The translations under genes were made by a program, and so were the position numbers. A stretch of 64,000 bases of DNA from Shewanella maritima (GTDB taxonomy: Bacteria; Pseudomonadota; Gammaproteobacteria; Enterobacterales; Shewanellaceae): positions 3,845,501 to 3,909,500 of the forward strand of contig NZ_CP036200.1 of the NCBI RefSeq assembly GCF_004295345.1, in the 5' to 3' direction. The notes below the pieces were generated by a model. It worked only from the letters and a program-made list of their open reading frames with translations, searched no databases and was not told where the DNA came from. Of this stretch, positions 1-64,000 are shown piece after piece (the first letter of the stretch is position 1; each line of letters starts with the position of its first letter).

Positions 1-636
1 CATGAACTCGAATCGCGACTTGGACGGGATAGTTTCGATATCTTTTTACGCCGCTATGTTGAGCATTTTGCTTTTACTGCAATTACCACTGAAACCTTTA
101 TGGAATATGCTGAGCAAACATTGCTTATCGACCATGGGGACAAAATTTCTGCCCACGAGCTACATGAATGGGTGTACGGCACAGGTATGCCAGCTTGGTT
201 CAAAGCGCCGACCTCAGACAGTCTGAATAAGGTCGATTTCGCGCTTAGCGAGTTTACATCTGGTATTGATGCTAACAAGTTAGCAATCCAGGATTGGCGA
301 GTCCATCATTGGCAGTACTTTTTAACCCAGTTACCTTTAGTGCTAACAACTGAGCAGCTTGATGATTTAGATACGTGCTTTGCCTTTACACAAAGTAGTA
401 ACAGCGAGATTTTATGTGATTGGTTTAGAGTAGCGATTCGAAATCGTTACCAGAAAGTGATGCAGCGTTTAACAGCTTTCTTAGTCGAAGTCGGCCGGGC
501 TAAGTTTGTTAGACCGTTATACCTTGAGTTACAAATTGCTGGAATGAATTCGCAGGCGTTAGCCATTTACCAGCAAGCTCGAAAAGGCTACCATCCGTCG
601 CTTAGGTTTCAATTAGATAAGTTATTTGAGCAATAG
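1..636 (+). CDS. M1 family aminopeptidase, leukotriene A4 hydrolase type (C-terminal part)
   Basis: The reading frame is open from base 1 to the TAG at 634-636, so the gene begins before the window; about 211 residues are visible. They match the helical C-terminal domain of LTA4-hydrolase-type M1 aminopeptidases: a WVYGTGMPAWF segment, like the WLYAPGLPP segment of those enzymes, and a tail with LYLELQIAGMNSQALAIY followed by YHPSLRFQLDK. Family members are zinc aminopeptidases acting on peptides; the HExxH zinc site lies outside the window, so activity cannot be checked. The downstream gap holds oppositely oriented sRNA genes, so no operon partner is visible. Family assignment is good; substrate unknown. 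Confidence 0.8.
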   Translation, partial: HELESRLGRDSFDIFLRRYVEHFAFTAITTETFMEYAEQTLLIDHGDKISAHELHEWVYGTGMPAWFKAPTSDSLNKVDFALSEFTSGIDANKLAIQDWRVHHWQYFLTQLPLVLTTEQLDDLDTCFAFTQSSNSEILCDWFRVAIRNRYQKVMQRLTAFLVEVGRAKFVRPLYLELQIAGMNSQALAIYQQARKGYHPSLRFQLDKLFEQ

Positions 637-664
637 TTCCAAGATATTCAATTGAAGAGCAGGC

Positions 665-795
665 AAAAAAATTGGCAACCGAATGGGTTGCCAATAAAAA
701 GAATCTTGCAAATTGGAAGGCGGTGATGAGCCGCCAGCCATAAGGGATGATGAAGAAGCGCGTTGGAGTCTGGGGAAACTTGTCAACTTGCTTAC
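665..795 (-). ncRNA. Putative sigma-E-dependent small RNA, MicA-like (copy 1)
   Basis: Seen: a sigma-E-type promoter (GAACTT, 16 nt, TCTGA on the minus strand, 826-800), then about 130 nt ending in a terminator hairpin (672-680 with 686-694) and a 7-T run (671-665). Inside are a CGCGCTTCTTCATCATCCCT stretch (762-743) and a GGCGG/CCGCC stem (735-719). Established knowledge, from memory: enterobacterial MicA is a sigma-E-dependent, Hfq-binding repressor of outer-membrane-protein mRNAs whose 5' part reads ACGCGCAUUUGUUAUCAUCA, then UCCCU; this RNA shares ACGCGC and TCATCATCCCT in the same order. Inference: it represses envelope-protein mRNAs. The start site (about 795) is estimated from the promoter only. 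Confidence 0.72.
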
Positions 796-799
796 TTAT

Positions 800-826
800 T
801 CAGACTAGTGCTTTTCAATAAAGTTC
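800..826 (-). promoter_or_regulatory. Sigma-E-type promoter of sRNA copy 1
   Basis: On the minus strand GAACTT (826-821) is followed after exactly 16 nt by TCTGA (804-800). This matches the RpoE consensus of a GGAACTT -35 box and a TCTGA/TCTAA -10 box at that spacing. The same arrangement recurs before sRNA copy 2. Confidence 0.72.
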
Positions 827-984
827 ATTAGGCTGTGAAAAAAATTAAATATTTTTTCTCTGCTTATATAGGCCGCTTCGAAATTCCCAATATCTCTCTT
901 AAAAGCCCATTAACTACTTTGCTAAATTTAAGTGGTTATTGATGATTGAGTATAACCGGATTTCATTTAAATATGTGCGGCCAT

Positions 985-1085
985 AAAAAAAGGCAACCAA
1001 ATGGTTGCCTATCGATCTACTTGAGATCAAGGGACTGCGCTAGAAGTCCCAGGGAGATGAAGAACAAAGTGATGAACATTGTTAC
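985..1085 (-). ncRNA. Putative sigma-E-dependent small RNA, MicA-like (copy 2)
   Basis: Seen: a sigma-E-type promoter (1116-1090), about 100 nt of transcript, a terminator hairpin AGGCAACC/GGTTGCCT (991-998 with 1003-1010) and a T-run (991-985). It carries TTCTTCATCTCCCT (1064-1051), one base shorter than the equivalent block of copy 1, and a stem GGGACT/AGTCCC (1031-1036 with 1045-1050). That stem sits where copy 1 has GGCGG/CCGCC: same position, different sequence, pairing kept. The conserved block is complementary to a Shine-Dalgarno-ATG-AAG-AA start region, as expected of a seed that blocks ribosome binding. Inference: a paralogue of copy 1 made by tandem duplication. Confidence 0.7.
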
Positions 1086-1089
1086 TTTG

Positions 1090-1116
1090 TTAGAAGGCAT
1101 CTAGGCCAAAAAGTTC
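1090..1116 (-). promoter_or_regulatory. Sigma-E-type promoter of sRNA copy 2
   Basis: Minus-strand GAACTT (1116-1111), 16-nt spacer, TCTAA (1094-1090). The spacing is identical to the promoter at 800-826, and both starts are followed by AAGTAA. Confidence 0.72.
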
Positions 1117-1347
1117 ACTGATTGAGTCAATTTTTCTTAATTTTTTGCAAAATAATTTGGTTTTTTAGCAAATAGCACTAAAAATCAAAAATTTAAGCTG
1201 CCAAATTAGCAGTAATTTTTTTGCGCACCCAGTCGAACTATCTATCAAGGTTACTAGCTTTGAGCCAATAAAAGACGACAAAGCTCCTGTGCCCACAACG
1301 TTAACTCTTCATCGGTATATTGAGTTTAATCGTTATAGCCATTTTCG
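1117..1347. other. A+T-rich spacer with no gene seen
   Basis: Upstream of the sRNA copy 2 promoter and downstream of the peroxidase gene. It is A+T-rich, with no convincing ORF, terminator or conserved structure. Confidence 0.5.
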
Positions 1348-1833
1348 CTACTTTAAAAGCTGACTAATTTGACCTCTTAATGCTTCAGGTTTTGTTGTTG
1401 GAGCAAAGCGTTCAATAACTTGTCCCTGACGATCAACCAGAAACTTGGTGAAGTTCCATTTGATTGATTCACTACCAAGCAAGCCTTTTGCTTGGCTTTT
1501 TAAAAACTTGTATAGCGGGACCGCGTTTTCACCGTTAACTTCGACTTTTGATAGTAGTGGGAAGGTGACACCAAAATTCAACTCGCAAAACTCACTAATC
1601 TCAGCTTCGCTCCCCTGTTCTTGAGCGCCAAATTGGTTACATGGGAAGCCTAATATCATTAAACCTTGCTCGTTAAACTCTTGATATAAGGTCTCCAAAG
1701 CCTTGTATTGCGGAGTAAATCCACACTTACTTGCAGTATTGACGATCAGTAAAACCTTATCTTTAAAGTCGGCTAACTCAAGTTGCTCGCCACGAATGTC
1801 TGTTACTGAAAACTGATAAATTGATTGACTCAT
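1348..1833 (-). CDS. btuE: Glutathione peroxidase family protein (BtuE-like)
   Basis: Thiol peroxidase of the GPx fold that reduces hydroperoxides, probably with thioredoxin or glutathione. With the start chosen here the protein has 161 residues, the usual size. The catalytic block VNTASKCGFTPQY holds Cys37 (cysteine, not selenocysteine); the GFPCNQFG and KWNFTKFLV motifs supply the Gln and Trp/Asn of the active site. A longer frame begins at 1863, but an AGGAGG-like Shine-Dalgarno sits 6 nt before the ATG at 1833, which decides the start. There is no signal peptide, so it is cytoplasmic. It stands alone, upstream of the sRNA genes on the same strand. Confidence 0.9.
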   Translation of the reverse strand: MSQSIYQFSVTDIRGEQLELADFKDKVLLIVNTASKCGFTPQYKALETLYQEFNEQGLMILGFPCNQFGAQEQGSEAEISEFCELNFGVTFPLLSKVEVNGENAVPLYKFLKSQAKGLLGSESIKWNFTKFLVDRQGQVIERFAPTTKPEALRGQISQLLK

Positions 1834-2066
1834 TTTTTGACCTCCGAAAAGTAATAACAGCAATATAGTTGATAATTAAGTTGTGCGCAATTTAATTTTG
1901 CAATGTATGGTTGCGAAGTGAAAGTTGAACTGGTGTGAGTGAATTGTTTCTCTATGGTTGAGGGAGGGATGGCAACTTGTAATAAAGGTTAATTCTGCCC
2001 CATCTAGCAAGACTTTTACCTTTGGATTCATATAATTCAGCCAACAACAACTAAAGGGAGTGTGTT

Positions 2067-2618
2067 ATGACGTTCAATGGTGTAAAAACTGTGATTGTTG
2101 CTGCAACGTTTGTGGCGATGCCTGTCACCATGGTACAAGCAGGTGAGTTTGACTTAGGTTTGAGTGAGCACCGTGTATCAGTTGGTTTGAGTAATAGTCT
2201 GAACCAAAATGCCAACTTAGATTTAGGTTACACCTACCATGAAAACAAAGGTCACCTAGCTGAAGTTGCTGCCCATATGGTTCATCAAAGTGGACCTCAC
2301 CACTTCCAAGTCGGGCCTAAGTACGTTCATATGTGGCACAAACATGCCCCTAACGGTAGCGCTGTTGCCGTGGGTGGGGAATATGGCTTAAGTATTAGTA
2401 AGAACCTTTCGCTACATGGTTCGGCCTACTATGCACCATCGGTGTTGTCGTTTTCTAATGTAGATGGTTATGTCGAGTACGGCGCTAAAGTACAGTTCAA
2501 TTTGAATCCAAATATGGGGCTGTATGCAGGTTACCGATATCAGAAGCTTAAGTTTGACCATGCCAGTAGCCAGAGCTTTGAAGATGGTTTCCACATCGGC
2601 GGCGCTATCAAGTTCTAG
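2067..2618 (+). CDS. YfaZ-type outer membrane beta-barrel protein
   Basis: The product has 183 residues: a signal peptide of about 26 (ending near MVQA|GEF), then alternating amphipathic strands such as LDLGYTYHE, VAVGGEYGLSI, MGLYAGYRYQKL, ending in the aromatic-terminated strand HIGGAIKF typical of barrels. It matches the YfaZ family of small outer membrane proteins, whose role is not established. It is monocistronic with a strong terminator after it. The leader AAAGGGAGTGTGTT before the ATG contains AGGGAG, complementary to CTCCCT in sRNA copy 2; this may be a chance overlap with the Shine-Dalgarno. Family call good, function unknown. Confidence 0.75.
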   Translation: MTFNGVKTVIVAATFVAMPVTMVQAGEFDLGLSEHRVSVGLSNSLNQNANLDLGYTYHENKGHLAEVAAHMVHQSGPHHFQVGPKYVHMWHKHAPNGSAVAVGGEYGLSISKNLSLHGSAYYAPSVLSFSNVDGYVEYGAKVQFNLNPNMGLYAGYRYQKLKFDHASSQSFEDGFHIGGAIKF

Positions 2619-2690
2619 CTCAACCATCTGCTGAGCCTAACCAGCGGCACGTTAGGCTCGAATTGCTGTTCAAATAAGCTATAGGCATTA

Positions 2691-2727
2691 AAGGCAAGAT
2701 ACTAAACGTTATCTTGCCTTTATTTTT
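2691..2727 (+). terminator. Terminator between the YfaZ-type gene and the 54-residue gene
   Basis: Stem AAGGCAAGAT / ATCTTGCCTT (2691-2700 with 2711-2720), 10-nt loop, then a T-rich tail. It sits between two convergent genes and probably works in both directions. Confidence 0.75.
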
Positions 2728-2890
2728 ATGACTGACTCCAATCTTGCTCTAGCAAATAGGTATCATCTTCGCTCAACACACGCTTTTGTTGTCGACGTTT
2801 ATTTTTTAGTTTCTTAGATTTACTGTTGTCATTGAGGTTCTCTCCCCACTCATCTTCATCATAGCGTTTGTGCTTGTCGCGCTTAGCCAT
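2726..2890 (-). CDS. Small, highly charged conserved-looking hypothetical protein (54 aa)
   Basis: A 54-codon frame starting MAKRDKHKRYDEDEWGENL, continuing through a Lys/Arg-rich stretch (SKSKKLKNKRRQQKR) and ending in an acidic tail, ELEQDWSQS-like (YLLEQDWSQS). The alternation of basic and acidic segments, an AGGGAT ribosome-binding site 9 nt before the ATG, and the stop lying exactly at the terminator shared with the convergent YfaZ-type gene support a real gene. No domain was recognised. It could be a small RNA- or ribosome-associated protein, but nothing in the sequence proves that. It is below usual annotation length cut-offs. Confidence 0.65.
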   Translation of the reverse strand: MAKRDKHKRYDEDEWGENLNDNSKSKKLKNKRRQQKRVLSEDDTYLLEQDWSQS

Positions 2891-2983
2891 TGCTTGATCC
2901 CTAAGGTTAGTAGCCTATTTTCTTACTCAAGTATCGCGGGCAAACGTGGCAGGATTATTACAGTGTGTAGTTATCAAAAGAGG

Positions 2984-4120
2984 CTAGGGTGTGTGGATGC
3001 TAATATCGAAAAAGTCTGTTATCTCGTCGATTCTTGCCATGGCATCTTGATAACCAAGGTCGATGAGTGCGCTGGTGTAACTGCTCTCAAACAACAGATA
3101 AGAGACAATACTGGAGTCTGATTGCTTGCTTATGCCAATGAGCTTAAGTAGTGAACGAATTGCAAACGGCATCTCCTCATAATAGCGACTGGCAATTTCA
3201 CTTAAATCCTCACTGGGCTTAAATACCAGCGTTTCGATTTGACGTAAACCGAGTTGCTGGCGCTGCTTTGGTTCAATCAAATCAAGCGTTTTGTTAATTC
3301 GCTCCAAACGCTCTAAATCACTATTTAGGGTGTCGGAGAAAATGGTATCAAGTAGGTGCCCTGCAATGGTGGCCGTACTAGGATGATGCACAAGCTCAGT
3401 GTGACTTTGTTGATGTGGGCTATCCAGGTTAATGACAAAAACCTTATTTGCGCCTAAGTGAATTGGGCTTGATAGTGGTGCAAGTTGATGCACACTACCG
3501 TCGCCAAAGTAATTGCGATTTAAGGCTATGGAGGGAAACACCATAGGAATTGCGCTACTGGCGAGCAGATGCTCAGTGTGTAATCGAGTGCGAATGCCAT
3601 TGCGCCGAGCTCGCTGCCAGTCGCCAATTGACTCATGACCTTGGTAAAAAGTATAAGAATGCGAGTTGTTATAACAGGAGGTATCAACGCTAATCGCATC
3701 AAGCGCGCCGTTAATAATGTTTCTATCGATACGAGCAAAGTCGATAAGTTGATTTAGCAGTTCTCGTAATGGTTGGTTATCGAACAAACTCCCCGCATCC
3801 GTGCTTATTCTATCAAGTTGAATACCCTTTACTGCCATTTTAAGTAAATGTGAGGTTACGCCTGAAATGGAGGACTTATATACCTTACCTGTATGGAAAT
3901 GGCGCCAAACCCAATCGAGTTTCTTTACGCCTAGATGAAAGCATGATGCGTGAGTTGCTAAAGAGGTGGCGTTAATCGCTCCAGCTGAAGTACCGCACAA
4001 AATATTAAACGGGATATGGTGATTGCGCGGATACAGTTGCACCAAGGCTTTGAGCACACCTATTTGATACGCAGCTCGCGCGCCACCACCGCCTAACACC
4101 AATGCCACTGAGTCAGCCAA
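2984..4120 (-). CDS. Patatin-like phospholipase family protein (RssA-like)
   Basis: A 378-residue cytoplasmic lipid acyl hydrolase. The N-terminus carries the oxyanion-hole loop GGGGARAAYQIG (residues 10-21), the nucleophile elbow GTSAG (43-47, Ser45), and a later DGS of the Ser-Asp dyad (YFGDGSVHQLAP, near residue 205). After the patatin domain comes a helical extension of about 130 residues with conserved-looking SDTLNSDLERLERIN. There is no signal peptide or transmembrane segment. An AGGAG box precedes the ATG. It is a single gene with no evident partner. The family is certain; substrate (phospholipid or other acyl ester) is not. Confidence 0.88.
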   Translation of the reverse strand: MADSVALVLGGGGARAAYQIGVLKALVQLYPRNHHIPFNILCGTSAGAINATSLATHASCFHLGVKKLDWVWRHFHTGKVYKSSISGVTSHLLKMAVKGIQLDRISTDAGSLFDNQPLRELLNQLIDFARIDRNIINGALDAISVDTSCYNNSHSYTFYQGHESIGDWQRARRNGIRTRLHTEHLLASSAIPMVFPSIALNRNYFGDGSVHQLAPLSSPIHLGANKVFVINLDSPHQQSHTELVHHPSTATIAGHLLDTIFSDTLNSDLERLERINKTLDLIEPKQRQQLGLRQIETLVFKPSEDLSEIASRYYEEMPFAIRSLLKLIGISKQSDSSIVSYLLFESSYTSALIDLGYQDAMARIDEITDFFDISIHTP

Positions 4121-4606
4121 TACAACTCCTTTAATTAGTTATGCTTTTTTGTTATTTGATTACATTCAGCATAGGACGATTGCCTAGGCTATTTCAATAT
4201 AGAGGTGAAAAATTTTATCGATGATGAAGCTCGAATTATTTCAAGCAATCTGCCTGGTAAATGTGACGCAGTTTCATGAAGTTTTAGGGTGGTTTGAATG
4301 GGGATTTTTCTTTGACAAACAGGTAGTTTATGAGCTATTAAAATAAACAGATTTGTTATTTTTTTGTAGTCGCTTTTTGTTGATTTCACTCGAAATACTT
4401 TGAATCGATATTGCCGCTGAATAACTCGACTTAAGCATAAGCGCAAATCGCTAAATAAATGTTCGTGTGGGCGGCAGGTTTGAAAGGCAATTAAGTGTGT
4501 AGCAGATGTCATTTTAGATACATCACTTATGCCGTTCTGGTAGGAAACCAAGGTTAGTTTTCGTTCATATTACGCAGTAAACCAACCCAAACTTTAAGGA
4601 TACAGT
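4121..4606. other. Intergenic region upstream of the HD-GYP gene
   Basis: 486 bp between divergent genes. A 120-codon minus frame (4189-4551) crosses it but lacks a ribosome-binding site and recognisable domain, so I do not call it a gene. The region presumably carries the promoters of both flanking genes; none is clear by eye. Confidence 0.4.
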
Positions 4607-6154
4607 GTGGCTCTATTTAAAAAGTCGTCAGAAATGCGCTCATCGGGTACGCAAGAAAAACGTACCCAATTAAGCCCATGGAAAGTGGTTATCATTGATG
4701 ATGAGCCTGGTATTCATGAAGTGACTAAATTTGCCCTTAGTAACTTTAAGCTGGATGGCAGAGGGTTAACCTTCTTCTCTTGCTTCAGCGCCGCTGAAGG
4801 GTTTGCACTGATGCGCGATGAGCCCGATATTGCACTTGCCTTTGTTGATGTAGTGATGGAAAGCGACCATGCTGGGCTTGATTTAGTTGAGCAAATCCGT
4901 AGTGAATTAGAAAACCACAGTACACGTATTATTTTACGCACAGGTCAGCCTGGTAGCGCACCAGAAGAGCGCGTTATTCGTGATTTTGACATTAACGACT
5001 ACAAAGCAAAAACTGAACTAACAGCTGCAAAGCTAAAATCCTGCGTTTATACCTCACTGCGCTCTTACCGCGATATTAAAATCATCGAACAAAGCCAAAA
5101 AGGTATGGAGAAGGTAATTTCCGCGTCATCGTCTGTGCTGCGCTCGCAAACCTTATATCATTTTGGCAGTGCCGTGTTAGAGCAAACTCTGCAACTATTG
5201 AGTTTAAATAGCTCTGCACTTTACCTCACTAGTTACCATCAGGATTTATACGAAGATACACAGATGAATCTGCTAGCTGCGACAGGTGATATGGTGAGCT
5301 ATAAAGAGATAGAAAATGTCGAGTCGCTGCCCGGTGATGTGAAAGAGTACATTATCGAAGCGATTGCGCTGAAAAAATCGGTGATCCACGACAACATATA
5401 TGTAGGCTTTTACCAATTCGGCTCAGATGTCACTAGCATTTTATACCTGCAACACGATACCTCTTTAACGCCACTGCAAGTTCGTATTCTTGAGCTATTC
5501 GCTGCCAACGTTAGCATTACATTTGAAAACCTTACCGGTAAAGAGAACGTACAGCAGACGCAAAAAGAGCTGATTCTGATCATAGGTGACGCGATTGAGC
5601 AGCGCAGTAAAGAAACCGGCGCTCACGTAAGACGTGTTGCGATTATGTGTGAAATGCTCGCAGAGTATTTAAATATGAGTGATGAGTTTATTGAGACGAT
5701 TCGTTACGCCGCACCACTGCATGACGTGGGGAAAATCGGTATCCCTGAAAGCATTTTGCATAAGCCAGGTAAGCTTGATGAGCAAGAGTGGGAAATTATG
5801 AAAACCCACGCTGAAAAAGGCTATAACCTGTTGGCAGCGTCAAACCGTATTATCGCCAAAATGGGCGCACGGATTGCTTATACTCACCATGAGCGCTGGG
5901 ATGGTGATGGTTATCCTCGAGGGTTAAGCGGTGAAGACATTCCTCTTGAAGGGCGTATTATGGCTGTGGTTGATGTAGTGGATGCGCTGCTGTCAAAACG
6001 CAGTTATAAACCAGCATGGCCAGCAGAGAAGGTAGAGGCTTATATCCGCGAGCAGTCAGGTAAACAGTTTGACCCTGAACTATGTAAGGCGACACTGGCG
6101 CTTATGTCGAAGTTTGTCGATGTTCAGCGCAAGATGCCTGATGATGGCCATTAA
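4607..6154 (+). CDS. Response regulator with DUF3369 and HD-GYP domain (c-di-GMP phosphodiesterase)
   Basis: 515 residues with three parts: a receiver domain (about 25-150; phospho-acceptor Asp81 in FVDVVME, acidic pocket IDDEPG at 30-35), a DUF3369/GAF-like middle (about 165-315), and an HD-GYP domain (about 325-505) with intact HD (LHDVGKIG) and GYP (DGDGYPRG) signatures. Such enzymes hydrolyse c-di-GMP to GMP in response to phosphorylation. The start is GTG, set by AAGGA six bases upstream; an ATG start would cut into the receiver. The next gene begins 17 bases later and encodes a histidine kinase, its likely partner. Output is probably motility or biofilm control. Confidence 0.92.
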   Translation: MALFKKSSEMRSSGTQEKRTQLSPWKVVIIDDEPGIHEVTKFALSNFKLDGRGLTFFSCFSAAEGFALMRDEPDIALAFVDVVMESDHAGLDLVEQIRSELENHSTRIILRTGQPGSAPEERVIRDFDINDYKAKTELTAAKLKSCVYTSLRSYRDIKIIEQSQKGMEKVISASSSVLRSQTLYHFGSAVLEQTLQLLSLNSSALYLTSYHQDLYEDTQMNLLAATGDMVSYKEIENVESLPGDVKEYIIEAIALKKSVIHDNIYVGFYQFGSDVTSILYLQHDTSLTPLQVRILELFAANVSITFENLTGKENVQQTQKELILIIGDAIEQRSKETGAHVRRVAIMCEMLAEYLNMSDEFIETIRYAAPLHDVGKIGIPESILHKPGKLDEQEWEIMKTHAEKGYNLLAASNRIIAKMGARIAYTHHERWDGDGYPRGLSGEDIPLEGRIMAVVDVVDALLSKRSYKPAWPAEKVEAYIREQSGKQFDPELCKATLALMSKFVDVQRKMPDDGH

Positions 6155-6171
6155 AGCTAGGGTAGCGGTAG

Positions 6172-7542
6172 ATGAACACTGAACTAGAAAGCGTGCTTTT
6201 AGATGTAAGTCAATCCAGTGATATTGATCAAGGAGACTTAACCCAGGCATCTAAGTTGATAGTGCATTCGGTCGTTCAGGGGCTTGGCATTGATCGAGCC
6301 GGAATTTGGCTATTAAGCGATGACAAGCAACAAATCGACAGTATTTTTATACTTGATAAGCAACAGCATCTTGACGATTTATCCTTGCCTCGCAGTGCAT
6401 TTCCAGCATATTTTACCGCATTAGATACCGAACGAGTAATTGCTGCTGAAGATGCGTGTCATCACGTTGCCACCCATGAGTTTACCGATGTTTATCTTAA
6501 GCCTAACGGCATAGTGTCAATGCTTGATTGCCCAATTCGCCACAAAGGCAAGATGATTGGGGTGATCTGCTGCGAGCATAGAGGTCAATTGCTTGACTGG
6601 AGCCGAGAGCAGCAAGCCTTTGTAAGCTCTCTCGCTGATTTATATGGTCGTGCCGTTAATGCTAATGAGGTCAGGCATTATCAATTAGAGCTTGAGCAAA
6701 TTAATACCCGGCTTGAAGATGAAGTTAATAGGCGCACCGAAGAGCTAAACATCACTATAGATAAACTTAAAGCCGCGCAAACCAAGCTGGTGGAAAGTGA
6801 GAAAATGGCGGCTTTAGGTAACTTAGTTGCAGGTGTTGCCCATGAGGTTAATACGCCTTTAGGAATATCTGTGACATCCACAAGTCACTGTATTGATGAG
6901 CTAAATAAGCTAAAAGCTAAGTTTACTGCTGGTGAGTTAGGTGAGGAGGATTTTGAGTACTTTTTGAGTACCATGGAAGATGGCCTGCAGCTCATCAACC
7001 GTAATCTATCTCGCGCTGCAGAATTGGTACATAATTTTAAACGTACAGCTGCCGATCAGTTGCTGCTTGAGCGAGAGCAGTTTGATTTGACTCAATATTT
7101 AGAACAAATTTCTACACCACTTAGACCGCTTACACGTAAGCATAACATCGAGCTTGTTATCGATTTTGAAGATGCTATTCATATCGACTCATACCCTGGC
7201 GCCATAGCGCAAATTTTTACCAACCTGGTGTCGAATTGCTTTCGACACGCTTACCCGGATAGTTTTGAAGGCGATAAGAAAATACAGCTTGGCGCAAAGG
7301 CCATGGATGATAGGGTGATGATGTACTATAAAGACAATGGTGTCGGCTTATCAGCTGAGGTGAAAGAGCGTATCTTTGAGCCATTTTTTACTACAGCGCG
7401 AAATGCGGGCGGAACAGGTTTAGGTATGTCGATAGTTTATAATCTGGTGACGCAAAAGTTAGGTGGTAGCATCGAGATCCTATCCGAGCCAAACCAGGGA
7501 CTTGAAATCGATATTTATATTGATAAAGAGGTTTCTAATTAA
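6172..7542 (+). CDS. GAF-domain sensor histidine kinase
   Basis: 456 residues: N-terminal GAF domain (about 20-165), coiled coil (about 165-205, with EDEVNRRTEELN), then HisKA with the phospho-acceptor His224 in VAGVAHEVNTPLG, and a HATPase domain with N box (FTNLVSNCFRHAY), G1 (DNGVGLS) and G2 (GGTGLGMSI). No transmembrane segment, so it is a soluble sensor of a cytoplasmic signal. It follows the HD-GYP response regulator by 17 bases in the same direction and most likely phosphorylates Asp81 of that protein. The ligand of the GAF domain cannot be told from sequence. Confidence 0.9.
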   Translation: MNTELESVLLDVSQSSDIDQGDLTQASKLIVHSVVQGLGIDRAGIWLLSDDKQQIDSIFILDKQQHLDDLSLPRSAFPAYFTALDTERVIAAEDACHHVATHEFTDVYLKPNGIVSMLDCPIRHKGKMIGVICCEHRGQLLDWSREQQAFVSSLADLYGRAVNANEVRHYQLELEQINTRLEDEVNRRTEELNITIDKLKAAQTKLVESEKMAALGNLVAGVAHEVNTPLGISVTSTSHCIDELNKLKAKFTAGELGEEDFEYFLSTMEDGLQLINRNLSRAAELVHNFKRTAADQLLLEREQFDLTQYLEQISTPLRPLTRKHNIELVIDFEDAIHIDSYPGAIAQIFTNLVSNCFRHAYPDSFEGDKKIQLGAKAMDDRVMMYYKDNGVGLSAEVKERIFEPFFTTARNAGGTGLGMSIVYNLVTQKLGGSIEILSEPNQGLEIDIYIDKEVSN

Positions 7543-7636
7543 GGCTAGCTTTCAACTTATCTCCAAATTCTAGAGCATGAATTAAACTAACCACTATAAA
7601 GGTGGCTTTTTGCAATTACGGAAAATTCTGGCCATT

Positions 7637-7665
7637 AAAAAACGCACCCTAAGGTGCGTTTTTTA
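7637..7665 (+). terminator. Bidirectional terminator between histidine kinase and proS
   Basis: Stem AACGCACC / GGTGCGTT (7641-7648 with 7653-7660) flanked by A-run and T-run, so it can act for both convergent transcripts. Confidence 0.85.
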
Positions 7666-7736
7666 TATCAGCTTTGTCCCCCTAAATTGTGATGCTGATT
7701 GTATTGGTGCTCAGTCAGCTAGGGGCTTAGCAGTCT

Positions 7737-9446
7737 TTATTTAGCAGATTTTAAGAACTCAACAATATTGTCAAAAGCAACTTCTTGCTTTTCACCACTG
7801 CGGCGGTTCTTGTATTCAAATACGCCAGCATCAATATTGCGATCGCCAATCACCACAACATGAGGTAGACCAACTAGCTCCATGTCGTTAAACATCACGC
7901 CAGGGCGTTCTTTACGGTCATCGAATAATACTTCGAAGCCTGCGTCAGTCAGATCTTGATACAGCTGCTCAGCTTTTTCCTTCACTCGGTGAGACTTGTG
8001 CATATTCATCGGCAGAATACCCACAGTAAATGGTGCTAGGCTTTCTGGTAACATCATGCCGCGGTCATCATGGTTTTGCTCAATTGCAGCAGCAACGATG
8101 CGGCTTACACCCACACCATAGCAACCCATTAGCATCACTTTAGATTTACCGTTTTCGTCAAGTACGCTTGCGCCCATCGCTTCTGAGTAGTTAGTGCCAA
8201 GCTGGAAGATATGACCAACTTCAATACCACGCGCCATCGCGTAAGTGCCTTTACCGTCTGGTGTAGGCTCACCTTCCACTACGTTGCGGATATCCATAGC
8301 TTGTGGCATATCCACGTCGCGGTTCCAGTTGATACCAAAGTAGTGCTTATCATCTTGGTTTGCGCCTGCGCCAAAATCACTCATTACCGCGACATCGTTG
8401 TCGATAATGATAGGCATGTTAAGACCAACAGGGCCTAATGACCCTGGGCCTGCACCTACCGCTTGGCGAATTTCTTCATCGGTCGCGAATTCAAGCGGCG
8501 CAGCAACGAGATCGTGCTTGTCAGCTTTAAGCTCGTTAAGTTCATGATCGCCGCGCACCATCAGTGCCACTAATGGTGCTTCTTCGGTTGCACCTTTAAC
8601 GATGAGGGTTTTAACTGTTTTGGTGATCTCAAGGTCAAACTGCTCAACTAACTCAGCGATAGTTTTAGCGTTTGGCGTGTCAACCAAGCTCATTTCCTGA
8701 GTCGGCTCAGCCAAGGTTGTGCTTGGCATTGGTGCTTCTGCTTTCTCAATGTTGGCCGCGTAATCGCTGTCAGTTGAGTAAGCGATTAAGTCTTCACCAC
8801 TGTTAGCTAGTACGTGGAACTCGTGTGATGCACTGCCGCCGATAGAGCCTGTATCAGCAATTACTGGTCGATAAGCCAAACCCATGCGCTCTAAAATGTT
8901 GCTGTAGGCTTTATGCATCGCCTGGTAGGTTTCATCCATGCTCTCTTGAGTTAAATGGAAAGAGTATGCATCTTTCATTAAGAACTCACGGGCACGCATC
9001 ACACCAAAGCGTGGACGCACTTCGTCGCGAAACTTAGTCTGTACTTGATATAAAGTCAGAGGTAGCTGCTTGTATGAGCTAACTTCTTTACGAACTAGGT
9101 CTGTGATCACTTCTTCGTGAGTTGGACCCAATACGAAGTCGCGGTTGTGGCGGTCTTGAAAGCGCAGTAGCTCTGGGCCAAACTTGTCCCAACGGCCTGT
9201 TTCTTCCCAAAGGTCTGCCGGTTGAACTAACGGCATTAAAATTTCGATAGCGCCTGCTTTGTTCATTTCTTCACGTACAATTGCCTCAACTTTGCGCAAT
9301 ACACGCAAGCCACTTGGCAGCCATGAATATAAACCTGATGCATTGCGACGAATGAAGCCAGCACGAAGCATCAATTGGTGACTAACGATTTCTGCATTTG
9401 CAGGGGTTTCTTTTTGGGTTGAAAGCAGGTAGTTGCTTACACGCAT
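7737..9446 (-). CDS. proS: Prolyl-tRNA synthetase
   Basis: 569 residues, the standard length of the bacterial-type class II enzyme that attaches proline to tRNA-Pro. The start [15 protein letters not shown], motif 2 region ([12 protein letters not shown]) and the [13 protein letters not shown] block are all as in the family. The YbaK-like editing insertion, which removes mischarged alanine, lies at about 230-390, and the C-terminal anticodon-binding domain at about 470-565. Downstream and upstream order (proS, trmO, rcsF) is the same as in E. coli, except that an acetyltransferase gene is inserted here. No anomaly seen. Confidence 0.97.
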
Positions 9447-9567
9447 TCCTAATGTCCACTCAATAGCTATTAATGAGCGTCATTTTAGCACTTGAAGCGC
9501 TGATGTCACTGAATATTTAAGCTTTGTCGCTGATGATTTTTGGCTAACAATTTAACTCGAGTTCAGG

Positions 9568-10182
9568 TTATTTATCGCGGCGATCGCCAATTTTTCGAGC
9601 TGGATTTCCGGCCATAATGGCAAAGTCTTCGACATCTTTAGTCACAACTGCGCCCATGCCGATAACCGCTTGGTTACCGATTGTCACGCCATCGACAATA
9701 CCGGCTTGCGCACCAACCCAAACATCTTCACCTATGGTGATGCCTTTTGAGCTGACTGGTTGTTGATAAATAGGAGCATCGACACTCATGCCGTGATTGA
9801 AGGCATAAATGGTGACATTATTGGCAATGCGAGTGCGATTACCTATGGTGATACCTACTCGGCCGCCATCAATACTGCAGCCATGATTAATCGCGACTTC
9901 ATCACCGATATTAATCGGACCATGGATAAAGCTGTCTGCGGCAATCATGCATTTAGAGCCAATTGTGATGTCGCGTCCAGGTTCGGCAAATAGGTTTGCT
10001 TCTGGGGCGATAAAGCAATTGTCGCCAATTGAGACTGTTTCGAGCGCACTTAATTGCTGCTGAATTCCTTCTTGCCAAGGTTTTGCCCAAGCAAAATGCT
10101 TAGGCTTTAGGTTGAAGTAAAGCCATGGCATATAAGATAAGCGTTTTTTATGCTGGGTTTGGTAGTCAATGGTCATTTGCAT
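9568..10182 (-). CDS. Left-handed beta-helix O-acetyltransferase (maltose/galactoside acetyltransferase-like)
   Basis: 204 residues. From about residue 50 the protein consists of hexapeptide repeats (ITIGSKCMIAADSFI, INIGDEVAINHGCSI, ITIGNRTRIANNVTI, ITIGEDVWVGAQAGI, VTIGNQAVIGMGAVV), the left-handed beta-helix of acetyl-CoA-dependent transferases. The loop FNHGMSV carries the likely catalytic His, and the C-terminus has the usual AGNPARKIG. It probably acts as a trimer on a sugar or antibiotic hydroxyl; substrate not predictable. It interrupts an otherwise conserved proS-trmO order and is 37 bases behind trmO. Either of two nearby ATGs (10182, 10176) could be the start. Confidence 0.82.
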   Translation of the reverse strand: MQMTIDYQTQHKKRLSYMPWLYFNLKPKHFAWAKPWQEGIQQQLSALETVSIGDNCFIAPEANLFAEPGRDITIGSKCMIAADSFIHGPINIGDEVAINHGCSIDGGRVGITIGNRTRIANNVTIYAFNHGMSVDAPIYQQPVSSKGITIGEDVWVGAQAGIVDGVTIGNQAVIGMGAVVTKDVEDFAIMAGNPARKIGDRRDK

Positions 10183-10219
10183 TTATTAATAGAATTTAGG
10201 TCTTTCTAAATTATAGTGC

Positions 10220-10969
10220 TTATTGATGCTCTTTATTGTCGATAACTTTGCTACTCACGAGCTGTTCAACAACTATAATATTGTCGATAACACGCCAAAA
10301 TATATCGCGGTCATATAATGCTAGTTGATAGAGTTTTGGGTCCACTTTAGCTTTTTTGTAGGCAGGCCTTGGATCTTGGGACAATACTCCTTCAATAAGC
10401 TGCTTAAACTGATCGACATGTTCATGTTTAGCTTCGTATTGGCTAATTTGTATTAAAGCTTGCTCGCTAAATTCAACACTAATTAACTCAGGTTTTTCTT
10501 GTGCCATTCCGCCTTTGGCATCGCTGATTGCATCAGAAAAAGGGATATAAGGTTTGATATCAATAATTGGTGTTTTATCAACCAAGTCCATACCTGATAT
10601 TTCTAGTCTAATTTTGCCATCTTGCTGAATTACTCGGTGCAGTTTAACAACTGATTGACCTAAGCCATTTGGGCGAAATGTAGCACGAGTAGCGAATACA
10701 CCTAACTTTTCATTACCGCCTAAGCGAGGTGGGCGTACAGTTGTTTTCCAACCTTGAGCTAAGTTTTCATGAAAACTAAATACTAACCAAAGGTGCGAAT
10801 ATTGCTCAATACCTCTTACACAGTCGATATTATTAAACTCACCAACAAGTTCGATATATCCTTTGGTATCGACTAAACCGGGTTGACGTGGGATGCCAAA
10901 TTTTTGTTTGTATGGTGTACGGCAAATTGCAACGGCCGAGATTAGGTTTGAGAAACTAGAAGTAGACAT
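10220..10969 (-). CDS. trmO: tRNA (N6-threonylcarbamoyladenosine-37) methyltransferase TrmO
   Basis: 249 residues of the TsaA/UPF0066 family, which transfers a methyl group from S-adenosylmethionine to t6A37 in threonine tRNAs. Diagnostic segments are CRTPYKQKFGIPRQPGLV near the N-terminus, IEQYSHLWLVFSFHEN, RPPRLGGNEKLGVFATRATF and RPNGLGQSVVKL. A C-terminal region with DPRPAYKKAK completes the E. coli-like two-domain form. Neighbours proS and rcsF repeat the enterobacterial order. Translation of the downstream acetyltransferase may be coupled on the same transcript. Confidence 0.94.
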   Translation of the reverse strand: MSTSSFSNLISAVAICRTPYKQKFGIPRQPGLVDTKGYIELVGEFNNIDCVRGIEQYSHLWLVFSFHENLAQGWKTTVRPPRLGGNEKLGVFATRATFRPNGLGQSVVKLHRVIQQDGKIRLEISGMDLVDKTPIIDIKPYIPFSDAISDAKGGMAQEKPELISVEFSEQALIQISQYEAKHEHVDQFKQLIEGVLSQDPRPAYKKAKVDPKLYQLALYDRDIFWRVIDNIIVVEQLVSSKVIDNKEHQ

Positions 10970-11148
10970 AATCGAAACTAAATTAATACAGTATGGACTA
11001 GAGAGGCGCGGTATTTACTAAGGTGGCGAAGGTGTCAGCGCTATCAAACATTATTTAAAAACGATGTGATAGCGCATTTTACTTAACTGAGATAGCAAGA
11101 TATAAATTTAGCTGCCAATTTTGCCAAACTCAGGTTTGTCACCTTGTA

Positions 11149-11541
11149 TTAGTTGTTATTCTGCAATTTAATTGCTTTGCCGACACATAATGCTTGTGAT
11201 TGACAGCTAGAGTCTGGTTCGTCAATGACGTGACAGTTTTGAATGAGCAATCCATTTGCTCCCATGTCTGCTGCATTACGTCTTGCTTCAGTCCTTGCCT
11301 GTGCTTTGTCTGCAGGAGCATCATTAACCGTTTGTTGACAAGCCTGGCCTTGAACTAAGCCTAATATTTTATAACTTTGTCTAGGCTGTACGCCTTTATC
11401 AAATAGTGTCACTTCGCCAGGTTTGAAGTACTCGTCGATAGCCTGGCTGTCTAGATTACTATTGAAGGTGTATTCACCTGCACACCCTGATAATAGAGCT
11501 AAGCTAGCGAGAATTGATAAACTTGTTTGAGGCTTAAACAT
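11149..11541 (-). CDS. rcsF: Outer membrane lipoprotein RcsF
   Basis: 130 residues with a lipoprotein signal peptide (lipobox LLSGC, lipidated Cys20). Four further cysteines at 68, 103, 113 and 119 have spacing 35/10/6, close to the 35/9/6 of the two disulfide-linked pairs of E. coli RcsF, and the LVQGQACQQ and EARRNAADMGANGLLI segments align with that protein. RcsF senses envelope damage and relays it through IgaA to the Rcs phosphorelay in enterics. Next to trmO and proS as in E. coli. Whether a full Rcs phosphorelay exists in this organism cannot be seen here. Confidence 0.88.
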   Translation of the reverse strand: MFKPQTSLSILASLALLSGCAGEYTFNSNLDSQAIDEYFKPGEVTLFDKGVQPRQSYKILGLVQGQACQQTVNDAPADKAQARTEARRNAADMGANGLLIQNCHVIDEPDSSCQSQALCVGKAIKLQNNN

Positions 11542-11650
11542 AGGTAATTGCCGCTCATTTGAGTTAGTTAGTTAAGTTTACTCACTATAGGGTAGCAAGC
11601 AAAGTGCTTTACTGCAGACTTAAACAATAAATTGCAAAAAAATGTCCACA

Positions 11651-11678
11651 AAAAAGGCTGAGATACCTCAGCCTTTTG
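11651..11678 (-). terminator. Terminator downstream of hns
   Basis: Stem AAAAGGCTGAG / CTCAGCCTTTT (11652-11662 with 11667-11677), 4-nt loop, T-run on the minus strand. It separates hns from rcsF. Confidence 0.85.
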
Positions 11679-11733
11679 CATGTGCTTGCTTGTGACAACA
11701 AGCGCTAAACTGCGTAATGATGTACGACGCTGT

Positions 11734-12138
11734 TTATGCCATTCCTGGAATTAAAAAATCATCCATTGATTTACCGGCATCTACTTCATTTTTAAATACA
11801 GTAGGCATACGACCTTGACCAGTCCAAGTAATTAACTCACCGTCTACGGTAATTTGATACTTAGCTGGGCGTGGTGCACGCTTTTTAGGTGCTGGCTTAG
11901 TAGCCGATGCATCTAAATCTTCAATTGATAAACCGCTTTCTTCAATCTGAGCTAAAATTTCAGCAATACGTGCATCGCGCGCTGCATTTGCTTCTGCTTT
12001 AGCTTTCTCTTCAGCTTCACGGTCGTCAATGATTTTATTTAGTTTGGTGGCTACGTCGCGTAAATCTTCTAGAGCTAAATCTTTAACTGCAGCTTTAAAA
12101 CGACGACCATGGGTTAACACGCTAATAAAATCACTCAT
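11734..12138 (-). CDS. hns: H-NS family nucleoid-associated protein
   Basis: 134 residues. The N-terminal two thirds form the helical dimerisation and oligomerisation domain (about 1-80, with a charged coiled coil EAEEKAKAEANAARDARI), followed by a basic linker rich in Pro/Lys (KPAPKKRAPRPAKY) and the C-terminal DNA-binding domain with TWTGQGRMP, the AT-hook-like QGR motif of H-NS. It silences A+T-rich, often acquired DNA. Single gene with its own terminator; the A+T-rich upstream region is consistent with autoregulation but no site was defined. Confidence 0.93.
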   Translation of the reverse strand: MSDFISVLTHGRRFKAAVKDLALEDLRDVATKLNKIIDDREAEEKAKAEANAARDARIAEILAQIEESGLSIEDLDASATKPAPKKRAPRPAKYQITVDGELITWTGQGRMPTVFKNEVDAGKSMDDFLIPGMA

Positions 12139-12573
12139 TGCTACTATCCTAATTATTTAAAAAGGGAGATTTGATAATTCATTTTAATTATAGATTTTTA
12201 AAAGTGAAGCCTAGTTCGTGACGATGAAGACTGTGAACTAACTTACACTTTTAACTAACAGGTTTGCGGACTTTTTATTGCGAACTACAACGAGCAAAAA
12301 ATAACGCAGACGCTTGAATTGCTAATAATAGAAATAAAATTTGTTACTGGCAAATTATAAAATATAAATAAGTGTAAATTTTCCTAGTTCCGTCAAAAAT
12401 ATCATAAATGTGTGCATGTCAAATTTGATTGCCAAAAGCGGTAATTAAAAAGTGTTAAACAAGCGTTTGAATTGCATTGACGTTAACGTCAACAGGAAGT
12501 AGAGTTGAGCTAACTTGCATTGGCATAGGCCAATGTGTCGTCCACATACATGAAGGTGTAGGAAGGAACCCCT
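12139..12573. other. Divergent hns / etfB promoter region
   Basis: 435 bp, strongly A+T-rich on the hns side. The only specific signal I see is a PsrA-like palindrome at 12455-12471, about 105 bp before etfB. A GGAAGGAA ribosome-binding site lies just before the etfB ATG. Confidence 0.5.
12455..12471. promoter_or_regulatory. Putative PsrA-type operator upstream of etfBA
   Basis: TTAAACAAGCGTTTGAA reads as AAAC-N4-GTTTG, matching the published PsrA pattern (G/C)AAAC-N2-4-GTTT(G/C) with one outer base off. PsrA is a TetR-family fatty-acid-responsive repressor of beta-oxidation genes. Similar AAAC-N4-GTTT sites precede the acyl-CoA dehydrogenase and fadI in this window. Confidence 0.55.
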
Positions 12574-13323
12574 ATGAAAGTATTGGTGCCAGTAAAGCGC
12601 GTCGTTGATGCCAATGTGAAGGTCAGGGTAAAAGCTGATAACACAAACGTAGACACAGCAAACCTAAAGATGGCGTTGAACCCATTTTGTGAGATTGCAG
12701 TAGAAGAAGCGGTACGCTTGCAAGAAGCAGGTAAGGCCACTGAAGTTGTTGTTGTGAGTGTCGGTACTAAAGCAGTGCATGAGCAACTACGTACAGCAAT
12801 GGCATTAGGTGCAGATCGTGCAATTCATGTTGAGACTGATGAAGAATTAGTGCCGCTATCAATTGCCAAAATTTTGCATGCTGTGCAACAAAAAGAGCAA
12901 GCAGATATTGTATTGCTAGGTAAGCAGTCTATTGATGGCGACAATAACCAAACAGGCCAAATGCTAGCTGCGCTGGCTGATATGCCTCAGGCTACGTTTG
13001 CTTCTGAAGTAAACGTAGAAGATGGCAAACTAACCGTCACTCGTGAAGTTGACGGTGGTTTGCAAACATTGGCGATGCCATTACCAGCAGTTGTTACTGC
13101 TGACCTTCGCTTAAACGAACCTCGCTACGCTAAGTTACCAAACATTATGAAGGCTAAGCGTAAGCCACTTGAAACTGTCACCATTGATGACTTGGGTGTA
13201 ACCCTTAAAGTGCATCAAGAGGTGGTAAAAGTTACGCCGCCAACAGAGCGTCAAGCGGGCATCATGGTGTCTTCAGTAGAAGAGCTAGTTGAGAAGTTAA
13301 AGAACGAAGCGAAGGTGATTTAA
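12574..13323 (+). CDS. etfB: Electron transfer flavoprotein beta subunit
   Basis: 249 residues, the normal length. [19 protein letters not shown] at the start, [18 protein letters not shown] and the AMP-binding region [18 protein letters not shown] are family signatures. With EtfA it accepts electrons from acyl-CoA dehydrogenases and passes them to the quinone pool via ETF:quinone oxidoreductase. etfA begins one base after the stop, so the two are translationally coupled. A PsrA-like operator upstream ties expression to fatty-acid supply. Confidence 0.96.
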
Positions 13324-13324
13324 T

Positions 13325-14248
13325 ATGACTATTCTAGTATTAGCTGAACATGATAATCAGCAATTAAAAACCGATACCGCTAAAGTCGTTAGCGCAGCAA
13401 AAGCCATTGGTGGTGACATTCACCTACTGGTTGCTGGTGAAAACTGTGGCGCAGTTGTTGATAGTGCCAAGCAACTTGATGGCGTTGCTAAAGTACTGGT
13501 TGCCGACGCTGGCGCTTATGGTGCACAGCTTGCTGAAAACCTATCAAAACTTGTTAATGACCTAAGCGGCGACTACTCACACATTTTGGCTGCAGCTTCA
13601 AGTGTGGGTAAAGCAACCTTACCTCGCGTAGCAGCGCTTGCTGATGTAGCGCAAATTTCTGAAATCATTGAAGTGGTTGATGCCGATACGTTTGTACGCC
13701 CAATTTATGCGGGTAATGCATTAGCGACGGTGAAAAGCTTAGATTACAAGAAAGTTATTACGGTTCGCTCTAGTGCATTTGATGCAGTAGCAGCAACAGG
13801 TAATGCAGATGTAGCTGAGCTTACGCAAGTCATTGAAGCTAAAACTGAGTTTGTATCGCAAAGCCTAACTGAATCAGAGCGTCCAGAGCTCGGTAATGCT
13901 GGCATTATTGTATCGGGTGGTCGCGGCATGGGCAGTGGTGAGAATTTTGCCATCCTTGAGCAACTTGCCGATAAACTTGGCGCTGCGGTTGGTGCATCTC
14001 GCGCGGCTGTTGATGCAGGCTTTGTACCGAATGATTTACAGGTTGGTCAAACCGGTAAGATCGTTGCTCCAGAGCTATATATCGCCGTTGGTATCTCAGG
14101 TGCTATCCAGCATCTAGCCGGTATGAAGGATTCGAAAGTGATTGTTGCAATCAACAAAGATCCAGAAGCGCCTATCTTCCAGGTTGCTGACTACGGCCTA
14201 GAAGCAGACTTGTTTGACGCCGTGCCTGCGCTCAATAACTTGATCTAA
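13325..14248 (+). CDS. etfA: Electron transfer flavoprotein alpha subunit
   Basis: 307 residues. The N-terminal domain (1-185) precedes the FAD-binding C-terminal domain, with [13 protein letters not shown], the [11 protein letters not shown] loop, [20 protein letters not shown] and [16 protein letters not shown], all as in the family. It forms a heterodimer with EtfB, carrying the single FAD that takes electrons from beta-oxidation dehydrogenases such as the one encoded at 17075-18865. Co-transcribed with etfB and followed by a strong terminator. Confidence 0.96.
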
Positions 14249-14267
14249 AACTTGATCTGAATCACAC

Positions 14268-14310
14268 TAAGCGGCTCTGGGGTGGCATCCCCATAGCCGC
14301 TTATGTTTTT
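14268..14310 (+). terminator. Terminator of etfBA
   Basis: Stem TAAGCGGCT / AGCCGCTTA (14268-14276 with 14295-14303) with inner GGGG/CCCC pairing, followed by TGTTTTT. Confidence 0.85.
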
Positions 14311-14334
14311 ATGTGCCCGCGTTTTTCACAAACG

Positions 14335-14534
14335 CCCTTTAGTAGAGGAGCATTAAATATCAGTAGTGGTCGTTAGGGTGATGCCTGTGAGCTACCACGA
14401 AAGGATTTGGTGCCGAAGTAGTTAGTTTTATCGCAAACAGCTGCTGGTGTTGTTACCGAACAGGTACTGCACTGCCATAGTATTGTTTTGTCGGGATGAC
14501 AAAACTGATTTTACTATGGAGCGCTACTGAGAGG
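14335..14534 (+). ncRNA. Lysine riboswitch (L box) upstream of the NhaC-type transporter
   Basis: Conserved L-box elements occur in order: P1 5' strand with AGTAGAGGAGC (14341-14351), P2 stem AGTGGT...ACCAC, GCCGAAG (14412-14418), CTGG and ACTGC, a long P5 hairpin CCATAGT/ACTATGG (14475-14481 with 14513-14519) with inner GTTTTGTC/GACAAAAC, and GGAGCGCTACT closing P1 (AGTAG with CTACT at 14524-14528). The order and junction bases follow the E. coli lysC and B. subtilis lysC aptamers. No T-run terminator follows, so control is likely at translation; a small TTCGT/ACGAA hairpin (14586-14601) overlaps the weak Shine-Dalgarno. The gene downstream is the known NhaC-like lysine transporter partner of L boxes. 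Confidence 0.9.
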
Positions 14535-14611
14535 ACAGGTGTTCCTAGGTATGACCTTACCTTGCACCGGTTCAGTCGCCCTCCATTCGTACTTACACGA
14601 AGAAAATAATA

Positions 14612-16174
14612 ATGAATTTAATCAACTATGCTGACTCAGCATTGTCTTTATTGCCGCCTGTTGTTGCGATTGTACTTGCTGTATTTACTCGAAAAGTACT
14701 GCTTTCACTAGGTGTGGGGATAATTATTGGCGCACTGCTACTTACCGACTTTAATCTCGCAAATACCGCCAGCTTTATCGGCGATACCGCCACTGGCCTA
14801 GTTTGGGATGATGGTGCACTTAATGCCTGGAACCTAAACATTCTTGGATTTCTCGTTTTACTTGGCATGATCACTGCGCTTATTAGTGTTAGTGGCAGCT
14901 CACGAGCCTTTGCGGATTGGGCAAAGGAGCGCATTCGCAACAAACGTGATGCTAAGCTGATGACAATGGTGCTTGGTTGTGCGGTATTTATTGATGATTA
15001 TTTCAATAGTCTGGTAGTTGGCTCTATTTCACGCCCAATTACCGACCGCTACCATATCTCACGTGCCAAGTTAGCTTATTTACTTGATTCAACGGCTGCA
15101 CCAGTTTGTGTGATTTCACCTATCTCGAGTTGGGGTGCTTACATCATTGCACTTATTGGCGGTATTCTTACTGCCCACGGTTTTGCTGATACTGGTCACT
15201 TGACCATTTTCATGCAAATGATCCCAATGAACTTCTACGCTATTTTTGCGTTGCTGTTATTACTGTGTGTAGCTATGTTCACTTTAGATGTTGGTCCAAT
15301 GCGCCAGCATGAGCAAAACGCCCAAAAAGGTGAATTGTACGATGAGTCGAAGGGCATGCCGCCAGGGGCGACTGCTGATTTACCTGAAGCGGATACAGGT
15401 AAAATTTCTGGTCTGTTCGTGCCGATTTTAGTACTGATTGCGGCCACTGTATTTTTCATGATTTCAAGCGGCGCAGACGCGTTAGCGGCTGACAATAAAC
15501 CATTTTCAGTATTAGGTGCGTTCGAGAATACTGATGTCGCTCAGTCACTGCTTTATGGTGGGTTAGTTGGCTTTGTGGTGACCTTCATTTTGGCATTTGT
15601 GCAGAAGGTAGCATTCAACATGATTGCCAAAGGCATGTTGATGGGCGCTAAGTCGATGCTGCCAGCTATTTACATCTTACTTTTTGCTTGGTCTATTGCT
15701 GGTGTAATTGGTCAATTAGAAACGGGTAAGTACATGGCAAGCCTTGCTACTGGTAATATCCCGTTTGAATTACTGCCGGCCGTACTATTTTTACTAGCAG
15801 GTTTAACGGCTTTTTCTACCGGTACTAGCTGGGGTACTTTCGGTATTATGTTGCCAATCGCTGCGGATATGGCGATGGGAAGCGACAGTACTATGATGTT
15901 ACCAATGCTCTCAGCTGTGCTTGCTGGTGCTGTATTTGGCGATCATTGCTCACCAATCTCAGACACCACGATTTTGTCATCCACCGGTGCAAGTTGTCAT
16001 CACTTAGACCATGTATGGACTCAGTTGCCGTACGCTGTGATAGTCGCGCTAATCAGTATTGCGGGTTATATCGTGCTTGGCTTTACTTCGTCAGTGCTAT
16101 TTGGCCTAGCGACTGCCAGTGTGTTATTTGTGATTAGTGTATTGGTGCTTAAAGCCAAATCTAATGCTCAGTAG
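14612..16174 (+). CDS. lysW: NhaC-family antiporter, predicted lysine transporter LysW
   Basis: 520 residues, about 11-12 transmembrane helices, of the NhaC Na+/H+ antiporter superfamily. Features include ALISVSGSSRAFADWAKERI, DDYFNSLVVGS, STAAPVCVISPISSWGAYI, and the duplicated FGDHCSPISDTTILSSTGA with TQLPYA. The family name suggests Na+/H+ exchange, but a lysine riboswitch directly upstream points to lysine transport; this class was named LysW in comparative work on the LYS regulon. Import is inferred, since the switch should shut it off when lysine is plentiful. ATG with a weak GAAGAAA ribosome-binding site, fitting translational control. Confidence 0.88.
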   Translation: MNLINYADSALSLLPPVVAIVLAVFTRKVLLSLGVGIIIGALLLTDFNLANTASFIGDTATGLVWDDGALNAWNLNILGFLVLLGMITALISVSGSSRAFADWAKERIRNKRDAKLMTMVLGCAVFIDDYFNSLVVGSISRPITDRYHISRAKLAYLLDSTAAPVCVISPISSWGAYIIALIGGILTAHGFADTGHLTIFMQMIPMNFYAIFALLLLLCVAMFTLDVGPMRQHEQNAQKGELYDESKGMPPGATADLPEADTGKISGLFVPILVLIAATVFFMISSGADALAADNKPFSVLGAFENTDVAQSLLYGGLVGFVVTFILAFVQKVAFNMIAKGMLMGAKSMLPAIYILLFAWSIAGVIGQLETGKYMASLATGNIPFELLPAVLFLLAGLTAFSTGTSWGTFGIMLPIAADMAMGSDSTMMLPMLSAVLAGAVFGDHCSPISDTTILSSTGASCHHLDHVWTQLPYAVIVALISIAGYIVLGFTSSVLFGLATASVLFVISVLVLKAKSNAQ

Positions 16175-16192
16175 CGGCTAGTTGTCTTCAGA

Positions 16193-16220
16193 AAAAAAAC
16201 CGCGATTTTCGCGGTTTTTT
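16193..16220 (+). terminator. Terminator of the lysine transporter gene
   Basis: A-run, stem AACCGCGA / TCGCGGTT, T-run (16195-16219). Confidence 0.88.
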
Positions 16221-16396
16221 CGTTTCAAATGAAGCTACTCTCGCCAATCATTTAACCTGCTATGCTGCTAGTCCAGTGCATGCAGGCCGTTAAGGCGCGC
16301 GGTTAGTTAACCGAAACTGAGAAAATGATCCACCGCAATGCCTTTTGCTGTCCGCTTGGGTATAATCAAGCGCAAAATATAAAAAGGGTCTTGGTT

Positions 16397-16978
16397 TTGG
16401 CACAGTTGTACTTCTATTATTCGGCAATGAATGCCGGCAAATCGACTTCATTATTACAGTCTTCTTATAACTACCGTGAACGCGGTATGAACACCTTAGT
16501 AATGACCGCATCAATTGATGATCGTTACGGTCAGGGCAAGGTTGCATCACGTATTGGTATTCAAACCGATGCGCAAGTCTTTGGTGACAAAGACAATCTA
16601 ATTGACTTAGTCGCCACCGCAAAAGCGGCGCAAGATATCCACTGCGTATTAGTTGATGAGTGTCAGTTTTTAAGTAAAGAGCAAGTTCGCCAATTAACCC
16701 ATGTGGTCGACAACTTTGATATTCCTGTACTGTGCTATGGCCTAAGAACTGACTTTCAGGGCGAACTTTTCGTTGGCAGTCAGTATCTTCTTGCGTGGGC
16801 TGACAAATTAGTTGAGCTTAAAACCATTTGTCATTGCGGCCGTAAGGCCAACATGGTGGTGCGCCTTGATGAGACTGGTAAGCCAATGAAAGAAGGTGAG
16901 CAGGTTGCCATTGGCGGTAACGAAAGTTACGAGTCAGTATGCCGCAAGCATTTTAGAGAAACCCTATGGGATGCGTAA
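16397..16978 (+). CDS. tdk: Thymidine kinase
   Basis: Phosphorylates deoxythymidine in the salvage pathway. The start is taken at TTG 16397, giving a 193-residue protein beginning (M)[16 protein letters not shown], the exact N-terminus of E. coli Tdk; the frame is open upstream to 16325, but an AGGG box lies 8 bases before this TTG and homology ends here. The P-loop is AMNAGKST, the Walker B region VLVDECQF, the lasso-domain zinc site CHCGRKA...C, and the substrate loop [11 protein letters not shown]. Slightly shorter than the E. coli protein at the C-terminus. Single gene with its own terminator. Confidence 0.94.
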
Positions 16979-17002
16979 CTGCGGCTTGAAAACCGATTGA
17001 AT

Positions 17003-17034
17003 AAAAAACAGCTTCCGAGGAAGCTGTTTTTTAT
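17003..17034 (+). terminator. Bidirectional terminator between tdk and the acyl-CoA dehydrogenase
   Basis: AAAAAACAGCTTC / GAAGCTGTTTTTT (17003-17015 with 17020-17032), 4-nt loop, between convergent genes. Confidence 0.88.
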
Positions 17035-17074
17035 TGATTATTTACTATTGATCAGTGATTGAAAAAGCTAGCTG

Positions 17075-18865
17075 CTAGAACAGCTCTTCTTCAAACTCGA
17101 CGATATCCTGGCTGCTCGCTTCGATTTGTCTTGCTAGGCTGCCTGTCTGTACAGCCCAGTAACCCATGTAAAACTTGGCTGTTTTAAGCTTTTCTTGATA
17201 GAAAGCAGTATCGTCGCTACCGTTGGCTAGCGCCTCAAGTGAGGTTGCCGCCATCCTTGCCCACATCCAGGCTAACGATGTGATCCCTAAAATTTGCATA
17301 TAGGCCATTGATGCTGCACCAATCAAATCTGGGTTGGTTTGTGCCGCTTTCACTATGTAACCTGTTGCACGTTCAAGGTCTGCTGCCGCTTTCATCAAAC
17401 CGCCAATGAATGGCTGCATGTCATCATTGCCTGCGTGTTGCTCAATAAAGCTTTTCACCATTTCTGACCAGGCCATTAAAGCTGCGCCTTTATCCGATAA
17501 TAGTTTACGGCCAACAAGATCCAGCGCTTGTACGCCGTTAGTGCCTTCATAAATCATGGCAATGCGGCAATCACGTACAAATTGCTCCATTCCCCATTCA
17601 TTAATATAACCATGACCACCGAAGACCTGCTGAGCATCGACACAGGCTTTAAAACCCTGATCGGTAACAAAGCCCTTTACGATTGGGGTGAATAGGGCGG
17701 CAATGGCATGCGCTTGTTTTGCCTTGACGGTATCGACATTGCGCTCAGCTTGGTCAAGCCATAGCGCTTGTTGACCCATTAATGCGCGCGCACCTTGGTT
17801 AAGTGCTTTTTGTGATAACAACATGCGGCGCACATCACCATGAACCAAAATTGAATCAGCTTTTTGCTCGGTTTGTTTTGCGCCGCTCAACGCACGGCCT
17901 TGGATACGCTCTTTAGCGTAAGTAAGGGCATTCTGATAGGCAATTTCTGATAGTCCAAGGCCTTGTATACCCACACCTAAACGAGCTTGGTTCATCATGG
18001 TAAACATGGCGCGCAGTCCTTGATGAGGTTCGCCAATCAACTCACCTTTGGCATTATTAAACACCATGACACAAGTAGAGTTACCGTGGATCCCCATTTT
18101 ATGCTCAAGCGCTGCAGCATGTAGGGTATTGGCTTCACGTAAGCTGCCATCACCATTAACCATGATTTTAGGCACAGCAAATAGCGAGATACCTTTTACG
18201 CCCTCGGGTGCGTCTGGCAGTTTGGCAAGCACTAGGTGAACGATATTTTCTGCAAGGTCATGATCGCCAGATGAAATAAAGATTTTCTCGCCGCTAATGG
18301 CGAACAACCCGTCTTCTACAGGCTCAGCTTTAGTGCGAAGTAAAGCCAAGTCGGTGCCTGCGTGAGATTCAGTGAGGTTCATGGTGCCAGTCCACTCACC
18401 ACTGACCAGTTTAGGTAGGTACTTGTTTTTTAGCTCATCGCTACCATGGGCATGGATTGCGGCGTAAGCGCCATGTGTTAACCCAGGATACATGGCAAAA
18501 GCCATATTAGTTGATGATTTCATCTCAGTGGCAAATACACCCACGACTTCAGGCAGGCCTTGTCCTCCGTATTCAACGTCACAGGTGAGGGTGGCCCAGC
18601 CATTATCAACGTATTGCTGATACGCATCGATAAAACCATCCGGCGTGATGACTTTTCCATCTTCTAGCTTGCAGCCCTGCAGATCGCCGCTAGCATTGAG
18701 AGGTAGCATCACTTCTGTGGTGAAGTCTGCAACGCCTTGTAAGATGGCATCAACTAGTTCACTATCAAATTCATCAAATCCTTTGAGGTCTGTGTACTGA
18801 TAAACATTGAGCAGTTCATTGAGAATAAATTGATAGTCGCGAATGGGTGCTTGATATGTAGGCAT
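17075..18865 (-). CDS. Acyl-CoA dehydrogenase, large four-domain type
   Basis: 596 residues from the ATG at 18865. The open frame reaches 18907, but AAGGA lies 8 bases before 18865 and the conserved N-terminus MPTYQAPIRDYQFIL starts there. The protein has the extra N-terminal helix of the AcylCoA_DH_N type, the flavin/substrate motifs NLTESHAGTDLALL and GEKIFISSGDHD, the active-site region IYEGTNGVQALDLVGRKL and a C-terminal extension. Such enzymes oxidise acyl-CoA to enoyl-CoA in beta-oxidation and pass electrons to EtfAB. A PsrA-like site about 190 bp upstream suggests co-regulation with etfBA and fadIJ. Chain-length preference is unknown. Confidence 0.92.
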   Translation of the reverse strand: MPTYQAPIRDYQFILNELLNVYQYTDLKGFDEFDSELVDAILQGVADFTTEVMLPLNASGDLQGCKLEDGKVITPDGFIDAYQQYVDNGWATLTCDVEYGGQGLPEVVGVFATEMKSSTNMAFAMYPGLTHGAYAAIHAHGSDELKNKYLPKLVSGEWTGTMNLTESHAGTDLALLRTKAEPVEDGLFAISGEKIFISSGDHDLAENIVHLVLAKLPDAPEGVKGISLFAVPKIMVNGDGSLREANTLHAAALEHKMGIHGNSTCVMVFNNAKGELIGEPHQGLRAMFTMMNQARLGVGIQGLGLSEIAYQNALTYAKERIQGRALSGAKQTEQKADSILVHGDVRRMLLSQKALNQGARALMGQQALWLDQAERNVDTVKAKQAHAIAALFTPIVKGFVTDQGFKACVDAQQVFGGHGYINEWGMEQFVRDCRIAMIYEGTNGVQALDLVGRKLLSDKGAALMAWSEMVKSFIEQHAGNDDMQPFIGGLMKAAADLERATGYIVKAAQTNPDLIGAASMAYMQILGITSLAWMWARMAATSLEALANGSDDTAFYQEKLKTAKFYMGYWAVQTGSLARQIEASSQDIVEFEEELF

Positions 18866-19052
18866 AGCTGCTGTCCTTAGTTGTTTGTCCTTGCGTGCTT
18901 TGCGCATGAGTTCGTTATTATGCAGTGGTTAATCTTGTTCAAGCATTAACCATAGTCATTACTGTACTTAAGTTTGTTAATAAAAACAGCCGTTTTTTGC
19001 TAAACATAGAGTAGAAATATATTCTTTAAATTTCATTTGCTTACCTCTTTAT

Positions 19053-19068
19053 TCAAACGCTAGTTTAA
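19053..19068. promoter_or_regulatory. Putative PsrA-type operator upstream of the acyl-CoA dehydrogenase
   Basis: TCAAACGCTAGTTTAA reads as CAAAC-N4-GTTTA. It overlaps the stop codon of the upstream 142-residue gene and lies about 190 bp before the dehydrogenase start. It has the same spacing as the etfB and fadI candidates. Confidence 0.45.
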
Positions 19069-19488
19069 ATCCTTAAGCAGGAGTCTAACTTCCGCTCTTA
19101 CTTGATCAATTTGCGCAACGATTTCATTGGTTGATTGTTGCTGCCGTTGGTAATTTTGCCAATGTTGTTGCCATGTTTGTTTTAGCTGCTTGGCACTACT
19201 TTGTACGCTAGGTGTGGTGATCAGGCTCAAATCATTAATGAGCCCCACTTTTACCCAGCCTTTTCGAGGTGAGCCTAGCTTGCTGTCTTGATCGTAATGA
19301 CCTGCATAAATGATGAGTTCTAATTCAGAGAGTTGCAGCAACATCTCAAAACTGGCATCGCGAATATTGGCATTGTGCTCAGAGGCTTGCATGCGCCAGA
19401 CGTTATAGCTAAAGCCGATTAGCGCAAACAAAAGGCTAGATATCGCAGTTAGTTGCACCAGCTTTAAACGTTGGGAATAGGTAGACAT
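19060..19488 (-). CDS. Membrane-anchored hypothetical protein (142 aa)
   Basis: One N-terminal transmembrane helix (about 13-30, LTAISSLLFALIGFSYNVW) followed by a soluble, mostly helical part of about 110 residues with Gln-rich stretches (QQHWQNYQRQQQ), probably periplasmic. A conserved-looking segment ELIIYAGHYDQDSKLGSPRKGW lies near the middle. CAGGAGG lies 7 bases before the ATG, so it is expressed. I do not recognise a domain. It sits upstream of the acyl-CoA dehydrogenase on the same strand, 194 bp apart and with a putative operator between, so it is probably a separate unit. Confidence 0.7.
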   Translation of the reverse strand: MSTYSQRLKLVQLTAISSLLFALIGFSYNVWRMQASEHNANIRDASFEMLLQLSELELIIYAGHYDQDSKLGSPRKGWVKVGLINDLSLITTPSVQSSAKQLKQTWQQHWQNYQRQQQSTNEIVAQIDQVRAEVRLLLKDLN

Positions 19489-19726
19489 ACGGAGCCTCCT
19501 GTGTGTTGAAAGGCTTGCTAAGGCAAGGCTTAAGCGCAGTAGATAAAGGCTTATGCCTTAGTTATTGCTATTTACTGTTAACTGTAGCAAATGGATGGCA
19601 GTTTCCCTTGGTTATCATGCTTTCGGGTTAATTTGCTGTGAGTTTTTAATTTAGTTTTGTTTTTGCTGAATACAAACGTTAACTCGTCAGGTCTGTTATT
19701 GGTAACTAGTATCCAGTCGCTAACAA

Positions 19727-20254
19727 ATGAAGAGAATTCTTATGCCAAATTACATCAAACTGACGTTATTGATTTTAGTTGTATCTTTTAGCGCCTTAAT
19801 TGGGCTATCTAAGCATGCGCAGTCAGCTGCGAGTAATGGCACCAAGGCACCTGATTTTCAGTTAGCAAATGCAGAGGGTGAAATTGTGTCGTTGATGCAA
19901 TTTAAAGGGCGTCCTATGGTGATCCACTTTTGGGCGACCTGGTGCCCTTATTGTAAAAAACTTCAGCCCGGGTTAGAGCAATTACGCCTGCAGCATAAAG
20001 ACACTGACTTAGTTATGCTGGGGATTAGTATTCGCGAAGATGAAGGGGCGCAGCCAGCAAAAGTGCTGAGTGAGCGCGGCATTGAGTTTATGACCTTGCT
20101 AGAGGGAGAGGAGGTTGCCGATACCTATGAGGTGCGCGGCACGCCAACCACGGTATTTATTAATCGTGATGGCGAAATTATTTGGAAAACCAATATATCT
20201 GATCCTAACGACCCTAACCTAGCTAAAGCGGTGGAGTTTTTATTGCGCGAATAG
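19727..20254 (+). CDS. TlpA-like periplasmic thioredoxin-fold protein
   Basis: 175 residues (170 if the second ATG at 19742 is used; neither has a clear ribosome-binding site). An N-terminal signal peptide or anchor (residues about 9-34) precedes an AhpC/TSA-Redoxin domain with WATWCPYCKKLQPG, the CxxC redox pair with WCPYC in place of the usual WCxPC, and the cis-proline RGTPTTVF. Proteins of this type reduce disulfides in the periplasm, for example during cytochrome c maturation. No cytochrome genes are near, so the partner is open. Confidence 0.87.
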   Translation: MKRILMPNYIKLTLLILVVSFSALIGLSKHAQSAASNGTKAPDFQLANAEGEIVSLMQFKGRPMVIHFWATWCPYCKKLQPGLEQLRLQHKDTDLVMLGISIREDEGAQPAKVLSERGIEFMTLLEGEEVADTYEVRGTPTTVFINRDGEIIWKTNISDPNDPNLAKAVEFLLRE

Positions 20255-20337
20255 CATGCTGTAGTACCAAGCTTGCAGCAGTAATTGCGTTACTAACAGG
20301 CCTGAATTCAACTCCGAAGTGCAAGAGTGAGCAAATA

Positions 20338-20364
20338 AAAAGGCAGGGATAACCCTGCCTTTGT
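20338..20364 (+). terminator. Bidirectional terminator between the TlpA-like and phoX genes
   Basis: AAAGGCAGGG / CCCTGCCTTT (20339-20348 with 20353-20362), 4-nt loop, flanked by A and T runs. Confidence 0.85.
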
Positions 20365-20434
20365 CATTTTATTTCAAATTAATTGTAAATAGAGTCAAGA
20401 GGTTAACGTTTTACTCTGACCCAATTTAGTGTTT

Positions 20435-22468
20435 TTAGACGCCAAGCTCGCCGCCGTCGGTTTTGCGGATTGCGACAACCGATGCGCGTGGGCGCACTGT
20501 CATGCCTGCTGGCGTCGCTTCTGCAGCATCATTGCTGTATGGCCAGTTGCCTGGGTGTTGGATAGAAACAAACATGGTTTTGTAGTCAGGGGTGATGGTA
20601 AAACCTGTGACTTCACAGCCGTTTGGACCAACGAAGAAGCGGCGCAGCTCACCTTGGTTTTCAGAGTTAATCGTCTCTAGGTTACCATCGCTATCGGTAA
20701 GTTTTACTGGAATTACCGCAAGCATTTGATCGTTGGTATAGTTGGTCACTTCTTCAGCGCCATTGTCGGTTTGGATCCACATGATGCCGCGCTTATCAAA
20801 AGCAAGACCGTCTGGGCTGGCAAACTGGTTGAACTCGTTAAGGCCAGATAGGTTAGTTTGCGCGTCACCTGCTGCGTCAGAGCCGAATACAAAAATATCC
20901 CAGGTAAATTCAGTTGCCGTTTCGCCTTCATCCCAGCGAATAACGTGACCAAATTTGTTGTTCAAGCGTGGGTTTGCAGGGTTAGTGCCTGCTGCTTCAT
21001 CGCGCTTAGTATTGTTAGTTAGCGTAAGGTACACAGTACCTGTGTATGGGTCGACAGCGCACCACTCTGGGCGGTCCATTGGCGTTGCACCAACAAGGTC
21101 TGCTGCACCTGCGGTGTTAAGAATAATATCTTCTAGGCTGGCAAAGTGATCAGCAAGCGTGCCGCCATCTTTTGTCATGGCATCAAGAGCAAGTGGCAAC
21201 CAACTACCTACGCCGTCTGCGTCAAATTTAGCCACGTACAAGGTACCTTGGTCCATGTACTTATCACCCATTGCCATGCGGTCTTGGGCATTGGCATCGG
21301 CTTCATTCCACACTTCTTTTGACACAAACTTGTACATGTATTCAAAGCGTGAATCGTGACCAGAATAGAAGGTAATCGGTTTACCTGCTTCTAGTTTACC
21401 GAACGTGCAGCCTTCGTGACGAAAACGCCCTAGTGCTGTACGTTTAACTGCGCGAGAATTAGCAGTATACGGGTCAATTTCAACGATATAACCGTGACCA
21501 TTTGCTTCATTGCGGTAGTCTTCTGCTGCGCTGTTACCCGTTGGCGTCACATTAAAGCGAGTAAACTCATCGTTTTGCTCTTCGGCATTACCTGCTAGTG
21601 TCTCCCAGCCATAACGCGTAGTACCTGAAGTATCGATACCGATGCGCTCTTGCTCCTCAGTCGTTTCACCTGTGTTGATGAAGTAGCCTGGCCAGTTTTC
21701 TTCACACGTTAGGTAAGTACCCCAAGGGGTATAGCCGTTACCGCAATTGTTTAGTGTGCCGCGAGCTTGACTACCATCAGGTGAAAAAGGCGTAGCTAAC
21801 TTAGCTGAGTTAGCTAGAGGGCCTGAAATATCCATAGTGGTTAAGCCAGTGTAACGGCGGTTTAATGGGTCGTTATCAACCACATTCCATTGACCGTTAT
21901 CGTCAAGTTGTACGCGAACCACAGCTACGCCGTGGGCGTTAATTTCTTTGCGTACTTGATCGACACTAGAGCGGATACCATTTTCATCTTTGTCACTACC
22001 GTTAGGGTGCAGGGCGTTTTGGTCGATGTATTCATGGTTGATACACAAAAGACCGTCTGTTTCTGAGTCATTCAGTGGGAAAAAGTGCAGGCCGTCGTGA
22101 TGCATACCCATGGCATTGTCTTGGTCAACAGCGTTATTGCTGCCATCGGCTTGCCATTGTGAACCATTCGCTGTGATTGGTTGTCCCCAAGGTGCTAGCA
22201 CTTGCGCCGTGTAGCCTTGAGGTACTGAGACCGCATCAGTTTTAGAACCAACAATTGACTCGAAACCTAGCTTGATGTCGGCAATAGGGTTGTCACTAGA
22301 GCTTGAACCACAGCCCGCTAGACCAAAGGTGCCAAATGTTGCCATCGCACCTAAACCTAGGCCACTTTTTAGAATACTACGACGACTAAGGTGTGCTGCT
22401 AATACCTTGTCAAATTCCACGTTATCACTCTTGTTGAAACGAGTTGGATTAAATATTTCCTTACTCAC
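20435..22468 (-). CDS. phoX: PhoX-family alkaline phosphatase (DUF839)
   Basis: 677 residues; a Ca/Fe-dependent phosphomonoesterase family that releases phosphate from organic esters outside the cytoplasm. The Tat signal SRRSILKSGLGLG (Arg29-Arg30) is followed by a hydrophobic stretch ending in GLAGC, so the protein may also be lipidated at Cys53. Conserved blocks include GMHHDGLHFFPL, LLCINHEY, GVAVVRV, TYLTCEENWPGYF, GRFRHEGC and SPDGLAFDKRG. The start is GTG with AGGAG 7 bases upstream. A Pho-box array lies about 75-120 bp upstream, so it should be induced by phosphate starvation through PhoB. Monocistronic. Confidence 0.93.
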   Translation of the reverse strand: MSKEIFNPTRFNKSDNVEFDKVLAAHLSRRSILKSGLGLGAMATFGTFGLAGCGSSSSDNPIADIKLGFESIVGSKTDAVSVPQGYTAQVLAPWGQPITANGSQWQADGSNNAVDQDNAMGMHHDGLHFFPLNDSETDGLLCINHEYIDQNALHPNGSDKDENGIRSSVDQVRKEINAHGVAVVRVQLDDNGQWNVVDNDPLNRRYTGLTTMDISGPLANSAKLATPFSPDGSQARGTLNNCGNGYTPWGTYLTCEENWPGYFINTGETTEEQERIGIDTSGTTRYGWETLAGNAEEQNDEFTRFNVTPTGNSAAEDYRNEANGHGYIVEIDPYTANSRAVKRTALGRFRHEGCTFGKLEAGKPITFYSGHDSRFEYMYKFVSKEVWNEADANAQDRMAMGDKYMDQGTLYVAKFDADGVGSWLPLALDAMTKDGGTLADHFASLEDIILNTAGAADLVGATPMDRPEWCAVDPYTGTVYLTLTNNTKRDEAAGTNPANPRLNNKFGHVIRWDEGETATEFTWDIFVFGSDAAGDAQTNLSGLNEFNQFASPDGLAFDKRGIMWIQTDNGAEEVTNYTNDQMLAVIPVKLTDSDGNLETINSENQGELRRFFVGPNGCEVTGFTITPDYKTMFVSIQHPGNWPYSNDAAEATPAGMTVRPRASVVAIRKTDGGELGV

Positions 22469-22538
22469 TGCGCTCTCCTAAGACTCTGCGTTTGCTTTAT
22501 TTGAATTAAATAGAGTGCGGCTAAGTTAATTTAGCTAA

Positions 22539-22589
22539 ATGACAAGCAAGTGATGGATTTATGTCACTAATAGGGTGTTTTTATGTCAG
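22539..22589 (-). promoter_or_regulatory. Pho-box array upstream of phoX
   Basis: On the minus strand heptamers CTGACAT (22589-22583), GTGACAT (22567-22561), CCATCAC (22556-22550) and TTGTCAT (22545-22539) begin at intervals of 22, 11 and 11 bases, the 11-base phasing of PhoB half-sites. The central 18-mer GTGACATAAATCCATCAC agrees at 14 of 18 positions with the Pho-box consensus CTGTCATAAATCTGTCAC. Confidence 0.72.
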
Positions 22590-22870
22590 ATTTTTTAAAT
22601 GGCTTGAAATAGCTAGCGCAGTCATAGGTTTGCTAAAAATGAGATATCGATACCACATTGAGTCATTGCGGTTTGTGGAGAGGATTTGTTGAAAGACGGA
22701 TAACGGTTGCTCAGATTAACTAAAAAACCATTCAATGTTGCAATCTACCTCTTAGCTACGCTCTTAGCGTGCAGGAATGCAGCTAAGATGCGCGAGTTAA
22801 TTGGTAAAGCTATGAAGGTTAGCTAGGAAAGCGAACTAAGAGGTATGACGCAGGAGGACCAAAAGTACGA
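22590..22870. other. Spacer with a long-range inverted repeat
   Basis: No gene seen. TACCTCTTAG (22746-22755) and its perfect complement CTAAGAGGTA (22836-22845) enclose 80 bases rich in AGCTA-type words. This could be a degenerate mobile repeat or an RNA structure downstream of the 86-residue gene. Confidence 0.35.
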
Positions 22871-23131
22871 TTAATTTGAAGCCGTGCTTGGCTCACACAC
22901 TTGATGCACTGTGTCATCAGGATGTTGCCAATAATATTGGCGACAGATTTCTCCGGTTTTAATCAGGGTTCTGACTTTTAAGTTAGTTAGCTCACTAATT
23001 TCGTCTAATGACACAATACCTGAGTTGTCTTGGTCGATAACACTGTATGGAATGGGGGCGGTCACAATGCTGTAGATATACATGCCCAGGGCGGCAAATA
23101 ATATAACAAAGGTAAACTTAAATTTTTTCAT
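22871..23131 (-). CDS. Small membrane-anchored EF-hand protein (86 aa)
   Basis: An N-terminal transmembrane helix or uncleaved signal (about 5-24, FKFTFVILFAALGMYIYSIV) is followed by one complete EF-hand loop, DQDNSGIVSLDE (residues about 34-45), with Asp1, Asp3, Ser5, Gly6, Val8, Ser9 and Glu12 all canonical. A C-terminal part has two cysteines (EICRQYYW...QVCEPS) that could form a disulfide outside the membrane. Probable periplasmic calcium-binding peptide of unknown role. The single EF-hand may pair by dimerisation. No neighbour in the same transcript. Confidence 0.72.
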   Translation of the reverse strand: MKKFKFTFVILFAALGMYIYSIVTAPIPYSVIDQDNSGIVSLDEISELTNLKVRTLIKTGEICRQYYWQHPDDTVHQVCEPSTASN

Positions 23132-23319
23132 TGAGTAGGGTACTTGTCGATTTGAGTTGAGTCGTTAAGGAATGTCTCATTGCCATATAAACGCCATTAT
23201 ACCCTTGAGCAAAGCATGGGTAAATTAGCTGGCAACGGTATTGGTGAAGCAGGTATTAATCAGCAAAGATGCATAAATTCAGGTCTGAATTCAGCTCTCA
23301 ATATAGATAAGGACTGCGC

Positions 23320-23967
23320 TTAGCCAATGATCATCGGCTGGCCAAAATAACTCACAGTGTCATTGGTCACCACTATTGCATCATCGTCGCTACACAATAC
23401 CACCGGGTGACTTAGTTGTTTCGTAAACGCTTTGGCCTGAGTTTGTTCATCGAGACTTTTGCTTGCGTGAGGGCTAAAGAGCTTGTCGATTAAACCTAGG
23501 GCGCAAGTATCTTGAAGCCCTATGTTATTTTCATCGCCACATAAGCTGGCTTGCGCTATGTCTGGACTCATGATCATCGCACCCGCACTGACACCAATCA
23601 GACATGTGCCATTATTAGCCAGTTCTCGCAGCATAGGCAGTAAGTTTTGCTGTTTTAGCCAGTGTAAAAAACGATACGTATCACCACCAGATAGATGAAC
23701 TATGTCAGCCTGATGCAGCATTGCCAACGCAGCTTCATTCAGAGGTTGCTCAATCTCAAGGTACTCAATGTGATTTATCCCAACGCTTTTATAGAACTCA
23801 GCTGCTGGGGCGAAAAATTGCCTTGTAGCATCTGGTGCAGAGGCGATATAAGTCAACTTGAGCTCAGATATGCGCTTATCTGTATTTTTACTTAAGTGCT
23901 GGATAAGCTGGGCGATAGCTTGTTTGCCGTTTGTTGAGGTGTTTTGGCTGAGTAGCGCTAAGTACAT
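23320..23967 (-). CDS. Peptidase S51 family protein (dipeptidase E-like)
   Basis: 215 residues with the class I glutamine-amidotransferase-like fold of S51 peptidases. HLSGGDTYRFLHWL (about 91-104) and the nucleophile elbow GVSAGAM (Ser127) match dipeptidase E, which cleaves Asp-X dipeptides; a histidine near 166 (FSPHASKS) could complete the triad. No signal peptide, so cytoplasmic. Only about 210 residues, slightly shorter than E. coli PepE. The exact substrate is not certain; cyanophycinase-type activity is less likely from length. No operon partner. Confidence 0.83.
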   Translation of the reverse strand: MYLALLSQNTSTNGKQAIAQLIQHLSKNTDKRISELKLTYIASAPDATRQFFAPAAEFYKSVGINHIEYLEIEQPLNEAALAMLHQADIVHLSGGDTYRFLHWLKQQNLLPMLRELANNGTCLIGVSAGAMIMSPDIAQASLCGDENNIGLQDTCALGLIDKLFSPHASKSLDEQTQAKAFTKQLSHPVVLCSDDDAIVVTNDTVSYFGQPMIIG

Positions 23968-24096
23968 TTGAGTCCTTTCATTATGTCGTCTTAGATAGTG
24001 TTACAGGCAGAGCAGTTACTGCCTGTTAGGTAACGCTCAGGGTTATGCTTTTAAAACAAAGCTCTTAATCAAAGTACACGAATCAACTGTTAGCGA

Positions 24097-26016
24097 TTAA
24101 AGCTCTTTAGGCCTTACTACGCTAGTCCCAGTCAGTGCTAGGTGACCAAGGTTTTTGCTGATCACATTAGCACCAACCTGATGTGAGGTTTCTGGGCGGC
24201 TGATGAGATAGCCTTGCACACAATGAATACCAAGCTTTTTAACTAACTGAAACTGCGAGGCAAGCTCAACACCCTCGGCAACAATCTTTAGGTCTAAGTT
24301 TTTGCCCAGTTCGCTAATAGAATTAAGGATCTTTTGATATTTAGGGTTAATGTTGGCTTGGTCGATGAACAGACGGTCAATTTTGATCACATCAACCGGC
24401 AAGTTTGCCAGTGTTGATAGCGAGCTAAAGCCAGTACCAAAATCATCAATAGCGATTTGCACGCCTTCATCGCGCAGTTTTTGTAGGTTGTTGGTGACGT
24501 CTTCAGAAGCATCAATAAAGCAGGATTCGGTGATCTCCAGCAGCAAAGCGCGTGGTGGCAAGCCGACTTTATTAAGGGTATCCATTACCCAGCTATGTAA
24601 TGGTAAGTGTTTGAGCTGGACCCCCGAAATATTGATCGACATGCGTACCTTGTTCATGCCGGCTGCATGCCATGCCGACATCTGCCGACAGGCTTCAAAC
24701 AAAATCCAGTTACCTAGCTCAAGGATAAGGTTAGACTCCTCGGCAATGGGGATAAACTCGGCTGGAGAAATGGAGCCTTCAATTGGGTGATTCCAGCGTA
24801 GTAGGCATTCAAAATAATCAATGCTGCAATCTTCAACGCGCACGATGGGTTGAAAAGACAGGTGAAAGTTCTGGCTTGCCATTGCTAGGCGCAATTCTTC
24901 AAGTAAGTAGTGGTAGCGGCGGATTTTACTGCCCATCTCAGGAGAATATACTCGGAAAATTCCGCGACCATCTGATTTGGCTCGGTACATAGCAACGTCT
25001 GCCATTTGCAGCAGGGCATTGGGGTTTGACGCGCTATCTGGGTATACCGCAATACCGATACTTGCACCAATTTTGATGGTTTTATTTCCTAGCACAAAGT
25101 CGCGCTCAATTTCTTGCAGCACATTGGTGGCGACTTCAACCACACCTTTATCATCAATAATATCTTGGATAAAAATCGAGAATTCATCGCCACCGAGTCG
25201 TGATAGGTTTAGCTCAAGTTGAGTGACAGGACTTACTTTGCTCAAGCCATGGTTGCGCACTACAGTTGCTAGGCGCTCGGCAACTTGGATCAATACTTCA
25301 TCACCAAATGAGTGACCGAAAGAGTCATTTACCTGCTTAAAGCCGTCGAGGTCAATGAACAGCAATGCTTGGCGACGGTTGAATTTTTGCGCGTCAGCAA
25401 GTTCTGTTTCTAAATGCTCAAGATAGGCGTGACGGTCGGCAAGGCCGGTTAATTTGTCTTGAAAAATACTGATCTGATTTTGCTGCATACTGGTCAGCAC
25501 ACTTTTGTGGATTTCAACCAGAGATTGATTCAGCTTGGCGATAGGGTTTTGTAGCTGGATAGGCGCCAGTTCAATTTTGTAAATATCGAGTAGTTTGTCA
25601 GCTTGCTCGTTTACTTGTTTCAGTGAGGAGTTAAGTTTGCGGGAGGTTTGCGCATTAATATAAAACGGCACAGCAAAGCCAATAATGATAAACAGTAACA
25701 GCGGAATATTACTAAACATCATTACTTCTTTTAAAATATCACTTAGCTTAACCGCATCAACAACACCTTGCTGGCTTTTGTCCAACACTGCATAAAAGCC
25801 ATGATTGTTTTTTACAATGTCATAATCCAGCAGGAAAAATCCTACCAGTTCAGAATTAACTTTCTCTACTTGATTGAGATCTACACGTTGAATTTTAGGA
25901 TGGTAATCTTTGTTTTGTAACACGCTCATTCCTTGGCTGAAGGCCAGGACGAAAATGAAATAAGCGGCTGCAATGGCGCTAAATACACTCAGCAGAGTTT
26001 TAGAGGTGCGCATCAT
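24097..26016 (-). CDS. Membrane GGDEF/EAL protein with a degenerate EAL signature
   Basis: About 639 residues. Two transmembrane helices (about 10-28 and 105-125) bracket a periplasmic sensor of about 75 residues; then a coiled linker, GGDEF (motif LGGDEF near residue 278, intact) and EAL. The EAL triplet is ECL (YFECLLRW, near 406), but other catalytic residues are present: NISG, EITES, IDDFGTG, IKIDR, AEGVE and QGY. No RxxD inhibitory site precedes GGDEF. Both diguanylate cyclase and c-di-GMP phosphodiesterase activity remain plausible. The frame opens at a GTG (26025), but the ATG-ATG at 26016/26013 is a better start. Single gene. Confidence 0.88.
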   Translation of the reverse strand: MMRTSKTLLSVFSAIAAAYFIFVLAFSQGMSVLQNKDYHPKIQRVDLNQVEKVNSELVGFFLLDYDIVKNNHGFYAVLDKSQQGVVDAVKLSDILKEVMMFSNIPLLLFIIIGFAVPFYINAQTSRKLNSSLKQVNEQADKLLDIYKIELAPIQLQNPIAKLNQSLVEIHKSVLTSMQQNQISIFQDKLTGLADRHAYLEHLETELADAQKFNRRQALLFIDLDGFKQVNDSFGHSFGDEVLIQVAERLATVVRNHGLSKVSPVTQLELNLSRLGGDEFSIFIQDIIDDKGVVEVATNVLQEIERDFVLGNKTIKIGASIGIAVYPDSASNPNALLQMADVAMYRAKSDGRGIFRVYSPEMGSKIRRYHYLLEELRLAMASQNFHLSFQPIVRVEDCSIDYFECLLRWNHPIEGSISPAEFIPIAEESNLILELGNWILFEACRQMSAWHAAGMNKVRMSINISGVQLKHLPLHSWVMDTLNKVGLPPRALLLEITESCFIDASEDVTNNLQKLRDEGVQIAIDDFGTGFSSLSTLANLPVDVIKIDRLFIDQANINPKYQKILNSISELGKNLDLKIVAEGVELASQFQLVKKLGIHCVQGYLISRPETSHQVGANVISKNLGHLALTGTSVVRPKEL

Positions 26017-26025
26017 AATAATCAC

Positions 26026-26525
26026 TGAAGTTGTGTTTGTGTTGAGAAATAGTTAACACTTTGACTGTAAAAGAATTATAGATTAACCATTTTGCCAATT
26101 CAATTGACTTGTTGATGCCTTAAACTTAATAAAACATGTTAAATGTTCTTGGCTGGATTTGTTAATCGTAAGATGTATCAATTTCCCCTAATCGGCTAGG
26201 TTTACGATATCTAGCATTGATAATAGCTGTAGCTGTTTTCCCTTTAGTATCCATATTGCGGTTGATACAGATGTTAATTTTGATATCGGTCTAATTGATG
26301 GGGAGTCGAGGAGGAAGGACTTCTTTTACAAACGTATGGATTAGATTTGTATTTTTCTCGGTAATTGCTTGCAAATAGTTTTACTGGCTGATTTTTGTGC
26401 ACTTTACCGTTCGGAAATCGTACCTGCTGAGTATTGTAAATCAACATCAGACTCTCGACAGCAGCAATCGAGACGGTTAGGATGAACAAAATTTGCCAAT
26501 AAGAGCAATGCAGTTAGGATAACAA
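26026..26525. other. 500-bp intergenic region with no gene recognised
   Basis: Between divergent genes. A 71-codon minus frame (26274-26489) lacks a ribosome-binding site and any recognisable domain. No terminator, palindrome or repeat stood out. Confidence 0.4.
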
Positions 26526-26843
26526 ATGGAAAACAGAAAAGTCTTGTTAACAGGCGGGAATCTACTTCAAGCACACACATGGAAAGGCTTGCTTGAAACC
26601 CGTGGGATTGCAGTTGAACTCAAAGGTGAGGCGCTACTTGGTGGTGTGGGCGAATTGCCCGTTGATATGCAAAATGTTGAGCTATGGGTCGAGGCCGCTC
26701 ACTTAGAAGCCGCGCAGTCATTGCTTGAAAATCATCAAGTTGAGCGTCCACAATGGAAATGCGTGCAGTGCCAAGAGCTTAATCAAGGTAATTTTGAGCT
26801 GTGCTGGCAATGCAGCGCGCCTAAGCCAAAGGTTTGTAATTAG
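26526..26843 (+). CDS. DUF2007 protein with a C-terminal zinc ribbon
   Basis: 105 residues: an N-terminal DUF2007 (putative signal-transducing) domain (1-70; GNLLQAHTWKGLLETRGI, ELPVDMQNVELWV) and a RanBP2-like zinc ribbon (WKCVQCQELNQGNFELCWQC, residues about 77-96) with four cysteines. The combination is common in gammaproteobacteria; function not established, perhaps protein or RNA binding. An AGGA box lies 6 bases before the ATG. It is followed 136 bp later by a rhodanese gene in the same direction. Confidence 0.82.
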   Translation: MENRKVLLTGGNLLQAHTWKGLLETRGIAVELKGEALLGGVGELPVDMQNVELWVEAAHLEAAQSLLENHQVERPQWKCVQCQELNQGNFELCWQCSAPKPKVCN

Positions 26844-26979
26844 CGACTGAGCTTTACTCCTAAATGAGGCTATTGTTGCTAGCTGAGGCTCTGTAGTTAG
26901 TAGTTGCTAACTCAAGCTAAGTCTCAGATATTTCCAAGATGCTAATCTTCCCCGTTTATTACTATTGCAGGTCAAAAAT

Positions 26980-27339
26980 ATGCAGCACTCTCCAGGTTTT
27001 GTCGCACTTGTAGAATCAATTCGCCCCCTAGTTACTGAAGTGACGCATGATGAACTCAATGCTATCGCTTCAGTATTATTAATTGATGTACGAGAAGATC
27101 ATGAGTGGGCACAAGGGCGCTTACCAAATGCTGTGCATCTTGGCCGCGGTATTATTGAACGAGATATTGAGCGCTTGTATCCAGATACCGAGCAAACAAT
27201 TGTCCTTTATTGTGGTGGTGGTCACCGCTCGGTGATGGCGGCTCATCATTTAAACAAGATGGGCTATAGCCAGGTTAAATCGCTTGTTGGCGGTTATAAA
27301 GGCGCTGTAGCCGCAGGCTTAAATGTGGTAACGGAGTAA
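26980..27339 (+). CDS. Rhodanese-like domain protein
   Basis: A single-domain rhodanese of 119 residues from the ATG at 26980 (AGG box 8 bases before; a TTG at 26965 would add five residues). LLIDVREDHEWAQGRLPNAVHL and the active loop YCGGGHRSVMAAHHL with catalytic Cys are complete. It likely handles persulfide sulfur. Its stop is 7 bases from the start of the siroheme synthase-like gene, so the two form an operon joining sulfur transfer with siroheme, the cofactor of sulfite reductase. Confidence 0.87.
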   Translation: MQHSPGFVALVESIRPLVTEVTHDELNAIASVLLIDVREDHEWAQGRLPNAVHLGRGIIERDIERLYPDTEQTIVLYCGGGHRSVMAAHHLNKMGYSQVKSLVGGYKGAVAAGLNVVTE

Positions 27340-27346
27340 TCTGCAA

Positions 27347-28258
27347 ATGCAGTATTTCCCACTGTTTGTTGATACTAGCAAGCTTAAGGTGCTGGTGGTT
27401 GGTGCGGGTGATGTGGCCAGTCGCAAGATAGATTTATTGGCTCGTTCACAAGTCAGTATTTTAGTGATTGCGCCTGATGTTAGTAACGAGATACGTCAAT
27501 ATCATCGCCAAGGAAGAATTGAGCTTATAGAGCGCGAGGTGCTTGAGGCTGACATTAACGATGTAGATTTAGTTTATCTTGCTACCGCAAATAATGCCCT
27601 GAACTGCCAGCTATCTATAATCGCTGCTCAGCGCAAAATCTGGGCGAATGTGGTTGATAATCCTGAATATTGCCAGTTTATTACGCCATCAATCGTCGAT
27701 AGAGGGAAGCTCACGGTTGCGATTAGCACGTCAGGCGCTGCGCCAGTATTTGCCCGCACCATACGCGCTAAACTAGAAGCCATGTTGCCGCGCTCGCTGG
27801 CACCTTTATTTGATTTTGTTGCCAGTAAGCGCCAACAGGTGCAACTGGCGTTACCTGAAGGCAAGTCGCGGCGTTTGTTTTGGGAACGGTTCTTTAAACT
27901 CAATCAAGAGCGCTTTGATGAGCAAACTCCTTACCATTTTGACGCCGCGTTTGATGATTTAAGCGCGGCAGGCGAATTGTTGCTAGTTGATATCGATGCC
28001 CCTGCAGATCTACTACCGATGGCGGCAATGCCATTATTGCAGCGTATTGATATCGTTTGCTGCGATAGCGTCATTCCAGGAGGGCTTAATGAGTTGTTTC
28101 GCCGGGATGCTGAGCGCAGCGAATTATTGCTCAAAAGTGATATTAGCGCGCGATTAGCTTCAGGTGAGCGTTTGTTAATTATTGCCGATGTGCAAGTCAT
28201 TAAAGAGTTAGTTGCTCACTTCCCAGAAGCTAAGCATATACGTCCAGGCCTGATTTAG
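27347..28258 (+). CDS. Precorrin-2 dehydrogenase / sirohydrochlorin ferrochelatase with vestigial methylase segment
   Basis: 303 residues. The first about 210 match the N-terminal half of CysG (Met8-like): the NAD-binding VLVVGAGDVASRKIDLL, NVVDNPEYCQFITPSIVDRG and the ISTSGAAPVFARTIRAKLEAMLP helix, which oxidise precorrin-2 and insert iron to make siroheme. The last about 80 residues (DLLPMAAMPLLQRIDIVCCD and LNELFRRDAER) resemble the start of the uroporphyrinogen methyltransferase domain but stop before its catalytic core. The organism should therefore have a separate methyltransferase. Second gene of an operon with the rhodanese. Confidence 0.85.
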   Translation: MQYFPLFVDTSKLKVLVVGAGDVASRKIDLLARSQVSILVIAPDVSNEIRQYHRQGRIELIEREVLEADINDVDLVYLATANNALNCQLSIIAAQRKIWANVVDNPEYCQFITPSIVDRGKLTVAISTSGAAPVFARTIRAKLEAMLPRSLAPLFDFVASKRQQVQLALPEGKSRRLFWERFFKLNQERFDEQTPYHFDAAFDDLSAAGELLLVDIDAPADLLPMAAMPLLQRIDIVCCDSVIPGGLNELFRRDAERSELLLKSDISARLASGERLLIIADVQVIKELVAHFPEAKHIRPGLI

Positions 28259-28490
28259 TTTTTTAAAATGACTTCCCCAAATGTTAGAGCGTTCTTAGGC
28301 GCTCTCATTATTTTGGGCGCTCTCTTTTTTTGGGGGCTGTTAGTATTTTAGGCAGTTATGTGAAACCGTTTAATCCTTCCACCTGCTAACCCGCTAATTC
28401 AGACCCTTGGCTAACTTTACCGTTAGCCCAATTGGGCACTTCGCGGTATCATTGGTTCAAGTTTTTCATCTTTCTCCGTTTAGGATCTTC

Positions 28491-29033
28491 ATGGCATTAA
28501 AATCCACTGTTTTCAAAGTATCTCTACAAATCGCAGATATGGTACGTCACTATTATTGCGATCATAGTTTGACGTTGGCACAGCACCCTTCAGAAACTGA
28601 TGAGCGCATGATGGTGCGCTTGCTGGCTTTTGCGTTAAATGCCTCTGAGACATTGAGCTTTAGCAAAGGGCTTTGTGTTGATGATGAAGCAGAGCTTTGG
28701 GACGTGAGTCTCTCTGGTGAGGTCGACCTTTGGGTTGCCTTTGGTCAAAGCGATGAGAAATGGCTGCGTAAAGCGGCTGGTAGAGCTAAGTCTGTGGTGC
28801 TATACACCTATGGAGGGCGCAGCGTACCAGTTTGGTGGCAACAAAATCAGGCGGCATTAGCACGCTATCAAAACCTCAAGGTGTATAACATTCCAGAAGA
28901 TGCGGTAACGGCAATGGCGCAGTTTGTAGACCGCAATATCGAGTTAAGCGTCACCATCACTGAAGATGAAATCTTGTTAGCAAATGCTGAACATAGTTTG
29001 TCTGTTGAACTGGAAGTGTTGAAAGCCGAGTAG
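28491..29033 (+). CDS. yaeQ: YaeQ family protein
   Basis: 180 residues from the ATG at 28491, which has TAGGA 6 bases upstream; the frame is open earlier to 28407, but the conserved N-terminus MALKSTVFKVSLQIADM begins here. The YaeQ family has a PD-(D/E)XK nuclease-like fold; conserved blocks here are HPSETDERMMVRLLAFAL, WVAFGQSDEKWLRKA and the VYTYGG-like VVLYTYGGRS. Proposed links to RfaH-type transcription suppression are old and unproven. No neighbour suggests a role. Confidence 0.88.
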   Translation: MALKSTVFKVSLQIADMVRHYYCDHSLTLAQHPSETDERMMVRLLAFALNASETLSFSKGLCVDDEAELWDVSLSGEVDLWVAFGQSDEKWLRKAAGRAKSVVLYTYGGRSVPVWWQQNQAALARYQNLKVYNIPEDAVTAMAQFVDRNIELSVTITEDEILLANAEHSLSVELEVLKAE

Positions 29034-29097
29034 TCATTGCATTAAGGTTCTTTAGCTCAACTTTAAGTTAGCTAGTAGGTTAGCGTAGGAGCACAAA

Positions 29098-29592
29098 TTG
29101 GATGTGATATTTCGCAAAGCAACTCGAGAGGACGCGCCAGCGGTATTTGATATTCGTAACCGCGCTATTATGGCGTTATGTACCAAGGCGTATCCAGTTG
29201 AGTTGATGCAGCGCTGGACATCTGGTGATTTGCCAGAGCAGTTTATTGCTGATTTAGCAGCCCATGGCTATGTGCTGACCGATGCGAAACAAGCAAAAGT
29301 GTTAGTGTCTGGCATGCTGGTGGCGAAGACTGATGAAACAGACATCGGCTTAATTGATGCGATATTTACTGAGCCAAACTACACAGGCACAGGCTTAGGA
29401 TTTCAAATGATGATGCACTTAGAGGCGCTGGCAAAAGGGCTAGGTATTAAACGCTTACAACTTGATGCCACCTTAAATGCTGCTGGGTTCTATCGTCGCT
29501 GTGGTTTTAAAGGTGAGCAGCAAAGCATTTATCACTCTCCCCGTGGATTTGACCTTGCCTGTATTCCAATGCACAAGCAGTTAAGTGATTGA
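29098..29592 (+). CDS. GNAT family N-acetyltransferase
   Basis: 164 residues. IFRKATREDAPAVFDIRNRAI starts the fold; the acetyl-CoA loop is FTEPNYTGTGLGFQMMMHLE, and the RLQLDATLNAAGFYRRCGFKG strand-turn is characteristic. The start is TTG 29098, given by TAGGAG 7 bases before it; the next alternative is GTG 29104. Substrate cannot be inferred. It lies 64 bases after yaeQ in the same direction. Confidence 0.85.
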   Translation: MDVIFRKATREDAPAVFDIRNRAIMALCTKAYPVELMQRWTSGDLPEQFIADLAAHGYVLTDAKQAKVLVSGMLVAKTDETDIGLIDAIFTEPNYTGTGLGFQMMMHLEALAKGLGIKRLQLDATLNAAGFYRRCGFKGEQQSIYHSPRGFDLACIPMHKQLSD

Positions 29593-29596
29593 ACTT

Positions 29597-29772
29597 ATAC
29601 CAATTAGCACAAGAATGTGATCATTCTTACTGGTTGCTTCTTATTGGTAAAAATGGCTTATAACTTTGTTAGAAATTTTGTAGGTAGAACAACTAGCTAG
29701 CTGCAATTTCTGCCTTGTTCTAAGCGATTTTTTCTGCGTAACCTCTAATCACTTATTTATCCTAATTGGTAT
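29597..29772. mobile_element. MITE-like repeat, copy A (inverted relative to copy B)
   Basis: A 176-bp element bounded by terminal inverted repeats ATACCAATTAG and CTAATTGGTAT. Its reverse complement matches 39001-39162 at roughly nine of ten positions, apart from a short insertion of about 14 bases. Non-coding. It fits the small non-autonomous elements seen in many copies in marine gammaproteobacteria. No transposase in the window. Confidence 0.72.
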
Positions 29773-29848
29773 TAAAAATACAAAGCCAAGCAGTTAGCTT
29801 GGCTTTGTCATGATTTGTAATAAATCAGATGAGTGCTTGTTCTTAAAG

Positions 29849-30250
29849 CTATTGTTTAAGCGTACTGGCTTTTACTTTTAGCATCGGCATGTAGCCGCCG
29901 CCATTATGGCTATTGGTAAACCCAGCTTTGATTAGTTCATTGTGGGCGATACCGCTTCGACGTCCGCTGCGACAATAAAGCACTATGTCGGTATCTTTAG
30001 CGACATTGAGTTTGGCCAAGCGAGACACAATAAACTCAAATGGAATGTTTATCGCATTATCAAGGTGACCTGCTGCAAACTCTTCTGCGGTTCTTACATC
30101 AATGACCATAGCGCCATTAGCAATTTTATCCCAAGCCTGTAACTCTCTGCTGGGCTCAGATGCTTGTGCAAGATTAGCCCAAATGATTAACAGTACGCAT
30201 GCAAGGATTGCAAATATGCGAGTGTTGAGAGATTGCTTAAATAACATCAT
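29849..30250 (-). CDS. Periplasmic rhodanese-like protein
   Basis: About 133 residues from the MMLFKQ start at 30250, which exposes a good signal peptide (FAILACVLLIIWANLAQA); the frame opens at 30319 but those extra residues are unlike a signal sequence. The rhodanese domain has VIDVRTAEEFAAGHLDNAINIP and the active loop LYCRSGRRSG with the catalytic Cys. It is 94 bases behind a DUF2892 gene and below an RND pump, so a periplasmic sulfur or metal-sulfide handling role is suggested. Together, the rhodanese and DUF2892 genes resemble a split YgaP. Confidence 0.8.
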   Translation of the reverse strand: MMLFKQSLNTRIFAILACVLLIIWANLAQASEPSRELQAWDKIANGAMVIDVRTAEEFAAGHLDNAINIPFEFIVSRLAKLNVAKDTDIVLYCRSGRRSGIAHNELIKAGFTNSHNGGGYMPMLKVKASTLKQ

Positions 30251-30344
30251 TAACTTAATCCAAAAGTTGCTACGTCCAATTGGGTAATACTTTATCGCAT
30301 CAGCCTGATGTTTGACCATTACTTTATCTGTATAGCTGAGCTTG

Positions 30345-30575
30345 TTATTCCGGTTTTGTGGCTGCTATTTGTGCTGCGGGTTTAACTCCAAGCGCTTTCA
30401 TTATCATTGCTGCAGGGCAAAACCCTGTGAATACACTTTGGAGTAAGTTAACGGCAACAAATACTGTGAACCATACAAAAAGTGGGTGAACCCACACGGT
30501 TAATGCTACAGAAAGCAATATCATTAATGCAGCAAAGGCCATGATGCTTTGTTCAAGGTTTAGCTTGTAACTCAT
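30345..30575 (-). CDS. DUF2892 (YgaP-type) small membrane protein
   Basis: 76 residues from the ATG at 30575, which has GGGGAA 5 bases before it; a longer frame from 30593 overlaps the stop of the RND gene. Two transmembrane helices (about 10-50) and the motif GFCPAAMIMKALGV typical of DUF2892. In E. coli YgaP the same domain is fused to a rhodanese; here the rhodanese is the next gene. Third gene of the RND operon. Confidence 0.85.
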   Translation of the reverse strand: MSYKLNLEQSIMAFAALMILLSVALTVWVHPLFVWFTVFVAVNLLQSVFTGFCPAAMIMKALGVKPAAQIAATKPE

Positions 30576-30592
30576 AGTGTTCCCCTTATTCA

Positions 30593-33500
30593 TTAGGATT
30601 GTTTTGCTTGGTTGTTAGTTCGTTTATGCATCCAGGCGTAATACAACACTGGAATAACAATGAGTGTTAAAACTGTTGAAACGAATATGCCGAAGATCAG
30701 ACTGATCGCCAGACCGTTAAAGATTGGGTCGTCAATAATGAATAATGCGCCAATCATAGCGGCAAAGGCAGTGAGCATAATTGGCTTGGCTCTTACTGCA
30801 CTTGCGTTGATCACTGCTTGTTCTAGCGCGACGCCAGCTTGTTGCTGACTATGGATAAAGTCGACCAGCAAGATAGAGTTGCGCACAATAATGCCAGCGA
30901 GGGCGATCATGCCGATCATTGACGGCGCAGTGAACTGTGCGCCTAACAGAGCATGACCAGGCATCACACCAATGACAGTCAGCGGAATCGGCGCCATGAT
31001 GATAAGCGGCACCGAGTATGATTTAAATTGAGCGACCACTAACAGATAAATGGCTATCATCCCAACAGCGTAGGCAATGCCCATGTCGCGGAAAGTCTCA
31101 TAGGTTATTTTCCATTCGCCATCCCATAGCACAGCAACTTCGGTTAGCCCCTGTGGTTGGCTAGCAAAGTGCTGCTCAATAGAGAAAGATTTTTGTGGAT
31201 CATTCAGCTGACCGACCATATCAAACATGCCGTAAAGTGGGCTGCCAGTAGGGCCCGCCATATCCGCCACAACCATGATCATAGGGCGCATATTCTTATG
31301 AATAATGGTGTTATTGATATTGCCTTGGTTGATGCTAACAACCTCAGCTATAGAGATTGCTTGCCCCTTATTATTGTTGACCGTCAGGTTTAGCACGCGC
31401 GCAAAGTCACTTTTATCTGCATCGGTTAATTGCAGTTTGATAGGCGTCGGTTGTTTGCGCTCTGTTTGATATAAATAACTGGCTATATTGCCATTAATCG
31501 CGCTATCTACCGTATTCACCACATCTGCAATCGATACGCCCAGCAGCGCGGCTTTGTTGCGGTCAATACTTAGCTGCCAGCGCTGCTGCATTTCTGGCAG
31601 ATAGATGTCGACATCGACTACATGCTCGGTTTGTTTAAAACCGTGGTAAATCATATTTGCAGCTTGCTCGCGCAGCTCAGCGGTTGGGGCATAAACTTCA
31701 GCGACAATAGGCGACCAAACTGGCGGCCCTGGTGGCACTTCTACAACTTTGATATTGGCGTTATAGCTCTTACCAATTTGTTGCAGTGGCTCGCGTACTG
31801 ACATCGCAATGTCATGACTGTTACGTTCACGCTTGTCTTTTGCCACAAGATTAACCTGTATGTCTCCCAGCTCCTGACTTTGTCTTAAAAAGTAATGTCT
31901 GACTAAGCCGTTAAAGTTAATCGGCGAGTGGCTACCACTATAAAGCTGTAGGTGCTCAACCTCTTCAACCTGTGTTAAATACAGCCCAAGTTCTTGCATT
32001 AAACGTTGCGTTTGCTCGACGCTAGTTCCCTCTGGCATATCAACAATCACTTGAAACTCAGACTTGTTGTCAAAAGGCAGCATTTTAAGCACCACAGCTT
32101 GCATATAAGGCAGAGAGACTGCGATGGCGATAAGTAGCACAATTGCACCTGCCATTAGTTTTCGAGCTGTTTTGCCGTACTTTGGATGCAAAAATGGGCT
32201 AATTAGTTTGCTAAATAGCGTAAGCATTTTGCCTGATGCTGTATCGGGTGCTTGTTGCTCGTGATGCTGATTTTGTTTGTGAATTAGATTTTGCTCGCCC
32301 TGATGCTGATGGGGTTTAAGCCACTTGTTACTTAGCCAGGGCGTCATAACAAAGGCAATAACCAATGACAGCAACATCCCCATACTTGAGTTAATTGGAA
32401 TAGGACTCATATATGGGCCCATGAGGCCAGAAACAAACGCCATAGGTAACAGCGCCGCAATAACGGTAAAGGTAGCAAGAATGGTCGGGCCGCCAACTTC
32501 ATCCACAGCTTTAGGGATGAGTTTACTTAACGGCTCGTTACTCAGTGCCATGTGGCGATGAATATTCTCAACCACGACAATGGCATCATCAACCAAAATA
32601 CCGATTGAGAAAATCAGTGCAAACAGTGAGATACGATTTAAGGTAAAACCCCAAGCCATTGACGCAAAAAGAGTAAGAGCAAGGGTAATGATAATAGCAA
32701 CACCAACAATGGCAGATTCGCGGGCGCCCATGGTTAGCAGCACTAACAGCACAACTGCAGCTGTGGCAAAAATCAGTTTGAAGATCAGCGTATTGGCTTT
32801 ATCGCCGGCGGTAGCGCCATAATCTCGTGATATAGCCATATTGATATTATCTGGCACCAACACATTGTCGATAGCAGTTAAGTGTTGCTTGATTTGACCA
32901 GTAATATCGACAGCATTTTTTCCTACTTGCTTACCTATGGCGATGGTTACCGCATTATATTGCCCAGTTTTATCGGCATGGATGACAAGTTGTTTTGGCG
33001 TATCTGGGCGCAGGGTGATCTCGGCGAGATCTTTTAGATAGACGCCGTTAGCCAATGGGTGCTCAGTGCTTTGCGTGACCGAAATAAGTAGGTTTTTGAC
33101 ATCATCAACAGATTGCAAAAACTCACCCGTTTGCAATTGAATAACCTGATTGTCCTGGGTAAATTCGCCGTGAGTTGAAATCTGGTTGTTTACTCGCAGC
33201 ACTTGCGCGATGTCGTTAAAAGCCAGTTGGTGCTGGCGCAGCTTGTTTGGGTCAAGTTTGATATTTAGTGTTTGCTCGGCTAGCCCTTGAGTGTAGATTT
33301 CGCGCGTACCAGGAATACGCTTGAGCTCAGTTTCAACAACCTTAGCAACATCAGATAATTGCTGCGCGCTGACGCTTGGGTCTTTCGACCACAGAGTTAA
33401 ACCAAAGATTGGTACATCTTCAATGCCGCGCGGTTTGATCAAAGGCTCGCCGATACCAGCAGCCTGGTTGAATTTGTCCTTATTTGAATACAGTTGGTTA

Positions 33501-33856
33501 TAAATTTTGATGATGGCTTCATCACGTGGAATGCCCACCTCAAAAATAGCGATGATTAATGCACCATCGGGTTGAGAAAACGAATATAAGGTATCGATGC
33601 CTTTTATCTCTGAGATCAGTTTCTCTGCCGGCAAAGTGACCTGGTTGGCAACTTGCTCTGGTGTTGCGCCCGGATATGGAATGAATACATCTGCAAAGGT
33701 AACGTCTATTTGCGGCTCTTCTTCTTTTGGTGTCACTAGCACCGCAAATACGCCAAGTAACAAACCGATTAGCGCAAGTAGCGGTGTAATTGCACTTAGC
33801 TGAAATAGGCTGGCGATTTTGCCGGAAATCCCCATTTTTGCATTGGCATCTTGCAT
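30593..33856 (-). CDS. RND efflux transporter permease
   Basis: 1087 residues of the AcrB/MdtB-like resistance-nodulation-division family: a short cytoplasmic N-terminus, TM1 (ITPLLALIGLLLGVFAVLV), large periplasmic loop (40-340), TM2-6, a Gln/His-rich cytoplasmic insertion (KPHQHQGEQNLIHKQNQHHEQQ, unusual), the second periplasmic loop and TM8-12. SIGILVDDAIVVVENIHRH carries the paired Asp residues of the proton relay in TM4. It expels substrates by proton antiport with the adaptor encoded two bases upstream. The outer membrane channel is not in the window. Substrate unknown. Confidence 0.93.
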   Translation of the reverse strand: MQDANAKMGISGKIASLFQLSAITPLLALIGLLLGVFAVLVTPKEEEPQIDVTFADVFIPYPGATPEQVANQVTLPAEKLISEIKGIDTLYSFSQPDGALIIAIFEVGIPRDEAIIKIYNQLYSNKDKFNQAAGIGEPLIKPRGIEDVPIFGLTLWSKDPSVSAQQLSDVAKVVETELKRIPGTREIYTQGLAEQTLNIKLDPNKLRQHQLAFNDIAQVLRVNNQISTHGEFTQDNQVIQLQTGEFLQSVDDVKNLLISVTQSTEHPLANGVYLKDLAEITLRPDTPKQLVIHADKTGQYNAVTIAIGKQVGKNAVDITGQIKQHLTAIDNVLVPDNINMAISRDYGATAGDKANTLIFKLIFATAAVVLLVLLTMGARESAIVGVAIIITLALTLFASMAWGFTLNRISLFALIFSIGILVDDAIVVVENIHRHMALSNEPLSKLIPKAVDEVGGPTILATFTVIAALLPMAFVSGLMGPYMSPIPINSSMGMLLSLVIAFVMTPWLSNKWLKPHQHQGEQNLIHKQNQHHEQQAPDTASGKMLTLFSKLISPFLHPKYGKTARKLMAGAIVLLIAIAVSLPYMQAVVLKMLPFDNKSEFQVIVDMPEGTSVEQTQRLMQELGLYLTQVEEVEHLQLYSGSHSPINFNGLVRHYFLRQSQELGDIQVNLVAKDKRERNSHDIAMSVREPLQQIGKSYNANIKVVEVPPGPPVWSPIVAEVYAPTAELREQAANMIYHGFKQTEHVVDVDIYLPEMQQRWQLSIDRNKAALLGVSIADVVNTVDSAINGNIASYLYQTERKQPTPIKLQLTDADKSDFARVLNLTVNNNKGQAISIAEVVSINQGNINNTIIHKNMRPMIMVVADMAGPTGSPLYGMFDMVGQLNDPQKSFSIEQHFASQPQGLTEVAVLWDGEWKITYETFRDMGIAYAVGMIAIYLLVVAQFKSYSVPLIIMAPIPLTVIGVMPGHALLGAQFTAPSMIGMIALAGIIVRNSILLVDFIHSQQQAGVALEQAVINASAVRAKPIMLTAFAAMIGALFIIDDPIFNGLAISLIFGIFVSTVLTLIVIPVLYYAWMHKRTNNQAKQS

Positions 33857-33858
33857 GG

Positions 33859-35049
33859 TTACTCTCCTTTGCGCGCAGCTAGTTGCAATAAATAAGCGGA
33901 CGCGTCTTCAATGATTTGATCTCCCGGCTTTAGTCCAGAAATAACCATGCGTTGATTAGGTTTGGTTTCACCCTGCGCTGAAGTTAGCGGCTCACCCAAA
34001 CGTACTTGAGTAAGCAATACTTGCTCGCCGACTTTTAAATAGACTGCTGTTAATTCATTGACCTGATGAATTGCCGAGTTAGGGATGCTGATCACTTGCT
34101 GAGCTGCACTGCGATAACCCGCTTTAAGCCATTGCCCTAAGTGAACTTGATTTTGTGCTGCATTATTTACATTGAAGTTAGCGCGCACCTGATGTTGTTG
34201 GTTCGCTTGGGAAAACTCAAACACGTTGAAGTTGTTAGTAGTTATGGTCGTTTGCTTGTTGGCTGTTAGTTGTGAACCAAGGATAATTTCAATGGTTTTG
34301 GCTTGTTTTAGCTCAGAGAGTTGAGAGTTAGGTACGTAGAAGCTAACCCTAAGCTGCTTGTCATCATAGCCAGAAAATAATGCTTGGCCATAAGCAATGG
34401 TTTCGCCTTGTTCCACGTGTCTTTGGGTGACGCGGCCGCTAAAGGGCGCTGAAACAGTTGTGTAATTTAGGCTTTGTTTTGCCTTAACAAGCTGCGCCTT
34501 AGCTGCAGATACAGCTTGCTCAGCGGTATTAGCCGCTGCGATGGCTTCATCCATTTGCCCTTGAGAAATAGCGCCTTGAGGAAACAGTTTGTCAAAACGT
34601 TTTAATGTCGCCTGAGCTTCTTGGTTAATGGCCTTAGCTTTAGCAAGTTCTGCTTGGGCTGTGCCAAGCTCAGCAGCTTGCTCTTCACTGGTGATTTCAA
34701 GCAGTGGTGAGCCCGCCTCAACTCGATCGTTAACATCATAATGTACCGCAATAACCCGTCCTGAGGTTTGTGCAGATACCGTCGCCGCTTTTGTTGCCTC
34801 AACTTGTGCATTGAAATAAACCGGTTTAGTTATTTCAACCTCTTTGACAGTCCAGATAGCGAGTGGCTTGGCGACAACGCTGTTTGATAGCGTTGTGAAT
34901 GCAGCAAGCACAATTAGCAACAATGGAAAGCTCAACCGTGCAAGCCCTGGTAATGGGTTTTGGCTCGATAGTTTGTTATTTGCATGTTCGATTGCGCTCG
35001 CTGTCATTTGCTCTTGGTCAACGACGTAACGAGTATTTGACTGCTGCAT
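33859..35049 (-). CDS. RND efflux periplasmic adaptor (membrane fusion protein)
   Basis: 396 residues. A cytoplasmic start of about 35 residues and one transmembrane helix (LSFPLLLIVLAAFTTLSNSVV) are followed by a barrel-sandwich/lipoyl domain split by a helical hairpin (AELGTAQAELAKAKAINQEAQ and KAQLVKAKQSLNYTTVSAPFSG), then beta-barrel domain. It bridges the pump to an outer membrane channel. The start at ATG 35049 has a plain AGGCCATT upstream, weak; a shorter start is possible. First gene of the operon, behind the dyad operator at 35080-35109. Confidence 0.9.
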   Translation of the reverse strand: MQQSNTRYVVDQEQMTASAIEHANNKLSSQNPLPGLARLSFPLLLIVLAAFTTLSNSVVAKPLAIWTVKEVEITKPVYFNAQVEATKAATVSAQTSGRVIAVHYDVNDRVEAGSPLLEITSEEQAAELGTAQAELAKAKAINQEAQATLKRFDKLFPQGAISQGQMDEAIAAANTAEQAVSAAKAQLVKAKQSLNYTTVSAPFSGRVTQRHVEQGETIAYGQALFSGYDDKQLRVSFYVPNSQLSELKQAKTIEIILGSQLTANKQTTITTNNFNVFEFSQANQQHQVRANFNVNNAAQNQVHLGQWLKAGYRSAAQQVISIPNSAIHQVNELTAVYLKVGEQVLLTQVRLGEPLTSAQGETKPNQRMVISGLKPGDQIIEDASAYLLQLAARKGE

Positions 35050-35079
35050 AATGGCCTACCTAACTTTGATTACTTGTTT

Positions 35080-35153
35080 AAAGTCCATGAGAAAATTCTA
35101 ATAGACTTTAAAGGTCGCTGCAATTAATTTATGAGAAAAATCTAATGGACTTG
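35080..35153. promoter_or_regulatory. Duplicated dyad operator upstream of the RND operon
   Basis: A 30-bp palindrome (35080-35109) has arms AAAGTCCATGAGAA and TTCTAATAGACTTT, complementary at 12 of 14 positions. Forty-four bases farther (35131-35153) ATGAGAAAAATCTAATGGAC repeats its right part. The 44-bp offset is about four helical turns. The position, within 110 bp of the first gene, fits a repressor site; no regulator is encoded next to it. Confidence 0.6.
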
Positions 35154-35337
35154 TGAGTGATGATTGAAGATTTGGTTGTAGCGTATTGTTTTTATGAGAA
35201 TTTACAAAGGATTTGTTGTAGGTTCTATCAACAGAATAAGACTTAACTTATATAAACAATGACGAATCAAGGCATTGCTGAGAGCTGAGTTGATGAAAAG
35301 ATTTAACTGTTGCAGAAGATCTGCGGGGTAAAAAACA

Positions 35338-35368
35338 AAAAGCCGCTTGCGGTGGCAAGCGGCTTTTA
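35338..35368 (-). terminator. Terminator downstream of fadL
   Basis: AAAAGCCGCTTGC / GCAAGCGGCTTTT (35338-35350 with 35355-35367), 4-nt loop, A/T runs on both sides. Confidence 0.87.
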
Positions 35369-35391
35369 AATTCGATTTACTTAGCTATGAA

Positions 35392-36648
35392 TTAGAAGCT
35401 ATGGCTGTACTGAAGACCGAAGTAGTTGGCACCAGATTCTGTATAAGCGCTAGTTTGACCAACAAGTGCACTTGTTTCGATAACGTGAACTTTCTCGCCT
35501 TTCACTAGGGTGTAACCTAGGTCAATAGAAGACTTGTCGTTGATATGGTAGCTAGCACCAACCGAGTACCACATACGGTCTGAATCAGGGATAGACAGTG
35601 ATGAAATCTCACCTACTACACCTTGGTCACTTGCGATACCTGCGCGCAATGTCCAGTTGTCGCTAAGCTCGTAAGTACCGCCCACACTTAGGAACCAAGA
35701 GTCTTTCCAGTTGTATTGCTTGATTGCTGCTTCACCAACTAGGCCGTCACCACCAGTTACAGAGATTTTGTCAAACGCGCTCCACTGAGTCCACTGGGCT
35801 GTGTAGTGAATAGCGAACTTGTCAGTTAGCTTGTGGTAACCAGCAAGTTGTGCAATGTCAGCCATTGGAATTTCGATTTCGTCGAAGTTCTCTGGTGCAA
35901 CTAGTAGTGGGTTGTACATGATGTCGCCAGAGGCTTTCATGGTTGGGCTAAAGCGGTAGCTTAAGCCAATGCGGTTGTCATCGTTAAACTCGTAAGTTAG
36001 ACCAAGAATACCGCCAAATGCATAACCGTCTGCATCTACATCAACTAGGTTGATTGGCATAGCGCCTTGACCAAGGTTTACTTCACCATTTCGAGTCAGC
36101 TTACCTGAACCGCGAATGATATCGATACCCGCACCTAGGCTTAGGGCGTCGTTAATGCGGTAAGACACACTCGCATTTAGGTTAACTGTAGTGACTTCAG
36201 TGTTACCTAATAGATCGATAGGCGTGTTAACGTCTTGGTTGGCGTTAAGCGGTGATAAATCTGTACCGGTACCATAGTTACTAAATGCACCAAAACCAAA
36301 TGCAAACTTGTCGTTTACAGGCATGATGAAGTAACCGTTTGGAATGAACTTGCCGCTTGCAGCATTGTCTAGGCTACCTAGGTGGGTGTCGCCATACTGA
36401 ACGTCAGTGACTTCAACTTTAACATCTGCGTAGGTTGCGCCAACAGAAACGGTTGTCGAGTCAAATAGTGCCATTGCTGCAGGGTTGCGAGCAAGTACTG
36501 ATGCATTGTCTGCGATGACTGCGTCACCTGCCATAGCACGGCCTAGGCCAGTAGCTGATTGGCTGTTAAGCTGGAAACCAGCCGCGAAAGTTTGCGTGCT
36601 TGCTAATGTAATAGCAGCCGCAAGCAGAGTCTTGTTGAATTTGGTCAT
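35392..36648 (-). CDS. fadL: FadL-family long-chain fatty acid outer membrane transporter
   Basis: 418 residues from the ATG at 36648, giving a clear signal peptide (MTKFNKTLLAAAITLASTQTFAAG); the frame runs on to 36756 but those residues are not a signal peptide. The mature start GFQLNSQSATGLGRAMAGDAV with NPAAMALFDS is the conserved N-terminal hatch of FadL. It ends in the barrel-type strand ANYFGLQYSHSF. It takes up long-chain fatty acids that feed the acyl-CoA dehydrogenase and FadIJ elsewhere in the window. A FadR-like half-conserved site lies about 105 bp upstream. Confidence 0.92.
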   Translation of the reverse strand: MTKFNKTLLAAAITLASTQTFAAGFQLNSQSATGLGRAMAGDAVIADNASVLARNPAAMALFDSTTVSVGATYADVKVEVTDVQYGDTHLGSLDNAASGKFIPNGYFIMPVNDKFAFGFGAFSNYGTGTDLSPLNANQDVNTPIDLLGNTEVTTVNLNASVSYRINDALSLGAGIDIIRGSGKLTRNGEVNLGQGAMPINLVDVDADGYAFGGILGLTYEFNDDNRIGLSYRFSPTMKASGDIMYNPLLVAPENFDEIEIPMADIAQLAGYHKLTDKFAIHYTAQWTQWSAFDKISVTGGDGLVGEAAIKQYNWKDSWFLSVGGTYELSDNWTLRAGIASDQGVVGEISSLSIPDSDRMWYSVGASYHINDKSSIDLGYTLVKGEKVHVIETSALVGQTSAYTESGANYFGLQYSHSF

Positions 36649-36750
36649 GATACTTCTCACCGTTTTATAATAATGTGTCAGTCTGATTGCGTAGTCGCTT
36701 TGATGCTGACACTTTTTAATTGAGCGCATCTTAGGTAACCGCATTGACTC

Positions 36751-36768
36751 GATCAAGTCCGACCAGTG
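36751..36768. promoter_or_regulatory. FadR-like operator upstream of fadL
   Basis: The core GTCCGACCAGT matches the right arm and centre of the FadR consensus ACTGGTCNGACCAGT; the left arm (ATCAA) is poor. fadL is a known FadR target, and a better site lies before fadI. Confidence 0.42.
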
Positions 36769-37242
36769 GTTAATTTTGTTAAAATTCAGTTAATTAACTG
36801 AGGTAGATTGATTAAAAAATAAGTTCTAGTTTCAAACTACAATAAAATCTGACTTAAAACCGCGACTTACATGCGTAAGGCGATTTATGCCTCTGTTGAT
36901 AAAATGTGAACACAGGCTAAAATTCCAACAGTAAAAAAACGTAAAAATTTATTCTTAATTCTAGTGCTTTTACTCTAAACTCAATCACTTAGCGTATTGT
37001 AGCGAGTGCTGGTTTAATTTGGGCTTATAAAGGTGTGGCTGATATAGATGTGGCTAGATACAGGGTTAAGCAAGGTGTTGAAAGAGCTAATTTTCACTAT
37101 GTTCATCGACGTAAGTTGTTGCCTTCAATAGGTGAAATTACTATTGAGTTAGTACTTTGGCTGAACTCACCAGTACCAATTATCAATTGCCGCGATAGCT
37201 ATCCTAAGGATACCTGTATCTGGTTGCCCACAATGCAAAAAT

Positions 37243-37277
37243 AAAACGAGCGCTACTTAAGTAGCGCTCGTTTTTTT
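37243..37277 (-). terminator. Terminator downstream of putP
   Basis: AAAACGAGCGCTAC / GTAGCGCTCGTTTT (37243-37256 with 37261-37274), loop TTAA, T-runs on both strands. Confidence 0.85.
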
Positions 37278-37385
37278 AATTGTTAAGGTTTAAACAATCA
37301 AGGTATCAAACCTACAAGGTGCCAAATACGAGAGGTTCTATGTATCTGCACATATCAACATCTGGGTGTTAATCAGCTCCCGTAC

Positions 37386-38849
37386 CTAGTTATGCTGCTT
37401 CAATGATTCATTGAACTGGTTAAATGACTGACTCACCTGCTCATTAGCTGGAGACAGCTTACTTACAACAACACCCGCAAGGGTTGCTAGGATGAAGCCT
37501 GGAACAATCTCGTAAAGCTCAAAGATACCACCGCTTAGTTCTTTCCAAACCACCACAGTAATGGCACCAATTACAATGGTTGCCACAGCGCCGTTACGGC
37601 TGTAACCCTGCCAAAACAGTGCAAGTATGACCACTGGTCCAAATGCTGCGCCAAATCCTGCCCAGGCATAACTCACTAAGCTAAGTACGCTGCTTTGAGG
37701 GTCTAAGGCGATAATCACGGCGATAATTGCGATGGCAATTACGCCAAAACGCCCAACTAGCATCAGTTCTTTATTGCTAGCTTGTGGGCGGATCCATTTA
37801 CGGTACACATCTTCTGTGATCACGCTTGAGCAAACTAATAGCTGTGAGTCGATGGTGCTCATAATTGCTGACAGAATCGCTGCGATGAGGATACCGCCAA
37901 TCCAAGGGTTAAATGCTGCATGAGCCAAGTGAATAAATACGGTTTCTGGGTTTTCCAGTGCAGAGTCTGCAAAATACAAGGTACCAGCCAGACCGGTAGC
38001 CAATGCGCCGATTAGTGATACCACCATCCAGCTCATGGCTATACGGCGAGATACAGGAATATCTTTAGCGCTACCAATTGCCATAAAACGCGACAAAATA
38101 TGCGGTTGACCAAAGTAACCTAAGCCCCAGGCTAATAGTGAAACCAGACCTATGATGGTGGTTTCATCACTAATAAAGCTCAGCATCGCAGGGTCTAATT
38201 GAGTTAGGTTCTCTTGTACTTTGGGCTCTGAAAAGATGGCGACTGGCACGATTAACAAGGCGACCAGCATTAAACAACCCTGGAAAAAGTCAGTCCAGCT
38301 TACCGCAAAGAAACCGCCAACGAAGGTATATGCCACAATAATGACTGAACCAATGAGCAGGGCTAAGGTGTAATCAAGGCCAAAGACTTTTTCAAATAAA
38401 ATTGCGCCGCCGACCATGCCTGATGACGTGTAGAAGGTAAAAAATAGTAAGATTGTGATAGCAGCGACAACCTTTAATAGACCTTTGCTGTCATGGAAAC
38501 GATTCTCGAAAAAGTCGGGTAGGGTGAGGGCGTTGTCAGCTAGTTGGGTATAAATACGTAAGCGTTTTGCTACAAATAGCCAGTTAAGCCAGGCGCCAAA
38601 AACCAATCCAAAACCAATCCATGCTTCGCCTAAGCCACCTAGGTACACAGCGCCGGGTAATCCCAGCAATAACCAACCTGACATGTCAGATGCGCCAACG
38701 CTTAGTGCAGTTACCGCTGGACCCATTTGGCGGCCACCAAGGATGTAATCGTCAACAGTATCTGTCTTACGGTATGCCCAAAAGCCAATACCAATCATGA
38801 GGGCGAGATAACCAATAAAGGTTATAAGGATAGGCGCTTGAATTTCCAT
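37386..38849 (-). CDS. putP: Sodium/proline symporter
   Basis: 487 residues, 13 predicted transmembrane helices, sodium:solute symporter family. The start GYLALMIGIGFWAYRKTDTVDDYILGGRQMGP and ALSVGASDMSGWLLLGLPGA match PutP closely, including the Asp and Ser/Gly residues at the Na+ site. It imports proline for use as a carbon/nitrogen source or osmolyte. No putA lies beside it here. Single gene, with its own terminator. Confidence 0.92.
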   Translation of the reverse strand: MEIQAPILITFIGYLALMIGIGFWAYRKTDTVDDYILGGRQMGPAVTALSVGASDMSGWLLLGLPGAVYLGGLGEAWIGFGLVFGAWLNWLFVAKRLRIYTQLADNALTLPDFFENRFHDSKGLLKVVAAITILLFFTFYTSSGMVGGAILFEKVFGLDYTLALLIGSVIIVAYTFVGGFFAVSWTDFFQGCLMLVALLIVPVAIFSEPKVQENLTQLDPAMLSFISDETTIIGLVSLLAWGLGYFGQPHILSRFMAIGSAKDIPVSRRIAMSWMVVSLIGALATGLAGTLYFADSALENPETVFIHLAHAAFNPWIGGILIAAILSAIMSTIDSQLLVCSSVITEDVYRKWIRPQASNKELMLVGRFGVIAIAIIAVIIALDPQSSVLSLVSYAWAGFGAAFGPVVILALFWQGYSRNGAVATIVIGAITVVVWKELSGGIFELYEIVPGFILATLAGVVVSKLSPANEQVSQSFNQFNESLKQHN

Positions 38850-38936
38850 ATTGTTCTCGTTTTTGTGGGAATTGCTGCCATGCTAGCAGAAGTTAGTCGC
38901 AGTTCACACTTTTGCGCCAATAGGTGACATAAAAAC

Positions 38937-38964
38937 AAACAGCCGCTCAAGTGAGCGGCTGTTT
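38937..38964 (-). terminator. Terminator for the ECF sigma/anti-sigma operon
   Basis: AAACAGCCGCTC / GAGCGGCTGTTT (38937-38948 with 38953-38964). It lies upstream of putP and downstream of the anti-sigma gene, beyond the MITE copy B. Confidence 0.8.
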
Positions 38965-39000
38965 AATCGAGTTGACGTTATCAAGCTTTGTTTATGGCTT

Positions 39001-39162
39001 ATACCAATTGGGATAAATAAGTGATCAGAGGTTACGCAGGTAAAATCGCTTAGAACAAGGCGGAAATTGCAGCTAGCTAGTTGTTCTACCTACAAAATTT
39101 CTAACGAAGTTATAAGTGGTTTTAACCAGTAAGAATGATCAAATACTTGTGCTAATTGGTAT
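39001..39162. mobile_element. MITE-like repeat, copy B
   Basis: 162 bp bounded by ATACCAATTGG and GCTAATTGGTAT. It is an inverted copy of the element at 29597-29772. It abuts the 3' end of the anti-sigma gene; that gene's TAA stop (39164-39162) overlaps the last base of the element, so insertion may have altered its C-terminus. Confidence 0.72.
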
Positions 39163-39869
39163 TAAATGAAGGTTTGCTCAATCTCTTTTTGAACTTGCTT
39201 CAAGTCACTGCCTTGTTCGCCCACAAGTAACATGTATGCGTCGGCAGACTCAAAGCCCATACCTTGATACTTGTCATCAGCAAATTTCTCTTGCAGCTGC
39301 ATGCGATTTTCAACCGGTACTATAAACAAGGTCACTTTATTGCCTTGATTGTCATCCATTACCAAGTGCAATGATTTCACACCTTGAAAGTCACAAAAGG
39401 TGGTATAAAACACTCGCCCTGGTTGGTCGGTAAATTTGGTTTGCTCTAACCCTGAAATGCTTGCCAGCTTAAAGTTAATGTCGTTGAAATTAATATCACG
39501 CTCAGAAACCAATGCCTTTGGCTCATGGTACACATGGGCTATGGCATGATCACCCAGATTTACTGGAGTGAACTTCAACATGCTAAAGCTAAGGCCGACA
39601 ACAAATGCCACAGACGCAGCCATTGCCATTAGGTAGCGAGTACGCTTTTTCGTCTCTTGGTGAGTGTTAAGCTGCTGGCGCAAAATCAGCTTTTCAGCTA
39701 AATCGTCCGGCACATCAATATTAAGCGCAGCATCGAGTTTGGCATCGAGTGCTTTTAGGTCCTGAACTAGCTTGGCGTCGTCAGGGTTGTTATTTAGGTG
39801 CTCGATAAAGTCCTGTGATTGATCATTAGGATCACCATAGGCTTGGCGTCGAAATTGTAGATCATCCAT
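39162..39869 (-). CDS. Membrane-anchored anti-sigma factor (DUF3379)
   Basis: 235 residues: an N-terminal cytoplasmic part (1-77; DDLQFRRQAYGDPNDQS, DDLAEKLILRQQL), one transmembrane helix (about 80-99, YLMAMAASVAFVVGLSFSML) and a periplasmic domain (100-235; AHVYHEPKAL, FYTTFCDFQGVKSLHLVM). It overlaps the ECF sigma gene by 8 bases, the usual arrangement for a sigma/anti-sigma pair, and should hold that sigma factor inactive at the membrane. The stop codon lies in the terminal repeat of a MITE-like element. Trigger unknown. Confidence 0.87.
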   Translation of the reverse strand: MDDLQFRRQAYGDPNDQSQDFIEHLNNNPDDAKLVQDLKALDAKLDAALNIDVPDDLAEKLILRQQLNTHQETKKRTRYLMAMAASVAFVVGLSFSMLKFTPVNLGDHAIAHVYHEPKALVSERDINFNDINFKLASISGLEQTKFTDQPGRVFYTTFCDFQGVKSLHLVMDDNQGNKVTLFIVPVENRMQLQEKFADDKYQGMGFESADAYMLLVGEQGSDLKQVQKEIEQTFI

Positions 39870-40425
39870 TGGCTTTACCTCTTACTTCTGTTGGTTCTAG
39901 CGCATCTTTCAATTGGTTACGGGCTCTGAATAATCGAGTCATCACCGTATTTCGGTTAAGTTCTAACATCTGCGCGATTTCGTCTCCGCTAAAGCCACCA
40001 ATAAGCTGCAATAGCAAAGGTTCACGATATTCAATGTCAAGTTTACCAATTTGCTTACGCAACCAGTATTGCTCCGTTTGTTCCTCGTTAGTCGATGAAA
40101 ATACATCTTCGAGTTGTTCCTGCTCGACATCACTATAGTCAAATTGCTTGCGCTCGAAACGGCGAGCGTTTTCACGGCGCAAAATAGTGATTAACCAGGA
40201 CTTAGCCGCCTTGTCGTCTTTTAAAGAGTCTAAAGCACGCCAAGCCCTAAGAAAGGTTTCTTGAGTGATATCTTCTGCGACCTGTTTATCACCACAAAGC
40301 CAATAAGCGTAGCGGTAAATGTCGCCATGAAGTGCCCTGACAAGGCTATCGTATCGTCGTTGTTTACTTACCATGTCAGATAAGACCGAGGCATCTGTCT
40401 TTTTCTTTCGCAAACTATCGAACAT
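39862..40425 (-). CDS. ECF-type RNA polymerase sigma factor
   Basis: 187 residues with region 2 (YRYAYWLCGDKQVAEDITQETFLRAWRAL, about 32-60) and region 4 (LQLIGGFSGDEIAQMLELNRNTVMTRLFRARNQLKDAL, about 135-175). It lacks regions 1 and 3, as ECF sigmas do. Its gene overlaps the anti-sigma gene by 8 bases. A 13-bp periodic array occupies the upstream region (40567-40696). The regulon cannot be named. Confidence 0.9.
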   Translation of the reverse strand: MFDSLRKKKTDASVLSDMVSKQRRYDSLVRALHGDIYRYAYWLCGDKQVAEDITQETFLRAWRALDSLKDDKAAKSWLITILRRENARRFERKQFDYSDVEQEQLEDVFSSTNEEQTEQYWLRKQIGKLDIEYREPLLLQLIGGFSGDEIAQMLELNRNTVMTRLFRARNQLKDALEPTEVRGKANG

Positions 40426-40566
40426 TTTTTAATTATTTTAAAAGCAAGATGTTGGTTAGCTTAAAACGAAAGTGGTTAATAGCAAGTAAAACTTGTTAAA
40501 AGATACGGTGTGGGGCTGAGTATTTAAGAGGTTTAGGTACTTTGTAAAGAGTTCCCGCTATCGCAC

Positions 40567-40696
40567 GGAACTATCGTGAGGAACTAATACGAGAAACTAT
40601 CGTAAGTAACTACTGTGAGAAACTGTAGTCAGTAAGTTTATCAAACAGCTCTCACGAATAACTTTCTCGAATAACCTTTTCGAACAACTTTAGCAA
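40567..40696. repeat. Tandem 13-bp periodic array, ten degenerate units
   Basis: Ten consecutive 13-base units with an AACT core at the same place in most: ggAACTatcgtga, ggAACTaatacga, gaAACTatcgtaa, gtAACTactgtga, gaAACTgtagtca, and after two weaker units ataACTttctcga, ataACCttttcga, acaACTttagcaa. No unit matches exactly, but the phase is kept for 130 bp. The 13-base period does not fit a codon frame, so it is not protein-coding. Located between batD and the ECF sigma gene. Confidence 0.72.
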
Positions 40697-40725
40697 GCTA
40701 GCGTAAATTGGACTTACGCTAGCTT
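40695..40725 (-). terminator. Hairpin after the bat operon
   Basis: AAGCTAGCGTAA / TTACGCTAGCTT (40695-40706 with 40714-40725), loop of 7. No clear T-run on the minus strand, so it may be an attenuator or RNA-stabilising hairpin. Confidence 0.5.
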
Positions 40726-40765
40726 ACTCTTGTGTAAATGCTCTGCAAATGAGCAGTTAACGCGC

Positions 40766-42391
40766 TTAAGGGTTAAGCGGCGCGACGGCACTAGCAGTTA
40801 TGCGGCGCTCGCTAGACTTATAACCTTTTACTGCGTTAATCAGTTTTTGAGTATCAATACCTTGCGGCGTCGCTGAATACTTGGCTGCTTGCAGTTGTTC
40901 TATAGCGGCTTTTAGCTCTGGTGAAAGGGCGCTGATCTGATTTAGTGTCACAGGTTTGTCTTGCATGGCGCTAAAGTATTGTTGCAAGGCACGTAAAATC
41001 TGGCTGGCGTTTTGTTGCTTACAGGCTTTGGTCAGTGCCAGTAAATCAGCTTGACTGTGTTGCTCATTATCAAGTTTTGGAGGCGTAGCTGATGGTTGTT
41101 GCTTACGGGCATTGAGCCACAGTGCAGTGCTAATCAACCACATCAGGGCAAAGGTTGCACTTACCCAAGGCCAGTAACCAGCACTGACTTGCTCAGTTTG
41201 TACATTTGTAATTGGGGTCAATGGTGCTGAGGTATCACCCGCTTTAATGGTGACGACCTTTGCCGGAAGACGAGCATACTCTTGCTTATGAGTTTGTGGA
41301 TTCCACCAAGGCACCACAACTTCTGGCAAGGTAAATTCGCCTGCTTTGGTTGGCACAATAGCGGTGGCTATACTGTATTGCGAAACCACCTGACCCTGCC
41401 TAACAAATGAGTGGCGTACTGGCTTTTCAGGGTACGCTTTTAGGCCAGATGGCAAAGGCATGTCGATATCTGGAATACTTGAGTCATCACTGCCTGTTAC
41501 CGTGAGGGTAATGGTACGAGTGATTGGGCTACCTACACTAAAGTCGCCGTCGGTTGGCCACTCTTCTTGCAACACGGCAATATCTGCCACTAACCATTCA
41601 CCTTGATAGCTAGCTGGAGCAGACTTAATGTCAATTTGCATGTCATCTGCTTGGCTACGCATCGGTTTGCTTTCGTTAAAGCCAAACATACCACCGCGTC
41701 TTGGCGCTTCCACCAAAATGTCGCCGTTAAAGCTGGCGCCTTTGATCTCAAGTGGGCCCGGCAGATCAGCAATAATGCCGTAGGTACGTTCAATCACTCG
41801 AAAGCGGCGACCATTGATAATTTCTGTGCCGTCTGCATCTTCGCCAATTTGCTTTACCTGAGCACCCTCAACTTGTGGAGAGTTGATTGCACCGCGTTGC
41901 AACTCAGCAGCAAGGTACAGCTTCACTTTGTAGGTGATTAATTGGCCCACATAGGCAGAATCAACGCTTGCCGAAGCGCGAATAAATAAGTCTTGCACTT
42001 CATCAGTTTGCGTACCAGGTGAGGCGACTGTTAGCTCAATGGGTTGTGAGCTTACGCCATTGATGGTGAAAGCAGGAATGGTAACTTGGCCAGATTGCTT
42101 CGGTGATAAGATCACTTGCCAGCGAGTTTCTTTGCTGGTTTTAAAGTTAATCATTTTAGTGCTTCGACCAACGCTAGTGCGGTTAACGATAAAGTTGTCG
42201 AGCAAAATTGACGGGTCGAAAGCGCCAGCACTCAAGTCATCGTCAGCTGTTACCGTGAGTACAAAATATTCACCAACAACGGCTGGATTGCGGTCAACGC
42301 TTGCTTGTACTTGAGTGACAGCATGGGCTTGTAGGCTGATAAACAAACTGCCTGCAAATAACATCAGGCTTAAAACGATTCTGTTCACCAC
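40766..42391 (-). CDS. batD: BatD family protein
   Basis: 541 residues: signal peptide (FAGSLFISLQAHA), several immunoglobulin-like beta domains (VQASVDRNPAVVGEYFVLTVTA; YVGQLITYKVKLYL), then a transmembrane helix (YWPWVSATFALMWLISTALWL, about 405-428) and a cytoplasmic tail. BatD belongs to the Bacteroides aerotolerance operon type, whose molecular role is unsettled. Its start overlaps the upstream batB/C-like gene by 7 bases. Last gene of the cluster, followed by a hairpin. Confidence 0.87.
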   Translation of the reverse strand: MVNRIVLSLMLFAGSLFISLQAHAVTQVQASVDRNPAVVGEYFVLTVTADDDLSAGAFDPSILLDNFIVNRTSVGRSTKMINFKTSKETRWQVILSPKQSGQVTIPAFTINGVSSQPIELTVASPGTQTDEVQDLFIRASASVDSAYVGQLITYKVKLYLAAELQRGAINSPQVEGAQVKQIGEDADGTEIINGRRFRVIERTYGIIADLPGPLEIKGASFNGDILVEAPRRGGMFGFNESKPMRSQADDMQIDIKSAPASYQGEWLVADIAVLQEEWPTDGDFSVGSPITRTITLTVTGSDDSSIPDIDMPLPSGLKAYPEKPVRHSFVRQGQVVSQYSIATAIVPTKAGEFTLPEVVVPWWNPQTHKQEYARLPAKVVTIKAGDTSAPLTPITNVQTEQVSAGYWPWVSATFALMWLISTALWLNARKQQPSATPPKLDNEQHSQADLLALTKACKQQNASQILRALQQYFSAMQDKPVTLNQISALSPELKAAIEQLQAAKYSATPQGIDTQKLINAVKGYKSSERRITASAVAPLNP

Positions 42392-44451
42392 TGTTGTGTT
42401 TCCTTTGGTAATTGGCGGTTTTGACGACGTTTTTGATATTCCAGCTGCATTTTATTGCGAATGAGCACTTGTGGGTCTTCGCTAACCGCACGTAATGCAC
42501 GCTCCATTTCAGCTGGCATGGCGTTTTCATCAGCAATAATTGGGCTTACTGCAGCTTGCTTCTCACCATCTTCGTTCATCTCAGCTTGCTGGGCATTCGC
42601 TTGTGTTGACTGAGCTGCCTGTTGCTCGCTTTCTGATTGTTCAGACTGAGTTTGATTTGCGCTTTGTTGCTTACTTTGACTGTCATCTTGTTGCTCAGCA
42701 TTTGCTTGCATCTGCGCTTCATTATCAGTTTGCTCATTAGCGCCTTGCGAGCCACTCTTTTGTGAGCCTGTTGATGAGCCAGTTTGCTGCTCGTTATTTG
42801 CTTGCGATTCGTTGGATTGCTGGGCGTCACCGCTTTGTTCATCGCTTTGTTCATCATTGTCGCTTTGTTGAGACTGGTTTTGTTCAGATTGCTGTTGTTG
42901 TGACTGCTGATCCTGACCTTGTTGTTGTGACTGCTGATCCTGACCTTGTTGTTGCTGGTCGCTTTGGCTCTGATCACTTTGGCTTTGATTGTCTTGGTTT
43001 TGACCGTTTTGTTGGTTCTGTTGATCACCATCGCTTTGCTCTTGGTTATCGCCGCCGTCACTAGATTGCTGGTCGTCTGAAGCCTGTTGTTGCTCTAGCA
43101 AAGACTTGGCTAGCTCAAGGTTTTGCTGAGCCTGCGCAAAATCTGCCTGTTGCTTTAATGCTTGCTCATAGCGGCCAATCGCATCTGCATACTTACCCAA
43201 CTGCATTAGGCTGTTGCCTTGATTGTATAAACCGTTGGCAGAAGAATCTTGCTCAAACAGTGACAGGGCTTGCTCATAATTTCCTGCTTTGTACTGACTA
43301 CTCGCTTGCCAGTTACTTGAGCTGAATTTATCAGCAGCTTGTTGGTAATCCTCGGCATCAAAGGCTTGTTGTGCCTGTTGGTCGCGAGTTTGCCAGAGGT
43401 CATCCCAAAGGCTTGCTTGAGCATCATGGCTTATGAATAGCGATGTACTTAAAAGCGTGGCTGTCGCTAACGGCAGTGATAGCTGAAATAATCGTTGCCT
43501 AAAGTTAATCGCCAAAGGTAGCAATAACAGCAGCGCTATATAAGGGCCGAGATCTTCCCAGGCTTCGCCTGAAAACTCAGTTTCGCTGGCTTCACCACCA
43601 GTATCAAGCCAATCTTTAATGGTGCTTATGTCTGAGCCATCGGCTTGCATTGGCACTAGAATGCCGCGATTGTGTTGGGCTAGCTTGTTTAGCAGGCTAA
43701 AGTCAGTTTTGGCGACGACTACCTCATTTGTACTGTCTCTTAAAAACTGGCCATCAGGCAGTTTAATTGGTGAGCCGTGCTCAGTGCCAATGGCCATAAT
43801 GCTTAGGCGATAAGGCGATTGTAAACTGTTGTAGGCATCGTCAAACTGATTTGACGATACACCATCAGTTAGCACTATGATGTCGCCTTTTTGATGTCCG
43901 CCTTGTTGCAACAAGGCCTGAGCTTGTTCAAGTGCAGCAGCGAGATTTGAGCCGCGCACTGGCATAATTTCAGGTGCGAGCGTCGGCAACAAGTTAAGAA
44001 TGGTGCCTTTATCTTGAGTGAGCGGGCTGATCACAAAGGCATCACCTGCGTAGGCTATCAGCCCTGTGTCACCCTCATTTAACGCATCAACCAAATCGGT
44101 CGCGCGAAAACGTAAATGCGATAAACGGTTTGGACTTAAATCATTGGCGTACATCGACAGTGACATATCAAGCACAATGACTCGCCCTTGCTCTTTAGCA
44201 AATACTGGCAGTGATTGTTTAGTGACTGCCGGGCCTGATAACGCCACGATGGCAATAATCCAGGTCGCGAGCATCAGCCATTTGGGCTTGCGCGTTTCGA
44301 GTTTGTTGTCGCCGATAAGAGTTTGGGTTAAGTGCGGCGCAATATAGTTATCCCAGGCTGATGACGTTGCCACCGCTTTTGAAACGTAGATGAAAACGGC
44401 AATGGCAGGGATAAGTGCCCACAGCCATTCTGGGCGAATAAAGTGGATCAT
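42385..44451 (-). CDS. BatB/BatC fusion: VWA domain, TPR and Gln/Ser-rich linker
   Basis: 688 residues. Two N-terminal transmembrane helices, a von Willebrand A domain (about 85-280) with a full MIDAS (DMSLS, LTDGV), a further helix (YIALLLLLPLAINF), TPR repeats (about 345-440; GLYNQGNSLMQLGKYADAIGRYEQAL), then about 180 residues almost wholly of Q, S, N, D, E and a charged end (ALRAVSEDPQVLIRNKMQLEY). BatB and BatC are fused here. The low-complexity segment is long, unstructured and acidic. Member of the MoxR-associated cluster; overlaps batA by 4 and batD by 7 bases. Confidence 0.88.
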   Translation of the reverse strand: MIHFIRPEWLWALIPAIAVFIYVSKAVATSSAWDNYIAPHLTQTLIGDNKLETRKPKWLMLATWIIAIVALSGPAVTKQSLPVFAKEQGRVIVLDMSLSMYANDLSPNRLSHLRFRATDLVDALNEGDTGLIAYAGDAFVISPLTQDKGTILNLLPTLAPEIMPVRGSNLAAALEQAQALLQQGGHQKGDIIVLTDGVSSNQFDDAYNSLQSPYRLSIMAIGTEHGSPIKLPDGQFLRDSTNEVVVAKTDFSLLNKLAQHNRGILVPMQADGSDISTIKDWLDTGGEASETEFSGEAWEDLGPYIALLLLLPLAINFRQRLFQLSLPLATATLLSTSLFISHDAQASLWDDLWQTRDQQAQQAFDAEDYQQAADKFSSSNWQASSQYKAGNYEQALSLFEQDSSANGLYNQGNSLMQLGKYADAIGRYEQALKQQADFAQAQQNLELAKSLLEQQQASDDQQSSDGGDNQEQSDGDQQNQQNGQNQDNQSQSDQSQSDQQQQGQDQQSQQQGQDQQSQQQQSEQNQSQQSDNDEQSDEQSGDAQQSNESQANNEQQTGSSTGSQKSGSQGANEQTDNEAQMQANAEQQDDSQSKQQSANQTQSEQSESEQQAAQSTQANAQQAEMNEDGEKQAAVSPIIADENAMPAEMERALRAVSEDPQVLIRNKMQLEYQKRRQNRQLPKETQQW

Positions 44452-45446
44452 AGTGCTTTGTCTCCCTTGTATGAGTTGCGGCGCAAGCGCTGCAAATTAG
44501 GGAGTAATACTTGTAAAAAGCTTAGGATTGCTAATAAACCCAGAGGTAAATAAAACAGCTCGGTCTTTGGGCGGTAATTCAAACTTTCGCGGCTAACAGG
44601 CTCAAGCTTGTCGATTTCTTGATAAATAAGATCTAGCTCTTGAGCGTTGCGGGCGCGGAAGTATTGACCGTTAGTCATTTTCGCCAGCTCGATAAGTTGG
44701 CTTTCATCAAGGTCGAATGATGGATTCACTCGTTCGGTGCCAAACACTGTACGCCTTTCCATCACTTCTGCGCCTACACCTACGGTATATATGGTGATGT
44801 TGCGCTCGGCGGCAATATTAGCCGCTGTTACTGGGTCAATATTGCCAGCATTATTGGAGCCGTCGGTAAGTAACACCAGTACTCGGTTACTCTCTTTTAG
44901 CTTTTCAAAGCGCTTTACGGTCAGTGCAATGGCTTCACCAATAGCAGTTTGCTTACCCACTAGGCCAATTTCAGCTTCGCGTAAAAACTGCGCTACTGAG
45001 CGTCGGTCTTGCGTCATTGGCGCCTGCAGATAGGCGTGATCGGCAAACAGGATTAGACCAATACGGTCGCCTTGGCGGCGCTCGATAAAATCGCCCAATA
45101 CGTGCTGGATTAGGGTAAAGCGATCAACTTTGCGACCATTTACCGTCATATCTTCAATTTGCATACTGCCAGATAAATCGACAGCTACCATTAAATCTCG
45201 ACCGCTTGCGGGGATCTCGATTGGCTCGCCTAGCCATTGCGGTCGTGCAAGCGCACTTAGCAATAGCAGCCATAATATCCAGGCCAGTTTAGGTTGACGA
45301 TGTTTGGCATGGGTCGACTCAATCGCCTGATTTGACTCGATACCAGGCAGCGATAAGTGGCCACTTTGAGCTTGTTTGTGTTTTGAGCGAATGAGCAGGG
45401 GTAAAGGCAGTAAAACCAGCAGCCAGAGCCAAGCAAAGGTTAGCAT
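44448..45446 (-). CDS. BatA-like VWA domain membrane protein
   Basis: 332 residues with two N-terminal helices, a VWA domain carrying MIDAS DLSGSM and a LLTDGSNNAG loop, and one C-terminal transmembrane helix (FYLPLGLLAILSFLQVLL). Such proteins bind divalent metal and act with MoxR AAA ATPases in envelope chaperone or stress functions. The start overlaps DUF4381 by 7 bases; the end overlaps batB/C by 4. Confidence 0.88.
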   Translation of the reverse strand: MLTFAWLWLLVLLPLPLLIRSKHKQAQSGHLSLPGIESNQAIESTHAKHRQPKLAWILWLLLLSALARPQWLGEPIEIPASGRDLMVAVDLSGSMQIEDMTVNGRKVDRFTLIQHVLGDFIERRQGDRIGLILFADHAYLQAPMTQDRRSVAQFLREAEIGLVGKQTAIGEAIALTVKRFEKLKESNRVLVLLTDGSNNAGNIDPVTAANIAAERNITIYTVGVGAEVMERRTVFGTERVNPSFDLDESQLIELAKMTNGQYFRARNAQELDLIYQEIDKLEPVSRESLNYRPKTELFYLPLGLLAILSFLQVLLPNLQRLRRNSYKGDKAL

Positions 45447-45946
45447 AGCTTTGCTCCATGTTTTGGCATGGTATCTGTTGGAATACTAAATAGCGCTTTG
45501 CTGGTAATGTAGCTTGTAGCAAGTTGCTTGAGCTGCAGTGTTTGCTCAGTGCTCAAACCTTGTTTTTGATAGCGCATGTTCAGCAATTTACCAAGCTGGC
45601 CTTGTTGTGCTGGCGCCATACGAGCATCTAAGAACTCAGTCCACTTTGCGCCGCTTAGATTTGCCACTTGCTCACGGGGTAAATAGCTCAATGCTAGGCG
45701 TTTAAGTAAAGCATTAACCTGTTGTGGATAGTCTACAGCACTGTCGTCAAGTTGGCTAAGTAGCACAAGTGTCTGCTTTTTAGCGGCATTAAGCTTACGC
45801 TTTTTACGCCATGCAAGAATAAGATAACAAAGCACAGTGATAATGATTGCGAGGACAATCCAGTAGCCATATGCAATCGGCCAATTATGAATTGGCTCTG
45901 GCAACATTATGTCGTGCATTTGTGCAAGTGGAGATTGAGGTGTCAT
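45440..45946 (-). CDS. DUF4381 membrane protein
   Basis: 168 residues with one transmembrane helix (GYWIVLAIIITVLCYLILAW, about 27-46) and a cytoplasmic helical part (KKRKLNAAKKQTLVLLSQLDD ... YLPREQVANLSGAKWTEFLD). The family is known only from its place between DUF58 and VWA genes in moxR clusters. It overlaps the DUF58 gene by 4 bases and batA by 7. Confidence 0.85.
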   Translation of the reverse strand: MTPQSPLAQMHDIMLPEPIHNWPIAYGYWIVLAIIITVLCYLILAWRKKRKLNAAKKQTLVLLSQLDDSAVDYPQQVNALLKRLALSYLPREQVANLSGAKWTEFLDARMAPAQQGQLGKLLNMRYQKQGLSTEQTLQLKQLATSYITSKALFSIPTDTMPKHGAKLC

Positions 45947-46875
45947 GAACGTAACTTGTCCAGTTGTTGGCTTAAAGGCTGCGCTGAGTCAATAAACCTT
46001 GGTCTTACTTTTAACTGCTGCATTAGGTCGATAAATTTGTTTTGCTGCGCCTTTTGACTGGCAAGCCAAAACTCATAGCTTTGGCGGTTAAGCATTAACT
46101 TACGGTTACCATCTTTAACAGGCAAGTTGAATTGTTTAGGAAGCGAAGCTGTGCCTTGACGGATCGGATCGGTTACCACAAAGGCGCCGACATCGCAGTG
46201 GCGAGCAAGCTCAGTTAGTGGTGCTAAACACTTATCAGAAAAGTGTTGTCCGTCGGTGATAATCCATACCAGTGAGCCGGGCTTAGCGATACGTTGTAGT
46301 CGCTGACAAGCTTTAAATAAGTGGTCTGGGTCTTTGTCTAGTTGCTCAAATTGTTTAAGTTGCTTGCTATGCACCTCAATTAACCCTGAGGTAAGTTGCA
46401 AAATACCTTGCTGGCGGCTGCGAGGTTTCAATTCTACATGCGCGGTTTCACTGGCAATAAGCCCGCCAAGGCGGTCACCGTGATTAATTGCGTTCCAACC
46501 CAGCGTTGCCGCGAGGTGGCTTGCTTGCACCGACTGCAAAAGCAGCTGTGAGCCAAAGTATAAACTGTGGCTCAAGTCGACAAACAGCAGGATAGGGCGC
46601 TCACGCTCTTCAACAAACAACTTGGTATGGGCGACACCAGTGCGTGCAGTGACTCGCCAATCAATGGTTCTGACGTCATCACCATTTTGATAATGACGTA
46701 CTTCAGCAAACTCCATGCCGCGACCTTTGATTAGGCTACTACGATGACCTGCTAACGCGGCTTTGGCGCGCGATTTTCTATCAGGAATCGCTTTTGAAAT
46801 TGCCTGACAAGCAATCAGTTCTTGCTCGTTTAGATTGATGCCATCGGCAAATAAAGGAAACTTAACCGAGCTCAT
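45943..46875 (-). CDS. DUF58 domain protein
   Basis: 310 residues. The signature GMEFAEVRHYQNGDDVRTIDWRVTARTG (about 54-80) is that of DUF58, and LLFVDLSHSLYFG with WIITDGQHF is a degenerate VWA-like fold. No transmembrane segment. Always linked with MoxR ATPases. Four bases separate it from moxR; it overlaps DUF4381. Confidence 0.88.
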   Translation of the reverse strand: MSSVKFPLFADGINLNEQELIACQAISKAIPDRKSRAKAALAGHRSSLIKGRGMEFAEVRHYQNGDDVRTIDWRVTARTGVAHTKLFVEERERPILLFVDLSHSLYFGSQLLLQSVQASHLAATLGWNAINHGDRLGGLIASETAHVELKPRSRQQGILQLTSGLIEVHSKQLKQFEQLDKDPDHLFKACQRLQRIAKPGSLVWIITDGQHFSDKCLAPLTELARHCDVGAFVVTDPIRQGTASLPKQFNLPVKDGNRKLMLNRQSYEFWLASQKAQQNKFIDLMQQLKVRPRFIDSAQPLSQQLDKLRS

Positions 46876-46879
46876 TACT

Positions 46880-47836
46880 CTAAGGCACCGCTACTAGGTT
46901 AAGAATTTGGCTGATCACTTTATCTGCGTTCACACCTTCGGCTTGCGCCTGATAGCTTAATAATAAGCGGTGGCGCAGTACATTAAACGCAACTGCTTGA
47001 ACATCTTCAGGTGAGACAAAGTCGCGTTGATGTAACCAGGCTCTAGCGCGAGCACAGCGCTCAAGTGAAATGGTGGCACGCGGACTCACGCCGTATTCAA
47101 GCCAAGATGCAAGCTCATCTGAATAGCGCTGTGGCTCACGCGTCGCCATGACTATTTCTACAATGTATTTCTCTAGCGGCTCAGCAAGGTAGATCTCTAA
47201 AGCTTGTTCACGCGCAGCGAAAATATCAGCTTGAGCAATCGGCTCAATTTTTGGTAGCTCGTGAGTGATGGCTTCACTTCTTGATTGACGCAAAATCTCA
47301 AACTCAGTGTCAGCACTTGGGTAATCAAGATTTAAGTGCATCAAGAAACGATCCAGCTGCGCCTCAGGTAGCGGGTAAGTACCTTCGTTTTCTAGCGGGT
47401 TTTGCGTCGCCATTACCAAAAATAACTTTGGTAGCGGGTAACTGGTTTTACCCACGGTAACTTGACCTTCAGCCATGGCTTCTAGCAGTGCTGATTGCAC
47501 TTTTGCTGGAGCGCGGTTGATTTCGTCTGCCAGGATCAAATTATGGAAAATTGGCCCTGCCTCAAACTCAAAGCTACCTGTCTGCTGGCGGTAAATATCG
47601 GTACCAGTTAAGTCTGCTGGCAATAAGTCGGGGGTAAATTGAATACGGTGAAAATCACCTTCAACGCCATCACATAAGGCTTTTACTGCGCGCGTTTTTG
47701 CTAAACCTGGAGGACCCTCAACTAATAAGTGACCATCGGCGATCAGTGCGATAAGCAGGTTTTCAGTTAATACAGGTTGGCCTAAGACGACTTTATCTAG
47801 ATAGCCTCTTAGGGAGTGGAAGCGACTTAAAGGCAT
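46880..47836 (-). CDS. MoxR family AAA+ ATPase
   Basis: 318 residues, full length: Walker A EGPPGLAKT (about 39-47), Walker B LILADEINRAPAKVQSALLEAMAEG, sensor 1 VMATQNPLENEG and the C-terminal lid YGVSPRATISLERCARARAWL. MoxR ATPases are thought to act as chaperones for metal-binding or VWA proteins. It heads a six-gene cluster with overlapping reading frames; promoter in the 262 bp before it, divergent from fadIJ. Confidence 0.9.
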   Translation of the reverse strand: MPLSRFHSLRGYLDKVVLGQPVLTENLLIALIADGHLLVEGPPGLAKTRAVKALCDGVEGDFHRIQFTPDLLPADLTGTDIYRQQTGSFEFEAGPIFHNLILADEINRAPAKVQSALLEAMAEGQVTVGKTSYPLPKLFLVMATQNPLENEGTYPLPEAQLDRFLMHLNLDYPSADTEFEILRQSRSEAITHELPKIEPIAQADIFAAREQALEIYLAEPLEKYIVEIVMATREPQRYSDELASWLEYGVSPRATISLERCARARAWLHQRDFVSPEDVQAVAFNVLRHRLLLSYQAQAEGVNADKVISQILNLVAVP

Positions 47837-47967
47837 TGAACTTACTCAATAATTGTTATTGTAAAAAACAGTTTATAGCGACTTATGGTATGGGTTCTAG
47901 TGGTGTTTGGCTAGTAGCATTAACAGATTTTAACTCGTTGCTTTTACATTGGCTTTTTAGATATTGG

Positions 47968-47981
47968 TAAACGGGTGTTTA
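47968..47981. promoter_or_regulatory. Putative PsrA-type operator upstream of fadI
   Basis: TAAACGGGTGTTTA is a palindrome of AAAC-N4-GTTT, 118 bp before the fadI start, with the same spacing as those near etfB and the acyl-CoA dehydrogenase. Confidence 0.5.
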
Positions 47982-48018
47982 AAACTGCAAAATAAAAAGT
48001 TAGAATCAGATCACACTT

Positions 48019-48035
48019 TAATGGTCTGACCAGCA
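48019..48035. promoter_or_regulatory. FadR-like operator upstream of fadI
   Basis: TAATGGTCTGACCAGCA contains the complete TGGTCTGACCA core of the FadR consensus AACTGGTCNGACCAGTT. It lies 64 bp before the start and 38 bp from the PsrA-like site. Confidence 0.72.
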
Positions 48036-48098
48036 AGGTTGGGCAAAATGGATTTCAAGCATGCCAGTTGGCAGTTGATATAAAGAAGAGGGTGACCA

Positions 48099-49409
48099 AT
48101 GAGTGATAGACAGCAAGTAACCAATGCTAAAGGGGAGCGCGTTGCGATTGTCGCAGGCTTACGTACGCCTTTTGCAAAACAGGCGACCGCCTTTCATGGT
48201 GTTTCGGCATTAGATATGGGCAAGATGGTCGTCAATGAGTTGTTATCTCGCTCAGAGCTTGACCCAAAATTAATTGAGCAGTTGGTATATGGCCAAGTGG
48301 TGCAAATGCCAAAAGCACCAAACATTGCACGTGAAATTGTGATTGGCACTGGTATGGATATTCATACTGATGCATACAGTGTGACTCGTGCATGTGCGAC
48401 TAGCTTCCAATCAACGGTTAACGTTGCTGAATCAATCATGACTGGCAACATTGATATTGGTATTGCTGGTGGTTCGGACTCTTCTTCCGTTTTACCTATT
48501 GGTGTGTCGACTAAGCTTGCCCATGCGCTTGTTGATTTAACTAAAGCGCGCACTTTTGGCCAGAAGCTCGCTATCTTCAGACGTCTTGGACTTAAAGATT
48601 TACTACCAGTGCCTCCAGCTGTTGCCGAGTACTCTACCAACCTTTCGATGGGACAAACCGCTGAGCAAATGGCTAAAAGCCATGGTATTACCCGTGTAGA
48701 GCAAGACGCATTAGCGCACCGTTCACACACGCTAGCAACGCAAACCTGGAACTCTGGTCATCTCGCAAATGAGGTGATGGCTGCCCACGTGCCGCCATAC
48801 AAGCAGTTTATCGACCGCGATAACAATATTCGTGAAAACTCAGAGCTAGCGTCATACGCCAAATTGCGTCCTGTATTTGACCGCAAGCACGGCAGTGTTA
48901 CCGCAGCGAACAGTACACCACTAACTGATGGTGCATCAGCCATTTTGCTAATGAGTGAAGGCAAAGCCAAGGCCTTAGGTTATGACCCTATTGGCTATAT
49001 CAAGAGTTATGCGTTTACCGCTATTGACGTGTGGGAAGACATGTTGATGGGGCCATCTTACGCGACGCCACTGGCGCTTAAACGTGCAGGAATGGAGCTT
49101 GAAGATCTTACCCTGATTGAAATGCATGAGGCGTTTGCTGCGCAAGCACTGTCAAATGTGAAGATGTTTGGTTCGAAAAAGTTTGCTGAAGAAAAGCTAG
49201 GTCGCAATCGCGCCATTGGTGAAATCGACATGGATAAGTTCAACGTATTAGGTGGCTCGCTTGCTTATGGTCATCCTTTTGCTGCAACTGGCGCTCGTCT
49301 GATCACTCAAGTGTGTAACGAGCTTAAGCGTCGCGGCGGCGGTACAGGCCTAACGACTGCGTGCGCCGCAGGCGGTTTAGGTGCAGCAATGATTGTAGAA
49401 GTGGAGTAA
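48099..49409 (+). CDS. fadI: 3-ketoacyl-CoA thiolase FadI
   Basis: 436 residues; cleaves 3-ketoacyl-CoA to acetyl-CoA and a shortened acyl-CoA, as the beta subunit of the FadIJ complex. The active Cys lies in [12 protein letters not shown], and the two other catalytic blocks are [11 protein letters not shown] (His) and [13 protein letters not shown] (Cys). The start [23 protein letters not shown] is that of the FadI rather than FadA subtype. fadJ follows after 6 bases. Control is suggested by FadR- and PsrA-like sites in the promoter. Confidence 0.96.
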
Positions 49410-49415
49410 TAGAAC

Positions 49416-51539
49416 ATGGAAAAGACTTTTGAATTAACTCGCCGTGAAGATGGTATTGCTATTTTAACCATGGACGTGCCGGGCGAGACCATGAATACCC
49501 TTAAAGCTGAGTTTGGTCCTGAGATCAGTGAAATTCTTAGCGAAGTTAAGCAAGACACTTCTATCAAAGGCTTAGTGATTATTTCTGGCAAGTCTGACTC
49601 ATTTGTAGCAGGTGCTGACATCACTATGCTTGATGCCTGCACCAGCGTTGAAGCCGCAAAGGAGCTATCCCAACAAGGTCATGTTGTTTTCAACGAGCTT
49701 GAAAACTTAAAGATTCCTGTTGTGGCAGCAATTAATGGTGCATGTTTAGGTGGTGGCCTAGAGCTGGCGCTTGCGTGTCATTTGCGAGTATGTACTGACG
49801 ATAAGAAAACCGTGCTGGGTGTACCTGAAGTTCAGCTTGGTTTACTTCCAGGCGGCGGTGGTACTCAAAGGCTACCTCGCTTGGTTGGTGTGACAACCGC
49901 ACTGGATATGATGCTAACCGGCAAGCAAATCCGCCCGAAAAAGGCACTTAAAATGGGTTTGGTAGATGACATGGTGCCAGGTTCTATTTTGCTCGAAGCG
50001 GCCATTAAGCTGGCTAAAAAAGGCAAAAAAGCTGCTAATAAGGTCAAGCCTACTCTGGTGAATAAGGTGCTTGAGTCAACTTCATTTACGCGTGATGTGG
50101 TATTTAAACAAGCAGGCAAGCAAGTTGAGAGCAAGACTCATGGTAATTATCCTGCGCCAGCTAAAATTATTGACTGTGTTCGCCAAGGCTTGAACAAAGG
50201 CCTAACAAAAGGCTTAGAAGTTGAAGCAAGCCACTTTGCTGAGCTGGTTATGTCAAAAGAGTCTGAAGCTCTGCGCAGTATTTTCTTTGCAACCACTGAG
50301 ATGAAAAAAGAAACCGGCGCAGAGGGCGCTGAGCCACGCGATATTAACAAGGCCATGGTTCTTGGCGGTGGCTTGATGGGCGGCGGTATTGCATCGGTTA
50401 CGACCACCAAGGCAAAAGTGCCTGTGCGCGTGAAAGATATTTCAGAGCAAGGCTTAAGCAATGCACTGGCATACGCTTACAAGTTGTTAGCTAAAGGCGT
50501 AAAACGCCGCCATATGACGCCAGCTGTACGCGATAATTTAATGGCGCTAATGACTACAACAACCGAATATAAAGGCGTTAAAGATGCCGATATTGTTGTT
50601 GAAGCGGTATTTGAAGATTTAAGCCTCAAGCATCAAATGGTAAAAGATGTTGAGCGTGAATGTGGTGAGAATACTATCTTTGCGTCTAACACTTCATCAC
50701 TTCCTATTGGTCAAATTGCACAGGCTGCATCACGCCCAGAAAACGTTATCGGCCTGCATTACTTCTCTCCGGTTGAAAAAATGCCTCTGGTTGAAGTAAT
50801 TGCGCACAAAACAACGTCTCCAGAAACTATTGCCACAACCGTAGCCTTTGCTCGCAAGCAAGGTAAAACACCAATTGTGGTGCAAGATGGTGCTGGTTTT
50901 TATGTTAACCGCATTTTAGCGCTTTATATGAACGAAGCTGCTCAGTGGTTGCTAGAGGGGCAACGTGTTGAGCACCTTGATAAAGCTTTGGTTAAGTTTG
51001 GATTCCCTGTTGGGCCTATGACCTTGCTTGACGAAGTGGGCATTGATGTTGGTGCTAAGATCTCTCCTATTCTTGAGAAAGAGCTAGGCGAGCGTTTCTC
51101 AGCTCCTCAAGCGTTTGATCAACTTCTTGCTGATGACCGTAAGGGTCGTAAGAACGGTAAGGGCTTCTATCTTTATGGTGCTAAGGCCAAGAAAGGTAAG
51201 CAGGTAGATGAGTCTGTGTATGGCGTGTTAGGTATTCAAGCTGGCTCAGATAAAGATATCAAGCAGGTAGCTGAGCGCTGCGTTGTGCAAATGCTAAATG
51301 AAGCGGTGCGCTGTTTAGAAGAGAAGATCATCGCATCGCCACGTGATGGTGATATTGGTGCTATTTTCGGTATTGGCTTCCCACCATTCCTGGGCGGGCC
51401 ATTTAGGTATATTGATTCATTAGGCGCTGCAAACCTGGTGGCTACTTTAGAGCGTTATCAATCTATGTACGGTGAGCGTTTTGCTCCGGCTCAAATGCTC
51501 AAAGATATGGCGGCTGAGGGTAAATCTTTTTACTCATAA
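49416..51539 (+). CDS. fadJ: Fatty acid oxidation complex subunit alpha FadJ
   Basis: 707 residues. An N-terminal enoyl-CoA hydratase domain (1-190; [50 protein letters not shown] with the two catalytic Glu) precedes the 3-hydroxyacyl-CoA dehydrogenase domains (about 305-705; [15 protein letters not shown] dinucleotide site, [34 protein letters not shown]). It carries out hydration and dehydrogenation in beta-oxidation. The fadI-fadJ order is that of the anaerobic/alternative complex. sixA and smrB-prmB-aroC lie further on, echoing E. coli. Confidence 0.96.
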
Positions 51540-51596
51540 TGGTCATTATCTAAAGATTTTGTGTCATGCAATTGCATGAATGAGTTACATTTGTTT

Positions 51597-51630
51597 AAAA
51601 AAACGGCATATTGTTGCCGTTTTTTTTTGC
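51597..51630 (+). terminator. Terminator of fadIJ
   Basis: AAACGGCA / TGCCGTTT (51601-51608 with 51615-51622) between an A-run and a long T-run. Confidence 0.88.
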
Positions 51631-51843
51631 CTGCAAGGAAGACTTTTGCCTGATTATTGTTCGATTTTAGTGGTTTTTTGGTGTATATTTGCGCGCCTCG
51701 CTAGTAATAAGGTCTAGGTGAAGTAGTCAGCAAGCTAGATATTTAGTTGTATTTTGCCTAGTTGAGCTGTTCAGCAGAAAAGTTAGCGATTACCCTAGCG
51801 CTGTTTTGTTGCGTTGTTTCTGAAGAAGTTTGAGGTTTCAGTT

Positions 51844-52053
51844 TTGCAAATTGATTGGTTATTGATGGCTTTAGTGTGGGTTGCCAGTGGCTTGCTTATT
51901 GGTAATAGCGCGTTTTACCAAGGCTTAGCGGTAAAGCGCTGGGCTTGTGCAGGGTTTATATTAGGACCTGCCGCATATCCTCTATTTAATGCTCATAAGC
52001 GTATCGCTCAAGGAAAGCTAGATGCATCTCAGGCGGTAGTGTCTAAGTTCTAG
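51844..52053 (+). CDS. Small membrane protein of unknown function (69 aa)
   Basis: The start is taken as TTG 51844, with GAGG 8 bases before it, giving a protein beginning (M)QIDWLLMALVWVASGLLIG; the frame opens at a TTG at 51814 with no ribosome-binding site. Two transmembrane helices (about 5-22 and 33-50, WACAGFILGPAAYPLF) and a basic tail (NAHKRIAQGKLDASQAV). No domain recognised. It stands alone after the fadJ terminator. Confidence 0.65.
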   Translation: MQIDWLLMALVWVASGLLIGNSAFYQGLAVKRWACAGFILGPAAYPLFNAHKRIAQGKLDASQAVVSKF

Positions 52054-52138
52054 CAATTAGATCTAATATTGAAGCTGAGGTAGTGTGAAGCTCGTTAGAG
52101 GATAGTTTCGCCAGAAGAGTAGTACTGCACATAAAGCG

Positions 52139-52166
52139 AAAGGGAGCCATATGGCTCCCTTTTCGT
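52139..52166 (-). terminator. Terminator of the repeat-protein transcript
   Basis: AAGGGAGCCAT / ATGGCTCCCTT (52140-52150 with 52151-52161), no unpaired loop if fully folded, so likely a shorter stem with an internal loop; T-rich on both sides. Confidence 0.65.
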
Positions 52167-52178
52167 CTTATCTAATCG

Positions 52179-52295
52179 TTATTTCCACCAGGCTTTGGCT
52201 GGGATAACTTCTAAATGATCTAAGCCCTCAGGCAATTTAACTTGTTTTCTTGCTGGCTTAGCTAGACCTAAAGCAACTTTTAGTGATTTAAACAT
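52179..52295 (-). CDS. 38-residue cationic peptide downstream of the repeat protein
   Basis: 38 codons from an ATG with AAGAGG 8 bases before it to a TAA, just ahead of a terminator. The peptide starts MFKSLKVALGLAKPARKQ, contains a KLPEGLDHLEVIP stretch and ends in AKAWWK. Net positive with a Trp pair; no signal peptide. It begins 16 bases after the stop of the repeat-protein gene, so the two share a transcript. Its KLPEGL.HLEVIP part loosely recalls the repeat KLSEQQLASFP. No family recognised; absent from usual annotation because of its length. Confidence 0.62.
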   Translation of the reverse strand: MFKSLKVALGLAKPARKQVKLPEGLDHLEVIPAKAWWK

Positions 52296-52311
52296 AGTAA
52301 TTACCTCTTAA

Positions 52312-53055
52312 TTAAGCTGTTTGCGCGTTAGCAAGTTTGATGTTTGGGAAGCTCGCAAGTTGTTGTTCAGATAGCTTGATGTTAGGGAAGCTAGCAAGTT
52401 GTTGCTCAGATAGCTTGATATTAGGGAAGCTAGCAAGTTGTTGCTCAGTTAGCTTGATGTTAGGGAAGCTAGCAAGTTGTTGTTCCGAAAGCTTGATGTT
52501 AGGAAAGCTAGCAAGCCGTTGTTCCGAAAGGTTAATATTAGGGAAGCTAGCTAATTGTTGCTCAGATAGCTTGATATTAGGGAAGCTAGCTAATTGCTGC
52601 TCAGATAGCTTGATATTAGGGAAACTAGCCAATTGCTGCTCAGATAGCTTGATATTAGGGAAGCTAGCTAATTGTTGCTCAGATAGCTTGATATTAGGGA
52701 AGCTAGCTAATTGCTGCTCAGATAGCTTGATATTAGGGAAACTAGCCAATTGCTGCTCAGATAGCTTGATATTAGGGAAACTAGCCAATTGCTGCTCAGA
52801 TAGCTTGATATTAGGGAAGCTAGCTAATTGCTGCTCAGATAGCTTGATGTTAGGGAAGCTAGTTAATTGCTGCTCAGAAAGCTTGATATTAGGGAAGCTA
52901 GCTAATTGCTGCTCTGAAAGCTTGATGTTGGGAAAGCTAGCAAGTTGTTGCTCAGATAGCTTGATATTTTGAAAGCTATCTTTTTTAGTGTCAAATGCAA
53001 CAGCAGGGTTAGTTAAAGCGGCGGCTACACTTAGGGCAATTAGTCCTTTAATCAT
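52312..53055 (-). CDS. Secreted protein made of sixteen 13-residue repeats
   Basis: 247 residues: a signal peptide (MIKGLIALSVAAALTNPAVA), a short lead to residue 29, then sixteen uninterrupted copies of NIKLSEQQLASFP (residues 30-237), and a partial copy NIKLANAQTA at the end. Only five positions vary: Thr for Ala or Ser, Asn for Lys and Arg for Gln in one copy each. The DNA is a 39-bp tandem repeat with silent differences: end copies differ, middle copies are alike, which suggests recent expansion. Each repeat has one Pro and balanced Lys/Glu, no Cys. The 38-residue gene follows. No known family; periplasmic or secreted. Confidence 0.85.
   Translation of the reverse strand: MIKGLIALSVAAALTNPAVAFDTKKDSFQNIKLSEQQLASFPNIKLSEQQLASFPNIKLSEQQLTSFPNIKLSEQQLASFPNIKLSEQQLASFPNIKLSEQQLASFPNIKLSEQQLASFPNIKLSEQQLASFPNIKLSEQQLASFPNIKLSEQQLASFPNIKLSEQQLASFPNINLSEQRLASFPNIKLSEQQLASFPNIKLTEQQLASFPNIKLSEQQLASFPNIKLSEQQLASFPNIKLANAQTA
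52345..52968 (-). repeat. 39-bp coding tandem repeat, 16 copies
   Basis: The array is 624 bp. Units differ mainly at synonymous sites: AGCTAGCAAGTTGTT types at both ends and AGCTAGCTAATTGCT types in the middle (plus-strand reading). The reading frame is preserved because 39 is a multiple of three, so copy number can change without frameshift. Confidence 0.92.
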
Positions 53056-53169
53056 TTTTTCATCTCTCTCAGGTTAAATTTAGTACGAAGACTGATTTTT
53101 GTTATCTGAGAGAGGTTTTGCAGATGCTATGCCAATGTTCTGCTAATGATGAAAAAAATATTTATTCAG

Positions 53170-56100
53170 TTAGTTTACTTTCTGCAGTTTGCGTTGCGTG
53201 TCAGATTCAAGTAATAGTGTGAAGTCTGCTTCTGGTATGGGTTTACTGTATATATAACCTTGAATTTCTTCACAATTAAGTGCTTTTAAGATGTTGAGCT
53301 GCGCCGTTTGTTCAACACCTTCTCCAACTACTGATAGCCCCATGTTGTGCGCAATCGTAATAATCGAGTCGACCATCTTGAGATCCCTATCAGACTTATC
53401 GATGTCGTCAACAAAACTTTTGTCTATCTTTAAGCAATTGATTGGAAAGCGTTTTAGGTATGATAATGATGAATAACCTGTACCAAAGTCATCTAATGCA
53501 AGGCTAACCCCCATTTTTGATAGTTGTAGCATCACCTTTATGGCATTTTCAGGGTTTTTAATTACTGTCCCTTCAGTGATTTCCAATTCTAAGTGTTTGG
53601 CTGGTAGCTTTGTAAGACGTAAAATTGACTCAATTCTCTGCTGAAGATCCGGTAGCGCAAACTGACGTGACGATAAATTGACAGCAACTCGTCCAGAAAA
53701 CACGCCTTCATCTAACCATTTATTTGCAGCAAAACAGGCCTTTCGAAGTACAACGTCACCAATCTCTACAATTAGGCCATTTTCTTCAGCAAGTGGGATA
53801 AATACGTTAGGTGGAATAAGCCCCTTTTGCGGGTGCTTCAAGCGTACTAGTGCTTCCATGCCGGCTAGGCAGTCATTTTTAACATCAACCTTAGGTTGAT
53901 AGTAAACCTCGAATAAATCATCTTTTAATGCTTCACGAATTAGGTTTTCTGTTTCTAGTTGCTTAAGTGCATTTTGGTTGAGCGATTCTGAGTAGAATTG
54001 GTAGCGATTGCCGCCGGCAGATTTTGCATGGTACATAGCAATATCTGCTTTGCGTAACAGTGCTTGCTCGCTCTGTTCGTCTTCAGGATAAAGTACGATG
54101 CCGATGCTGATACCAACTACTAAGGATTCGTCTCCTATTTCAAAGGCTGGGTTGAGTGCTTGAATGATATTGGATGCGATAGCAGCGCAGGAGCCAATAT
54201 CAGGCGTTTGGTCGATGAGCAAAGCAAACTCATCTCCACCAAGGCGATAAAGTGAAGCCACGTTTGGCACCGACATCTTAATCCGTTCAGCGATACCAAT
54301 AAGTAAGTCATCACCAATCTGATGACCAAGTGAGTCGTTTATTCGTTTGAAGTTATCGACATCGAGCACCATAAGAGTGTGATGAACGTCCTTCATTACA
54401 AGATTGCTTAAGGTTACTTGTAAGCTCGAACGGTTAGGAAGGCCAGTAAGAATGTCGTTATTGGTTAGTTTTCTAAGTTCCTCTTCTTGTTGTTTACGAC
54501 GAGTAATGTCAGAGAATACGCCCACGTAGTGACTGGTATCGCCTTGCTCGTTATAGATGGCATCAATGGTTAACTCCATCAAGAAGTGCTCGCCATCGCC
54601 GCGGCTAGCTTCAACTTCGCCTGCCCAGCGACCTTGCTGTTTGAGTAGGCTTCTTACCTGCTCAGAATATTGGGTAGGGTAGCGGTCAAACTCAAGTTGA
54701 ATGCCTTCAAATTTTTCTCTTGAGTTTGCGGATATGTCACAACAGGCATCGTTTACTTCAACGAAAAAGTAGTTTTCATCGAGGATAAACATTCCTTCTG
54801 AGATATTTTCGATTGCGCGGGCAAACAGTCTGAGTTGCTCTTCCGTTTGTTTGATCTTATTAATATCTTTAATTGTGCCCGTCATACGAACTGGACGCTC
54901 TTTTTGATCTCGCTCCACTATCTTGGCTCGGTCAAGGATCCAGTTCCACTGGTTGTCTCTACCTTTTACTCGATAGGTGATTTCAAAATGGTCGGTTAGG
55001 CCGCTGAAATGATCGTTCAGTGCCTTTTGTACCCTATGTTGGTCATGAGGGTGGATATTACTTTGTTCTCCTTCAGTGCCTGAGCGGCGACCGTCACGAG
55101 GGAAATCTAACGTACCCCAAATATTGGAACGATAAATATGACCTGATTCAATATCCCAGTCCCACATTTCATCGCCGCTTCCCCAAAGTGATAGTTTAAG
55201 ACGTTCTTCACTCAAGGCTACTTGACGTTGAATTTGTCGGCGCTTCATCACTGCTCGTGATATAAGCGATGCAATAATGAGTACGATTAGGGCGTAGACA
55301 AGCTTGGCTTGTACCGTGAGCCACCAAGGTGGAGTAATGGTTATTGCTAGGCGTCTCTCTGGCCCGTAATGTCCTGAAACTTTATCCACCGCTTCTATGG
55401 TAAATATATAGTCTCCAGGAGATAGGTTAGTGTAGGTTGCAGAATTTACACCTTGCGCTGCGATCCACTCTTGATCTAGACCTAGCAATTTATATCTAAA
55501 ATCAACTGTATTTGAGGCTCGGCCGACAGCATTAAATTTTATACTAAACGGATAGTCCGAGTATTTTAGTTTAATTCTATCTTGATGGTTTAAAGTTGAA
55601 GATAAAATTGTCCCGTCTATTTTTACTGGGGAGTTGAATAGTAGCAGTTCCTTTAAGTTGGTTTTTATGTTTACTTTCTTGTTTAGCTCGGAAGATATTT
55701 CATTCGTATTGATTAGGCTCAACCCTTCTGTGCCACCAAATAGAATATTCTCGCCAATACTAAGGGAGGAACTGACCGCGTAATCACCTAAAGCGCCATT
55801 GTTTTTCCCTAAACGAATATGTGAGTTTTTTATTGCACTGATTACATTTATCTCATAAGCTGAAGATGTTAATAAAAAGGTGTTGTATTGATCTATTGAA
55901 TAGATAACCTTATCATTACTGAAAACCTCTGAAATTCTTTCAGGCTTTTCTATATTAACGCTTAGTAAAGAAGTCCTTGTGCCAAAATATAGTTTGTTGT
56001 TATCAAGTTTTAGGCTGGTTGCAATATCTTCATCAAATATTGTTCTTACTTCACCAGATTTTCTGTCTATGGAATGCAAGCCTTTCTGACTCGCGACCCA

Positions 56101-57480
56101 AGTTTTGGAGCTAGAAATAAGTGTGTCAAATATCGGGTACTGTTGTTTTGAATTAAACTCCCTTACAAGATTTTTATTCTCAAATTCAAGTATCTTTCCA
56201 GAAAACGTGCCAGCGATAATCGTGTTTTTAAATGCCTTTAAATGAGTAATATGCTTATCAGTCAGTCGTGAAATTTCACCATTTTCACTTTTAACATACA
56301 GGCCTTGCTTTCCTCCTACATATAAATCGCTGTTATCAAAAGCCAAAAATTTAGGACCTATCACTCCTTTAAAAACAATGCTGTCTTTAATGTTTAAATT
56401 CTCGTCAAGAGTATGTATCGACTCATCACTTGTACCAATATATAAAGTATTATCATTGCTTACGACGGACCAAATGTTTGTCAGTTGAGGTGCAACATTT
56501 TTTACTAGGTTATTTGTTTTAGATATAAAAACAAAGCCTTCGTCATAGTTGGCTATTATAATGGAGTTATTCTTTTCGTTAATATATAAGGCTGTTGTAC
56601 GTTCAATGTTTGCATTTGTACTTCCAATTTTATTAACTTCGTAGTTCCTGTTGATTTTAAAAACGCTGCGGTGATTCGTTGCAATTACAAAGTCGAAGTT
56701 GATGCCTTTGTTAGTCCTGTTGTCGAAGGTTTCGAATTCTTGATTGCTTATTTTCGTAAGGTCATTGGATTGGGTTAATGTGAAAGTACCTCGTTGAGAA
56801 GTGATAAGTAGTTGGTCATTTAATTTAGTTATATCGTTTGTGTTGTCAATAACTCGCTTGATTGTGTTATTTTCTACTCTAAAAACAATGCCATCATAGT
56901 TACGAATGTAATACCCTCCATTCAACTTGATTATTTTTTTTACTTCTTTGAAATCATTAGAGGTGAATTTATTTAATAAATGGTGGTCACCGCTATTTAA
57001 TATGAGTACTTCGTTGTTAAACCCTAGCAAAAGCTCTCCATCTTGCTCATCTAGAGACCAAATAGCTCTTTCTCCTATTAGCATATGTTGAGAGCTATTG
57101 TGAAAAGTTTCTGTATGTTGATTAAATATACTTAAACCGCGATCAGTACCAACAAGCATTCTCCCTTGGCTGTCAATAAGTAGTTGGCGAATGAAGGAGC
57201 TTGCTAGATGTGGATGATCTTTGTTGGCATGAAACTGCTTGAATTCGTTACCATCAAAACGATTTAGTCCATTGATAGTGCCGACCCATATGTAACCCTC
57301 GCTGTCTTCGACAAACGATGATACGGTGTTCTGCGACAAACCATCTGCAACTGAATAGCTGTCATAGTTAAGCTGGATATCGAACTGACTCGTAGATGAG
57401 TCGATGCTGAAGTCAGCATAAGAAAATGTACTGAGTAGTACTGAGAAGAGCAGAAAACATCCGAGTAAAAATCGAGGCAT
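53170..57480 (-). CDS. Beta-propeller/Y_Y_Y sensor with PAS, GGDEF and EAL domains
   Basis: 1436 residues. Signal peptide (1-22), periplasmic propeller of Reg_prop-type repeats (about 35-600; e.g. NTVSSFVEDSEGYIWVGTI), Y_Y_Y domain (about 635-705), one transmembrane helix (about 715-740), PAS (about 770-865), PAS (about 870-990), GGDEF (motif LGGDEF near 1080, intact) and EAL (MEALVRL near 1208; NLSSRQF, EITEGT, LDDFGTG, LKIDKSF, GEGVE present). No RxxD inhibitory site before GGDEF. A periplasmic ligand would set c-di-GMP synthesis and breakdown. The upstream half resembles the hybrid two-component sensors of polysaccharide users. It follows the repeat-protein gene in the minus direction. Confidence 0.92.
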   Translation of the reverse strand: MPRFLLGCFLLFSVLLSTFSYADFSIDSSTSQFDIQLNYDSYSVADGLSQNTVSSFVEDSEGYIWVGTINGLNRFDGNEFKQFHANKDHPHLASSFIRQLLIDSQGRMLVGTDRGLSIFNQHTETFHNSSQHMLIGERAIWSLDEQDGELLLGFNNEVLILNSGDHHLLNKFTSNDFKEVKKIIKLNGGYYIRNYDGIVFRVENNTIKRVIDNTNDITKLNDQLLITSQRGTFTLTQSNDLTKISNQEFETFDNRTNKGINFDFVIATNHRSVFKINRNYEVNKIGSTNANIERTTALYINEKNNSIIIANYDEGFVFISKTNNLVKNVAPQLTNIWSVVSNDNTLYIGTSDESIHTLDENLNIKDSIVFKGVIGPKFLAFDNSDLYVGGKQGLYVKSENGEISRLTDKHITHLKAFKNTIIAGTFSGKILEFENKNLVREFNSKQQYPIFDTLISSSKTWVASQKGLHSIDRKSGEVRTIFDEDIATSLKLDNNKLYFGTRTSLLSVNIEKPERISEVFSNDKVIYSIDQYNTFLLTSSAYEINVISAIKNSHIRLGKNNGALGDYAVSSSLSIGENILFGGTEGLSLINTNEISSELNKKVNIKTNLKELLLFNSPVKIDGTILSSTLNHQDRIKLKYSDYPFSIKFNAVGRASNTVDFRYKLLGLDQEWIAAQGVNSATYTNLSPGDYIFTIEAVDKVSGHYGPERRLAITITPPWWLTVQAKLVYALIVLIIASLISRAVMKRRQIQRQVALSEERLKLSLWGSGDEMWDWDIESGHIYRSNIWGTLDFPRDGRRSGTEGEQSNIHPHDQHRVQKALNDHFSGLTDHFEITYRVKGRDNQWNWILDRAKIVERDQKERPVRMTGTIKDINKIKQTEEQLRLFARAIENISEGMFILDENYFFVEVNDACCDISANSREKFEGIQLEFDRYPTQYSEQVRSLLKQQGRWAGEVEASRGDGEHFLMELTIDAIYNEQGDTSHYVGVFSDITRRKQQEEELRKLTNNDILTGLPNRSSLQVTLSNLVMKDVHHTLMVLDVDNFKRINDSLGHQIGDDLLIGIAERIKMSVPNVASLYRLGGDEFALLIDQTPDIGSCAAIASNIIQALNPAFEIGDESLVVGISIGIVLYPEDEQSEQALLRKADIAMYHAKSAGGNRYQFYSESLNQNALKQLETENLIREALKDDLFEVYYQPKVDVKNDCLAGMEALVRLKHPQKGLIPPNVFIPLAEENGLIVEIGDVVLRKACFAANKWLDEGVFSGRVAVNLSSRQFALPDLQQRIESILRLTKLPAKHLELEITEGTVIKNPENAIKVMLQLSKMGVSLALDDFGTGYSSLSYLKRFPINCLKIDKSFVDDIDKSDRDLKMVDSIITIAHNMGLSVVGEGVEQTAQLNILKALNCEEIQGYIYSKPIPEADFTLLLESDTQRKLQKVN

Positions 57481-57685
57481 AGGTATTATACTTTTTTTGA
57501 AGATGCCGAGTAAAAGTTGTTAAAAATACTACTTTTTCAGAAAGGCATCCCGTTGTCAAAATTATGTTATTCAAGATGTGCTAAGTGACAGATTTTTAAC
57601 CGTTTCAATATGACTTTTTTACTGTTACCAGCCTAAATTGTAGTCGATTTTATCGTGTGTATAGTGAATTTTAGTCGTTCGTGTT

Positions 57686-57712
57686 AAATCCGCGGTTAGT
57701 CCGCGGATTTGT
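57686..57712 (-). terminator. Hairpin downstream of the M16 protease gene
   Basis: AAATCCGCGG / CCGCGGATTT (57686-57695 with 57701-57710), 5-nt loop; weak T content afterwards on the minus strand. Confidence 0.6.
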
Positions 57713-57767
57713 ATGCAAATACAATTTCTCACAATTGTTGTCGTCAGGCTTGCTCGCTGTCTAACTA

Positions 57768-60575
57768 TCAAAACTCGAACTTATTGGCGCGAGCTTTGAA
57801 CTGCTTTAGGTTTTCAATCATGTTGTCGTTATGCAATGACTCTTCGGTGAGGTGGGCTTCACCCTGGTTAAATAGCACAAGGCGATCGCAGGTTCTACTG
57901 CGCATATGTTCCATGATCAGCTTGATGAGGTCAGCACGTGTGAGTTTAGTAATTTCAGCCACAACTTTTTCACGTTGATTAAATTCATAATCACGATTAC
58001 CTAAGCTCACCCAGTAACGTTGGCCTCGCGTTTTAAGGTTGGCATCGTGTTCCATTACTTGGTTGATCAAGCCTTGCTTGGTCATTTGCCATTGCTCGTT
58101 GGTGATCTGCATTACTGCGTAGCTAAAATCTGCAATGAATTCGTCGATTGCTTCAAGTAATTTACGTGGTCCTGCACTTGGTGATTGGATATAGAAAATG
58201 ATCCCTGGGTGTCTGTTCAGCGGTAAGTAACCGCTGCCAACCATATAGCCTAATTGCTGTTTGGTTCGTAGCTCATTGAAAAAGCTTGATGACATGGTGT
58301 GATTAAGCAAGCTAAACAGTGCCATTCTATCTGGCGTTGTTTCTGGAGACTGGTAATAAACAATGATTGCGCTGTCCTGGTGGGGGATAGACTTTTCCCT
58401 CAGCAGGGTACTGTGGCCTCTAAGGTCAACAAGTTCTCGCGATGATTCACCACTTGGCTTAGTCACCAGCGACAGTAATGCTTGCAGTCTGGCGCCCAAA
58501 CTTTGCGCTTCTTCGGCTAACCAGTCACCATAAACTAAACCCTCAAGATAAATCTTCTCGTAAAAATCACTGACATGGTTATGGAGATCTTCAAGTGTAA
58601 TATCTTCTAGCTCTTCAGCCATCCTTGCGGGTTCATAACTGCGCTTTTGCAAGGTTACAGTTAACGAGGTAAATAATTGTGAAATGGGTTTTGCTTGAAC
58701 CGCATTGTGCCAACCGCGCAGGATCTGCTTTTTGATTAACTTAAAGCGTTCAGGCGTAAAGTTACGCTCGCGTGCCTTATTGATGATTAGTGCAAGTAGC
58801 GTTTCTTGATTACCGCTGTAGCCAGTCAGGTGAAGAGTAATGCCGCCTTGATGAGGGTAAATATGATAATTCAACCCAGCAACCTCAGCTTGATAGGTGG
58901 CTTCAGATAAATAATCTAAAACCATTTCGACATACAAACGAGTCAGAGCTGCGTGTCTTGGTGTCGGTGAGGCTTTTGCCGAGTCCATCGATAGGAACAT
59001 GTGTCCTTTAGGGACATTAAACTCATCATCCTTTTTATGCCAGATACGGTAGCCATCGCCTTTAGACACAATAACAGGTACTTGACTGACATTATCGCTC
59101 GGTCGAGTCGTTGGGCTATCCACAATAAATGGATTTTTAGGTGGAAGGACTAATTCCTGTCTTGGTTGAGTAGCGCTGCGCCACTTTTCGATGCGCTCTT
59201 TGTTAATCGCACTAGTTTTATATTGGGTGTGATACCAGTCTGCAGCTTGATCTGTCTCTACCTCTTTGCAAACCAGTTGAATACGCATGTTGTCGACATT
59301 AAATGCATCAAGTAGTTCTTTGGCCTCAGCAATATCAAGCTCGTCCATGCGATAGTCACCGTAGACCACATCAGCCGCATGATAGTGATGCATGTTAATG
59401 CTGAGGTGCGACACTAGGTCTAATACCTTAATTTGTTCCTGAAATTGGAATGAGGTTTGCAATAAGCTCGCGCGCTCTTGATAGCGCCATTGTTCAAGGC
59501 CGTGCTGTTTTATTAAGGCGATATATTCAAATACACAGCTAATCACGTCATCAAGTTGCTGATAGCCAGACTCAGTTAGCTGGATCATGACTGCGTAGTC
59601 TTTAAAGTTGTAGCCGTTAACGCCGCCACCTGCTGATAAGTTGTTCGCCCAATTTTGCTCCTTTAGATAGGCCAATAAGCTTCCAGGACCTTCGTTACCA
59701 AGCAGGTGACTGATAAACGTGAGCGGTTTGCGTTGATAGTATTTGTCGATACCATCCAGGCAAAAACTAATGGAAACTCTGCGCTGTTCTTTCAGCGGCT
59801 TAACATTAATCTGACGTTGATTTTGCGCCTCATCAATAAAAGGTACATCAGGATAGTGTTTGGCAATTTTATTGTTGTTAATTGAGCCAAAGTAGCGAGT
59901 AGCCAGAGCTTTAAGCTCAGTTAGTGTTAGCGGCGCTACTAAACACAAGGTCATAAGGTTGGCGCTGTAATGAGTTTGATAAAAGTCGACGAGTTCATCA
60001 CGCATTTGTTGCTGCGTGCCAGCAAGGGTTTTTAAGTTGCCGACTGAGAATTTTGAAAACGGATGCGCTGGGTTGATGGATTCTTTCTGTACTTGATATA
60101 TACGCCTAACGTCATCTTTAAGCTTTAGGCTGTATTCAGACTCAATCGCTTGACGTTCACGGTCGACCAAGTCCAGGTCAAATTTAGGCGCAATAAAGAA
60201 TTGGCTAAATCTATCTAGAGATTCTTCAAACACATTGGCGTTGATACTGTAAAAGAAGTTGGTGTGCTCGGTGCCTGTCCAGGCATTGTTGTTGCCACCA
60301 TGCTGGTTGATAAAAGCATGGTACTCACCGGCATCTGGAAACTTCTCTGTTCCTAAAAACAACATGTGTTCGAGAAAGTGCGCCATGCCCGGGCGTTCTA
60401 TTGGATCGTCGAAATGCCCAACACCTACAGCCATAGAGGCTGCAGCTTGAGTCGCCTGTTTATCTTCGACTAACAATACCCGCAGCTGGTTATCCAGAGT
60501 TAGGTATTGATACTGGCGATGGTCGTTTGGGCTCTTTATTACTGGTGGAAAATCAGACAAGGAATAGCTCCACAT
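57768..60575 (-). CDS. M16 family zinc metalloprotease (pitrilysin-like)
   Basis: 935 residues, the length of protease III-type enzymes. The inverted zinc motif HFLEH (residues 66-70) and a third ligand region (DRERQAIESEYSLK) are intact; three further M16 domains follow (HHYHAADVVYGDYRMDEL, LYVEMVLDYLSEATYQAEVAGL, TKQQLGYMVGSGYLPL). E. coli PtrA is periplasmic and larger with a signal peptide; here no signal peptide is visible, so it is probably cytoplasmic. It degrades peptides; the exact substrates are unknown. Single gene, divergent from sixA. Confidence 0.9.
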   Translation of the reverse strand: MWSYSLSDFPPVIKSPNDHRQYQYLTLDNQLRVLLVEDKQATQAAASMAVGVGHFDDPIERPGMAHFLEHMLFLGTEKFPDAGEYHAFINQHGGNNNAWTGTEHTNFFYSINANVFEESLDRFSQFFIAPKFDLDLVDRERQAIESEYSLKLKDDVRRIYQVQKESINPAHPFSKFSVGNLKTLAGTQQQMRDELVDFYQTHYSANLMTLCLVAPLTLTELKALATRYFGSINNNKIAKHYPDVPFIDEAQNQRQINVKPLKEQRRVSISFCLDGIDKYYQRKPLTFISHLLGNEGPGSLLAYLKEQNWANNLSAGGGVNGYNFKDYAVMIQLTESGYQQLDDVISCVFEYIALIKQHGLEQWRYQERASLLQTSFQFQEQIKVLDLVSHLSINMHHYHAADVVYGDYRMDELDIAEAKELLDAFNVDNMRIQLVCKEVETDQAADWYHTQYKTSAINKERIEKWRSATQPRQELVLPPKNPFIVDSPTTRPSDNVSQVPVIVSKGDGYRIWHKKDDEFNVPKGHMFLSMDSAKASPTPRHAALTRLYVEMVLDYLSEATYQAEVAGLNYHIYPHQGGITLHLTGYSGNQETLLALIINKARERNFTPERFKLIKKQILRGWHNAVQAKPISQLFTSLTVTLQKRSYEPARMAEELEDITLEDLHNHVSDFYEKIYLEGLVYGDWLAEEAQSLGARLQALLSLVTKPSGESSRELVDLRGHSTLLREKSIPHQDSAIIVYYQSPETTPDRMALFSLLNHTMSSSFFNELRTKQQLGYMVGSGYLPLNRHPGIIFYIQSPSAGPRKLLEAIDEFIADFSYAVMQITNEQWQMTKQGLINQVMEHDANLKTRGQRYWVSLGNRDYEFNQREKVVAEITKLTRADLIKLIMEHMRSRTCDRLVLFNQGEAHLTEESLHNDNMIENLKQFKARANKFEF

Positions 60576-60725
60576 AACAAAACTCTTTATATATTGATCT
60601 GCTTCAGAGTTTTTGGCAAATAACTCATGACATTATCGACTAAAGAATAACGAAAGTTTGTTTTGTAGCGTTTTAAATCACGGTACAATTATTGGACTAA
60701 CAACAAAAATTGCCTCGAGAGTAGT

Positions 60726-61196
60726 ATGCAGCTGTTTTTAATGCGCCATGGTGAAGCCGGATTTGATGCGCCGTCAGATAGAGAAAGAAAGTTAACCGAT
60801 ACAGGACGTTATCAAACCCGTTTAATGGCAAATTGGCTAAGCAAGCACGCAGACCAATTCGAGTTAGTGATTGTAAGCCCGTATCTTCGTGCTCAGCAAA
60901 CCTGGCAAGAGGTGAGTAAGTCACTGCCTGAGCCTGGCCATTTTGTGACACTTGATGATGTCACGCCAAATGCCGACCCAAGTTATGGAGTCGATGCGAT
61001 TAAAGCCTACGCCGAGCAATTCGGCGCTGAGAAAGTATTAGTGATTTCGCACATGCCAATCGTAGGTTTTATGGTGCATGAATTTGATACCAGTATTGAA
61101 CCACCGATTTTCGCAACATCAGCCATTGCAAAAATTGATAGTCAAGGTGAGGTGGCTAACTTCGAAGGCATGTACACACCGCAAAATGTAGCCTAA
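60726..61196 (+). CDS. sixA: Phosphohistidine phosphatase SixA
   Basis: 156 residues. LFLMRHGEAG holds the catalytic RHG (His8), and ELVIVSPYLRAQQTW and VLVISHMPIVGFMVHEF are the other conserved blocks. SixA removes phosphate from histidine residues of phosphotransfer domains such as ArcB or PtsNP. In E. coli sixA is near fadIJ, as here. Own terminator. Confidence 0.92.
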   Translation: MQLFLMRHGEAGFDAPSDRERKLTDTGRYQTRLMANWLSKHADQFELVIVSPYLRAQQTWQEVSKSLPEPGHFVTLDDVTPNADPSYGVDAIKAYAEQFGAEKVLVISHMPIVGFMVHEFDTSIEPPIFATSAIAKIDSQGEVANFEGMYTPQNVA

Positions 61197-61252
61197 CAAA
61201 AGGCGCTGCCGTGAATCGGCCATATGGTCGTAGACAAAAAGCTCAAATACAC

Positions 61253-61282
61253 AAAAAGCCTCAAACCATGAGGCTTTTTTTG
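61253..61282 (+). terminator. Terminator of sixA
   Basis: AAAAAGCCTCA / TGAGGCTTTTT (61253-61263 with 61269-61279), followed by T-run; located between convergent genes. Confidence 0.87.
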
Positions 61283-61342
61283 CATTTCTTTACTGGTAAA
61301 ACCGCTGCTCGACATCAGCTGTAAAGCACTAACTGCTAAAAA

Positions 61343-61876
61343 CTAGCGGCGAAAAGGTTGGTCGCCAATATCAAGTAACACCAGCAGCGCAGCATCTCCG
61401 CCCCATTCTTTAGGCGCTTGATGGAAGGCTTTAACGCTTGGGTGCTGTGCAAGCCACATAGGCACTTGCTGCTTTAAAATACCTGTTCCGTGACCATGCA
61501 TAATGCAGCAACATTGGCTTTGCTGTTTCATCGTCGCTTGGATAAGCGCAACAATTTCCAGCTTAGCTTCTGCCTGACGCATGCCATGTAAATCTAACAG
61601 CAGATCTGGTACATAATCACCACGCCTTAAACGCTTTAGCTCTAACTTATCAACGTCCTCGTTAATCCACTTCATTGGACCTTCACTAGGCAATAAAGGC
61701 TGATATTGATCAGAGAAATAGCTATCGGCGTAAACTTTCTGGCTGGCAGTTTCAAGCGTCTGTTTGGCTTTCACTTGTTGTTTAAAGTGATGCGCGCGCT
61801 GCTCTATGGGTTTGACATCAGCAAAAAGCGCTGCAAAGTCGCCGCCTGCAAGGTTTTTATCATCTTTCATCAGCAT
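61343..61876 (-). CDS. smrB: SmrB, Smr-domain endonuclease of ribosome rescue
   Basis: 177 residues. The C-terminal Smr domain (about 90-172) has [16 protein letters not shown] and the [10 protein letters not shown] loop; the N-terminal arm ([19 protein letters not shown]) is that of gammaproteobacterial SmrB, which cleaves mRNA at collided ribosomes. ATG 61876 or the second ATG 61870; no strong ribosome-binding site for either. Divergent from prmB, with which it is paired in many genomes. Confidence 0.9.
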
Positions 61877-61949
61877 ATTATATGGAAATCTAGTCCAGCA
61901 TGGTAGACATCAGTTACAATAGCGGCGAACAGAATACTAGGAGCGTGTT

Positions 61950-62894
61950 GTGGATAAAATATTTGTAGATGAAGCTGTCACAGAGCTAAGAACCATTGGC
62001 GATATGCTGCGTTGGGCGGTGAGCCGCTTTAACGATGCCGAGATTTATTATGGCCATGGCACTGACAACGCATGGGACGAAGCGATTGCTCTAGTATTTC
62101 ATGCCTTACATTTACCAGAAGAGATTGGCCAGCAAGTGTTGCTGAGCAACTTAACCAGCAGTGAGAAACACAAAATCGTCGAGTTAATCATTCGTCGAGT
62201 ACGCGAACGTTTACCTGTGCCGTACCTAACTAACAAGGCACGTTTTGCTGGTCTTGATTTTTACGTTGATGAGCGTGTGCTAGTGCCAAGATCGCCAATT
62301 GCCGAGATGATTAACAACCAGTTCAGCCCTTGGTTATACAACAAGCAAGTTAACCGAGTAATGGACTTATGCACCGGTAGCGGCTGCATTGCAATCGCTT
62401 GTGCTTATGCTTTTGAAGGTGCTGAAGTTGATGCGCTAGATATTAGCGAAGATGCGCTGGAAGTGGCTCAGGTGAATATCGAATCGCTTGGAGTGATGGA
62501 CAGAGTATTCCCAATCCAGTCTGATATTTTCTCATCTATCCCTAAAGGGCCGCAGTACGATTTAATTGTGTCTAACCCACCTTATGTGGATGAAGAAGAC
62601 ATTGGCGATATGCCAGATGAGTACCATCACGAGCCTGAAATTGGTCTAGCGTCTGGTCGTGATGGCTTGGATCTAACCAAACGTATATTAGCTAATGCTG
62701 CTGATTACCTAACTGAAGACGGCGTGCTAGTGGTTGAAGTAGGTAATTCTATGGTGCACTTAATGGAGCAATTCGCTGATGTGCCATTCACTTGGGTTGA
62801 TTTTGAATTTGGTGGTGACGGTGTGTTTGTATTAACCCGTGATCAATTAGTTGAAAATGAATCACTGTTTGCCATATATAAAGATGGTGAATAG
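61950..62894 (+). CDS. prmB: 50S ribosomal protein L3 glutamine methyltransferase
   Basis: 314 residues. S-adenosylmethionine motif [18 protein letters not shown] (about 133-150) and the catalytic NPPY ([23 protein letters not shown]) of protein-glutamine N5 methyltransferases; the N-terminal half has the PrmB-specific [31 protein letters not shown]. It methylates Gln150 of ribosomal protein L3 in E. coli. Start GTG with AGGAG 7 bases before it. aroC follows 74 bases later, the usual order. Confidence 0.95.
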
Positions 62895-62968
62895 GTAGTG
62901 AATGTTAATGCTGTAATAGTGTAGCATTACACAATCTAACTGAATTACGTAAAAGGGTAGTTGTACGC

Positions 62969-64000
62969 ATGTCGGGAAATAGTATTGGACAAAACTTTGT
63001 TGTGACCACCTTTGGTGAAAGTCATGGTGTGGCGCTAGGTTGTATTATCGATGGCTGTCCTCCAGGGCTTGAGTTAAGTATTGAGGATATGCAAGTCGAC
63101 CTTGACCGACGTCGCCCTGGTACGTCACGTTATACCACGGCGCGCCGAGAAGCCGACGAAGTGCGAATTTTATCTGGCGTGTTTGAAGGGAAAACGACAG
63201 GTACTTCTATTGGTTTGCTGATCGAAAATACCGATCAGCGCAGCCAGGATTACTCCAATATTAAAGACTTATTCCGTCCAGGACATGCTGACTACACTTA
63301 CCAACAAAAATACGGTATGCGTGATTATCGCGGTGGTGGGCGCTCATCTGCTCGTGAAACAGCGATGCGTGTAGCCGCTGGCGCGGTAGCGAAAAAGTAC
63401 CTAAAAGCGGTGCATGGTATTGAAATCCACGGCTACCTTTCACAACTAGGCCCAATTAGTGCTGAAACAATTGATTTTGATCAGGTGGAGCAAAATCCGT
63501 TTTTCTTCCCTGATGCCAGCAAGCTAGATGCGCTTGATGAATACATGCGTGAGCTTAAAAAGTCAGGTGACTCGGTTGGTGCTAAGGTATCAGTAGTAGC
63601 AACCAATGTACCGGTAGGCCTAGGTGAGCCAGTATTTGATCGCCTCGATGCAGACATTGCCCATGCGTTAATGGGGATTAACGCGGTAAAAGGTGTCGAG
63701 ATTGGCGATGGCTTTGGCGTGGTAACGCAAAAAGGCTCAGAAGGTCGTGATTTAATGTCGCCTGATGGCTTTGAGTCTAACCATGCAGGCGGTGTGTTAG
63801 GTGGCATTTCGTCAGGGCAGCCAGTCGTTGCGCACATGGCTTTAAAGCCAACATCGAGTATTAGCGTGCCAGGGCAAAGTATGACAGTACAAGGTGAGGT
63901 TGCAGATGTGGTGACTAAAGGGCGTCATGACCCTTGTGTTGGCATTCGCGCGGTACCAATTGCTGAAGCCATGTTAGCGATTGTATTGATGGATCACTTG
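62969..64000 (+). CDS. aroC: Chorismate synthase (3' end outside window)
   Basis: 344 codons from the ATG at 62969 to the window edge, no stop. It converts EPSP to chorismate, the last shikimate step, with reduced FMN. The signatures [37 protein letters not shown] and [24 protein letters not shown] are intact. Typical enzymes have about 360 residues, so about 20 are missing at the C-terminus. It forms a transcription unit with prmB. No stop in the window, but the frame is clean. Confidence 0.97.

Follow-up and report, generated by a model that had tools for sequence, protein, structure and literature searches.

Small RNAs (sRNAs) of the sigma-E envelope-stress response have been studied in depth in enterobacteria and Vibrio, in which a few of them act jointly. 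Among these is MicA (Rfam RF00078), whose gene adjoins luxS, and with which the units described here share a sigma-E-type promoter, an unpaired 5' TCATCAT..CCCT block, a Rho-independent terminator and, as predicted for one of them (unit A), outer-membrane protein mRNAs as targets. RybB and MicL of Escherichia coli, together with FoxI and FoxJ of Fusobacterium nucleatum, are presented as the noncoding arm of the sigma-E response, and for E. coli and Salmonella the consulted part of that account names three of them at most (PMC11005410), compared with up to seven related units at one locus in the present case. Vibrio cholerae likewise possesses at least two sigma-E sRNAs, VrrA and MicV, directed at outer-membrane proteins (PMC2628432, PMC11005410). 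By description only, our locus resembles these in having several sigma-E-type sRNAs per genome and predicted outer-membrane protein targets, whereas the consulted parts of both sources do not describe VrrA and MicV as an array. In Bordetella pertussis, CT_532 has been termed a homologue of MicA; compared by description only, it is similar in its predicted pairing near the starts of outer-membrane protein mRNAs but differs in that its expression reportedly seems RpoE-independent (PMC12235514).

A second point of comparison is provided by tandem sibling sRNAs, such as OmrA/OmrB, PrrF1/PrrF2 and AbcR1/AbcR2, and by the csRNAs, which occur in 2-6 copies at distal or tandem positions (PMC4211561). 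Related genes lying side by side and a shared pairing region are common to these systems and to the locus reported here; none of them is described as a sigma-E porin regulator in the consulted part of that source (PMC4211561), and unlike in these siblings, copy number at our locus varies from one to seven between species of a single genus. The open-licence literature, as covered by titles and the first lines of abstracts, returned no description of sigma-E sRNAs of Shewanella or of this locus, and the main text of an sRNA paper on S. piezotolerans WP3, by term search, makes no mention of MicA, rpoE, sigma, tandem, glutathione peroxidase or aminopeptidase (PMC5471319). Here, we analyze a stretch of 64,000 nucleotides of the S. 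maritima chromosome, referred to as the window, together with the corresponding loci of related genomes.

Units of common layout on the minus strand

A sequence-only reading of the window had proposed two tandem, sigma-E-dependent, MicA-like sRNAs close to its left end. Two minus-strand units are indeed located there (A, 1116-985; B, 826-665; Table 1), each of them combining a promoter of the sigma-E type with a TTCTTCATC..CCC block, a stem and a terminator. While the units themselves are real, their number was set too low, as three are found in this genome and up to seven in relatives. The third, unit C, lies on the same strand as A and B, 1.3-1.4 kb left of the window, and shares a UUCAUCAUC..CCC block with B. 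Related units, each with its own promoter (by pattern) and with a shared block, thus make up an arrangement of the tandem sibling type.

Table 1 Features at the left end of the window
Feature	Position	Strand	Basis or detail
M1 aminopeptidase gene, 3' part	1..636	+	Peptidase_M1, Leuk-A4-hydro_C; whole gene L101:6855-8636
Predicted sRNA B	665..795	-	start inferred; first and only B copy at the S. maritima locus
Unit B terminator	665..694	-	hairpin 694-672, six-T run 670-665
Unit B stem GGCGG/CCGCC	735-731 with 723-719	-	sequence
Unit B pairing block TTCTTCATCATCCCT	743..757	-	TCATCAT in 85/86 distinct B units
Unit B sigma-E-type promoter GAACTT-N16-TCTGA	800..826	-	sequence and finder; GAACTT 826-821, TCTGA 804-800
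Predicted sRNA A	985..1085	-	start inferred from promoter
Unit A terminator	985..1009	-	GGCAACC-ATTT-GGTTGCC 1009-992, then seven T
Unit A stem-loop 2	1012..1030	-	helix 2 covariation
Unit A stem-loop 1, loop CTAGCGC	1031..1050	-	GGGACT/AGTCCC 1050-1045 with 1036-1031
Unit A pairing block TTGTTCTTCATCTCCCT	1051..1067	-	3' part predicted unpaired
Unit A sigma-E-type promoter GAACTT-N16-TCTAA	1090..1116	-	sequence; GAACTT 1116-1111, TCTAA 1094-1090
Glutathione peroxidase gene	1348..1863	-	GSHPx; upstream of A, same strand; start codon approximate

A finder requiring promoter, block and terminator in this order was applied to both strands of the window and of 60 stretches of 20 kb (1.264 Mb in all), one of these stretches being picked to adjoin the window and the rest lying elsewhere in the same genome. 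It returned three matches, namely A, B and C. Since single parts were matched far more often in the same 1.264 Mb, with 232 promoters (loose pattern), 311 blocks and 641 intrinsic terminators, the ordered layout of the three units is more than chance. Folding likewise supports the claim of structured RNAs that end in terminators: z-scores amount to -4.4 for A, -4.7 for B and -3.4 for C, each better than 200 of 200 shuffles. By contrast, GGCGG/CCGCC and GGGACT/AGTCCC are poor evidence for one and the same stem with pairing kept, because A and B are no more than 63% alike over the unit; evidence for covariation comes instead from the relatives of A.

A coding role was considered and discarded: 5 of 12 loci contain small ORFs with a plausible start, and by eye no such ORF is common to several clades. 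In two related genomes (L059 and L058), B units have long predicted transcripts (~240 nt) with leaders that repeat TCATC four to six times, looking as if they offered several pairing sites, and some of the B copies contain a short ORF.

Unit A is conserved throughout the genus

Conservation in relatives, as the sequence-only reading would require, is complete within the genus. By BLAST, 52 of the 60 same-genus genomes were seen to contain A and 39 genomes outside the genus gave no match, and a covariance model built from 44 A sequences (R1) recovered it from all of the remaining eight, yielding 60 out of 60. The underlying alignment draws these 44 sequences from the 52 loci after identical copies were dropped, and leaves out four loci with a long terminator loop that were missed by the finder as well as one odd sequence (L086). 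In an order-wide sample of 295 genomes, R1 matches 21 same-genus genomes, and no same-genus genome is found among the non-matches listed, with 248 non-matches outside that list. Six genomes of other genera in this sample match R1 weakly (E 0.002-0.007); read singly, these matches have no sigma-E-type promoter upstream and look like chance. The single examined genome of another genus of the same family lacks an A homologue.

The structure of A is retained to a high degree, with 99.2% of 835 cells paired versus at most 49.9% upon sliding the structure to six other registers. Compensatory changes, affecting both sides with pairing kept, are present in 10 of 19 base pairs and distribute over helix 1 (4/6), helix 2 (3/6) and terminator helix 3 (3/7), and not one of the five covariation measures is attained by any of 500 shuffles. 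The pairing block and the CTAGCGC loop are nearly invariant among relatives. For C, the consensus fold retains the terminator alone. Taken at the level of the genus, the comparative evidence for a locus of predicted sRNAs is strong.

The units fall outside the Rfam MicA model and differ in context

The common layout, with the unpaired 5' block, stem, terminator and sigma-E-type promoter in place, raises the question of whether A and B descend from MicA as true orthologues, having left the luxS neighborhood and diverged since, which we regard as improbable. Applied to three MicA loci (L102-L104), R1 scores 19.2 bits over the full length of one and 14.5 and 12.2 bits at the other two, but this model also gives 18.3 and 17.2 bits at unrelated sites of the window. 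Membership in the MicA family, as initially suggested, is not supported: the Rfam model, used with stricter filters that lose weak matches, has no match in any of the 60 same-genus genomes, but recognizes the E. coli control and, among 38 other genomes of the order, 3. At the gathering score, no Rfam family was detected in the sRNA region or in the loci of 11 relatives, and MicA is absent from the entire window. Between positions 500 and 1250, no MicA match is obtained at E values up to 5, a range that contains weak, chance-like matches to Rfam there, and VrrA/MicV-type families are equally without a match in the sRNA region at this threshold.

The genomic context differs, too. No luxS is present within 13 kb around the locus, in line with the earlier remark that its location is unlike that of MicA. 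A proposed likeness to E. coli MicA, consisting of ACGCGC followed by TCATCATCCCT, does not extend to relatives, ACGCGC being present in 1 of 86 distinct B units and in none of 45 A and 28 C units. The CTAGCGC stem-loop, several copies per locus, and porins instead of OmpA as predicted targets of A further set the locus apart.

Promoters and sigma factor

Sigma-E-type promoters had been proposed for both units, and this holds well beyond them: by pattern, all of 52 loci have such a promoter in front of A, S. maritima has one at each of A, B and C, and a like pattern is located in front of rpoE. The latter, GAACTT-N16-TCTAT, was read by eye, and a stricter scripted pattern did not match it. S. 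maritima harbors one rpoE gene above the family cut-off among six matches to the RpoE model, and one hfq gene; the U-rich terminators of the units would fit binding of Hfq. These six matches with one above the cut-off, as well as a lower-scoring ECF gene within the window (39862-40425) that may have an anti-sigma partner, could be taken to mean that the units are sRNAs under an ECF sigma factor other than RpoE. We consider this quite improbable, given that the GAACTT-N16-TCT pattern is also found upstream of rpoE.

The ECF sigma factor gene itself, encoded on the minus strand, scores 50 bits with the RpoE model, below the cut-off, and overlaps a gene at 39162-39869 that, by eye, possibly encodes a membrane anti-sigma partner.

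Gene neighborhood

The locus is headed by a gene that we take to be rdgC-like, followed by genes for a porin, PhoB-like, PhoR-like and PstS-like proteins, unit C, the M1 aminopeptidase gene, B, A, and genes for glutathione peroxidase and a YfaZ-type protein; a patatin-like gene is also part of the 13-kb surroundings. The aminopeptidase gene is convergent with B and has C on its far side, beyond the window. The porin gene is located at most ~11 kb from A in S. maritima, and such proximity is also found in 11 of 16 porin-searched relatives.

In 50 of 52 loci, the glutathione peroxidase gene lies upstream of A on the same strand, an arrangement in which A might mainly derive from the 3' end of the peroxidase transcript and act as the terminator region of the latter. 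A promoter of its own in front of A in 52 of 52 loci and the conserved pairing block argue against this, as do B and C, which have no such preceding gene, and we judge this origin very improbable.

At some distance, the window contains a lysine riboswitch (RF00168, 14335-14534, plus strand, 109 bits), which ends ~80 bases before a transporter-like ORF (14612-16174, 520 aa).

Copy number varies between species

As assigning units to B or C by terminator type is unreliable for some of them, units were counted by position relative to the aminopeptidase gene. This gene is included in the fetched stretch of 31 of 52 loci, which form the basis of all counts, the other 21 reaching a contig end or having no aminopeptidase gene found in reach. 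Between A and the aminopeptidase gene, B-type units number zero in 2 loci, one in 12, two in 5, three in 4, four in 5, five in 1 and six in 2 (n = 31), and beyond the gene there are no units in 7 loci, one in 23 and three in 1 (n = 31). The maximum at one locus is seven units, reached in two genomes.

Of eight fully compared loci, five contain B copies that share 93-100% across the entire unit, apart from one outlying first copy, about 60-64% alike, in each of two of these five. In two further loci, copies are 64-98% alike, and the eighth, that of S. maritima, contains a single B. Comparison of A with other units of the same genome yields about 39-63%. The high likeness among B copies suggests recent tandem duplication or homogenization in some species. 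A repeat or mobile element devoid of a regulatory role, which near-identical B copies of variable number in some genomes might also bring to mind, is scarcely credible in view of the single locus and orientation, the retained promoter, block and terminator, and an A unit with covarying stems in 60 of 60 genomes.

In one draft genome (G009, L099), three B/C-type units are positioned on a different contig from A, reflecting either a second locus or a split in the assembly.

The block of unit A is complementary to porin start regions in relatives

The pairing block had been read as the complement of a Shine-Dalgarno sequence plus an ATG-AAG-AA start, and this is supported, with ATG-AA(A/G)-AA as the start. 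The further notion that it is aimed at mRNAs of proteins starting Met-Lys-Lys holds for the complementarity to start regions but not for such genes at large; general porins of relatives stand out instead, with 25 background genes starting MKK or MNK averaging -11.5 kcal/mol compared with -16.6 kcal/mol for 30 porins. With the genus consensus block of A (TTTTTCATGTTCATCATTCTCCCT) as query and 988 genes of S. maritima as background, the start regions of 30 porins taken from 16 relatives were ranked; 19 of them lie in the best 5% of the background, and so do 12 of 20 further, hand-picked porins (7/11 near the locus, 5/9 others). Combined, 31 of 50 porins, which were taken from 88 matches with the left-out 38 being mostly weaker ones, and which lack independence as samples because they come from a single genus, compare with 26 of 473 non-porin start regions of relatives. 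The latter fraction is about the expected 5%, and at least two of these 26 look like porins missed by the filter. None of 200 shuffled A blocks separates porins from background as well. Pairing is most frequent at -15 to -9, over the Shine-Dalgarno sequence, and at 0 to +7, over the first codons.

The clearest fit is seen in one clade, where a 16-nt word, CATGAAAAAGACATTC, is the complement of the 5' region of A. With one mismatch allowed, it occurs exactly twice in each of six clade genomes (6/6), chosen because their A carries its complement: once in the A gene and once at a porin start codon. The porin site of the match is MKKTFISASVASVLALASFGALAEG, with one genome displaying MKKTLIS and one mismatch. 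The word is missing from four other genomes, and a reversed control word from all ten. For the 5' region of A of G015, one of these six genomes, duplex energies reach -33.5 kcal/mol at five of the six clade porins and -29.6 kcal/mol at the sixth.

Porin complementarity is less pronounced for other queries. Consensus B and the C unit of S. maritima place 7 and 6 of 30 porins, respectively, in the best 5% and are thus much less porin-directed than consensus A. The A block of S. maritima is unusual, with 2 of its 4 porins in the best 5%, compared with 0 of 4 for its B unit. When each species' own A is used, 14 of 33 porins rank in the best 5%, a weak improvement on the A of other species, as 52 of 2000 permutations of species perform as well. 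S. maritima A is not enriched for TonB-dependent (3/30) or OmpA-like (1/10) genes of its genome, with start sites having been set by rule and some TonB starts being plainly wrong. A duplex screen of the 988 genes by energy alone was too noisy to name clear targets. On these results, we consider the case for predicted porin targeting strong for A in relatives, moderate for A of S. maritima and conjectural for B and C.

Discussion

In our estimate, there is a probability of about 0.8 that the envelope-stress regulon of RpoE (sigma-E) includes A, B and C as small trans-acting RNAs, with A as a predicted repressor of porins. The steps that we infer from sequence, namely transcription, RpoE control, Hfq use, repression and a dosage effect, would proceed as follows. 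Release of RpoE would switch on each unit through its individual promoter, with transcription stopping at the terminator of that same unit. In porin mRNAs, A would pair through its 5' region with the Shine-Dalgarno sequence (CUCCCU with AGGGAG) and across the start codon (UUUUUCAU with AUGAAAAA), blocking ribosomes and lowering porin synthesis, probably with the aid of Hfq. B and C would probably repress other envelope mRNAs, putative targets that differ from those of A, and tandem multiplication of B, as seen in many species, would supply more repressor for a given level of RpoE activity.

The locus is best read as a putative copy-number-variable noncoding arm of the sigma-E response including a predicted porin repressor, by analogy a functional counterpart of MicA, RybB and MicL, of VrrA and MicV, and of FoxI and FoxJ. 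A wider proposal, to which we give slightly less than even odds, is that the genus sets the strength of this noncoding arm via copy number: a fixed leader sRNA would serve as an antisense mould of the porin Shine-Dalgarno sequence and first codons and change together with the porin, followed by an array of 0-6 siblings that expands, contracts and is homogenized by recombination.

Array size and the antisense fit to porin starts are the unexpected aspects of this locus. With up to seven units per locus and a natural series of copy numbers between species, it offers a system to address redundancy and dosage in a stress circuit, and the 16-nt antisense match of A to just one porin start in each examined genome of one clade renders the main prediction directly testable in environmental bacteria kept as laboratory strains. 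A further candidate adjoins the glutathione peroxidase gene: a YfaZ-type outer-membrane protein gene (2067-2618, plus strand) carries AAAGGGAG just upstream of its start and may therefore be another target of A.
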